Source: a bacterium | GTDB taxonomy: Bacteria > SM23-81 > DAOVCL01 | DNA: 39,376 nt | Reading direction: 5' to 3' | Assembly: GCA_029932675.1 (NCBI GenBank) | Contig: JAOZPP010000024.1 | Span: forward strand, 1-39,376 | Shown: positions 1-39,376 of the stretch, in pieces | Numbering within the stretch: position 1 is the first letter of the stretch | How the letters are laid out: every line of letters begins with the position of its first letter | Notes under the pieces: generated by a model | The model's input: only the letters and a program-made list of their open reading frames with translations | What the model was told of the DNA's origin: nothing | Database searches by the model: none | Translations under genes and position numbers: made by a program

Positions 1-1280
1 ACCTATACGGTCTCCCTGACAGCGAGCAATTCCTGTGGCTCCGATACTGAGACGAAGACTGACTATATTACCGTTACCGAGGCGCCTACCTGGACGGTGA
101 TCACCTATGATGATTTCGAGGGTGGCTGGGGTAACTATACCGATGGTGGTGGTGATTGTTATCTTTATACGGGTGGTACATATGCGCACCAGGGGAGCAA
201 TGCTGCGGACATTCAGGACAACAGCGGTGTGGCTTCGTCATTCTACCACACAGTTGGTTACGATGTATCTGGTTATTCCGATTTGGAGGTTGAGTTCTGG
301 TACTATCCTCGGAGTATGGACAATTCCAACGAGGATTTTTGGCTTCAGTACTATGATGGTTCCAGTTGGCAGACTGTAGCGACATGGGCAGAGGGTATCG
401 ATTTTGAAAATGGGCAGTTTTATCATGAAGTTGTTCCCATCTCCAGCAGCGACTATAACTTCCCGACCAATGCCAAGCTGCGGTTTATGTGTGATGCCAG
501 TGGTAATGGAGATGATGTCTACATCGATGAGATCGAGTTCAGGGGCAGTGGCACCGCCGCCCCCAAGCCACCAGTGGCCGATTTCTCTGGCTCGCCGACC
601 TCTGGCACAGCACCGCTGACGGTTAATTTCACCGACCAATCCACCGGCAATCCCACCTCATGGAGTTGGGATTTTGGTGACGGAGGGACATCCACCGAGC
701 AGAATCCCAGTCATACCTATACCACAGCAGGGACCTATACGGTAGTTTTAACGGCGGCCAATGATTATGGCTCTGACACGGAGACCAAGGTCGATTACAT
801 TACGGTTACCGAGCCCGGAGCCTGGACCGTTATCACTTATGATGATTTCGAAGATGGGATGGGCAATTACACCGACGGTGGTGCTGATATGAAGCTCTAT
901 ACTGGTGGCACCTATGCGCACCAGGGGAGCAATGCTGCGGATATTCAGGACAACAGCGGTGTGGCCTCGTCATTTTACCACACAGTTGGTTACGATGTCA
1001 CTGGTTACACTGAGTTGGAGGTTGAGTTCTGGTTTAAGGCAATAAGTATGGACAACCCCAACGAGGACTTCTGGGTTCAGTATTACGATGGCTCCACCTG
1101 GCAGACGGTGGCGACCTTTGCCGAGGGGACCGATTTCCAGAATGGGGTATTCTATAATGAGGTGGTAAGCATCTCCAGCAGCCAGTATAACTTTCCGACC
1201 AATGCCAAGCTGCGGTTTATGTGCGATGCCAGTGGTAATCGGGATGATGTCTACATCGATGAGATTGAGTTCCGGGGTAA
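1..1280 (+). repeat. 732-bp in-gene tandem duplication (PKD + jelly-roll unit)
   Basis: Bases 1-548 align to 733-1280 at a constant offset of 732 bases (244 codons) with no insertion or deletion. Anchors such as TATGCGCACCAGGGGAGCAA at 181 recur at 913, and GATGATGTCTACATCGATGA at 511 recurs at 1243. The jelly-roll part is close to identical at DNA level over long runs, while the PKD part is more diverged. Confidence 0.9.
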
Positions 1281-1581
1281 GAGTAGCGTTTCGGCGAAGC
1301 CCAATCCAACTACTCCGGAGAGGCTTATTCTCTCTCAGAACTATCCTAACCCCTTCAACCCAACGACTTCTATCTCCTTTGAGCTCCCCCAGGGTTCCTG
1401 GGTGAGGTTGGAGGTCTACAACCCCACTGGACAGAAGGTGGCTACCTTGGTGGATGGTTGGATGGAGGGAGGTCCTCACACGGTTAACTTCGATGGTTCA
1501 AAGTTCTCCTCTGGTGTCTACCTCTGTAGGTTGCAGGTAGGGGGAAGGGTTGCCTTGCGGAAGATGATCCTTCTCCGGTAA
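1..1581 (+). CDS. PKD/beta-sandwich surface protein with T9SS sorting domain (5' end missing)
   Basis: The reading frame is open from base 1, so the gene begins to the left of the window and an internal GTG at 97 is not a real start. The visible part starts inside a PKD domain, then holds a jelly-roll-like domain (nt 91-545), a complete PKD domain (about nt 570-815, with the WSWDFGDGGTS core), a second copy of the jelly-roll domain (nt 823-1278) and a C-terminal sorting domain (nt 1318-1578) with LSQNYPNPFNPTT and terminal RKMILLR. The jelly-roll unit carries the DDFE and YIDEIEFRG motifs seen in many PKD-containing extracellular proteins of FCB bacteria. The protein is presumably exported by a type IX-like system and anchored or released at the surface. 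No catalytic residues are recognisable, so an adhesive or carbohydrate-binding role is an inference. It ends 27 bases before a strong terminator. Confidence 0.85.
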   Translation, partial: TYTVSLTASNSCGSDTETKTDYITVTEAPTWTVITYDDFEGGWGNYTDGGGDCYLYTGGTYAHQGSNAADIQDNSGVASSFYHTVGYDVSGYSDLEVEFWYYPRSMDNSNEDFWLQYYDGSSWQTVATWAEGIDFENGQFYHEVVPISSSDYNFPTNAKLRFMCDASGNGDDVYIDEIEFRGSGTAAPKPPVADFSGSPTSGTAPLTVNFTDQSTGNPTSWSWDFGDGGTSTEQNPSHTYTTAGTYTVVLTAANDYGSDTETKVDYITVTEPGAWTVITYDDFEDGMGNYTDGGADMKLYTGGTYAHQGSNAADIQDNSGVASSFYHTVGYDVTGYTELEVEFWFKAISMDNPNEDFWVQYYDGSTWQTVATFAEGTDFQNGVFYNEVVSISSSQYNFPTNAKLRFMCDASGNRDDVYIDEIEFRGKSSVSAKPNPTTPERLILSQNYPNPFNPTTSISFELPQGSWVRLEVYNPTGQKVATLVDGWMEGGPHTVNFDGSKFSSGVYLCRLQVGGRVALRKMILLR

Positions 1582-1608
1582 GCTTTCTCTCCACCTGGAG
1601 GACTTTTA

Positions 1609-1640
1609 GGGGAAGCCCCCGTAAGGGGGCTTCCCCTTTG
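1609..1640 (+). terminator. Rho-independent terminator
   Basis: A perfect 12-bp stem (1609-1620 pairing with 1625-1636, GGGGAAGCCCCC) with a GTAA loop is followed by TTTGT. It ends the transcript of the surface-protein gene. The short T run is the only weak point. Confidence 0.8.
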
Positions 1641-1953
1641 TATACGATCTAACGCCTAATACAAAAGATCCGCCATAGAAGTTCCCCACACCTTTCTTCT
1701 CGAAGGAGGAGGGGCCAGGTTTGCTCGCCTTTATGCTTCCCCGAGATTTAATTACGATAAGAAATCTAAACCTCCTCACCCCCTCTTTGCAATCTGGCTT
1801 CTGCTCTTCTACCCCCCGGGAATCCCTTTAGTTTCCTCCTTTGATAGGAAAACCTTTCCCTTCTCCATTTTTTTCCCAATTTCCCCTAAAGTTTCCACTT
1901 CTTTCTGCCGATAAATGAATTTAGTAAGAAGCTGGTAAAAATAAGGGATGCCG
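1641..1953. other. Intergenic stretch, no supported gene
   Basis: About 310 bases between the terminator and the HEAT-repeat gene. It is pyrimidine-rich (several CCTCC/CCCTT runs). A 36-codon TTG-initiated frame near 1718 follows a GGAGGAGGGG tract but has no protein-like character. No consensus promoter for the downstream operon was found. Confidence 0.4.
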
Positions 1954-3024
1954 ATGAGCGAAGTTGCACGGCTCATCGAAAAGATGAGCGCAGAAGAGGA
2001 GTTAGAACGAAGAAAAGCTGCACGGATGTTGGGCGAAAGGGGGGATGAAGAGGCCATCCCTATCCTTGTGCAGGGGTTAAGGGACCCCAGTAGGGGGGTG
2101 CAAGAGGCAGCAATCGAGGCTCTCATCAAGTTAAGGGGTAGAAGAGCAGTGAAAGAGCTCATTCCTCTTCTGCGGGAGAACGATGCCTCCCTACGTAATA
2201 TGGCTATTGAGATACTCAGGGAGATAGGGGGAGGTGGGTTAGATCTCCTTCTTCACCTCCTAAGGGATGAAGTGGCTGATGTGAGGATCTTTGTTGCAGA
2301 TATACTCGGCAATACAGGAGATAATAAAGCTGTGGAGGGTCTCATTGCCCTCTTGAACGATCCAGTGGAGAATGTGCGTAACCAAGCAATAATTAGTTTA
2401 GGCCAATTAAAGGACAAAAGGGCTATCCCTGCGTTGTTAGAGGTTGGAGAAAAAGGGAATGAATGGACTAAATTTGCAGTCATCGAGGCCCTTTCTGAGT
2501 TAGGAGGAGCACAGATCATCGATTCTCTTATCAACTATCTTGAAGATGAGAATGAGCTGATTAAAAAGGCTTCCTTGGAGGCCCTGGGGAAGACGGGTCA
2601 TCCCAAGGCCGCCCCTCACTTGGTTAAGGCCCTGCGCGAGGTAGAGGAGGGGACAAAGAAGAGGATAATTAGAAATCTGGTGGAAAACTTTAGAGGTAAG
2701 CTCTCCTCCTGCCTGACAGAAGGGCATAGGTCATACTTAGTGGCTACTCTGGTGGAGAACCTGGATGAGGACGATCTCATCTTTAACTTTAAACTAATAG
2801 AAACGGTAGGGAGTCTAAGGGTGCCGAAGGCTACTGGGCCGCTCATTAGATTGTTGGAGCACCCCAATGGGCTGATAAAGATAGCTGCCTGTAGAGGATT
2901 GGGGATGATTGGGGATCCAGCAGCACTCCAGCACCTTTTTCCTCTTACCAGGGTCCCTGATGAGGATCTCTGCCAGGCTGCGCAAGAGGCCATAGAGAGG
3001 ATAAGGGGAGATGGGAAACGATAG
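1954..3024 (+). CDS. HEAT-repeat protein (signalling scaffold)
   Basis: A 356-aa soluble protein without signal peptide. Nearly the whole length is made of about nine HEAT/PBS-lyase-like helical repeats of roughly 31 residues (recurring patterns such as DEEAIPILVQGLRDPS, DKRAIPALLEV, HPKAAPHLVKALRE). Such solenoids bind other proteins, and no catalytic residues are seen. The start at 1954 is preferred over an ATG at 1948 because AAGGG (1943-1947) sits 6 bases upstream of 1954 but touches 1948. The gene overlaps the next one (HDOD) by 14 bases and heads a cluster with CheR and CheY, so a scaffold or adaptor role in that pathway is inferred from position. Confidence 0.85.
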   Translation: MSEVARLIEKMSAEEELERRKAARMLGERGDEEAIPILVQGLRDPSRGVQEAAIEALIKLRGRRAVKELIPLLRENDASLRNMAIEILREIGGGGLDLLLHLLRDEVADVRIFVADILGNTGDNKAVEGLIALLNDPVENVRNQAIISLGQLKDKRAIPALLEVGEKGNEWTKFAVIEALSELGGAQIIDSLINYLEDENELIKKASLEALGKTGHPKAAPHLVKALREVEEGTKKRIIRNLVENFRGKLSSCLTEGHRSYLVATLVENLDEDDLIFNFKLIETVGSLRVPKATGPLIRLLEHPNGLIKIAACRGLGMIGDPAALQHLFPLTRVPDEDLCQAAQEAIERIRGDGKR

Positions 3025-3922
3025 GTTAGAGGAAGTAAAAGATCGTATCCAACGGATAGGGAATCTGCCCACCCTCCCTAAGGTGGCTACTGAGGTAATC
3101 TCCATGGTAGGCGATCCAGATGTTTCTATGAAGGAGATCGCCTCGGTTATCTCCAAGGACCCCAGCCTCTCGGCAAAGATCCTTAAAGTGGCCAACTCTG
3201 CCTTTTATGGCTTGAGCCAGAGGGTAGCCTCCATCCAGCTTGCCCTGGTCATTCTGGGCTTAAGCAGGATCAAGAACTTAGTGATTGGGATTTCTGTATT
3301 TAGCACCTTTCCCATAAAACCCGGTCAGCCCACATTTGATCGAGAGAAGTTCTGGGAGCATTCTGCCGGTTGCGGCCAGATAGCAAAGATATTGGCGGAT
3401 CTATTGAAATGTGAGATGGATGGAGAGGAGTTCGTTGCTGGTCTTCTTCACGACATAGGGAAGATTGTCCTTGATCAATTCTTTCACGATCAGTTCGTCA
3501 AAGTAATAGATCTTACCTTTGAGAAGGATATCCCGATGATTGAAGCTGAGGAGGAAGTGGTGGGCACGACCCATGCTGAGATCGGAAGTTGGTTGGCAGA
3601 AGAGTGGAAACTTCCCCTGAGCTTGGTGGAGGCGATAACTCATCATCATTCTCCTCAAGAGGCTGTCCTCAACCCCATCCTAACCAGTATAGTGCGACTT
3701 TCTGACCTCTTCTGTAAGGCAAAGGGGATCGGCTTCAGTGGAGACACTAAGGGCATCGCCATCTCCGACCGAATAGCCTGGAAGACCCTCAAATCAGCCA
3801 AGCCAGACTTAGAGGATTTAGATGTGGAAAGGTTCGTCTTCGATTTGGACGCGGAGATTGAGAAGGCAAAGGATTTTATAAGGATCTCCTCAGAGCGAGT
3901 ACAAACAAAGGAGAAAGTATGA
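3011..3922 (+). CDS. HDOD-domain signalling protein
   Basis: A 303-aa cytoplasmic protein. The HDOD domain fills residues about 15-215: PTLPKVATEVISMV opening, DPSLSAKILKVANSAFY core, and a LLHDIGKIVLDQ segment keeping the HD pair of the HD superfamily. A C-terminal helical region (about 215-303) follows. HDOD proteins are known as partners or regulators in motility, cyclic-di-GMP and chemosensory pathways and usually lack proven hydrolase activity. The start lies within the last 14 bases of the HEAT gene, preceded by an AGGGGAG Shine-Dalgarno, and the stop overlaps the cheR start as ATGA, so translation is probably coupled. Role in this organism is inferred from the gene order. Confidence 0.9.
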   Translation: MGNDRLEEVKDRIQRIGNLPTLPKVATEVISMVGDPDVSMKEIASVISKDPSLSAKILKVANSAFYGLSQRVASIQLALVILGLSRIKNLVIGISVFSTFPIKPGQPTFDREKFWEHSAGCGQIAKILADLLKCEMDGEEFVAGLLHDIGKIVLDQFFHDQFVKVIDLTFEKDIPMIEAEEEVVGTTHAEIGSWLAEEWKLPLSLVEAITHHHSPQEAVLNPILTSIVRLSDLFCKAKGIGFSGDTKGIAISDRIAWKTLKSAKPDLEDLDVERFVFDLDAEIEKAKDFIRISSERVQTKEKV

Positions 3923-4758
3923 GCTCCCTTACACTTAGCGATGAAAAGTTTAAGCAGATAAGGGATCTCATTTATGAGGAGAGTGGAATGTACTTTGCAA
4001 ATACCAAAAAATACCTACTGGAAAATAGGCTCTCTAAGAGGCTGGAAGAGGTGCAGTTGAGCTCCTTTGACGAGTACTACTACCTGTTGAAGTATAGCGC
4101 GAAGAGGAAAGAGGAACTCTCCAGGCTCTTTGATCAAGTCACCATAAATGAAACCAGTTTCTTCAGAGATATGCCCCAGCTGCAAGCTTTCGAGAAGGAG
4201 GTAATCCCGGAGATCCTGAAGAGGAAAGATCGAGGAGGCCAAGAGCTGAGGATATGGAGTGCTGGCTGTTCCAGTGGGCAGGAACCTTATACTTTAGCGA
4301 TGATTTTAAAGGAATTGATGGAGACCAAGGCTTTTAAATTTGTCCCGGAAATCATGGCCAATGACATCAGTGGCGCAATGATTCTGGAGGCCGAGCGGGG
4401 GGTATATATGGATTACTATTTGAGAAACACCCCAGATTATTATAAATCCAAATATTTTACCCACAAGGGGGAAACCTACATTATCTCTGATGCTATTAAG
4501 CTAATGGTGAAATTCAGCATAATGAATTTGCTTGATGAGGAAAAAGTAGGCACAATGAAAAATATAGATGTAATCTTTTGCCGGAATGTCCTCATCTACT
4601 TCGCTGAGGAGGCAAAAAAGAAGCTAATAGAAACATTCTATGAAGCTCTCAAACCAGGAGGTTACCTTTTTATCGGGCACTCAGAATCCCTGCACAGCAT
4701 CTCGCGTGCCTTTAAGTTGATGCTCTTCCCCAATGCGATAGTTTATAAAAAGGAATGA
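3919..4758 (+). CDS. cheR: CheR-type protein-glutamate O-methyltransferase
   Basis: A 279-aa protein matching CheR over its whole length (E. coli CheR 286 aa). The N-terminal helical domain (about 1-75) includes the TINETSFFRD segment at its border. The SAM-binding Rossmann part follows, with RIWSAGCSSGQEPYTLAM, DVIFCRNVLIYF and LKPGGYLFIGHSE. It would use S-adenosylmethionine to methylate glutamates on chemoreceptors, although no receptor and no CheB demethylase lie in this window. It starts with ATGA overlapping the HDOD gene. A C-terminal pentapeptide-binding TPR, seen in some CheR proteins, is absent. Confidence 0.93.
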   Translation: MSSLTLSDEKFKQIRDLIYEESGMYFANTKKYLLENRLSKRLEEVQLSSFDEYYYLLKYSAKRKEELSRLFDQVTINETSFFRDMPQLQAFEKEVIPEILKRKDRGGQELRIWSAGCSSGQEPYTLAMILKELMETKAFKFVPEIMANDISGAMILEAERGVYMDYYLRNTPDYYKSKYFTHKGETYIISDAIKLMVKFSIMNLLDEEKVGTMKNIDVIFCRNVLIYFAEEAKKKLIETFYEALKPGGYLFIGHSESLHSISRAFKLMLFPNAIVYKKE

Positions 4759-4795
4759 GCTCAAAAAGCTCAGTGGTCTAATTTTATAGAGAGGA

Positions 4796-4920
4796 TTGAC
4801 GGGATGAACAGGATAAAGAACTTAGCTCGCAGAGTTCTCCATAGGGCTTTTGCCCCTCTGGCGCTGTGCAGTCCTTCCACCGTCCTCCACACCTTTCGGT
4901 AAATCCTGTTATCCTGTCAA
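4796..4920. repeat. Inverted-repeat element between cheR and cheY
   Basis: The arms are TTGACGGGATGAACAGGAT (4796-4814) and the reverse complement of ATCCTGTTATCCTGTCAA (4903-4920). They differ by one substitution and one missing base, with about 88 bases between. There is no coding potential inside. This resembles a small non-autonomous palindromic repeat of the kind scattered in intergenic DNA. No target-site duplication could be defined. Confidence 0.5.
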
Positions 4921-4958
4921 AAAACCTGCCACAGATGGCCAAATTTTGGAGGTAAAAG

Positions 4959-5333
4959 ATGGCCAAGACGATCTTGGTAGTGGATGACTCGGCCACGGTA
5001 AGAAAGCTTATCATATATGCCCTGGGTCCTAACAACTATAATTGTTTAGAGGCATCTGACGGGATGGAAGCCTTGGAGAAAATGGCTCAGAATCCGGTGG
5101 ATTTGGTGATTGCGGATCTGAATATGCCCAAGATGAATGGCTTAGAGCTGGTGCGCACCATCAGGAGGGGGAATAAGGATATCCCAGTAATTATGCTCAC
5201 TACCCAGGCTGATGAGGAATCAAAGAAAGAGGGGTTGGAAGCGGGGGCTAATGTCTATTTAGTAAAACCGGCTCCGCGACATCTGCTCCTCTACAAGGTA
5301 AAAAGCCTTTTGGGCGAGGAATTGGCGGAATAA
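4959..5333 (+). CDS. CheY-like single-domain response regulator
   Basis: A 124-aa stand-alone receiver domain with all the expected residues: acidic pair D9/D10, phospho-acceptor D53 (in ADLNMPKMNG), T81, and K103 in the LVKP motif. It should be phosphorylated by CheA, encoded 360 bases downstream, and then bind an output partner that is not visible here. The start ATG follows a GGAGG-like site (TTTGGAGGTAAAAG). It is separated from cheR by 200 bases holding an inverted repeat, so it may have its own promoter, although none of consensus quality was seen. The family is large, and calling it CheY proper rather than a CheY-like regulator is not certain. Confidence 0.9.
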   Translation: MAKTILVVDDSATVRKLIIYALGPNNYNCLEASDGMEALEKMAQNPVDLVIADLNMPKMNGLELVRTIRRGNKDIPVIMLTTQADEESKKEGLEAGANVYLVKPAPRHLLLYKVKSLLGEELAE

Positions 5334-5692
5334 GTAGGGTGAAATAGGTGGTGATCCGAGTCATCGTTATTAGGGAAGGGCTTTAATCGTGAACAAATGT
5401 ATATCGGGAGAGGAAGTTACTATCGAAAATCTTCAACCACTTCAAATGTTTCTCCTACCGTCATCCTCCCCTTAGTCCTCCTCCATCAGGGGGGAGGAAA
5501 CCCCCTTGAATGCCCAGTGCTGTGAGCAAGGAGGTCCACGGGCTCATTATCTAAGTAATTTGTCAAAGACCCTTAGGTGAGAATTAAGGGAGGATCTATT
5601 GAGCCGGGGTTAGAGACCTGGGAGTTTCTAAAAAAGACTGACCTTATTTCATTTCAACTGAGAGGAAGCAACTGTTGATCTGATGAGGATAG
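5334..5692. other. Intergenic stretch between cheY and cheA
   Basis: About 360 bases with no open frame of protein-like composition, no terminator and no consensus promoter. It holds only short G- and C-rich runs (around 5465-5515). A cheW or receptor gene, which might be expected at this place in a chemotaxis operon, is not present. Confidence 0.4.
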
Positions 5693-7573
5693 ATGAATGG
5701 GGGGAATATGGTTGAAGATGATCAAATGAAGGAGATAATTAACGATTTCATCCTGGAGTCCACGGAACTCGTCGAGAAACTTGGTCAGGACCTGGTAGCC
5801 TTAGAGGATTCCCCAGACGACCCCGAACTATTGAACGAGATCTTTCGCTCCGCACATACAATCAAAGGAACCTCATCCTTCTTAGGCTTTACCCATATGA
5901 CCGAGCTCGCCCATGATATGGAAAGCGTCTTAAATAAGCTTCGCAATTCAGAACTCGAGGTTAGTCCGGAAATAATTGATGTCCTCCTTGAGTCCTTGGA
6001 TTACGTGAAGCTCCTCTTGGAGCAGATTAAGGGAGGCATAGAGGGCGAAGTTGACCTCTCTGGAATAAGGGCTAAGCTTCAGAAGATTGACCAAGGAGGA
6101 ACAGGTACTATCAACCAGGAGAAGACAGCCAAGGGGATTGCCCCAAAGGCCAAAGCAAAGGCCCGAAGGGGTAAACAACCGGTCAAAGCCGTTGAGTCTT
6201 CCCCTGGGCAGGGATCGGCAACGACTGCACCCCAATCCACGGGATCTCCCCTGAGATTAGAAAAGCCTTCACCCCAACGGGAGCTTTCTCCTCTTCAGGA
6301 AAAGATGCATGAACAAGTAGAACCAGTCTTAGGGGGAGAGCAGACCATCAGAGTGGAAGTAGGTAGGTTAGACGCTTTGATGAACTTGGTAGGGGAACTC
6401 GTTTTAGAGAGAAATAGGCTGGTTCAGTTGAACAAGAACTTTGTGGACGGTTGGGAATCAGAACCTGTGGTGCAAAATCTGGTTGGAGCAATCAGCAGAA
6501 TTGATTCATTGACCACGGAGCTCCAACTCGCGGTGATGAAGACCAGGATGCTTCCCATTCAGAAGGTGTTCAGCCGGGTCCCCAGGATGGTGCGTGATCT
6601 CACCCGGGAGAGGGGGAAGAGGGTGAGGTTGGAGATTGAGGGGGAGGAGACGGAACTGGACAAGTCGGTTATTGAGGAGATCGGGGGTCCTTTGGTGCAT
6701 TTGATAAGAAATGCTGTGGATCATGGGATAGAGACCCCGGAGGAGAGGGAAAAGAGGGGGAAAGATCCTGAGGGGCTCTTAGAGCTAAAGGCATATCAAG
6801 AGGGAAACAACGTTGTAATAGAGGTAGCCGATGATGGGAAAGGTATGAATCCCGAGGAGATCAAGGGCAAAGCCATTGAAAGGGGCCTTGTCTCTGAGGC
6901 TGATGCCCAAAGGCTAAGCGAGCAGGAGGTGTTCAACTTCATATTTGCCCCTGGATTTAACACCGCCCAAGTGGTGACTGATATCTCCGGACGAGGGATA
7001 GGGATGGATGTAGTGAAGGCGAACATAGAAAAACTAAATGGGATAATTGAGGTTCAATCCCAAGCGGGAAGGGGAAGCAAAATCAGGATAAAACTTCCGC
7101 TTACTTTAGCGATCATTCCCTCACTTTTAGTTGGGGTGAGCAGCGAGACCTATGCAATCCCCTTAGTATCAGTGTTAGAGACGGTGAGGGTTTTTCCGCA
7201 GGACATCAAGTGCATAAAGGGGAGGGAAGTGATCTTGCTTCGGGATTCCGTTTTGCCTTTGACCAGATTAGATAAACTCTTTGGTTTGCCTTCAACCAAT
7301 GGGATGAGCAGGGGCTCATCTGTAGTGGTGGTGGGGGTAGCAGAGAAGCGATTAGGACTTATAGTTGACCATCTGCTTGGCCAAGAGGAGGTGGTTCTGA
7401 AGTCGATGGGGGATTTCCTCTCTCATATTGAGGGGATTGCTGGAGCTACCATTATGGAAGATGGCCGAGTTACCTTGATTTTGGATATAGGGGGAATAAT
7501 GGATTTGGCGGCCACTAAGGCCACTGAAAAAGGAAAGGCCGCCTCAATTGAGGTTGAGGCGGCCCAAGGGTAG
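5693..7573 (+). CDS. cheA: Chemotaxis-type histidine kinase CheA
   Basis: A 626-aa protein with the CheA architecture. An Hpt domain (about 10-115) has phospho-acceptor H55 in SAHTIKGTSSFLG. A Pro/Lys/Gln-rich linker follows (about 132-212), then a dimerisation domain (218-285, RVEVGRLDALMNLVGELVLE). The HATPase domain (288-475) carries an N box HLIRNAVDHG and G boxes ADDGKGM and GRGIGMDVVK, and a C-terminal CheW-like domain (477-610) completes it. The linker shows no CheY-binding P2 domain, so phosphotransfer to CheY probably occurs directly. The ATG at 5693 has GAGG 6 bases upstream. An alternative ATG at 5708 would remove five residues. It autophosphorylates with ATP and donates to receivers such as the ones encoded at 4959 and 8448. 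Confidence 0.94.
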   Translation: MNGGNMVEDDQMKEIINDFILESTELVEKLGQDLVALEDSPDDPELLNEIFRSAHTIKGTSSFLGFTHMTELAHDMESVLNKLRNSELEVSPEIIDVLLESLDYVKLLLEQIKGGIEGEVDLSGIRAKLQKIDQGGTGTINQEKTAKGIAPKAKAKARRGKQPVKAVESSPGQGSATTAPQSTGSPLRLEKPSPQRELSPLQEKMHEQVEPVLGGEQTIRVEVGRLDALMNLVGELVLERNRLVQLNKNFVDGWESEPVVQNLVGAISRIDSLTTELQLAVMKTRMLPIQKVFSRVPRMVRDLTRERGKRVRLEIEGEETELDKSVIEEIGGPLVHLIRNAVDHGIETPEEREKRGKDPEGLLELKAYQEGNNVVIEVADDGKGMNPEEIKGKAIERGLVSEADAQRLSEQEVFNFIFAPGFNTAQVVTDISGRGIGMDVVKANIEKLNGIIEVQSQAGRGSKIRIKLPLTLAIIPSLLVGVSSETYAIPLVSVLETVRVFPQDIKCIKGREVILLRDSVLPLTRLDKLFGLPSTNGMSRGSSVVVVGVAEKRLGLIVDHLLGQEEVVLKSMGDFLSHIEGIAGATIMEDGRVTLILDIGGIMDLAATKATEKGKAASIEVEAAQG

Positions 7574-7595
7574 TGGTGGAGAGGAGAATAAGGCA

Positions 7596-7730
7596 ATGAA
7601 GGATGAAAGAAACCCGCTCTTTGCGGATGTTATCATCCAAAAGGGCTTTTCCCCATTAGGCAGACCCCTGATGGACACAACAGAGATTACGGAAAGCCCT
7701 GACAACTGCTCTCTGATAGCTTACTGCTGA
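7596..7730 (+). CDS. Possible 44-aa peptide after cheA (doubtful)
   Basis: A 44-codon frame starting at the ATG at 7596, preceded by GGAGAGGAG, 22 bases after the cheA stop. The sequence (MKDERNPLFADVIIQKGF...) has no domain, signal or membrane segment. The frame also runs upstream into cheA, and the region near its end is low in information. It could be chance, and is listed only because the Shine-Dalgarno is good. Confidence 0.2.
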   Translation: MKDERNPLFADVIIQKGFSPLGRPLMDTTEITESPDNCSLIAYC

Positions 7731-7750
7731 CCCCAAACCGCTGACTACTG

Positions 7751-8038
7751 TTACTTCTTAAGCTTGTAGTCGTAGAAGGCATTGGCTATGGCAGCTTGGG
7801 TAATCCTATTTATCCTTTCCCGCTCCGTTGGTGCTGTCCCCTTCATCCGTTCTTTGACTTTTTGGAGCACCTCCATGGAATAGGCTACTGACTCCATAGC
7901 GTAGTTGAGGGTGAGATTAAACTGCTGAAGGGCTTCTGCCCATTTGCCTTCCCTTTGCAGCTCTTTGAACCTCTGATGATAGCGATTTAAGATCATCCTT
8001 CTTTTCTTTAGCCCGTAGGGATCATCTGAAAAGCCCAT
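7751..8038 (-). CDS. Conserved-looking 95-aa helical protein, function unknown
   Basis: A 95-aa basic, almost wholly helical protein (KKRRMILNRYHQRFKELQ, then VLQKVKERMKGTAPTERERINR), with no signal peptide, membrane segment or cysteines. I do not recognise the family. The start is well supported by a GGGAGG Shine-Dalgarno just upstream on the minus strand. It lies between cheA and a receiver-protein gene but on the opposite strand. The stop at 7751 faces the cheA gene, so it forms its own unit. The start region is divergent from the receiver gene across 409 bases. Confidence 0.6.
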   Translation of the reverse strand: MGFSDDPYGLKKRRMILNRYHQRFKELQREGKWAEALQQFNLTLNYAMESVAYSMEVLQKVKERMKGTAPTERERINRITQAAIANAFYDYKLKK

Positions 8039-8447
8039 TTTTTTCCTCCCTTAGCTGAGTTCTATCCCTAAGTAATGCAAAAAGGAAGCCAAGAGGCTTG
8101 GTTTGTATATTTTACAGGTAAATCGTTGTTTATTAAGGGGAATACGAGAGGGGAGAGGGAAGGGGTATTCTAAGGAGGGGTTAAGAAATGATAGTTAATC
8201 CGACAGTAGGGGAGATGAATTGGAATTTAGACTATGGTCAAAGGCCTTATCTTTGTCGTGATCCCCGACACCTTGAGAAATGATTAGATCGAATTTTTGT
8301 TTATCCTCCATCATAGGAAGTTGTTGTCAACTGGAAGCTGACTATTTTCATGGGGGGATCTGGAAGCCGTCATCTAAGTTCAACTTAGCTCGCTGGAGTC
8401 GATTGCAAAGTTCTTATTTCTCGAAGGTTGCGTAAGGAGAGGGGTTA
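8039..8447. other. Divergent intergenic region
   Basis: It separates the minus-strand 95-aa gene from the plus-strand receiver gene and must hold promoters for both, but no box pair close to consensus was found. AAGCCAAG-AGG-CTTGGTTT (8086-8104) forms an 8-bp hairpin with one G-U pair. Read on the minus strand it is followed by CCTTTTT, so it could attenuate transcription into the 95-aa gene. A possible 31-aa ORF is listed separately. Confidence 0.35.
8188..8283 (+). CDS. Possible 31-aa peptide
   Basis: A 31-codon frame from the ATG at 8188 to TGA at 8283, preceded by a strong AAGGAGGGG Shine-Dalgarno with seven-base spacing. The peptide begins MIVNPTVGEMNWNLDYGQ and includes two aromatic pairs and a single cysteine, so it looks less random than a chance frame. 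No family is recognised. It sits alone in the divergent intergenic region ahead of the receiver gene and could be a small protein or an upstream regulatory ORF. Confidence 0.4.
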   Translation: MIVNPTVGEMNWNLDYGQRPYLCRDPRHLEK

Positions 8448-9227
8448 ATGTCCATACTTATCGCCGAAGATAATCCGGTAGGAATGAAGCTTCTGGAGTT
8501 CAATCTCCAGAAGTATGGTTATCACACGATTGGAGCTCGCACCGGCAAGGAGGCCCTCGAATATCTTGCTTCAGAACCAGGGGTTCAACTTGTCATCGCC
8601 GATATAATGATGCCTGAAATGGATGGGTTGGAGCTCCTGGCGAAGATGAAGGAACGGCCTGAGTGGAGGGATATCCCTGTCATTATGTGTACCGCCGCAT
8701 CGGATCGGGAGACCGTTACCAAAGCCGCCCGATTGGGGTGCAAGCATTACCTTGTGAAACCCATCAATGCATGGCAATTGGTCCAGAGGGTCCGCGAAGC
8801 CATCGGAGATGAGAAACCGGTTCTCCGAGATAAGGCCCAGGTGATCTCTCAACTGGGTCTCGATGCTGAGGCCTACGAAGAGATGGTTAACGTTTTCGCT
8901 CGTCTGGTGGCGGAGAAGATTGACCAATTAGGAGGAGAGAAGGGGGAGGTAGCCAACTCTCCGACGACCTTTAACCTCTCAGATCTAAAGGAGGCAGCCT
9001 CCCTCCTGGGGGCGGAGAGGCTTAATGAGTTGCTCACGAGGGTGGGGGAGAGGGACAAGGAGGAAGAGAGCAAGCGGGTGAGTGGAGTACAAACGGTGCT
9101 ATTGGAGGAACTAAAGAGGCTGAGGGAGGTGCTGGAAGGGATGGAGTCTAAGAAAAAAACCTCCTCCTCTGCAGGGAAAGCCAATAAAGAAGGGAAGAAG
9201 AAGAAGGGCAAAGGGGCCACCACCTGA
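8448..9227 (+). CDS. Response regulator with helical C-terminal domain and lysine-rich tail
   Basis: A 259-aa protein. Residues 1-120 are a receiver domain with E7/D8, phospho-acceptor D52 (IADIMMPEMDG), T82 and K104 (LVKP). Residues about 125-225 are helical. The segment LSDLKEAASLLGAERLNELL is reminiscent of an Hpt-like bundle, but no SAHTLKG-type histidine is present. The last 25 residues are a Lys/Gly-rich tail (KKKTSSSAGKANKEGKKKKG) of the kind that binds nucleic acid or acidic partners. There is no helix-turn-helix or GGDEF output domain. A Shine-Dalgarno AAGGAGAGG precedes the ATG. It follows cheA after 870 bases and is a plausible second target of that kinase. Confidence 0.85.
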   Translation: MSILIAEDNPVGMKLLEFNLQKYGYHTIGARTGKEALEYLASEPGVQLVIADIMMPEMDGLELLAKMKERPEWRDIPVIMCTAASDRETVTKAARLGCKHYLVKPINAWQLVQRVREAIGDEKPVLRDKAQVISQLGLDAEAYEEMVNVFARLVAEKIDQLGGEKGEVANSPTTFNLSDLKEAASLLGAERLNELLTRVGERDKEEESKRVSGVQTVLLEELKRLREVLEGMESKKKTSSSAGKANKEGKKKKGKGATT

Positions 9228-9341
9228 TCAACGTTTTTGAACCCTTCTCACCTTTCGCCTAAGAGGTATGCAACTTTACATAATGGCTGCAGTAAGAAAT
9301 TTTCTGCCAGCTTATATAGCGGTGGTAGCTCTGTTTTTAGG

Positions 9342-9357
9342 TGACCAAAGTTGGTCA
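9342..9357. repeat. Short perfect palindrome between convergent genes
   Basis: TGACCAA-AG-TTGGTCA, seven bases per arm, 7 bases past the stop of the minus-strand Cys-rich gene. Neither strand has a T run directly after it, so it is a poor intrinsic terminator. It may be a transcript-end hairpin or a protein site. Confidence 0.3.
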
Positions 9358-9363
9358 GTTCTC

Positions 9364-9954
9364 CTATGGGAGTCCCATCTTTTTTCTTCTTTCTTCCCTT
9401 TCTAACTCCGAGAGGTAATCTAAGAAGGCTGTAGGGCCACCAGAGCTTTCCCCATAGGAGCTAATCCTGGTAAGGGTCTCCTTCAAGGTAGAAATAACTC
9501 TTCTCAAGCTTGGCCTCTCCCCGTAGCCTTCCCCTTCCTTCATCCTTGCTTCAAGGACCCTCCCCAACTGGTAGGAGATAGCGGTCACTTGAGGGACAGG
9601 GGACTTAAATTCATAGATTAAACCCTTCTCTCTCGTCTCATAGGTCTTGATAAGAAGGGTTAACCCTTCCTTAACATCATCGTCCCTAAGATCGGGGAAC
9701 CTCTTTTTCACCTCTAAGATGGTGGCTAAAATGTAGGCCAGAATATCTTTGTTCTCCGAGAGGAGTTGCTCCGAGCTTTCTTGCCTGGCCGCTTTCCGCC
9801 TTTCATCCCGTGCCCAATAGGGACAGTTGGAAGGACAACGGATCTCTTCCCCCCTCTTGCTCCCGCAACAATAGGAGCAGATATAGTCGTTTAGGGCCGG
9901 ACACCACCTTTTCCCCCTCCTCCGATTACAGACAATGCAAAGATTCCTTACCAT
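9364..9954 (-). CDS. Cys-rich zinc-ribbon-like protein, function unknown
   Basis: A 196-aa protein. The first 48 residues hold eight cysteines in a CxxC...C...CxxCC...C...C pattern (CIVCNRRRGKRWCPALN, then ICSYCCGSKRGEEIRCPSNC), very likely a zinc-binding module. I recognise this pattern from bacterial hypothetical proteins in which a similar RYCPAL...CSxCCG...CPxDC block precedes varied domains. The rest (about 50-196) is helical and charged with no recognised fold. There is no signal peptide, so it is cytoplasmic. No strong Shine-Dalgarno precedes the ATG. A TAATAG element ends 4 bases before it, so it may be another leaderless mRNA. It converges on the receiver gene. Confidence 0.7.
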   Translation of the reverse strand: MVRNLCIVCNRRRGKRWCPALNDYICSYCCGSKRGEEIRCPSNCPYWARDERRKAARQESSEQLLSENKDILAYILATILEVKKRFPDLRDDDVKEGLTLLIKTYETREKGLIYEFKSPVPQVTAISYQLGRVLEARMKEGEGYGERPSLRRVISTLKETLTRISSYGESSGGPTAFLDYLSELEREERRKKMGLP

Positions 9955-10168
9955 TACCTATTAACTTACAAATTGTTCTTCAATTCAGTAAGGAAGGACC
10001 TTACTGGGATAATGGCCTCCATGGTAGAAGGGGCCTGGGGTTAATAAAAGCTAAAACCTCCCCTTAAGCAAGGGAAATATTCTGGTTGAGGTCCCCTTTT
10101 TATCTCGGCAGCCATGTTGAGGGAAGATGGGGAGTGGAGTTCTACCCCTCTTTGGGAGGGGAAATGGG

Positions 10169-10197
10169 TTGACGGGGAGTGGTCCCGGCCTTAATTT
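10169..10197 (+). promoter_or_regulatory. Sigma70-type promoter for the aspartyl-protease-like gene
   Basis: TTGACG (10169-10174), 17-base spacer, TAATTT (10192-10197). Predicted start is near 10204, giving a leader of about 15 bases that contains the AAGGAGGTG ribosome-binding site. A CCCCTC/GAGGGG hairpin lies just upstream at 10145-10161. Confidence 0.65.
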
Positions 10198-10218
10198 AGG
10201 GGAAAAGGAGGTGTAAAG

Positions 10219-12057
10219 ATGAGGAATAGAACTATCCTTAAATCTGTTGCTTGCCTCCTCTTCCTCTTCTCCCTAGGGTATGGGTCAGCCTTAGATCGGA
10301 TAATGGAGAAGCATGCTCAGGCTTTAGGGGGGATGGAGAGGCTTAAGTCCGTGAAGTCGTTTAAGGTCAGGGGGATAGTAAAACTTGGGGGTTTAGAAGG
10401 GACGATAACCGAATGGGGAAAATCTCCGGACAAATATCGGGAAGAGGTGGATCTGAAGATTTTAAAACAGGAGAGAGGTACAGATGGTCACCGTTTCTGG
10501 AAGATAGATCAGAACAACAAGCTGGCTGAGCTCCAGGGGAGGGAGAAGGAGGATTTAATAACCTCGTGCTGTCTGAGCAATTTTTGCTACCTTCTACCCT
10601 CAACAAGGGAAGGCGTAACCTCTTACTTAGGGAAGAGCTCAAGGAAGGGGAAGAGTTATTACCTCCTCCTGGTTAAGCCTCAAGGGGGAAGCCTTGCTAA
10701 GCTCTGGTTAAGCGACTCCACTTGGTTGGTAGAGATGGTGCAGACCACCGTCTTCCAGGAGACGGTTACTGTAACCTATGACGATTATAGAAGGGTAGAT
10801 GGGATAGCGATGGCCTTTCATAGCCATCAGACCACCGGGAACCCCCTCTATGACGTGGAGATAATCCTCCAAGAGGTCTCCCTCAACCTGCCGCTCGGTG
10901 ATTCCCTTTTCCTCCCTCCGCCCGCGGAGGGGAAGGACTACCGTTTCCTTAGTGGGGAGAGCGCACGGGGGATATCCTTTGACCTTTATGAAAACACAAT
11001 CTGGCTAAAGGTGCGGGTAAATGATAATGGCCCTTATGACTTTCTCTTGGACAGTGGGGCAGGAGCAACTTGTATAGATTCAGGCTTGGCATCCCAATTA
11101 GGGTTGTCAGTTCAGGGGACAGTTGAAGGGAAAGGGGCAGGGGGTAGCCAAGCGGTCTCCTTTTGCCAGATCGGTTCCCTTAAGTTGTCGGGTGTGGAAC
11201 TCTTGGATCAAACGGTAGGGGTGATCGACCTCTCCCGATTGTATGCTACCCTGGGGAGGAGGATTGATGGAATATTGGGCTATGACTTCCTGAGCCGGTT
11301 TGTCACTAAGATAGACTATGATAGTCAATCTATCTCCCTCTGGGACCCAAAGGGCTATCATTACCCAGAGGGGATGGAGGTTCTCGATATCGAGATAACC
11401 CAGAACCTGCCTACTATAGAAGCCTTGATCGATGGTGAATATCAAGGGAAGTTCCTGTTGGATACAGGGAACAGTGGGGGCCTTGTCCTCCATAGCGCCT
11501 TTATCCAGCAACACCACATCTTAGATAGGGTCAAGAGGAAGGTGAAAACTGGCTTTGGTGGGGTTGGTGGATGGGGAAAAGGTTTTATGGTTAAGTTGAA
11601 AAGCTTAACCATTGGCGATTTCACAGTAAGGGAACCTTTGACCCTCCTGGTAACCAGTGGGAAGGGGGTCTTTGGCTCGAAGGACCTGGCTGGGAATATC
11701 GGGGGAGGAATACTGAAGCGGTTTAACCTGATCCTTGATTACTCCCAGGGGAAGCTCGGTTTGGAACCAAGCCAGTCGTTTGGCTCCCCTCCCCAGTATG
11801 ACCGCAGTGGGATAGGAGTTATCATTAAGGGGGACAAGCTTATAGTAAGGGAGGTTTTGGAGGGTTCACCAGCCCAAGCTGAAGGGGTCAGGGTGGGGGA
11901 TGAGATAATGGCAGTAAACGGGTTAAAAGCAACCCCGAGCTCTTTGGAGGGGATTTCTAAGATCTTTCAAGGGCCGGTGGGGACCAGGGTAGATCTTGAA
12001 CTCCTCAGGGATGGTAAATCGATAAAGGTAAAGCTGGTCTTGAGGGATATCTTCTGA
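10219..12057 (+). CDS. Exported double aspartyl-protease-like protein with PDZ domain
   Basis: A 612-aa protein with a cleavable-type signal peptide (residues 1-24). Residues about 25-235 resemble the LolA/outer-membrane lipoprotein carrier-like module often found before such domains. Two retropepsin-like halves follow. The first has YDFLLDSGAGAT (catalytic-type D278) and the second KFLLDTGNSG (D415), each followed by a G-I-L/I-G-x-D/L-hydrophobic segment. Residues about 530-612 form a PDZ domain (GVIIKGDKLIVREVLEGSPA, then GVRVGDEIMAVNG). Members of this family are thought to be periplasmic proteases or peptide-binding proteins. Two D-[ST]-G motifs in one chain could form a pseudo-dimeric, pepsin-like site. 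The ATG has an excellent Shine-Dalgarno (AAGGAGGTG) and its own promoter. It ends two bases from the stop of the convergent C25 protease gene. Confidence 0.85.
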   Translation: MRNRTILKSVACLLFLFSLGYGSALDRIMEKHAQALGGMERLKSVKSFKVRGIVKLGGLEGTITEWGKSPDKYREEVDLKILKQERGTDGHRFWKIDQNNKLAELQGREKEDLITSCCLSNFCYLLPSTREGVTSYLGKSSRKGKSYYLLLVKPQGGSLAKLWLSDSTWLVEMVQTTVFQETVTVTYDDYRRVDGIAMAFHSHQTTGNPLYDVEIILQEVSLNLPLGDSLFLPPPAEGKDYRFLSGESARGISFDLYENTIWLKVRVNDNGPYDFLLDSGAGATCIDSGLASQLGLSVQGTVEGKGAGGSQAVSFCQIGSLKLSGVELLDQTVGVIDLSRLYATLGRRIDGILGYDFLSRFVTKIDYDSQSISLWDPKGYHYPEGMEVLDIEITQNLPTIEALIDGEYQGKFLLDTGNSGGLVLHSAFIQQHHILDRVKRKVKTGFGGVGGWGKGFMVKLKSLTIGDFTVREPLTLLVTSGKGVFGSKDLAGNIGGGILKRFNLILDYSQGKLGLEPSQSFGSPPQYDRSGIGVIIKGDKLIVREVLEGSPAQAEGVRVGDEIMAVNGLKATPSSLEGISKIFQGPVGTRVDLELLRDGKSIKVKLVLRDIF

Positions 12058-12059
12058 AC

Positions 12060-15000
12060 CTACCTGATGAGGACCATCTTTTTCGTCTTTGTTACCTTTA
12101 TACTTTCACCTGTTATCCCTAACCTACAGAGATATATCCCGCTGGAGACTTCTTGGCCGAGGTTATCCCTTCCATCCCATTGCACTGAATAGTAACCAGG
12201 AGCCTGTTCCTCTTCCACCAGAGTTCTGACCAACCGACCCAAGATGTTGTAGATTTTTAGGGTGGTGTGGGGTGGACTGACCGCTGGAATGGTATAGCGG
12301 ATGGTGGTGGTGGGATTGAAGGGATTGGGGTAGTTCTGGGAGAGATCGCAATTGGTGGGGATGGCCTTTAAGGGAGGCGATTGGATCCCCACTTCTCTGT
12401 TAGGTTTTATTTCCAGATCATCTATGTACCATCCCTCGTACTGGTTCCCGTCATCTTCGCTATAAAAGGTAAACCTTATCCGGATCGAATCCCCGGAAAA
12501 GGAAGAGAGGTCATAGGATTTTTCGCTCCAGCCGTCGCTCGATCCGGTAAAGAGGTCAAGTTCTACCCATCCCTCTCCCCCATTTATCTCCAAGAAGCCA
12601 TAATCCATTCCGCTTTCGATTACATACCAGGTCCAAAAGCTGAGGGTGGGATGTGATCCCATCCAGATTGAAGGGCTAATCAGATAAGCGGTAAAGGCGG
12701 GCTCGTAAACCCAACTGCCCTCGCTTCCACAATACCAGCTATAGCTGCCGCCAGGGGTGTGGTTCCTATGGCTGCTTAGGTGCCAGGTATTTGTGGAGCC
12801 AGTATGGGTCCATCCACCTTCCCCCCCTTCCATATCGTCAGAGAAGCCAGAGACCCCAATAGGGAGTTGAAAGCCTGCTTGGGTGTTGTAGCCATCTGCG
12901 GCGATCTGGAGGGAAAACTGGGAAAAGTGGGGGGTGGGACAGTCCGGGGAGATTTCAATCTGGTAGGGGCTTGCCGAACCCGTGCTGTCCCCGGGGCCAA
13001 GGTCGGCGAAGCCTGAGCTATTGGAGATGATCGTTATATAGGGATCGATGGTGCCCAGAAGGGCGGAGAGGTTGGATGCCTTGCCCAGGCCGATGTTCTT
13101 CAGGGTCACGGTTATCTTCAAGGTTTCTCCCGGATCGGCAAGGCCATTGCCCCCCTCTCCATCATCAATGTTATTGGTTAAATGGGTGATAATTGGGGAG
13201 GCGATTTGAAGTGCTATCTCCGAGCTCCATTGGTGATCCTCCCCATCATGGATAGCAAGGTGAAGATAGCTAATGTGGCCGTTGGGGCAGGTGGGGGAAA
13301 TTGTGAACTGGTAGGGCGATGAGGATTCCGATGTATCCTGGGCAGGGATATTCCCATAAAACACGGAACTGTCGGTAATAGTAATGAAGGAATCGGCAGC
13401 CGAGAGGATAGCGCTGACATCGGAAGATGATTGGCTACCGAAATTCTTTAGCACTATAGTCATACCTATCAGCTCCCCCGGGTTTGGAACCCCGTCCCCA
13501 CCGTCATCTAATCTGTGACTGTAATGGGCTAAGTAAGGGCCTTCTTCCATTACGATGATTTGGTCTTCATAAGGCAAGAAGTTATGAGCAGTAACGGTAA
13601 TGGAAATGGTATCGGGAAAGACAGGTGAGGTGGAGAAGGTGACTTGGCCGTCTGCCCCAGTAATCCCAGTGGCATAGAGGTTATTCCCGTTGGTTATGCA
13701 AACCAAACCATCCTCTACTGGAGAACCACCGGAAGTAACGGTAACCGTGAACTGAAACTCCCCAGTTGGAATTCGGTGTGGGTAATCTACCGCAAGCTCC
13801 TGGGGGGTATCCGTCCAAAGGGGGAGCTCAGGGTCTCCTAAGAGGTTTAGTTCAAACTCAATCCAGCGGTAATCGTTCTCCAAGTGAGCATCGGCGATAT
13901 AATAGATCTTTGAATTGGCCAAAGTCGCGCCTAAATGGTAAATGCCATCATTGAAGAGCGAAGCGAAGAACCTCTGATCGAAGAGATCTGACGACCCATA
14001 TCCAGGAAATGAGGGGGTGTACCAACCATACCTGCTGTTGCCCACGAAGAACCCTCCCCCATGAGGGCTTTTCACGAAGTGCTCCGCGATACAGTCATAG
14101 TCTATGGCTGCCGGCCAACAGCCAACCGAGTAAAGGGCACCAAAGAAGCGAGGGGAGTTAGCGAGACCATCTATCTGCTCGCTATTGAGTGCATCAGGAC
14201 CAGTGCACATAACATCTATAAAGGCGTGGCCACAGTGATTGAGCAAATTGAAGCCTCTATTCATTGAATCAAGGACTGCCCCTGCCGATTCGTTTCCGTC
14301 TCTCTCGTATAGTTTAGCAATTGGGTCAAACCCATCCGGGAAGTACCTCTCATCTATGAGGTCCTTGCTTATCCCATCGTCGGTGAGGTCGTCTGCTCTC
14401 TCTGCAAAGAAAAGGGCTCGCCGTTGATAATCAATGGGAGGGTTCTTCTCATAGGTTAAAGCTTTAGTTACAAATGATTGGGTCTCCGCCAGGGTGGCCA
14501 CCGGAGCCCGCCCCACAAAGATGTCCGGATAGAGGTCCACGCTGTCCTCAGGTTCCCCGTAGATTTCATCCCCATCAAGATCCCAGGTCCCATCAAGGTC
14601 GGAGTAGTAGAGATCAGAGGGTATGTCCTCGGTGTAGCTCTCCAACTCGATGTGCGCATATCGGCAGGGGATGATACCTGTGTCCCCGCCCAGGAGGACC
14701 CAGATGGTTCCCGAATCCTGAGCAGCGATCTTCAGGTAGTTTCTGATCCTTTCGGCAAGGTCACTTCCGTTATAGTGGGAGTCTATCCAGGAGACGGTTC
14801 TTATTGCCGTAGGGACCCCCTTTTTTGTCTTCCACTGGGCCAGAGGGGTGAAAACTGGGGCTAAGTTGGCATCGGTGATGATTAGGTAGGTGAGTAGATC
14901 ATCTTTGGGGAACTCTTCCCCAAGGGCCCTCCCCCCTATATTATCTGGGTTAAGGACCAATCTCCTAACCACCCGATGATAGATGCCTTCTGATCCAGCC

Positions 15001-15566
15001 CTATGAGGGAGGGATCTGGCGACCTTCCCTTCCCGCAGGTATTGTAGCTTGAACTCTACCTGAGTAATGAGGCGGAGCCTTCCCTCTGAAGGGATGTATT
15101 GAAGGGGGTGGAGTTGTAAAGTGGCAATTCTTTCTCCACAGAGGTTCCCCAAACCGAGGTAACGGATGATATTGGTAGGATAGGGCGCTGGAGAGCTGTA
15201 GATGGAAGGGTCTGGTTTGACGAAGGGAGGTGAATGGGCTGAATGGCTGATGGGAATTGAGGGTTGAGTCGGATATAGGTTATAAACCCCAGGCAGATCC
15301 GCATATTCACACTTAGTGAGCTTGACCCCAGTTACCTTGGCATCAGGGGGAATACGGATATAGATGTTCCTTACCGGCAGGAGAGGGGCCCCTACCTGGT
15401 TGGTGAAGTGGCAGCCTTGGAGCTTGACCACATCATACCCCCTCATCTGCTCAAAGGAGAGGCTCGGCTTTGAAAAGCTAACCCTCTGAGGTAGCTCCCC
15501 CGCCTTCCCTAAGCTCAAGGGGAGGCAAAGGGAGATAAGGGCTAATGTAAGCCATAACCTTTTCAT
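12060..15566 (-). CDS. Gingipain-like C25 cysteine protease, T9SS cargo
   Basis: A 1168-aa protein with signal peptide (1-22), a propeptide-like beta region (about 25-215) and a peptidase C25 catalytic domain (about 220-585). The likely catalytic His is H447 in LLNHCGHAF and the likely Cys C483 in LYSVGCWPAA. The family segment GGGFFVGNSRYGW is also present. Then come Ig/CARDB-like repeats (about 595-905, two with a NPGE[LT] motif), a MAM/immune-inhibitor-A-like jelly roll (about 910-1070) and the sorting domain (DLSQNYPNPFNPTT to KKMVLIR). It should be exported by Sec, then by a type IX-like system, and matured at the surface. C25 members include gingipains and the T9SS sortase PorU; the sorting domain here argues for a cargo protease. 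The start lies 6 bases past the rtcB stop, with its ribosome-binding site (AAGGGA) inside the rtcB end. Confidence 0.88.
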   Translation of the reverse strand: MKRLWLTLALISLCLPLSLGKAGELPQRVSFSKPSLSFEQMRGYDVVKLQGCHFTNQVGAPLLPVRNIYIRIPPDAKVTGVKLTKCEYADLPGVYNLYPTQPSIPISHSAHSPPFVKPDPSIYSSPAPYPTNIIRYLGLGNLCGERIATLQLHPLQYIPSEGRLRLITQVEFKLQYLREGKVARSLPHRAGSEGIYHRVVRRLVLNPDNIGGRALGEEFPKDDLLTYLIITDANLAPVFTPLAQWKTKKGVPTAIRTVSWIDSHYNGSDLAERIRNYLKIAAQDSGTIWVLLGGDTGIIPCRYAHIELESYTEDIPSDLYYSDLDGTWDLDGDEIYGEPEDSVDLYPDIFVGRAPVATLAETQSFVTKALTYEKNPPIDYQRRALFFAERADDLTDDGISKDLIDERYFPDGFDPIAKLYERDGNESAGAVLDSMNRGFNLLNHCGHAFIDVMCTGPDALNSEQIDGLANSPRFFGALYSVGCWPAAIDYDCIAEHFVKSPHGGGFFVGNSRYGWYTPSFPGYGSSDLFDQRFFASLFNDGIYHLGATLANSKIYYIADAHLENDYRWIEFELNLLGDPELPLWTDTPQELAVDYPHRIPTGEFQFTVTVTSGGSPVEDGLVCITNGNNLYATGITGADGQVTFSTSPVFPDTISITVTAHNFLPYEDQIIVMEEGPYLAHYSHRLDDGGDGVPNPGELIGMTIVLKNFGSQSSSDVSAILSAADSFITITDSSVFYGNIPAQDTSESSSPYQFTISPTCPNGHISYLHLAIHDGEDHQWSSEIALQIASPIITHLTNNIDDGEGGNGLADPGETLKITVTLKNIGLGKASNLSALLGTIDPYITIISNSSGFADLGPGDSTGSASPYQIEISPDCPTPHFSQFSLQIAADGYNTQAGFQLPIGVSGFSDDMEGGEGGWTHTGSTNTWHLSSHRNHTPGGSYSWYCGSEGSWVYEPAFTAYLISPSIWMGSHPTLSFWTWYVIESGMDYGFLEINGGEGWVELDLFTGSSDGWSEKSYDLSSFSGDSIRIRFTFYSEDDGNQYEGWYIDDLEIKPNREVGIQSPPLKAIPTNCDLSQNYPNPFNPTTTIRYTIPAVSPPHTTLKIYNILGRLVRTLVEEEQAPGYYSVQWDGRDNLGQEVSSGIYLCRLGITGESIKVTKTKKMVLIR

Positions 15567-15572
15567 CGCAAT

Positions 15573-17003
15573 CTATCCCTTTATACAACCCATAGGCTTG
15601 AGTCTCACCACTTTCCTGGCCAAACCCGCATTGTGAATTGCCTCCACCACCTCGGTGACGTCCTTGTAGGCCATAGGTGCCTCCTCAGCCAGACCGGACA
15701 TAGAGTGGCCTCTAATGTAGATCCCCTTGGATTTAAGCTCATCGAGTAATCTCTCCCCTCTCCAGGTTTTCATCGCTCGCTTCCGGCTCATCCTCCTTCC
15801 TGCCCCGTGGCAGACTGAGGCGAATGCCTTCTCCTCGCCAGTTTCGGTTCCCACCAATATATAGGAGGACGTGCCCATCGTCCCCCCAATGATCACCGGC
15901 TGCCCGATTCCTTGGTAGGGCTGAGGGAGTTCCCCTCTCTGGGGGCCAAAGGCACGGGTAGCCCCCTTCCGGTGGACCAAAACCCTCCTCTCTTGGCCAT
16001 CTATTCTGTGGTTCTCTAACTTACAGGTATTGTGGCCTACATCGTAGAGGAGCTTGGCCTCTGCCCGGGGGAAGACCCTGTTCAGGCCCTCCCTGACCAA
16101 ATGGGTTATTACTTGCCGGTTAGCAAAGGCATAATTTATGGCACAGTTCACCGCAGAGAAATACCTTTTCCCCTCGGGTGAGTCTATGGGTGCACAGACC
16201 AGCTCCCTCTCCTTGATGGGGATGCCATACTTGCGGGAAGCCTCAGCTAAAATCCTCAAGTAGTCAGTTCCCACCTGATGGCCCAAAGCCCGTGAGCCGC
16301 AATGGATGGTAATGGTGACCTTGTTCTTCTCTAATCCAAACTTACTGGCGGTTGAGGGGTCATAGACCTCCTCCACCCACTGAACCTCCAGGTAGTGGTT
16401 CCCCGAACCTAAGGTGCCCACCTGCCTTTTTTCCCGTTGGAGGGCCTTCTGGCTCACTGCCCCTGGGTCACCTCCCGGGACCATACCCCTCTCCTCAGTG
16501 AATTCCAGGTCCTCCTTCTCCCCATAACCGAGCCCTACTACCCATTGTGCCCCCTTGGTGAGCACCCCCTCAACCTGTGAAGAGGAGAGGGAGATCTTTC
16601 CCCTTGATCCTACTCCAGCAGGGACGATGCCGAAGAGGGTATCCACTATATCCTTAAGTTTGGGTCTAACCTCCTCCAGGTCAAGCCCAGTGCAGAGGGT
16701 TCTTACCCCACAGTTTACATCGAAGCCCACACCGCCTACAGAGATGATCCCTCCCTGATCTGGGTCAAAGGCGGCCACCCCACCGATGGGGAAACCGTAA
16801 CCCCAATGGGCATCAGGCATTGCCAGGGAGAACTTTTGTATCCCTGGAAGGCAAGCTACATTGGTCACCTGTTCATATACCTTCTCATCCATCTCCTCTA
16901 TCAATTTCCGGTGTGCATAGATCTTCCCTGGCACCTTCATCTCCCCTTGACGAGGGATGACCCATTCATATTCACCTTCGGCAATTAACTTTTTTAGTTC
17001 CAT
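15573..17003 (-). CDS. rtcB: RNA-splicing ligase RtcB
   Basis: A 476-aa protein matching RtcB throughout (family about 480 aa without intein). The metal ligands are in place: D95 and C98 (GFDVNCGVR), H203 (GSGNHYLE), H234 (TIHCGSR) and H324 (DVGHNTCK). The GMP-accepting histidine is H399 in SVCHGAGRRMSR. RtcB joins 2',3'-cyclic-phosphate (or 3'-phosphate) and 5'-OH RNA ends using GTP and Mn2+ in RNA repair or tRNA splicing. The activator archease is encoded 20 bases upstream, a known partnership. Start ATG follows GAGGAGG. No intein is seen. Confidence 0.96.
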   Translation of the reverse strand: MELKKLIAEGEYEWVIPRQGEMKVPGKIYAHRKLIEEMDEKVYEQVTNVACLPGIQKFSLAMPDAHWGYGFPIGGVAAFDPDQGGIISVGGVGFDVNCGVRTLCTGLDLEEVRPKLKDIVDTLFGIVPAGVGSRGKISLSSSQVEGVLTKGAQWVVGLGYGEKEDLEFTEERGMVPGGDPGAVSQKALQREKRQVGTLGSGNHYLEVQWVEEVYDPSTASKFGLEKNKVTITIHCGSRALGHQVGTDYLRILAEASRKYGIPIKERELVCAPIDSPEGKRYFSAVNCAINYAFANRQVITHLVREGLNRVFPRAEAKLLYDVGHNTCKLENHRIDGQERRVLVHRKGATRAFGPQRGELPQPYQGIGQPVIIGGTMGTSSYILVGTETGEEKAFASVCHGAGRRMSRKRAMKTWRGERLLDELKSKGIYIRGHSMSGLAEEAPMAYKDVTEVVEAIHNAGLARKVVRLKPMGCIKG

Positions 17004-17023
17004 CTCTCCACCTCCTCAGGGCC

Positions 17024-17440
17024 TTAGATATCGACCACGCAGCGGGCAAAGAATTCACCATCCCTCTCCCCAATGGCCAACCCAGAATAGGTTGCCGCCT
17101 TCACCTCAACCTTGGGATTATGCCTTTGGGGGTCGAACCTTTCTCCCTCTACCCAGCCGTGCAACTCTTTTTCGGTTATCCGATCTATCCTAAATCGAGA
17201 GAGAACCAGTCCATTGATGTCTGCTTCAGTTAAAAGTTGGTTTAGCCATTCCACGAAGAGCTCTTCGGTGTCCTCGGCCCGGCAGTGGATAGGAAGCCTC
17301 TGACTTGGTTTCACCTGATCGATGTCGATGATTAGGTTAAACATTGCCTTGGCAGCCTCCTCAAAGGCCTCGGCGAGGCTTGCCCCCCAGCCAACGATCC
17401 CCATATCGGCTAGGTGTTCGAAGTATTCAAACCGGCCCAT
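17024..17440 (-). CDS. Archease (RtcB activator)
   Basis: A 138-aa protein of the archease family. The N-terminal YFEHLADMGIVGWG, central EELFVEWLNQLL and C-terminal KAATYSGLAI motifs are typical, and acidic residues expected to bind metal are present. Archease speeds RtcB guanylylation and turnover, and it directly precedes rtcB. A longer frame opens at 17470 but would overlap the thymidine kinase gene. The ATG at 17440 gives the family N-terminus (MGRFEYFEH), has AGGA nine bases upstream, and leaves a 5-base gap after the thymidine kinase stop. Confidence 0.93.
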   Translation of the reverse strand: MGRFEYFEHLADMGIVGWGASLAEAFEEAAKAMFNLIIDIDQVKPSQRLPIHCRAEDTEELFVEWLNQLLTEADINGLVLSRFRIDRITEKELHGWVEGERFDPQRHNPKVEVKAATYSGLAIGERDGEFFARCVVDI

Positions 17441-17445
17441 AAGAT

Positions 17446-18009
17446 CTATTCCTGGGGAGGAACAAAACACCTTCTACATCTCGGTTCATAAGCTCCCTCT
17501 GCCCCCACCAAGACCCTCTCCTTGCTCTCTACTAACCTCTGGGATTTGTTCGCCGGTCGGCCACATACCATACAGACGGCAAGGGTCTTCGTTATATCCT
17601 CGGCTATGGCCAAGAGTTGGGGAATGGGCTCGAATGGCTTGCCCCGGTAATCCTGGTCAAGTCCAGCGACGATTACCCTCCTCCCCTCATTGGCCAATTG
17701 GTCGCATATATCCACCAGTTCCATCCCTAAGAATTGGGCTTCATCTATGCCCACCACCTGGGTATCCGGTCTCAGCTTCTCCAGTATCTCCTGTGCTGAA
17801 TCCACCGATTCGGACTCTATCCTCTGATCGCTGTGGGAGACGATCTGGTTCGCGGAGTGCCGGGTATCGATCCTGGGCTTAAAGGCCTGAACCTTCTGTT
17901 TGGCTATCTTCGCCCTCCTTAACCGGCGGATGAGCTCCTCGCTCTTGCCGCTAAACATACTCCCACAGATGACCTCAATCCAACCTGTTTCCTTATCGAT
18001 GGTTTTCAT
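17446..18009 (-). CDS. tdk: Thymidine kinase, type II
   Basis: A 187-aa enzyme phosphorylating thymidine with ATP in dTMP salvage. P-loop GSMFSGKS (16-23), DEAQF Walker B-like motif (89-93, catalytic-type E90), a lasso region near [17 protein letters not shown], and a four-cysteine zinc site (C146, C149, C178, C181) identify the family. Length is normal. It lies between the dCMP deaminase gene (42 bases upstream) and archease, so dTMP supply and RNA repair genes are probably cotranscribed. Confidence 0.95.
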
Positions 18010-18051
18010 TGGTTATCCCTTTCCCTAAAATTCCCAGATAGCATTAAAGGG

Positions 18052-18492
18052 TTACAGTCTCTCCAAGGGTATCCCCGCCTCCTCAAGTAAATCCCGCGCC
18101 AGGTTATCCGGATAGCCTTCGGCCACCACCACTCTGGTTATGCCAGCGCCGATGAGGAGCTTGGTGCAGAGAATACAGGGTTGGTTGGTGCAATACAAGG
18201 TGCTTCCCCTTATATCCACCCCCGAAGTTGCTGCCTGGACCAAGGCATTCTGTTCGGCATGAATGCCACGGCAGAGCTCCTGCCTCTCCCCGGATTGGAT
18301 ACCCAACCTATCGCGCAGACAGCCAACTTCAGCACAGTGCTTCAGACCAGCCGGGGCACCATTGTAACCTGTAGCCAGAATCCTTTGGTTCTTGACTATT
18401 ACCGCTCCCACCTTCCTCCGCAGGCAGGTAGATCTGGAGGAGACGAGTTGGGCTATGCTTAAGAAATATTCATCCCAGCTCGGCCTGGACAT
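18052..18492 (-). CDS. dCMP deaminase (ComE operon protein 2 family)
   Basis: A 146-aa zinc deaminase. The motif HAEQNA (H78, E80 as proton shuttle) and PCILC (C106, C109) bind catalytic zinc, and the [10 protein letters not shown] and CxxR-type insertion is that of dCMP deaminases. It converts dCMP to dUMP, the substrate for thymidylate synthase. The start codon overlaps the glyA stop by one base (TGATG), indicating translational coupling with the enzyme that supplies methylene-tetrahydrofolate for the same pathway. Late competence protein ComEB of Bacillus is in the same family, but there is no competence context here. Confidence 0.93.
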
Positions 18493-19733
18493 CAGAGATC
18501 AGCATAGAGGGGGAAACTCTCACAGAGCTCCCTCACCTCCCGCTTAACCTTTTTGTAGACTTCTTCTTGGCCAAAGTTCTCGATCACTTCAGCAATGAAT
18601 TTTCCCACAAGTTTCATCTCCCCTTCCTTCATCCCCCGGGTAGTTAAGGCAGGGGTTCCTATCCTTATTCCACTGGGGTTAAAGGGGGTACGGGGGTCGA
18701 AGGGGATCATATTCTTGTTGCAGGTTATCCCGGCTTTATCCAGTGCCTCCTCCGCTTGCTTTCCAGTGATCCCTTTATTGGAGAGGTCGACAAGGATTAA
18801 GTGGTTATCTGTCCCTCCAGAAACAAGCCTAAAACCGCGGGAGAGAAGTTCATCTGCTAAGGCCTTGGCATTCTTGACTATTTGTTGGGCATATTCCTTG
18901 AATTCAGGTTGCAAGGCTTCCTGAAAAGCCACTGCTTTGGCCGCATTGACATGATCATGGGGGCCACCTTGCATCCCTGGGAAGACAGCTCTGTCTATAT
19001 CCTTGGCAAATTTTTCCTTGCACATAATCATCGCCCCCCGCGGCCCTCTCAGGGTTTTGTGAGTAGTAGTGGTGACCACATCAGTGAAGGGGAAGGGGCT
19101 CGGATGGACACCGCCCACTACTAAACCCGCTATGTGAGCTATATCGGCCATACTAATCGCTTCCACTTCCTGCGCTATCTGGTGAAAGGCTTCAAAGTCG
19201 ATCTCCCGAGGGTAGGCAGTAGCCCCAGAAAGGATGAGTCTTGGCCTTTCCTGGAGGGCGATTCTCCTCACCTCTTCGTAATCAATCCTCTCGGTTTCCT
19301 TAGTAACCCCATATTGCACTATGGTATAGGACTTACCAGAGAAATTAACGGGATGACCATGGGTGAGGTGGCCTCCGTGGGCTAGGTTCATTCCCATAAT
19401 CTTATCACCAAAATTCAAGAGGGCAAAGTAAACGGCTAAGTTTGCTGGAGAACCGGAATAGGGTTGCACATTTACATGTTCAGCTCCGAAAAGCTCCTTT
19501 GCCCTTTCTATGGCCAGATCCTCGGCCACATCCACAAACTGATTTCCCCCATAATATCTCCGGTGGGGATAGCCCTCGGAATACTTGTTGGTGAAGACCG
19601 AGCCCAATGCCTCTAAAACTGCTGGGCTGGCGAAGTTCTCCGAGGGGATAAGCTCTAAGCCATATCTTTGGCGATCTATTTCTCCCTTAATGGCTTGGGC
19701 AATTTGGGGGTCAACCCTTTCTAAGTGTGCCAT
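18492..19733 (-). CDS. glyA: Serine hydroxymethyltransferase
   Basis: A 413-aa PLP enzyme interconverting serine plus tetrahydrofolate and glycine plus 5,10-methylene-tetrahydrofolate. Signature segments are [48 protein letters not shown], and [13 protein letters not shown] with the PLP-binding K226. Length matches the family. It is the first gene of the minus-strand run down to the C25 protease, with GGAGGGGAG just upstream of the ATG and a promoter about 105 bases away. Confidence 0.97.
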
Positions 19734-19837
19734 CTCCCCTCCCTGAAGGTTTTCAGGAACGTTTCAGTGGGGCCATTACGCATTCGTCAAGGTGACTTTT
19801 CTTCCTGAGCCCCAGCAGCCAGTGTTGATTCTCCCTA

Positions 19838-19865
19838 AAGATAAGGATTTAACCCAAATAGTCAA
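19838..19865 (-). promoter_or_regulatory. Sigma70-type promoter of the glyA operon
   Basis: On the minus strand TTGACT (19865-19860), 16-base spacer, TATCTT (19843-19838). The predicted transcript has a leader of about 95-100 bases before glyA. No glycine or other known riboswitch was recognised in it. Confidence 0.6.
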
Positions 19866-19898
19866 CTACTTTTAATGGGCTCTGCACGTATCTACGGT

Positions 19899-19918
19899 AA
19901 GCTAATGAAAATTAGCTT
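19899..19918. promoter_or_regulatory. Perfect palindrome upstream of the glyA promoter
   Basis: AAGCTAAT-GAAA-ATTAGCTT, eight bases per arm with a four-base centre, about 34 bases upstream of the glyA -35 box. No T run follows on either strand. It could be a regulator-binding site or a hairpin; which is unknown. Confidence 0.35.
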
Positions 19919-20165
19919 GCATAAAGTTCCTCATTTGCATACTCCCAAAGGGAAATCAAAGGGGGTGAAACGCAGTGGAGCAAGCTTTTAAATAAAGGAT
20001 TTTCCCCTCAGGGTAGTGCCCGACCGTCCTAAAGGTATCACCCGGGGTCTCCAATTCGGTTCCAGTAATCGTTGATCAACTTCTGCCTATCTGGATAGAA
20101 GAGAGAGAATCTATTCAGGATGGTTACCATGTGGGGTCATCAGCCAAATAATCTACATTTTTTTC
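19919..20165. other. Intergenic stretch without a gene
   Basis: AT-rich sequence between the glyA control region and the promoter at 20166. Short frames only, no convincing ribosome-binding site followed by a frame longer than about ten codons, and no terminator. Confidence 0.4.
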
Positions 20166-20194
20166 TTGACAAAGTGTAAGTGATGAATTATATT
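20166..20194 (+). promoter_or_regulatory. Consensus sigma70-type promoter of a compact transcript
   Basis: TTGACA (20166-20171), exactly 17 bases, TATATT (20189-20194). This is the best promoter in the window. Predicted start is at about 20200-20202. Confidence 0.8.
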
Positions 20195-20274
20195 AATTCG
20201 CATTTTAGTTGCTAAAAGTACAAAACAGCGAAATAAAGGGCGATTTAAGCCTAATCATAGGCACGGGAGAAAAA

Positions 20275-20364
20275 ATGGAGCTTGGTCCCCATAAAGCGAG
20301 AGTTGGGGGGAGCGGGGTTCTGTTTACGTGGTGGATAGGTTTATGTATCGCCCAATTTTGTTAG
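20275..20364 (+). CDS. Possible 29-aa hydrophobic peptide inside the structured transcript
   Basis: A 29-codon frame starting at the ATG at 20275, with GGGAG five bases upstream, and stopping at TAG 20362-20364, just before the terminator stem. The N-terminal half is basic (MELGPHKARVGGSG) and the C-terminal half is strongly hydrophobic with two tryptophans and two cysteines (VLFTWWIGLCIAQFC), enough to insert into a membrane. The ribosome-binding site lies inside the closed long-range fold, a layout similar to translationally locked small-toxin mRNAs. It may also be chance within a non-coding RNA. Confidence 0.35.
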   Translation: MELGPHKARVGGSGVLFTWWIGLCIAQFC

Positions 20365-20366
20365 GT

Positions 20367-20408
20367 AACCCACATGTTAATTCCTACTGATTAAACATGT
20401 GGGTTTTT
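20367..20408 (+). terminator. Rho-independent terminator of the structured transcript
   Basis: AACCCACATGT (20367-20377) pairs perfectly with ACATGTGGGTT (20395-20405). TTAAT/ATTAA can extend the stem inward, and T5 follows at 20404-20408. It stands about 90 bases before the next gene, so conditional read-through is possible. Confidence 0.85.
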
Positions 20409-20497
20409 GATTTTAAGGAAAGTAGGTCCTTATCAGGTCTTGGTTTGTTATATCTGAGTTTAAAGCACATTATATGATCACTGGAGGTTAGGATCAA

Positions 20498-21187
20498 ATG
20501 CCTAAAAGCATATTTGCCGCGACTCTGCTCACGATCAACTTGCTGCTGCTGATAGGTAGAGGACAGAGTGACGCGAAGGATGGGAAACTCTCAGACCGGA
20601 AACCGCAGGTTCGTAAATTGGCTGATGGGGTTTACAGAGTTGGGACTGTTACTCTGAACCGAGAGAAAAGGGAAATCTATATTGATGGCGAGGTAAATAT
20701 GCAATCCGGAATGATTGAACTTTTAGCCTGTGCCTGGGGTGGGAAACAACACGAAAGCGTGTTAGTTCTGGATGTTGTACCTCATCATCTACAAGTTGCT
20801 TTGCTTCTCTTGGGGTTAGAACCTGGGGGACATAAGCTTGAGTATCAAGGTGACCCCAGAACACCTGAGGGAGACTCCTTAGAGGTTTGGGTGGAATGGG
20901 AACAAAATGGAACAGTTAAAAGGGTGAGAGGGGAGGATTTAGTTTACAACATCCCCCAGAAGAGGTCAATGAAACATACCCCTTGGGTTTTTGCAGGGTC
21001 TGTCATCTATGATGGGCGGTTTATGGCTGATGAAGATAGATCGATTATAACTACATTTCACGATCCTTTAACCATCATAGACAATCCTCTTTCCACAGGA
21101 GGGGATGATACAATTTATAGGGTAAATGAGAAGATGGTGCCAAAGGTAGGCACTCCAGTGAAGCTGATTTTAAAGGCCTTAGATTGA
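20498..21187 (+). CDS. Exported YdjY-domain protein
   Basis: A 229-aa protein with a signal peptide (about 1-26, MPKSIFAATLLTINLLLLIG). The remainder matches the YdjY-type domain as I know it from many environmental bacteria: the GTVTLNREKREIYIDGEVN opening, ESVLVLDVVPHHLQVALLLLG centre, and the C-terminal block WVFAGSVIYDGRFMADEDR followed by ATFHDP-like TTFHDPLTIIDNP. The biochemical function of this domain is not established. It is often found near Fe-S or secreted toroid proteins, and here it is followed by an exported toroid protein. The start ATG has GGAGG nine bases upstream. Confidence 0.8.
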   Translation: MPKSIFAATLLTINLLLLIGRGQSDAKDGKLSDRKPQVRKLADGVYRVGTVTLNREKREIYIDGEVNMQSGMIELLACAWGGKQHESVLVLDVVPHHLQVALLLLGLEPGGHKLEYQGDPRTPEGDSLEVWVEWEQNGTVKRVRGEDLVYNIPQKRSMKHTPWVFAGSVIYDGRFMADEDRSIITTFHDPLTIIDNPLSTGGDDTIYRVNEKMVPKVGTPVKLILKALD

Positions 21188-21370
21188 GATGCAGGGTTAA
21201 TTAGGTCTTTTCTTGGTAGCAAGTTTTGGGAGTGAGCGATTCCGAAATGGTTAGGAGAATGGCTCTCCGCGGGGTTTTTTGTCGCCCAGTTCTTAGGGGG
21301 GAGATGAACGACATTTCAGTCAGTTTGGTTGGTTGAGAGATAACATCTTCCATAGTCGAAGGGGGTTCTA

Positions 21371-22561
21371 ATGGTAAACAGGAATTACATCCTATTGGTG
21401 TTTACAGGGTTAATGCTCCTGTCATTTATAGGGTCACCTTTATATCCTCAGAAGGAGGTCAACAAGGGAATTCCTATTGAACTCTCCTTAAGGAAGGAAA
21501 CAGAACACTCCATTCAAAAGGGGTTGGCCTGGTTGGAGAAACGCCAGGGAGAGGATGGCTCATGGTCCTCCTATCCAGCTATTACCGCTCTTGTCGTCAC
21601 TGCCTTCTTAAATAGTCCTTTTGCCAGTGATTACAGCTTCACTATAGAGAGAGGTGTTCAATACATATTGGATCAAGTTAAACCTGACGGAGGTATCTAT
21701 GGAAGGGATATGCCCTGTTATAATACCTCGATTTGCATTATGGCTCTTCTGGCAACGGGGGATGCCAAATATGCAGAAGTGATTAGGAGAGCACGGGATT
21801 TCCTCATTACCCTTCAGGCCGATGATGAGGAGGGTTATACTCGCAGGGATAGATTCTATGGGGGTATAGGCTACGGCGGAGATGAAAGACCGGATATGTC
21901 TAATATGCAATGGGCTCTGGAAGCTCTCAAAAAATCAGAGCCCTATCGGGTGAGAAGTGAGGCTACAGGCAAACAGAAGGAATTCAGTGGGACCCAACCA
22001 GGAGGGGAGATTGAGGGTTCAGTAGGAGCCAATGCCAATAAGGAACTTTTTTGGGACAAGGCCATTGTCTTCTTGGAACGCTGTCAGAATTTGAAGAAAT
22101 ACAATGATCAGCCGGAGTCTCTTGATGATGGTGGATTTGTATACTACCCCGGTTACAGCCAAGCTGGGGGGTTAAGGTCCTACGGAAGTATGACCTATGC
22201 TGGATTAAAGAGCTTCATCTACGCTGATGTGGGCAAGGACGACCCCCGGGTTCAGGCGGCCTATAAGTGGATAAAGAACCATTTTACCCTTGAGGAGAAT
22301 CCTCCGATGGGGGATCAAGGCCTTTACTACTATTACCATACGATGGCGAAGGCGCTCTCTATTTATGGTGAGGATGTCTTAACAGATGACAAAGGCATAG
22401 AACACAATTGGCGAAGTGAATTCATCTCTAAGCTTATAAAGATTCAAAATGGTGATGGCTCTTGGGTGAACTCTAATGGGAGATGGTGGGAGAACAATAA
22501 GGATTTGGTCACCGCATATTCCATTCTGGCCTTGGAGGAGACCCTTTCGGTAAATAAGTGA
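21371..22561 (+). CDS. Exported alpha/alpha-toroid (prenyltransferase/squalene-cyclase-like repeat) protein
   Basis: A 396-aa protein with an N-terminal signal peptide or anchor (about 1-24) and then an alpha/alpha-barrel of squalene-cyclase-like repeats. QW-type motifs recur: GLAWLEKRQGEDGSW, then a KPDGGIYG repeat, FVYYPG, and a last IKIQNGDGSWVNS repeat. The DxDD acid motif of true hopene/squalene cyclases is not visible, so terpene cyclisation is unlikely. Such exported toroids are probably binding or structural modules, and the substrate is unknown. The following 1164-aa cargo protein contains a related toroid, which suggests a shared pathway. Start is supported by GAAGGGGG upstream of the ATG. 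Confidence 0.8.
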   Translation: MVNRNYILLVFTGLMLLSFIGSPLYPQKEVNKGIPIELSLRKETEHSIQKGLAWLEKRQGEDGSWSSYPAITALVVTAFLNSPFASDYSFTIERGVQYILDQVKPDGGIYGRDMPCYNTSICIMALLATGDAKYAEVIRRARDFLITLQADDEEGYTRRDRFYGGIGYGGDERPDMSNMQWALEALKKSEPYRVRSEATGKQKEFSGTQPGGEIEGSVGANANKELFWDKAIVFLERCQNLKKYNDQPESLDDGGFVYYPGYSQAGGLRSYGSMTYAGLKSFIYADVGKDDPRVQAAYKWIKNHFTLEENPPMGDQGLYYYYHTMAKALSIYGEDVLTDDKGIEHNWRSEFISKLIKIQNGDGSWVNSNGRWWENNKDLVTAYSILALEETLSVNK

Positions 22562-22582
22562 GACCAAAATAAGGGGTCTTTT
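22561..22582 (+). terminator. Weak hairpin at the end of the toroid gene
   Basis: AGACC (22561-22565) pairs with GGTCT (22575-22579) and is followed by TTTT. The stem is only five bases and the loop nine, so termination would be partial. Confidence 0.35.
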
Positions 22583-23013
22583 CAACTGCTGAGGAGGTGA
22601 TGCGATGTGAGATTTGGTTGATCAAACAAGTGAAAGGGGCTTACAGAAAGGTGGTGATGCCTTTGCGGAGAGGTTCGGAGAAAGATTTAACCCTGATTAT
22701 GTAATCGTGTTTCATAAGGTGGCGGTTGGAGAAGAGCGAATTTGAATGATTCATTCACGTGCAGGAGACAAAAGGCAAGGACACTTTGTGGCTACACAGT
22801 TTAGGTCTGGCGGTTTGACAAGCCATCACCCTACAAAGGGTAGATAGAACTTCGTATGGGACTTGTGAAATCTAAATCGATTAAGTGACTTCTAATTATT
22901 GCAAGCATAACCTGGGTCAAATCTTGACTCCCATTTAAGGTTCTAAGGGAGTAGATAACATTAGTAAAACACATAGTCAAAACGATTTTCGTCCTTAACA
23001 TAGGAGTTCCGAA
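22562..23013. other. Intergenic region with a start-stop mini-ORF and a possible peptide remnant
   Basis: A strong GAGGAGGTG ribosome-binding site (22591-22599) is followed at good spacing by ATG-TGA (22605-22610). After this stop the same frame stays open for 44 codons to 22745 (including GDAFAERFGERFNPDYVIVF, which looks protein-like), and a TTG at 22614 could start it. An ATG at 22600 opens another frame of about 31 codons. The remaining 270 bases show no gene and no consensus promoter, though TTGACT occurs at 22924. Confidence 0.4.
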
Positions 23014-26000
23014 ATGAAGAAGCTAATGCTGTTTTGCCTTTTGGCCTTGGGGCCTGCCCTTTTTGTTGTTCTCAACAATAGGGCAGAAAATGACCCCATA
23101 ATGAAGCAAGCGAAATCGCTTTTGCAGGAGTATGAAGGGTATAGCACTTTGTCTCCTCAGCCCATACCGGAACCCCCTCCCGAAGAAGATCCTGCTTCAA
23201 GCTGGAGGAGTGCTTACTCAAAAGGCTCAAAGGGCCCCTTACGGGTGAATGTCATGCCCGATGGGATATACAGACCGCAAAGCTACGAGAATACAGCTTA
23301 TGCATGGCCAGGGAAGGAACTCACCATCTGGGGAAATGTCCACGGTGGCACACCTCCTTATACCTATGTATGGGATTTTGGAGATGGTACTCCTCCAGCG
23401 AGCGGATCGGTGAGTGACCCACCCCACTTTCGCTACATTGCAGTGATCCACAGTTATAGCACCATGGGGCCAAAATATGCTACCTTGACGGTTACAGACA
23501 AAAACGGGAATTGGGACTCGGATGTGGTGAGAATAGATGTAGTACCCCAGACTTTGGAGATAGAAGTAAACGCAGCTATCGAGAATGGGTTACGCTGGCT
23601 CTATCGTAATCAGTACTCAGGGGGCTATTGGCGTAGCTATTGGCCGCGGCATTATTACTACCTTTCCCCCACTGCCTTGGCCGTTTTGGCCTTCGAGAAT
23701 AGGGGGCACTTTCCTACGAACGACATAGATGAAGACATCTACGCCGAAACGGTTCAGTCCGGGTTGGCCTACATCTTCAATCACGCTTACACTTGCTCTA
23801 TAGATACTCAAGAGTGTTTCAACCCTGATACAGATGGCGATGAGATTGGAATTTACTTCGATGATGGCGATCACTATTTCCGCGGTCAAATGTATAACCA
23901 GGGGATAGCAATGATGGCTGTAGTGGGAAGTGGGGATCCATCACTGGTTGCATCCAGCACATCCAGCCCCGATGTCGATGGACATACGTATGGGGAGATT
24001 ATCGTTGACGCAGTGGACTATTGTGCCTGGGCTCAAAATGACCCACCCTTTAACGCACGGGGGGGATGGAGATATAAACCAAACTACGGTTACTATCCTT
24101 ATACTAGCGACAACTCAGTATCCCAGTGGCCAGCTATAGGCCTTGAAGCTGCCGAAAGCGAATGGAATATATGTGCCCCCGACAGTCTAAAAGGTGAGCT
24201 TCTGCTGTGGATAGACTTCAGTCAGGCTTCCAACGGATGCTTCGGCTACACCGATCCCTACGGTAACACCGGTCGTTTTGCAATGACAGCAGCAGGACTT
24301 TGTGAACTGGCCTATTGTGATGTAGATACATCCGACCAGATGGTTCGAGATGCGCTCAGTTGGCTCTGCAACGAGTGGAACTCCTCAGGGATGTGGGGGA
24401 ATTTCGCTAGCCTCTATGCAATGTATGGATTGGCCAAGGGATGTCGAATCAGTGTCCCCGGGGAGATCAAATCCATATGTGGTCATGACTGGCAAGATGA
24501 ATACGATAGCTGGTTGGTGGACAATCAAGAGAGCGGGGGGTCTTGGCATGGTTCTGGCTACGGCAATGATAGAGTTTTGGACACGGCCTTTGGCATACTC
24601 ATCCTCATTCGGGGAATAGTTTGTCCAGGGCCGGTGGCAGTGATTAACGCCCCCAGCACTATTGGTCCGGGGACATCCTTCCCTATGGATGCGAACAACT
24701 CCTACCATCCGGATTCCAGCAAACAAATCGTGGAATGGCTATGGGATTTCGATAAGGAGGACGGCATAGATTGGGATAATCCTGATGCGGTGGGGCACAA
24801 TGTAGAGAACCCAGGTTATCCCTTACCTTTTCCACTTCTGGAGGACACATTCTGGGTAACCCTCAAAGTTTGTGATGAAGGCTCCGAGACGCCGCCATGT
24901 ACAACCGTGAAATGTGATGTTAAGGAACATCGTGTCATAGTGTGGCGTAAAAACAACCGTCCTATAGCCGATCCGGGACCACCTGGGCCCGGGGAGGTTT
25001 ATGCTGGAAGGGTGGGGGAGCCCATAATACTTGATGGGACCGATTCCTGGGATCCTGATACAGAGTGGGGTGATTATATTGCCAGTTATTCGTGGGACTT
25101 AGATGGAGACGATACTTTTCGCGACTGCACTACCCCCATCTGCACCCTGTTTTGTAAAGAGGTATATTCTGGTATGATAGGGTTAGTGGTGTGCGATTCG
25201 TATGACACCTGTTCAATCCCCGCCCAAGGTTACGTCAACTGTTGGTGCTCAAAGGTAGATGTCTTCCTCACCGATCAAGACATTTTCTTTGCCCCTTCAA
25301 CCCCACTCCCCCATGAAACGGTGACTCTCTATGCGGTGGTTCATTGTGATACAGCATCAGACCCTATAGGTAGTGTTAAAGTGCGCTTCTATGACGGGGA
25401 TCCGGACATAGCCGTGCACCAGATAGGGAGTGATCAGATGGTCTATAACCTGGTAGCAGGAGCGATCGATACGGTGGAGGTTTCTTGGACCTTCCCGGAT
25501 TCGGTACCCCATGACGTCTATGTCAGGTTGGATCCGGATCAGGAACTGGAAGAATACGATGAGGATAATAACGAGGCCTCCAGGGAGCTTGTCCCCACTT
25601 TCATCCTACCGGCTACGGTGGAATTGGTCCCTGATGAGCTGGATTTAACCCCGAATCTCCCACCGGTCAAGTGCTACATTGAGTTGCCCCAGGGATACTC
25701 AGTGAAATATATTGAGGAGGTTTCTATGTGCGGATGTCGGGAGGAGTGCATCCACCCCTTAGCTGAACCTTGGGAGATCGGCGACTATGATGAGGATGGG
25801 ATACCAGACCTGATGGTTGCCTTTGATTATCTGGCCTCGCTTCGAGTAGTTGATCTGAAGCGGTGTGGTATAGCCACCATAGAGGGGATGGTGCAGGTTG
25901 GGAGCATAGAGGCCACCTTTGTGGGGCAAGATACTGTAAAGGCTAACAACCCTGGTGGATGTATCATTGGTGAGGTTACCGATGGTGCAACTGGTGAACC

Positions 26001-26508
26001 TCTGGATGGGGTGTTGGTTCAGGTCCTAAGGGATACGCTGGTATTGGGATGGGACATTACCAAAGCCGATGGTCGGTATGAGCTTTCCTATGTGGTGCCA
26101 GGTGTATATGAGGTCTCGGCCTCAAAGGATGGTTATGGGGGTGCTGTTGAGAAGGGTGTAGAGAGCGTGGAGGCGGAGACTACGGTGGTTAATTTCCAGT
26201 TTTCACCAATTTCTGTACCAGAAGAGGGAGAGACTAAGGTTCCAAAGACTTTCTCTCTGAGCCAGAACTATCCCAATCCCTTCAACCCGGTGACCACAAT
26301 CAGGTATGGCCTTCCCAAGGCGACCTATGTGAGGCTGACCCTATACAACATCTCTGGGCAGAGGATTGAGACATTGGTAGATGAGCATCAGGAAGCTGGC
26401 TACCACGAGGTTAGCTGGAGCGCAGAGGGTTTGGCCAATGGCATCTACTTCTATCGGATTGAAGCCGGTGAATTCATCCAGACCAAGAAGATGATCGTGT
26501 TGAAGTAG
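23014..26508 (+). CDS. Multidomain T9SS cargo: PKD, toroid, CARDB-like and sorting domains
   Basis: A 1164-aa protein with signal peptide (1-24). It has a PKD domain (75-177, YVWDFGDG), an alpha/alpha-toroid of squalene-cyclase-like repeats (about 185-535, opening AIENGLRWLYRNQ and closing NQESGGSWHGSG), two PKD-like domains (540-642 and 648-745), and a CARDB-like domain (750-860, PDQELEEYDEDNNEA). A calcium-loop-like DYDEDGIPD (924-932), a carboxypeptidase-regulatory-like domain (982-1064) and the sorting domain (1080-1164, SLSQNYPNPFNPVTT) follow. It is unusually cysteine-rich, notably residues 700-750, which fits disulphide bonding outside the cell. No catalytic set is evident; a large surface binding protein is the cautious reading. 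AGGAG precedes the ATG, and the next cargo gene starts 64 bases downstream. Confidence 0.85.
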   Translation: MKKLMLFCLLALGPALFVVLNNRAENDPIMKQAKSLLQEYEGYSTLSPQPIPEPPPEEDPASSWRSAYSKGSKGPLRVNVMPDGIYRPQSYENTAYAWPGKELTIWGNVHGGTPPYTYVWDFGDGTPPASGSVSDPPHFRYIAVIHSYSTMGPKYATLTVTDKNGNWDSDVVRIDVVPQTLEIEVNAAIENGLRWLYRNQYSGGYWRSYWPRHYYYLSPTALAVLAFENRGHFPTNDIDEDIYAETVQSGLAYIFNHAYTCSIDTQECFNPDTDGDEIGIYFDDGDHYFRGQMYNQGIAMMAVVGSGDPSLVASSTSSPDVDGHTYGEIIVDAVDYCAWAQNDPPFNARGGWRYKPNYGYYPYTSDNSVSQWPAIGLEAAESEWNICAPDSLKGELLLWIDFSQASNGCFGYTDPYGNTGRFAMTAAGLCELAYCDVDTSDQMVRDALSWLCNEWNSSGMWGNFASLYAMYGLAKGCRISVPGEIKSICGHDWQDEYDSWLVDNQESGGSWHGSGYGNDRVLDTAFGILILIRGIVCPGPVAVINAPSTIGPGTSFPMDANNSYHPDSSKQIVEWLWDFDKEDGIDWDNPDAVGHNVENPGYPLPFPLLEDTFWVTLKVCDEGSETPPCTTVKCDVKEHRVIVWRKNNRPIADPGPPGPGEVYAGRVGEPIILDGTDSWDPDTEWGDYIASYSWDLDGDDTFRDCTTPICTLFCKEVYSGMIGLVVCDSYDTCSIPAQGYVNCWCSKVDVFLTDQDIFFAPSTPLPHETVTLYAVVHCDTASDPIGSVKVRFYDGDPDIAVHQIGSDQMVYNLVAGAIDTVEVSWTFPDSVPHDVYVRLDPDQELEEYDEDNNEASRELVPTFILPATVELVPDELDLTPNLPPVKCYIELPQGYSVKYIEEVSMCGCREECIHPLAEPWEIGDYDEDGIPDLMVAFDYLASLRVVDLKRCGIATIEGMVQVGSIEATFVGQDTVKANNPGGCIIGEVTDGATGEPLDGVLVQVLRDTLVLGWDITKADGRYELSYVVPGVYEVSASKDGYGGAVEKGVESVEAETTVVNFQFSPISVPEEGETKVPKTFSLSQNYPNPFNPVTTIRYGLPKATYVRLTLYNISGQRIETLVDEHQEAGYHEVSWSAEGLANGIYFYRIEAGEFIQTKKMIVLK

Positions 26509-26572
26509 GGGAACCTCATAGGGAGGTTCGTAAGGAGGTCTATATACCAAAACCCAAGAAAGGAGGGAAGTC

Positions 26573-27457
26573 TTGAAACCTAAGCGAGGGCTCCTCATCT
26601 GTTTGATATCTCTCATAATAGTGGGGGCACAGCTAACTTCTGCTTCTGCTTATGATCACTACGTGGTTTTGAGAAATGGCCAGCAGTACTTTGGCCCGGA
26701 CGAGGATATCATAGTGGATGGGAAGTTGGCTTGCCCGGTTCCAGGTGATATTGAATGTGATAATTATGCCAATTATACCCCCGATAATTGCATGTGGGCT
26801 GCGGTAGCCGATATTTACATCATGCCAGACACTGGTGGGGAACGGGAATGTGCATTTCCCCTTGAGCAATGTGCTGTAGCTGCGGCACACAACGTGATAG
26901 GATACTGGATAGATGACTATCTGTTTACTGGTGTAACCCTTGGGCGCACAAAACCTTCTGGGACTGTTCCCCCAGGATGTTATGATATCGTCATTGATGA
27001 AGGTCAGGACGGATGGTTTAGCCCCGATAGGGACTTCGTCCTTGGGGTGGCTGACTCGGTTGCTTTCTGGGTTGCCCCCTACTTTTGTCCGAGGCTAGCA
27101 TCCCTGGAATCTTACAAAAATGATGCGTCTTTTCACGCTGAGCAGCTTAAGAGTCTCAGGGAAGGAATACAAAATGGTTTTGAGCTGTATAACGCCGCGT
27201 TTGATTATGGAGATGCATTCCTAAGGGTCGTCATGAGTGAAGATAGGGGCGCCATAGTAATGGGTATAGTTTTGAACCAGATCGTTGGGGCAATGCAATT
27301 TGTGGCTGGACCCTTAACCCCAGCAAGTCAACTGGAGTATCTGTGGCTTGGAATTTATGATAACTTCTTGGGAAGCAAGCGTGAAGCTTATGAGCAGATA
27401 GCTGCTGACCCCTCCACATTCTGGGGAAACCGTTCCAGCTCCTATCGGGCCTATTGA
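26573..27457 (+). CDS. N-terminal part of a frameshifted T9SS cargo protein
   Basis: An apparent 294-aa product starting at TTG 26573, with AAGGAGGG well placed upstream, and a signal peptide (about 1-26, ending TSASAY). No known domain is recognised; it has several cysteines (around residues 53-104) and an acidic beta-rich region. The last ten residues are probably spurious: from about 27425 the coding sense moves one base forward, and the next frame continues without a stop into the protein encoded downstream. Read together with the next entry the protein is 977 aa with both a signal peptide and a sorting domain. A single extra G in GGGG at 27423-27426 accounts for the break. This may be a sequencing or assembly error, or a recent mutation. 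Confidence 0.75.
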   Translation: MKPKRGLLICLISLIIVGAQLTSASAYDHYVVLRNGQQYFGPDEDIIVDGKLACPVPGDIECDNYANYTPDNCMWAAVADIYIMPDTGGERECAFPLEQCAVAAAHNVIGYWIDDYLFTGVTLGRTKPSGTVPPGCYDIVIDEGQDGWFSPDRDFVLGVADSVAFWVAPYFCPRLASLESYKNDASFHAEQLKSLREGIQNGFELYNAAFDYGDAFLRVVMSEDRGAIVMGIVLNQIVGAMQFVAGPLTPASQLEYLWLGIYDNFLGSKREAYEQIAADPSTFWGNRSSSYRAY

Positions 27458-27515
27458 GGTTCTTGTTCTAAAGACTGATAGCCCTTTAGATCGGAAGGGG
27501 ATTAGGGTAGCAAAC

Positions 27516-29507
27516 ATGGAAAAAGTTCACGATGCGTATTTGCGTGGAATTTGTGAGTCTATCGAGCGCTACAACGAGTCAGTGGCATGTGGAAGCAATA
27601 GAGAACGCCTACTCCATGCTAGACAGCTTGGACTCTATCTCTCTTTTATAAATAACCAAATAGACAGCCTTCACTCTGCTGTCGTTGAGTTTCGCGCCAC
27701 AATTGAGGACTCCGGTGTCTCACTTTCCTGGAATGCAGATACTGCGAGGAGTTTCCAGCAACGTCTGGCAAGTGTCGGATTATATCCAGAGGAGCGGTAT
27801 GAGATGCGACAGGCAGGTCTAAATGACACAGAAATCGACAGTGTGGTAAGTGAAATTGTGGGGGAGGATCTTACCGGTTTTGAGTCAGGGAGTCTTATTG
27901 ATCGTCTTCAGTTATATGAAAACTCTCTAACCCAAACAGCCTCGTCTGAAACGCTGTATGCGGAGGTACAAGCTCTTGTGGAGATTTTGGACACGGTAGT
28001 AACCAAACCACTGCCCACGGCTGAGGCGGGTGGCCCTTACTATGGTGTAGAGAGGCAAGCAATAGCTATCTGTGGTTCCGGGACTTCCCCTGATCAACCA
28101 CTTTCGTATTCTTGGGATTTAGATGGGGACGGTTTCTTCGGTGATCTGACTGACTCATCAGGTGAAGTTACCTTCCCTTATGAGGGAACTTACCAGATCT
28201 CTCTTCTCGTCATCGATGCTTCTGGCTGGGGTGCAATAGACATTGCCACGGTAAAGGTAGCTAATACTAATGATCCGCCGCGCGTGCGAAGAGCCTGGCC
28301 AAGTAAGACTCAGAACGTGCTTTGGCCCTCGAACTCCATAGAATTGGGAGTGGAGGCCGAGGATCCGGACGGGGACCACTTAACCTATAGCTGGTTTCTT
28401 GAAAGTGATTCTCTATCAGAGGCTGAATCCACCCTGACGATAAACTTGGCTAGTTTGGATCCAGGACTCTATTGGTATAAGGTGAAAATCCGAGATGGGT
28501 GGCCGGGACACGTTATAGAATGGCATTGGTACCTTCTTTTATCAGGGTTACTTAGTACCCCAGGAGATCTGCCCAATGTCTCAATTCCACCTGATTCTTC
28601 GGCTATCTGGACATTAACCCTTTCGAATGTGACGAATGTGCCAATGAAATACTTCATTTGGGATGAAGATTCTCTAGGAGAACAAGTTCCCTGGCTTTGG
28701 GTAGAGCCAGAATCAGGTGTTGTTGAGGTAGATACTTCCCAAGTGGTCATCTTGCATTATAACACTGTGGGAATGGATTCTGGCCTGTATAAGGGATACC
28801 TTAAAGTTCAGGCCGATGACTACTACCATACCACAGTAACTATGTTAACCACCCTGACTGTCGGCAACGATGTAATTCCGCCCGCTGTTACCACTACCCT
28901 CACCGCAACCTCTTCAGTTGATGGTTCTGTTACCCTATGTTGGACGGCTCCTGGGGACGATGATACTGTGGGAACTGCTACGATGTATGATATTCGCTAT
29001 TCCACTGTAGAAGTGGGTATAGATACTTCTACCTGGTGGGAAGCGGCAGATACAGTGGCCAATGAACCGCCGCCTTCTCCGGCAGGAGAGGAGGATAGTT
29101 GTGTAGTGACAGGGCTTACTGCTGGACAGACATACTACTTTGCCATAAAGGCTGCCGATGAAGTACCCAACTGGTCGGGGATATCAAACATAGTGGGGCC
29201 AGTCGTAGTTGGAATTGAGGGGCGCGATTTTGTAGATCTTCCCAAAGCATTCGCCCTTTCCCCAAATTATCCCAATCCATTCAATTCGATTACCGAGATC
29301 AGATATGCCTTGCCCAAGGATTGCTGGGTGAAGTTAGAGGTCTACAACATCCTTGGTCAGAGGATTATGACTTTGGTTGATGGGGAACAGAATGCCGGTT
29401 ATAAGACTGTCCGGTGGGACGCAGGTTCCCTCCCCAGTGGAATTTACTTTATCCGTTTGAAGGCTGGGGATTTTAAAATGGCAAGGAGGATGGTTTTGTT
29501 GAAATAA
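27516..29507 (+). CDS. C-terminal part of the frameshifted T9SS cargo protein
   Basis: The frame from the ATG at 27516 gives 663 aa but has no Shine-Dalgarno and no signal peptide. The same frame is open back to 27402 and reads as protein (ETVPAPIGPIEVLVLKTDSP), so the real N-terminus is the preceding entry. Content: a helical region (about 1-165), a PKD-like domain (170-250, YSWDLDGDGFF), a second Ig-like domain (255-345), a beta domain resembling CARDB/BACON (350-450), a fibronectin type III domain (455-570) and the sorting domain (580-663, ALSPNYPNPFNSITE to RRMVLLK). It is followed by a strong terminator. Function is unknown beyond being a secreted or surface protein. Confidence 0.8.
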   Translation: MEKVHDAYLRGICESIERYNESVACGSNRERLLHARQLGLYLSFINNQIDSLHSAVVEFRATIEDSGVSLSWNADTARSFQQRLASVGLYPEERYEMRQAGLNDTEIDSVVSEIVGEDLTGFESGSLIDRLQLYENSLTQTASSETLYAEVQALVEILDTVVTKPLPTAEAGGPYYGVERQAIAICGSGTSPDQPLSYSWDLDGDGFFGDLTDSSGEVTFPYEGTYQISLLVIDASGWGAIDIATVKVANTNDPPRVRRAWPSKTQNVLWPSNSIELGVEAEDPDGDHLTYSWFLESDSLSEAESTLTINLASLDPGLYWYKVKIRDGWPGHVIEWHWYLLLSGLLSTPGDLPNVSIPPDSSAIWTLTLSNVTNVPMKYFIWDEDSLGEQVPWLWVEPESGVVEVDTSQVVILHYNTVGMDSGLYKGYLKVQADDYYHTTVTMLTTLTVGNDVIPPAVTTTLTATSSVDGSVTLCWTAPGDDDTVGTATMYDIRYSTVEVGIDTSTWWEAADTVANEPPPSPAGEEDSCVVTGLTAGQTYYFAIKAADEVPNWSGISNIVGPVVVGIEGRDFVDLPKAFALSPNYPNPFNSITEIRYALPKDCWVKLEVYNILGQRIMTLVDGEQNAGYKTVRWDAGSLPSGIYFIRLKAGDFKMARRMVLLK

Positions 29508-29536
29508 TTATCAGCAAACAGAAGATAGATCGTTGA

Positions 29537-29569
29537 ACTGCCGAAGATTACTCCTTCGGCAGTTTTTTT
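29537..29569 (+). terminator. Rho-independent terminator
   Basis: ACTGCCGAAG (29537-29546) pairs perfectly with CTTCGGCAGT (29554-29563), loop of seven, followed by T7. It closes the secretion-cargo cluster. Confidence 0.92.
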
Positions 29570-29597
29570 ATTCATCCCTTATCGATCTTGATTAAGG

Positions 29598-29626
29598 TTG
29601 CCTGGAAGGCTCCGACATTTTATATT
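29598..29626 (+). promoter_or_regulatory. Promoter of rlmN, leaderless arrangement
   Basis: TTGCCT (29598-29603), 17-base spacer, TATATT (29621-29626). The -10 box ends 8 bases before the ATG at 29635, so transcription should begin at or within about three bases of the start codon. GGAG at 29627-29630 would lie upstream of the transcript. Confidence 0.65.
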
Positions 29627-29634
29627 GGAGATGT

Positions 29635-30663
29635 ATGGACAAGGTGAACCTAATAGGGATGGAACTGGGGGAGATAGAGGGTTTGCTAAGCCAAATGGGG
29701 GAGAGGTCATTTCGGGCCAAGCAACTGATGAAGTGGATATATGGGAAGGGGGTGGGAGGATTCTCCCAGATGACCGATCTATCCAAGGGGTTGCGGGAGA
29801 GGCTTGCAGCGGTTTTCTCTCTGGGGGGGATGAAGTTAGTTCAAAGGATGGATTCTCAAGTGGATAAGGTGACGAAGTTCCTCTTTGAATTGGAGGATGG
29901 AGAGAGGGTGGAGAGTGTGCTCATTAGGGAGGGGAGAAGGAGGACGGTGTGTCTCTCCACTCAGGTGGGTTGCCCCTTAGGGTGCCGGTTCTGTGCCACG
30001 GGGAGGGTTGGTTTGAGGAGGAATTTGAGGGCGGGGGAGATCGTTGGTCAGGTTATTGAGGTGGGGAGGGTGACCGGGGAGAGGCCGACCAATCTCGTCT
30101 TTATGGGGATGGGGGAACCTCTCTTGAACTATGAGGAGGTGCTCAAGTCGGTGAGGATATTTAATTCCCCTTATGGCTTAGGGATTGGGGCGCGGAAGAT
30201 GACCCTATCAACGGCTGGGCTAGTTCCTCAGATGGGGCGATTGACTAGGGAAGGGATAAAATTGGGATTGGCCATATCCCTCAATGCCCCAGATGACAAG
30301 CTGAGGGATTGGCTTATGCCGATAAACAGGAAGTATCCCCTTAAAGGGATTCTCAAGGCAGCCAAGGAATTCACCCAGATCCACAGAAGAAGGGTAACCT
30401 TTGAATACCTGCTTATTGCCGGGGTTAACGACTCCTTTGATGAGGCCACTAAACTGGCCCAGATGGTGAAGGGGATACCCTGTAAGATAAATCTCATCCC
30501 CTATAACCCGATCCCGAGGGCTAAGTTTAGGAGGCCAGATCCCCAGAGGGTTGAATTCTTCCGGAGGTGGCTCTATCCCCTTACCTCTACAGTAACCTTG
30601 AGAGAAAGTAAGGGTAAGGACATAGGAGCCGCCTGCGGCCAACTGCAAGCCCTATATAGGTAG
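29635..30663 (+). CDS. rlmN: Dual-specificity 23S rRNA/tRNA adenine C2-methyltransferase RlmN
   Basis: A 342-aa radical SAM enzyme that methylates C2 of A2503 in 23S rRNA and A37 in some tRNAs. The cluster-binding motif is CPLGCRFC (C113, C117, C120). The mechanistic cysteine C334 lies in KGKDIGAACGQL. Other family segments are VFMGMGEPLLNY, MTLSTAGLVP and LAISLNAPDD. Length is typical. The first ATG matching the family start is at 29635 and lies directly after a promoter, so the mRNA is probably leaderless. RlmN and the antibiotic-resistance relative Cfr share this fold; the sequence fits RlmN. Confidence 0.95.
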   Translation: MDKVNLIGMELGEIEGLLSQMGERSFRAKQLMKWIYGKGVGGFSQMTDLSKGLRERLAAVFSLGGMKLVQRMDSQVDKVTKFLFELEDGERVESVLIREGRRRTVCLSTQVGCPLGCRFCATGRVGLRRNLRAGEIVGQVIEVGRVTGERPTNLVFMGMGEPLLNYEEVLKSVRIFNSPYGLGIGARKMTLSTAGLVPQMGRLTREGIKLGLAISLNAPDDKLRDWLMPINRKYPLKGILKAAKEFTQIHRRRVTFEYLLIAGVNDSFDEATKLAQMVKGIPCKINLIPYNPIPRAKFRRPDPQRVEFFRRWLYPLTSTVTLRESKGKDIGAACGQLQALYR

Positions 30664-30676
30664 AGAAATAGCGAGG

Positions 30677-30853
30677 TTAAAATTCTTCCTTATTTTTGTT
30701 TATCCTCCATTTTATCAATCCCACTATGAGAGCTATACCAATGGCGATAATGTATAAGCTACCAACGGTTGCTCTCTCTCCCCCTAAAAAATAGGCTACT
30801 ATACCGGGGATGATGCTGTAAACTATTAGCCCAGCCCAATTCAATGTTTTCAT
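30677..30853 (-). CDS. Small two-helix membrane protein (58 aa)
   Basis: A 58-codon gene below the usual length cut-off. Read on the minus strand it has a near-perfect AGGAGGAAGG ribosome-binding site and a consensus promoter. The protein has two hydrophobic segments (about residues 6-24, WAGLIVYSIIPGIVAYFLGG, and 29-49, TVGSLYIIAIGIALIVGLIK) joined by a short GERA loop, and a charged end (INKNKEEF). Function is unknown; it could be a small regulator or subunit of a membrane complex. It is divergent from the geranylgeranyl-reductase-family gene, with 117 bases between the starts, and converges on rlmN. Confidence 0.8.
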   Translation of the reverse strand: MKTLNWAGLIVYSIIPGIVAYFLGGERATVGSLYIIAIGIALIVGLIKWRINKNKEEF

Positions 30854-30880
30854 CCTTCCTCCTTAGTCTGAAACAAGGGA

Positions 30881-30909
30881 AACATAGCAAAGGGAAATCA
30901 ATTTGTCAA
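30881..30909 (-). promoter_or_regulatory. Promoter of the small membrane protein gene
   Basis: On the minus strand TTGACA (30909-30904), 17 bases, TATGTT (30886-30881). The predicted leader is about 20 bases and carries the ribosome-binding site. Confidence 0.7.
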
Positions 30910-30930
30910 GGATAATTGGCCAAAAACGGC

Positions 30931-30959
30931 TTGACTTGCCTATAACCGCAAATTATACT
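30931..30959 (+). promoter_or_regulatory. Promoter of the GGR-family gene, almost leaderless
   Basis: TTGACT (30931-30936), 17 bases, TATACT (30954-30959). The -10 box ends 11 bases before the ATG at 30971, leaving a predicted leader of about five bases. Its -35 box lies 21 bases from that of the divergent minus-strand promoter. Confidence 0.7.
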
Positions 30960-30970
30960 TAAAGGCGGAG

Positions 30971-32149
30971 ATGGGAGAGAAGTTCGATGTCATAGTCGTT
31001 GGAGCTGGTCCTGCTGGTTCCTCTACTGCTAAGGGATGTGTGGAGGCCGGTTTAGAGACTCTTCTCATAGAGAGGAGGTCCCAGATAGGAATCCCGGTGA
31101 ACTGTGCAGAGGGGATAGATACCAAAGGCTTGGAGGATCACTTTCCCCCTCACCCTTCTTGGATAGCCTCAAGGGTGGAAGGAGGGAGGCTCTATGGTCC
31201 CAATGGGGTGGTCGCCGAGGTGAAGCATCCCCGGGCCGGATACATCTTGGAAAGGGCCATCTTCGATCGAGACCTTGCCGCTATGGCGGCAAGGTCAGGG
31301 GCCGCTCTCTGGTTGGGGGTGGAGGCAGTGGGGTTGGAGATTGGAGAGAGCGGGATAGAGGTAAGGATAAGGAGGGATGGTAAAGAGGGAGGAGTCAAGG
31401 GAGAGGTGGTGGTGGGAGCTGATGGTATTGGTTCAAGGATTGGGAGATGGGGAGGACTGCTCACCCCCCTTGCTCCCAATGACATAGTTTGTTGCTGTCA
31501 ATACCTTTTAGTGCACCGGAATTTCCTCCCCGGGTTTGTTGAGTTTCACATCGGTAATCTCATCGCCCCAGGTGGATATGCTTGGGTTTTCCCCAAGGGG
31601 AATGGTTTGGCTAATGTGGGGCTAGCCCTCTCTCCGCCCAAAGCCCAAGGGGCACCAAAGGATTACCTCGATCTCTTCGTGGCTAAAACCTACCCAGGGG
31701 CGGAGGCCTTGGGGATGACCCGCGGAGCGGTTCCTACCGCTAAGCCCCTTAATCCCTCTTTTACCCATAGGTTGCTGGTAGTGGGGGATGCGGCCAGGTT
31801 TGCCGACCCCCTCTCTGGGGCAGGGATTGCTAATGCCCTGCGGAGCGGAAGATGGGCAGCAAAAGCGATCAAGGAGGCCTTCCTTGAGGGGGATTTCTCG
31901 GCGAATTCCTTAAGCCGTTATGAGAGAAGGTGGAAGAAGGGGATGGGGAGGGAGCTAAACTTTAGGTATCGAGCCAAAGAGGTCTTCCTTAAGCTTTCGG
32001 ATAGGGAGCTGGATGAAGTCACTCACATAGTTAAGGAAATGTTTACCGGAAGGGTTGTGGGGAGCATTGAGGTGAAACGAATAGTAAAAGGGATTATAAG
32101 GTCAAGCCCCAGGCTCATTAGGCTGGCGAAACACTTGATTTCAATTTGA
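30971..32149 (+). CDS. Geranylgeranyl-reductase-family FAD-dependent oxidoreductase
   Basis: A 392-aa flavoprotein. It has the dinucleotide-binding GAGPAGSSTA near the N-terminus, IERRSQIG, PVNCAEGID in the place of the family's redox or substrate Cys motif, the GGYAWVFPKG signature of geranylgeranyl reductases, and LLVVGDAARFADPLSGAGI for FAD binding. Members reduce double bonds of isoprenoid chains, for example in digeranylgeranylglycerophospholipids, menaquinones or chlorophyll side chains; the substrate cannot be told here. The start must be at 30971 because the FAD motif follows at once. It is 32 bases ahead of apbE, a flavin-transfer enzyme, though apbE has its own promoter. Confidence 0.88.
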   Translation: MGEKFDVIVVGAGPAGSSTAKGCVEAGLETLLIERRSQIGIPVNCAEGIDTKGLEDHFPPHPSWIASRVEGGRLYGPNGVVAEVKHPRAGYILERAIFDRDLAAMAARSGAALWLGVEAVGLEIGESGIEVRIRRDGKEGGVKGEVVVGADGIGSRIGRWGGLLTPLAPNDIVCCCQYLLVHRNFLPGFVEFHIGNLIAPGGYAWVFPKGNGLANVGLALSPPKAQGAPKDYLDLFVAKTYPGAEALGMTRGAVPTAKPLNPSFTHRLLVVGDAARFADPLSGAGIANALRSGRWAAKAIKEAFLEGDFSANSLSRYERRWKKGMGRELNFRYRAKEVFLKLSDRELDEVTHIVKEMFTGRVVGSIEVKRIVKGIIRSSPRLIRLAKHLISI

Positions 32150-32173
32150 CAATGGTAGAATTTCTGTTAAATT
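32146..32173 (+). promoter_or_regulatory. Promoter of apbE, leaderless arrangement
   Basis: TTGACA (32146-32151), 16 bases, TAAATT (32168-32173), which ends 8 bases before the ATG at 32182. The -35 box overlaps the stop codon region of the preceding gene. Confidence 0.6.
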
Positions 32174-32181
32174 AAGCGGAT

Positions 32182-33213
32182 ATGAGAAGAGCAGGGGTCT
32201 ATATATTTCTGGTTTTACTCATTACCATAGGTTTCTGGAGATGGGGGAAGAGGGAGGAGCTTAAGCTCTTTGAAAAAAGCCGCATCTTGATGGATACCGT
32301 GGTTACCATATCCCTTTATGAGCGAGATGAAACCCATTCCCTGGAAGCTATGGAGATAGGGTTTGGGGAGTTGGAGAGGATGGAAGGGGTGATGTCAGCC
32401 TACCGTCAGGGGAGTGAGGTTTGGAAGATAAACCAAGCTGCAGGTGATAGCTCTGTTCCGGTGGGGCGAGGGCTATTCTACCTCATCTCGCGGGCTCTGA
32501 GGTTTTCCCGGCTTACCCAGGGGGCATTTGACCCCACTATTTTCCCATTAGAGGGAGTTTGGGGGTTCCCCACGGGTCGATATAGGGTTCCCAGGAAAGG
32601 GGAGATCGATACGCTCCTGGCCCTTGTAGGTTATTGGAGGATTAAGTTGGATAGCCTCCAGCAAAGGGTTGCTCTTCCCTTGAGGGGGGAGGGGATTGAT
32701 TTAGGAGGGGTTGCCAAGGGCTATGCCGTGGATCGGGTAGCGGAGTTGCTGGAGGGGATGGGAGTGCCTGGGGGGGTGGTCAATGCGGGAGGGGACATTA
32801 GGTTCTGGGGGGTGAAACCGGATGGAAAGCTATGGAGGGTAGCCGTCAGACACCCTCGTCAGCCAGGGAGGTTTATCGGCTACCTAAATATCCCCGCTCA
32901 GGGGGTGGCTACCTCAGGGGATTACGAGCGGTGTTTCTTCCATCAAGGGAAGAGGTACCATCATCTCCTCGATCCTATCACAGGTTTTCCAGCGGATTCC
33001 TCGGTGAGCGTAACTGTGGTAGCCCCCACCGCTGAGGAGGCGGACATCTTGGCCACCGGGGTTTTTGTTTTAGGGCCACGAGAGGGAAGAAAGCTTTTAG
33101 AGGCTCTTCCCGGAGTGGAGGGGATTATCTTCTATGAAAGGGATGGTGCCTTAAGATTCTGCTTGACTGAGGGTATGAGGAAGATATATTCCTCATCGGG
33201 AGGAAATTTGTAG
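32182..33213 (+). CDS. apbE: FAD:protein FMN transferase (ApbE family)
   Basis: A 343-aa protein with an N-terminal membrane anchor (about 5-20) and no lipobox cysteine. ApbE hallmarks follow: LMDTVVTISLY, GAFDPTIFPL, GIDLGGVAKGYAVDR, VNAGGDIRFWG, TSGDYER with HHLLDPITGFP, and AEEADILATGVFVLG with metal-binding D residues. It moves FMN from FAD to a threonine in target proteins such as Nqr/Rnf subunits on the outer side of the membrane. No such target is encoded in this window. Start is fixed by the promoter just upstream and the anchor. Confidence 0.93.
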   Translation: MRRAGVYIFLVLLITIGFWRWGKREELKLFEKSRILMDTVVTISLYERDETHSLEAMEIGFGELERMEGVMSAYRQGSEVWKINQAAGDSSVPVGRGLFYLISRALRFSRLTQGAFDPTIFPLEGVWGFPTGRYRVPRKGEIDTLLALVGYWRIKLDSLQQRVALPLRGEGIDLGGVAKGYAVDRVAELLEGMGVPGGVVNAGGDIRFWGVKPDGKLWRVAVRHPRQPGRFIGYLNIPAQGVATSGDYERCFFHQGKRYHHLLDPITGFPADSSVSVTVVAPTAEEADILATGVFVLGPREGRKLLEALPGVEGIIFYERDGALRFCLTEGMRKIYSSSGGNL

Positions 33214-33400
33214 CCGATTTGGTAAGGGCTAAAAATCTTTAAAAGTTATAAGTATGGCTGCATAAGATGTTTCATAACTGGGGGTAAGTTGAAGTTCCAC
33301 TTAGGTCGGGAAGGTGCAACCAAGGGAGTTTTTCAGGAAGGGTTGGACTGAGTTCGAGAAGGAGATAATCGCATCAATTGGTGGAAAGGAGGAGAAAGAG

Positions 33401-34630
33401 ATGTCTGCACAGAGGGCGAACCGAATTCTTTGGGCAGTAGGAGCTATCTTCTTAGTTAGCCTTTTAAGCTGTGCTTCCACGGAGATCGAGTATAAGACAA
33501 GAGAGGTGGAGGTTTCCCCACCCGATACCTTAGAGGCAAAGAGGGCACAGAAGGAGTTTGAGGTAAAGAAGGAGTTTAGCACCGCCTATGAATACTATAA
33601 GATGCATGAATATGCAGAGGCAATACCGCATTTTAAGAAGGTAATAGAGTTAAAACCTGACCATCGGGAAGCATATGGTCTGTTAGCGAACAGCTACTGC
33701 AGTTTGGGAGATACCGCTCAAGGCGAGAAGACTTATCAGGAAGCTATCTCCAAGTTCCCAGACTATATCCCCTTCTATATGGCCCTGGGTTACATCTATG
33801 AGGAGAAAGGTAAGAACGAGGAGGCTATCCTCCTCCATAAAAAGGTATATGAGCTCAATCCGCAAAAGGAGGACAACCTGCTCCGCCTGGCCAACCTTCT
33901 GGTTAAGGCGGGAAGGGACGAGCAGGCCATACCCTATTATGAGGGGGCAGCAGAGGTCAATCCGCAAAACAGCTCCGTACAAATTATCTTGGAGAAACTG
34001 TACACCAAGTATGGCAAGAGGGAGGAGAGGCTAAAGACGCTGGAGAGGCTCCACCAGTCGAAGCCGGAGGATACGGAGATTGCCTTGAAACTGGGCAAAG
34101 CGTACGATGAGGCAGGGAAGTATACAGAAGCGGTAGGGGTCCTCAAAGAGTTGATCGAGCTTGACCCTAAAAACTACAAGGCTTACTCCTATTTGGGGGT
34201 AGCCTTGCATGGATTGAAGAAGTATCAGGAGGCCATCAACTATGAAAAAAAGGCGGCGAGGTTAAATCCCAAAGACCCGAAGATCTATTGTGATCTTGCC
34301 TCCGCTTACAATATGTTGGGCAATTACACCACCGCTAAAACCTACGTGCGTAAGGCGCGGAGGATAGATCCCCTTTACCCTTACTCGTTTTATGTTATGG
34401 GAGAGATCTATGAAAAGCAGGCCCAGGCCTATCTCTCCCCTAAGGGAAAGATGAAGATACAGGGGAAGGTGCTCTCCCACTGCGCTTATAGGCAGTTTCG
34501 AAGGGTAAAGGACGATCCCCAGTGGGGAAGGGATGCTCGGCGTAAGATGGAATATGACTTCCAGTTCATTCCCACGAGGGAAGATTCCTTCTTCTATGAT
34601 ATAGGCAAATATAAGCACCTTTGTGATTAG
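33401..34630 (+). CDS. TPR-repeat lipoprotein
   Basis: A 409-aa protein starting at ATG 33401, which has AAGGAGGAG just upstream. The frame extends to 33314 but that start lacks a ribosome-binding site and would place residues before the signal peptide. The signal sequence ends in a lipobox (LVSLLSC, Cys near residue 24). About eight TPR units follow (examples: YAEAIPHFKKVIELKPDH, YTEAVGVLKELIELDPKN, YQEAINYEKKAARLNPKD). The protein should be anchored in the outer or inner membrane and serve as an assembly or docking platform. The C-terminal 60 residues (FRRVKDDPQWGRDARRKMEY onward) are non-TPR. A strong terminator follows. Confidence 0.87.
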   Translation: MSAQRANRILWAVGAIFLVSLLSCASTEIEYKTREVEVSPPDTLEAKRAQKEFEVKKEFSTAYEYYKMHEYAEAIPHFKKVIELKPDHREAYGLLANSYCSLGDTAQGEKTYQEAISKFPDYIPFYMALGYIYEEKGKNEEAILLHKKVYELNPQKEDNLLRLANLLVKAGRDEQAIPYYEGAAEVNPQNSSVQIILEKLYTKYGKREERLKTLERLHQSKPEDTEIALKLGKAYDEAGKYTEAVGVLKELIELDPKNYKAYSYLGVALHGLKKYQEAINYEKKAARLNPKDPKIYCDLASAYNMLGNYTTAKTYVRKARRIDPLYPYSFYVMGEIYEKQAQAYLSPKGKMKIQGKVLSHCAYRQFRRVKDDPQWGRDARRKMEYDFQFIPTREDSFFYDIGKYKHLCD

Positions 34631-34677
34631 ATCAATAGTTACTTTGGATAACCACTCAATTCTGAGGTTCTGTCCCG

Positions 34678-34709
34678 GAGGCGTCAGAAGCCATTCTGAC
34701 GCCTCTTTT
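34678..34709 (+). terminator. Rho-independent terminator
   Basis: A perfect 12-bp stem (GAGGCGTCAGAA at 34678-34689 with its complement at 34694-34705), GCCA loop, then TTTT. It ends the TPR gene transcript. Confidence 0.9.
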
Positions 34710-34751
34710 GCTCCAAGAATTGAGGGAGATGGTTGAAGGTACAAATTCCCC

Positions 34752-34780
34752 TTGCTTAGGGAGAGTTGAGGCTATATATT
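34752..34780 (+). promoter_or_regulatory. Promoter of the thiD operon, near-leaderless
   Basis: TTGCTT (34752-34757), 17 bases, TATATT (34775-34780). Predicted start is at about 34786-34788, so the frame's upstream start candidates (34766, 34784) lie outside the mRNA. No TPP riboswitch fits between this promoter and thiD. Confidence 0.6.
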
Positions 34781-34792
34781 TTTATGGAGACA

Positions 34793-35584
34793 ATGGAAAT
34801 GGCTCTAACCATAGCTGGCTCTGATCCCACGGGAGGGGCAGGAGTCCAGGCTGACCTGAAGGTCTTCGCGGCCTTAGGGGTATGGGGCCTGTCGGTCCTT
34901 ACCTCTCTTACAGCTCAGAATAGCCAAGGGGTAGAGGAGGTCCACCCCCTTCCCCCCCAATTTGTCAACCAGCAACTGGAATCCCTCCTCAAGGAAGGGA
35001 ATCCAGCCTCGGTGAAGACAGGGATGCTCTTTGACCCCCGGGTGGTGGAGGTTGTTGTGCAGGTAGTAAAGAAGTATAGGTTGATGAACCTGGTTGTAGA
35101 CCCGGTGATGGAGGCCAAAGGTGGGGAGGTTCTTCTGCAGGAAGAAGGGAAAGAGGTTTTAAGGGAAAAACTTCTTCCTATGGCGTTATTAGTTACCCCT
35201 AATCTGGGGGAAACAGAGGGGTTGACTGGGGTAAGGGTGGAAAAGAGGGGGGATATGAAGAAAGCTGCTTCCATTATCCTTGAGCTAGGTCCTCAATGGG
35301 TACTCCTTAAGGGGGGACATCTGAAGGGCCCCCCGGTTGATCTATTAACCAATGGCCGGGAGAGTTATGAATTTGTAGGTCAGAGAGTTGCTGGGAGGGG
35401 GATACATGGTACCGGATGCACCCTTTCAGCAGCCATAACTGCTTATTTGGCAAAGGGGCAGAAAGTTGTTGAGGCAGTTGGATATGCTAAAAATTATCTC
35501 AACGGGGCCCTGCACCGTTCCCTTGAGATAGGCAAAGGCTATCCAGTATTAGACCATTTTTATAGGTGGAGGGAGGGGGACTGA
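34793..35584 (+). CDS. thiD: Hydroxymethylpyrimidine/phosphomethylpyrimidine kinase
   Basis: A 263-aa ribokinase-fold enzyme phosphorylating HMP to HMP-PP for thiamine synthesis. Motifs: [20 protein letters not shown] at the N-terminus, [34 protein letters not shown], and [15 protein letters not shown] with the catalytic-type anion hole and base. The start is taken at 34793 (leader about 5 bases); 34799 (MALTIAGSD) is equally possible. The ATG at 34784 lies upstream of the predicted transcript start. It is followed two bases later by thiC, the enzyme making its substrate. Confidence 0.94.
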
Positions 35585-35586
35585 AT

Positions 35587-36870
35587 ATGACCCAGATGAG
35601 TATGGCCCGTAAGGGAGAATTGACCGAGGAGATGAGGGCTGTGGCTAAGCAGGAGGGTGTTGCTCCGGAGCAGATAAGGGATGGCGTAGCGAAGGGGACT
35701 ATAGTCATTCCGAAAAACCTTGGGCATAAGCTCTCTCGTCCCATAGGAATTGGGAAGGGGTTGAGGACGAAGGTCAATGCCAACATAGGGACCTCTACTG
35801 ACTATATAAACCCCGAGGAGGAGCTGGAAAAAGCAAAGGTGAGTTGGGAAGCAGGGGCGGATACGATTATGGATCTGAGTACCGGAGGGGACTTAGATCA
35901 AATTAGGAGGCAGATTTTAAGGGAGTCTCCTGTCCCCGTAGGCACGGTCCCCATCTATCAGGCAGCAATAGAGACCATTGCCCAGAAGGGAGCCTTGGTG
36001 CACATGGATAGGGGGAAGATATTCGAGGTCATAGAAAGGCAGGCCCAGGATGGGGTGGACTTTGTTACCGTGCATTGCGGGGTGACCAGAGGGGTTTTTG
36101 AGAGGCTGAGGTTACAAGGCAGGGTGATGGACATTGTCAGTAGGGGAGGAGCTTTCCTAGTGACCTGGATGCTTGCCAATGGAGAGGAGAACCCCTTATA
36201 TGAGGATTTTGATCGGCTGTTGGATATAGCCCAGAGGTATGATCTCACTTTGAGCCTGGGGGACGGCTTCAGGCCCGGATCGATTGTGGACGCCACCGAT
36301 AGGCCCCAGCTTGAGGAGCTCATCGTCCTGGGGGAACTGACCAAGAGGGCTTGGGAGAAGGGGGTGCAGGTGATGATTGAGGGGCCTGGCCATGTTCCCT
36401 TGGATCAAGTGGAGGCAAATGTCCTATTAGAGAAGAAGCTTTGTTATGGGGCGCCTTTTTATGTACTGGGTCCCCTAGTCACCGACATCGCACCAGGTTA
36501 TGATCACATTGGTTGTGCCATCGGGGGGGCTGTCGCCGCGGCTGCCGGCGCGGATTTTCTTTGCTATGTTACTCCAGGGGAACACCTAAGACTCCCTGGG
36601 GTAAAGGAGGTGAGGGAAGGGGTGATGGCTGCTCGGCTTGCAGCCCATGCCGGTGATTTGGCCAAAGGGGTGAAGGGGGCCTGGGATTGGGACCTCCGTA
36701 TGTCCAAGGCCCGGAAGAGACTCGATTGGGAGGAACAGATAAAGCTCTCCATTGATCCTGAGCTTGCCCGTCGGGCAAGAGAGGAGAGCCGACCGATGCT
36801 TTCTGATGTTTGCACTATGTGTGGAGAGTACTGTGCGGTAAAGTTAGTGGAAGAGGCCCTAAGGGGTTGA
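35587..36870 (+). CDS. thiC: Phosphomethylpyrimidine synthase ThiC
   Basis: A 427-aa non-canonical radical SAM enzyme converting aminoimidazole ribotide to HMP-P. The start at 35587 ([13 protein letters not shown]) matches the family and has a GGAGGGGGA site upstream; a longer frame from 35566 would overlap thiD. Signature segments include NPEEELEKA near the N-terminus, [30 protein letters not shown] and [13 protein letters not shown]. The C-terminal cluster motif is CTMCGEYC (CxxCxxxxC). The length is that of the short bacterial/archaeal form. Confidence 0.96.
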
Positions 36871-36883
36871 ATCAGGAGGGGAT

Positions 36884-37234
36884 ATGTTAAGGTTTATGTG
36901 CAAGTCGAAGATTCATCGAGCCAAGATAACTAAGCTGGTTCTCCATTATCAGGGGAGTATAGGTCTAGATGAGGAGCTTATGGAGAGGGCAGATATTCTT
37001 CCTGGTGAATTAGTGCAGGTCCTTAACCTTAATAATGGAGCCAGATTTGAGACCTATACCATAGCTGAGCAGAGGGGCTCAGGGGCGGTTATCCTTTATG
37101 GGCCGGCAGCCAGACAGGGGGAGGTAGGGGACCTAATTATGGTGGTCTCCTACGGCTTAGTGGAACCGGGGGAAGTGCTTAAGCCCATCTTTCTTTACCT
37201 CGATGAACACAACCGTCCCCGAAAAGGAGGTTAA
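36884..37234 (+). CDS. panD: Aspartate 1-decarboxylase
   Basis: A 116-aa proenzyme that self-cleaves at G24-S25 (YQGSIGLD) to form the pyruvoyl cofactor. It makes beta-alanine for pantothenate and coenzyme A. FMCKSKIHRAKIT at the N-terminus, NGARFETY and GPAARQGEVGD are typical. It has a GGAGGGG ribosome-binding site and ends directly at the lipA start, within the thiamine-lipoate cofactor operon. Confidence 0.96.
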   Translation: MLRFMCKSKIHRAKITKLVLHYQGSIGLDEELMERADILPGELVQVLNLNNGARFETYTIAEQRGSGAVILYGPAARQGEVGDLIMVVSYGLVEPGEVLKPIFLYLDEHNRPRKGG

Positions 37235-38107
37235 TTGCTGATTCCCTCCTGGTTAGTAAGAAGAAGGGGACTTCAGAGGGAGCACCTCCAGCAGATGGAG
37301 GCTCTCCTGGAACCACTGGGGCTGCATACTGTCTGTCAGGAGGCTAGATGTCCAAACGTGGGGGAGTGTTTCTCCGGGGGAACAGCTACTTTTCTCCTCC
37401 TCGGTGACGTCTGCACAAGAAATTGTCGCTTCTGTGCTATTAAGAAGGGAAGGCCTCTTCCCCCTGATGAGGGGGAACCAGAAAAGGTGGCTTTGGTCGC
37501 CAAGAGGTTGGGGTTGAGCCATGCGGTAGTCACTTCGGTGACCAGGGATGACCTCCCGGATGGAGGAGCTAGCCACTTTGCCTCCACCATTCGAAGCATT
37601 AGGGAACTAAATCCCGGGATTAGCGTGGAGGTCTTGGTGCCCGATTTTGGCGGAAGGTTTAGTTCCCTGATGAAGGTCTTGGAAGTGGGACCAGATGTTT
37701 TCAACCACAACTTAGAGACCGTCCCTCGTCTCTACCCCTTGGTGAGGCCAGGAGCAAGTTACCGGCGCTCCCTCGAGCTTCTCCAATTGGCTAAAAAAGA
37801 GGGGAGCATTACGAAGTCAGGTCTAATGGTTGGATTGGGGGAAACACAAGAGGAGATGATTGCGGTAATGGATGATCTTAGGGAGCGGGGAGTGGATATA
37901 TTGACCCTTGGGCAATATCTAAGGCCCTCTCGAAGTCAGCTCGAGGTTAAGGAGTATCTACCTCCAGAAGATTTTGCTACCTATAAGGAAGAGGCCTTGA
38001 ATTTAGGCTTTAAGTGGGTCTCCTCTGGACCGTTTGTGCGTAGCTCCTACCAAGCAAAGGAGGCATTCGACTCCGTTAAGAAGAGGGGGCCAATTGATAA
38101 CCCTTAA
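37235..38107 (+). CDS. lipA: Lipoyl synthase
   Basis: A 290-aa radical SAM enzyme inserting two sulphurs into octanoyl groups. It has both iron-sulphur motifs: the auxiliary cluster C34, C39, C45 (CQEARCPNVGEC) with the C-terminal RSSY serine, and the radical SAM cluster C60, C64, C67 (CTRNCRFC). The start is a TTG at 37235, right after the panD stop, using AGGAGG within the end of panD. No LipB octanoyltransferase lies nearby. Its last 14 bases overlap the map gene. Confidence 0.95.
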   Translation: MLIPSWLVRRRGLQREHLQQMEALLEPLGLHTVCQEARCPNVGECFSGGTATFLLLGDVCTRNCRFCAIKKGRPLPPDEGEPEKVALVAKRLGLSHAVVTSVTRDDLPDGGASHFASTIRSIRELNPGISVEVLVPDFGGRFSSLMKVLEVGPDVFNHNLETVPRLYPLVRPGASYRRSLELLQLAKKEGSITKSGLMVGLGETQEEMIAVMDDLRERGVDILTLGQYLRPSRSQLEVKEYLPPEDFATYKEEALNLGFKWVSSGPFVRSSYQAKEAFDSVKKRGPIDNP

Positions 38108-38840
38108 GTCTCCCAAGGAAGTGGGGCTATTGCGGGAGAGCAATCGGATAGTAGCCGAGATATTGACCTCTTTAAGAGAGCATATCAGGCCGGGGGTAAC
38201 AACTGAGGAATTGGACAGGTTAGCTGAGGAATTGGCCAGGAAGAAGGGGGCGATACCGGCCTTTAAAGGTTATAACGGCTATCCGGCCAGCCTTTGCGTC
38301 TCAGTGAATGAGCAGATCGTCCATGGTATCCCTGGCCCCCGGAGGCTGAAGGAGGGAGATATAGTCAGCTTGGATATGGGGGTAAGATACAACGGTTACT
38401 ATGGTGATGCGGCCATAACCGTTCCTGTGGGAGCGGTGAGCAACAAGGCCAAGAAACTTCTCGATGTGACCAAAGGGGCCTTGGAGAAGGCAATAGAGGC
38501 AGCAGTTCCAGGCAATAGGCTTTCAGATATCTCCTATTCCATCCAGAGCTATGTTGAAGGGGAAGGCTTCTCTGTGGTAAGAGAGTTTGTAGGTCATGGT
38601 ATCGGTAAGAAGCTTCACGAGGACCCCCAGATTCCCAACTATGGCCCTCCTCATCGGGGGCCGTTTCTTAAGGTCGGTATGGTTCTGGCCTTGGAACCCA
38701 TGGTCAATGCAGGTACCTGGGAGGCAAGGCTTCTCTCCGATGGTTGGACCGCAGTGACAGCAGATGGTAGCCTCTCAGCCCACTTTGAAGATACCATCGC
38801 TATTACCGATGAGGGTCCCCTTATCCTTAGCCGATTGTAG
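38094..38840 (+). CDS. map: Methionine aminopeptidase, type I
   Basis: A 248-aa metalloenzyme removing N-terminal Met. The five metal ligands fit the family: two Asp in SLDMGVRYNG and YYGDAAI, His in VGHGIGKKLHEDP, Glu in LALEPM and Glu in HFEDT. The TTG at 38094 gives the usual start (LITLKSPKEV) with AAGAGGGGG upstream. The frame extends back to an ATG at 38034, but that would add 20 residues foreign to the family. It overlaps lipA by 14 bases. Confidence 0.94.
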   Translation: MITLKSPKEVGLLRESNRIVAEILTSLREHIRPGVTTEELDRLAEELARKKGAIPAFKGYNGYPASLCVSVNEQIVHGIPGPRRLKEGDIVSLDMGVRYNGYYGDAAITVPVGAVSNKAKKLLDVTKGALEKAIEAAVPGNRLSDISYSIQSYVEGEGFSVVREFVGHGIGKKLHEDPQIPNYGPPHRGPFLKVGMVLALEPMVNAGTWEARLLSDGWTAVTADGSLSAHFEDTIAITDEGPLILSRL

Positions 38841-38847
38841 GTTATGA

Positions 38848-39376
38848 ATTGGGGTAGCAAGGAAACCTCAGTTAGTTAAGCTCATCGTCGGCCTCATCTC
38901 CTCAGATCCCTACCTTTTCTCTACTGTGCAGGGGGAACTAAAGGGCCTTTTTGGCCCTGTAGATATGGAGAGCCCCCTTATTCCCTTTTCCTTCACCGAT
39001 TATTACCTCTCCGAACTTGGCCCCGATTTGAAGAGAAAACTCCTCTCCTTTGACCGCCTGATCTATCCAGGAAGTTTAGCCCGAATAAAGAAGCTTACCA
39101 ATGACTTAGAGAAAAGATTTCAAAGGGAGGCAGGGAAGAGGGGGATAAACATAGACCCTGGCTACTTGGAACCGGGTAAGCTTGTCCTGGCCACCACCAA
39201 GAACCAGCAACACCGCATCTACCTGGGGGAAGGGATATACGGTGAGGTTACCCTGAGGTTTAGGAAGGGAAGGTTTGAGCCCTGGGAGTGGACATACCCA
39301 GATTACCGATCAGGGGTTTACTTTGGCTTTCTCACTGAGGTAAGGAAGCTTTATCTTAGGCAGTTATCTTCAGAAA
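38848..39376 (+). CDS. DUF4416-family protein (3' end beyond window), possible ATT start
   Basis: The frame is open from 38848 to the window end (176 codons), close to the usual full length of this family. I recognise the opening VKLIVGLISSDPYLF, FTDYYLSELGPDL, IYPGSLARIKKLTNDLE, NIDPGYLEPGKLVLATTKN and a C-terminal TYPDYRSGVYFGFL as DUF4416. Its function is unknown. In-frame upstream of the conserved start there is a TGA at 38845-38847 and no ATG, GTG or TTG before the VKL motif. The codon exactly where the family starts (MG...PxxVKL) is ATT at 38848. A rare ATT start or a one-base error (an ATG at 38844 lies in another frame) would explain this. It follows map by seven bases. Confidence 0.85.
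   Translation, partial: MGVARKPQLVKLIVGLISSDPYLFSTVQGELKGLFGPVDMESPLIPFSFTDYYLSELGPDLKRKLLSFDRLIYPGSLARIKKLTNDLEKRFQREAGKRGINIDPGYLEPGKLVLATTKNQQHRIYLGEGIYGEVTLRFRKGRFEPWEWTYPDYRSGVYFGFLTEVRKLYLRQLSSE

Follow-up and report, generated by a model that had tools for sequence, protein, structure and literature searches.

A conserved YdjY–toroid pair and its toroid-bearing T9SS cargo as a predicted bacterial envelope system

Introduction

YdjY is a protein family of unknown function, present even in Escherichia coli, and exported proteins that resemble squalene cyclases are commonly misnamed by automatic annotation. Genes of both kinds lie side by side, upstream of a large type IX secretion system (T9SS) cargo gene, in the stretch of DNA analyzed here (the window; 39,376 nucleotides, contig JAOZPP010000024.1 of a bacterium of the SM23-81 lineage), which raises the question of whether these neighbors form one system and what such a system might do. 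Searches of the open-licence literature found nothing relevant on YdjY, on secreted squalene-cyclase-like proteins linked to T9SS or TonB, or on toroids found with MoxR or DUF58.

Organization of the locus

All five genes considered lie on the forward strand, and the coordinates and lengths given for them by an earlier sequence-only reading were correct. A YdjY-domain protein of 229 aa (ORF1, 20498..21187) is followed by a putatively exported free toroid of 396 aa (ORF2, 21371..22561), a T9SS cargo protein of 1164 aa (ORF3, 23014..26508), a putatively exported orphan of 294 aa without a Pfam or NCBIfam match (ORF4, 26573..27457), and a 663-aa protein with PKD and fn3 domains and a T9SS tail (ORF5, 27516..29507). 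Hydrophobic N-termini, including that of ORF1, are visible directly in the sequences of the locus proteins. By pattern match only, a promoter-like TTGACA-17-TATATT lies about 300 bp upstream of the YdjY gene (20166..20194, forward strand), in a region where counts of such patterns are at chance level, and a terminator-like hairpin with a 12-pair stem lies 3′ of ORF5 (29535..29565, forward strand).

The assignment of ORF1 to YdjY is firm (NCBIfam NF040466, E 7.8e-44; 149.5 bits, cut-off 50). Its AlphaFold2 (AF2) model, compact and beta-rich (pLDDT 90.1), matched no structure in the PDB or among the viral structures of BFVD at E<=0.001, and its sequence matched none of the PDB sequences. We rejected an Fe-S role of the 4Fe-4S ferredoxin type, as annotated in E. 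coli, because the cluster-binding cysteines are absent: CxxCxxC occurs in 0 of the 30 rows of the YdjY alignment (A5), and the window protein has a single Cys. The E. coli protein carries CLVCLDSC without CxxCxxC, and its Cys-rich insert is missing from the window protein.

A conserved toroid that departs from terpene cyclases

The free toroid matches SQHop_cyclase_C (PF13243, E 8.7e-13), and its AF2 model is an alpha6/alpha6 toroid (pLDDT 89.7, pTM 0.87). Class II terpene cyclases (squalene-hopene cyclase, MstE, drimenyl diphosphate synthase), which share this fold and QW-like repeats, are its best neighbors in both sequence and fold; the Foldseek neighbors comprise single-domain terpene cyclases, including MstE, and the apramycin pathway transaldolase AprG, at TM 0.5–0.6. 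These similarities are what would favor a secreted terpene cyclase of class II. Where squalene-hopene cyclase has its DxDD motif, however, alignment to PDVDDT places D175-M176-S177-N178 (21893..21904, forward strand), so that Ser stands in the position of the general-acid Asp, with Asn next to it in 62/62 toroids (D 98%, S 97%, N 100%). The earlier observation that the cyclase acid motif is missing thus held, and we rejected a DxDD-type enzyme on these grounds. Moreover, ORF2 scores 35.5 bits where the hopene-cyclase equivalog requires 431, the protein looks exported, and it differs from these cyclases further in its YdjY partner and its polar and aromatic barrel mouth. The terpene-cyclase reading is largely refuted, and we consider it very improbable. 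A thioester protein was likewise rejected, as the GCGEQ motif (C3/TEP) is absent from all 62 toroids.

What the free toroids share instead is extensive. Their alignment of 62 rows has 28 invariant columns, and of 82 free toroids drawn from different phyla, 79 retain 31–35 of 35 key residues. The most conserved residues are concentrated in the loops that lead into the inner helices (enrichment p 8e-6), which suggests a single ligand or active site. Neither Cys nor His is found among the columns conserved in at least 95% of the toroids.

The cargo protein has the domain order PKD-toroid-PKD-PKD-CARDB-CarboxypepD_reg-type A sorting domain, of which Pfam recovers two PKD domains, CARDB, CarboxypepD_reg and Por_Secre_tail. 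The C-terminal sorting signal (26269..26499, forward strand; PF18962, TIGR04183) scores 41.6 bits against a cut-off of 23 and is of T9SS type A, and the genome encodes T9SS machinery, judged on a PorU sortase gene away from this locus (750 bits, cut-off 420). The cargo toroid (23542..24633, forward strand) matches Pfam weakly (0.018), and yet profile–profile comparison with the free toroids (hhalign) gives a probability of 99.75 and E 2.4e-27 over 300 columns; the two folds are related, and the possibility that they are not was not borne out. The cargo toroids form a separate subfamily with an invariant set of their own (RGGWRY, DNSxxQW and YxxY; alignments A6/A7), for which reason we rejected a decayed copy, and they keep 5–11 of the 35 free-toroid key residues, a loss that is partly alignment failure. 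Since the two subfamilies have different conserved sites, their jobs need not be the same. The 29 cysteines of ORF3, to which the earlier reading had given weight, vary among orthologues, and we rejected a cysteine signature.

Conservation of the three-gene core

The order YdjY–free toroid–cargo recurs in Ignavibacteria, Krumholzibacteriota, Cloacimonadota, GN15 and another lineage, with cargo orthologues at 35–44% identity over ~800 aa that lie directly downstream of the toroid (L009, L010, L011 in two copies, L012) or one gene further on (L043, L090). In Bacteroidota loci the YdjY–toroid pair precedes a large, more distant T9SS protein. The window groups with its FCB relatives in a single supported clade of 11 members (98/95).

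Co-occurrence extends this linkage beyond gene order. Among 336 broadly sampled genomes, YdjY is present in 13/13 of those with a free toroid and in 5/323 of those without (p = 1e-19), and of the 28 toroid genomes that were reached by way of a locus, 27 encode it. In 29 of 80 loci the YdjY and toroid genes are close together and co-oriented, in most cases as immediate neighbors, and YdjY adjoins the toroid in 6 of the 13 sampled free-toroid genomes; in Planctomycetota and Lentisphaerota the two are usually not adjacent. In three further genomes YdjY is fused to a toroid-CARDB protein. Cargo-type toroids, too, track the free form (9/13 free-toroid genomes against 2/323 others, p 3e-13).

These distributions bear on the simplest alternative, that unrelated exported proteins are adjacent by chance. 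The genome encodes ~124 T9SS tails, one per ~24 kb, so that some cargo will lie near many genes, but the order kept in several phyla, the fusions and the co-occurrence refute chance adjacency for the three-gene core, and as an account of the locus it is highly unlikely. It is tenable only for ORF4 and ORF5. ORF4, for which neither 31 genomes nor the loci retrieved yielded a relative, may be the 5′ portion of a gene that was split from ORF5, and ORF5 falls outside the conserved set, its T9SS tail being one of the ~124; we rejected both as members of the system because neither is conserved with the locus.

The grouping of YdjY, exported toroid and toroid-bearing cargo into one system thus stood, on conserved order, co-occurrence, fusions and related toroid folds. 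Of the larger apparatus once proposed, YdjY and the two toroid proteins remain, while the second cargo gene (ORF5), along with ORF4 and the importance attached to cysteines, drops out. Judged from sequence comparisons, the three proteins very probably act as one functional unit. The YdjY–toroid pair is the widespread core, to which FCB phyla have added the large T9SS cargo with a second toroid, usually together with TonB-dependent receptors.

Gene contexts and candidate functions

TonB-dependent receptors accompany 7 of 10 FCB loci, and 8 of 11 with L090, compared with 1 of 66 other loci; these are raw counts, uncorrected for the generally greater number of receptors in FCB genomes. The window, L011, L012 and L016 have none, L012 and L016 being on short contigs, and genome G000 has six receptors elsewhere, none tied to the locus. 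Where a locus has two receptors, one is heme-receptor-like and the other nearer to B12, PqqU or siderophore models; all of the flanking receptors stay below the cut-offs of the NCBIfam receptor models. The receptors in other genomes make the surface binding or uptake role suggested earlier plausible as a predicted role. The cargo would be displayed on the outer surface and would bind a soluble ligand or glycan fragment via its toroid and Ig-like domains; TonB-dependent receptors would bring the ligand in, and the periplasmic free toroid and YdjY would bind or chemically process the same ligand family at the conserved barrel mouth. We advance this mechanism tentatively, at somewhat less than even confidence. 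Because receptors are absent from most non-FCB loci, the window, L011, L012 and L016, linked-receptor uptake cannot be what the core does in every case.

A carbohydrate-like ligand is slightly favored over a metal or tetrapyrrole cofactor, given three hints: a GH18-toroid-CARDB T9SS protein also encoded in the window's genome, BACON domains in Bacteroidota homologues, and sugar-acting AprG among the nearest folds. AprG, a single alpha6/alpha6 toroid, shows that the fold can act on sugars, but it is an actinobacterial biosynthetic enzyme with only 12–14% identity. The arrangement recalls polysaccharide utilization loci of the SusC/SusD type, with TonB-dependent receptors beside surface binding proteins and the BACON and GH18 hints. 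It differs in that no receptor reaches the cut-off of the SusC/RagA model (one scores 104 bits where 368 are required), no SusD was recognized among the proteins scanned, and the putative binder is a T9SS cargo where SusD is a lipoprotein.

Another reading is a corrinoid or other tetrapyrrole carrier akin to transcobalamin and intrinsic factor, in which the toroid and the beta-rich YdjY sandwich the ligand and pass it to the receptors. In transcobalamin an alpha/alpha toroid and a beta-grasp domain enclose B12, and secreted toroid-SLBB fusions exist in bacteria (PMC1796856); here, too, a putatively exported toroid goes with a beta-rich domain, sometimes as a fusion, and the models that fit the flanking receptors best are those for heme, B12 and siderophores. 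Against it, YdjY has no match to a beta-grasp or any other PDB structure, Pfam finds no SLBB domain in ORF1–3 and no Cobalamin_bind match, and transcobalamin and intrinsic factor are absent from the toroid's PDB sequence matches and from its 50 best fold matches. No riboswitch turned up in the FCB loci searched, the cobalamin riboswitch included, which for transcobalamin-like carriers is an expected rather than a defining feature. We rejected B12-specific uptake for want of the riboswitch and the beta-grasp match, and regard the broader carrier as improbable.

The gene contexts vary, with MoxR-DUF58-BatA genes, GT2 genes, or UbiA-TatD-TIM-phosphodiesterase genes resembling ebo (L018, L022, L023 and L032; compare TatD, UbiA, TIM-barrel and phosphodiesterase with eboB, C, E and F). 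In L018, TatD, UbiA and the phosphodiesterase were assigned by Pfam and the TIM-barrel by reading. About a dozen loci, in Verrucomicrobiota, Armatimonadota, Poribacteria, Firestonebacteria and relatives, have MoxR, DUF58 or BatA close to the toroid gene, which could point to a part for the toroid and YdjY in the insertion or folding of a membrane or surface complex. The FCB, Desulfobacterota and Phycisphaerae contexts showed no such genes, however, and MoxR-Bat genes occur widely in the absence of the toroid; we hold this assembly role to be equally improbable.

A stronger competitor, which we rate as possible if rather doubtful, is that the free toroid is a periplasmic enzyme acting with YdjY on an envelope glycan or a molecule linked to a lipid carrier, the cargo and receptors being a lineage-specific addition. 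It draws on the key residues kept across phyla, the enrichment of the most conserved residues at the inner-helix loops, the varied contexts, the GH18-toroid fusion and the sugar chemistry catalyzed by AprG. It also fits E. coli, where ydjY lies between two DedA-family genes; the ydjXYZ-ynjABCDE operon encodes a YdjY homologue, likely a lipoprotein, but lacks the toroid and has DedA, ABC-transporter and sulfurtransferase genes instead. On the other side, the toroid has no recognizable catalytic motif and no Cys or His at its most conserved positions, and the conserved, predicted surface cargo and the receptors are left unexplained. We rank capture with TonB-linked uptake slightly ahead of the envelope enzyme pair.

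Implications

The locus may represent an undescribed, widely distributed envelope system, a proposal that we make with caution. Its near-obligate YdjY–toroid core would have a chemistry or ligand that is new, and FCB bacteria would have enlarged it with a second toroid on the cell surface and with TonB receptors; on this view YdjY would represent a fold not seen before, and the toroid a new class of exported enzyme or receptor. For annotation, the toroid is shown to be wrongly described as a DxDD-type terpene cyclase. Because every such toroid in the sampled genomes comes with YdjY, and in FCB also with a conserved, predicted surface protein that carries a toroid and, in many cases, with TonB receptors, what had been two separate unknowns becomes one testable system.

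Organization of the locus

Five reading frames lie on one strand between positions 20498 and 29507, in the layout given by the sequence-only reading, which proposed that a YdjY protein, an exported toroid and a toroid-bearing T9SS cargo form one surface system. ORF1 (20498..21187, +) belongs to the YdjY family (NF040466 at 149.5 bits; cut-off, 50), and ORF2 (21371..22561, +) encodes a 396-aa protein with squalene-cyclase-like repeats, the free toroid. ORF3 (23014..26508, +), the 1164-aa cargo, contains PKD, toroid, PKD, PKD, CARDB, CarboxypepD_reg and type IX sorting domains in that order; its export via the T9SS is a reasonable prediction, as about 124 T9SS tails occur in the genome, which also encodes the PorU sortase.

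ORF5 (27516..29507, +; 663 aa) is a further protein with a T9SS tail, and ORF4 (26573..27457, +; 294 aa) matched nothing, with no relatives found. ORF4 has a signal-like N-terminus and no tail, ORF5 a tail and no signal; their frames differ (26573-29507), and that of ORF5 is open from about 27402, so that it overlaps the end of ORF4. Both may derive from a single gene that a frameshift or an assembly error has broken in two. The other compared loci have no counterpart of ORF4 or of the N-terminal part of ORF5, which speaks against the earlier inclusion of ORF5 as a second cargo gene of the system.

Just 5' of the YdjY gene we noted by eye an inverted repeat (20366-20412; AACCCACATGTT / AACATGTGGGTT) followed by T-rich sequence, which is absent from the terminator scan's list. 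The window also encodes a T9SS-tailed C25-family peptidase (12060-15566, -) and the common pair of RtcB RNA ligase and archease (15573-17470, -).

Pairing of YdjY and the free toroid

The genes for YdjY, the free toroid and ORF3-type cargo very probably form one unit. The gene order that the proposal implied is conserved, with YdjY-toroid linkage in many phyla and the cargo in one group of phyla. A scan for the free toroid, using one genome per species, yielded 80 loci from many phyla; YdjY was close to the toroid in 29, on the same strand in all 29 and mostly directly adjacent. Among 336 genomes chosen without regard to either gene, the free toroid occurred in 13 and YdjY in 18, and the two co-occurred strongly (YdjY in 13/13 free-toroid genomes vs 5/323 others; Fisher P = 1e-19, ignoring relatedness of genomes). 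The genes were at most 2 kb apart in 6 of these 13 genomes and YdjY was fused to a toroid-CARDB protein in three (G042, G215 and G347); in G322, YdjY adjoins a second toroid. YdjY was also present in 27 of 28 genomes reached via toroid loci.

The shared core is toroid plus YdjY, because the surroundings differ outside FCB: MoxR, DUF58 and BatA genes surround the toroid in Verrucomicrobiota, Armatimonadota and others, a GT2 gene is nearby in Phycisphaerae, and in four loci (L018, L022, L023 and L032) the toroid adjoins genes for TatD, UbiA, a TIM-barrel protein and a phosphodiesterase, a set similar to the ebo cluster (PMC5133447, PMC6282210).

No description of the YdjY-toroid pairing was found in the literature searched, to which subscription journals were mostly external. 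Every component is a member of a named family or fold; as far as could be checked, neither the gene combination nor the YdjY fold has been described before.

The cargo as third member

Sequence comparison indicates that the cargo gene belongs to the unit too, within one group of phyla. In BLASTP searches with the window's ORF3, cargo proteins with 35-44% identity over about 800-900 residues were encoded immediately 3' of the toroid gene in Ignavibacteria (L009 and L010, the latter's genome having YdjY on a different contig), Krumholzibacteriota (L011, two copies) and Cloacimonadota (L012). One gene intervenes in two further loci, a receptor on the opposite strand in L043 (GN15) and a small cohesin protein in L090 (genome G089). 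In L090 (3969-8672) this small protein lies between the free toroid and a cargo that itself bears cohesin. In four Bacteroidota loci a large T9SS protein that is not a full-length ORF3 orthologue by BLASTP occupies the cargo's place; a toroid was detected in it in L015, L019 and L020, and in L016 by a deeper profile only. In the free-toroid tree, the window and the FCB cargo-bearing loci form one supported clade of 11 (98/95), and cargo-type toroids occurred in 9/13 free-toroid genomes vs 2/323 others (P = 3e-13). Two genomes (G045 and G303) have a cargo-type toroid and neither free toroid nor YdjY.

Structures and conserved residues

The fold of the free toroid is predicted with confidence (pLDDT 89.7), with six outer and six inner helices. 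Its top Foldseek matches were single-domain class II terpene cyclases and the sugar transaldolase AprG (TM about 0.5-0.6). The PDVDDT motif of squalene-hopene cyclase aligns onto D175-M-S177-N178, confirming the earlier remark that the cyclase catalytic acid is missing; since a serine replaces the general acid, a DxDD-acid class II cyclase was ruled out. Across 62 toroids these positions are conserved (D 98%, S 97%, N 100%), and columns at least 95% conserved are over-represented in the loops that lead into the inner helices and in the first turns of these helices (33/52; P = 8e-6, by a topological proxy rather than model coordinates).

The two toroids are related, as the proposal required, with homology along the entire length (probability 99.75, E 2.4e-27). 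An earlier count had made the cargo toroid a relic lacking conserved residues; we set this aside, as the cargo alignments show an invariant set (RGGWRY, DNSxxQW and YxxY) unlike that of the free toroid. Because of this different set, it is better seen as a putative second subfamily.

The YdjY model (pLDDT 90.1) matched neither solved structures nor viral models significantly. Conservation in YdjY is strongest at E74, G82, E86, S87 and W163; unlike E. coli YdjY, whose sequence contains the Cys-rich insert CLVCLDSC, the window's protein has no counterpart of this insert.

A possible surface system

Of the 10 FCB loci in the scan, 7 have TonB-dependent receptors close to the pair, as does L090, vs 1 of 66 other loci (raw counts, with receptor content of genomes not factored in). 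None is near the window's locus, and six are encoded elsewhere in its genome. We propose that the cargo would sit on the surface and bind something, that in FCB bacteria the receptors would take up the bound ligand, and that the toroid with YdjY would bind or process it in the periplasm. Nearly as likely, since some genomes carry the core with no receptor close by, toroid and YdjY would be an envelope enzyme pair.

Some hints point to a carbohydrate ligand: the AprG likeness of the toroid fold, BACON domains in Bacteroidota homologues, and a 1901-aa GH18-toroid T9SS protein in the window's genome (G000:C85, L107:12311-18016), which also has fn3, CARDB and CarboxypepD_reg domains and whose toroid keeps 28/35 free-toroid key residues. 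Other hints would fit a cofactor: the types of receptor, and the analogy with transcobalamin, in which B12 is sandwiched by a toroid and a beta-grasp domain (PMC1796856). Loci with two receptors have one that is heme/hemoglobin-receptor-like and one like B12, PqqU or siderophore receptors; no flanking receptor matched at a curated cut-off. Against a cofactor, a search of FCB loci for a cobalamin riboswitch found none. For structural work on the pair, the natural toroid-CARDB fusions with a C-terminal YdjY domain (L093, L095 and L097) are useful.
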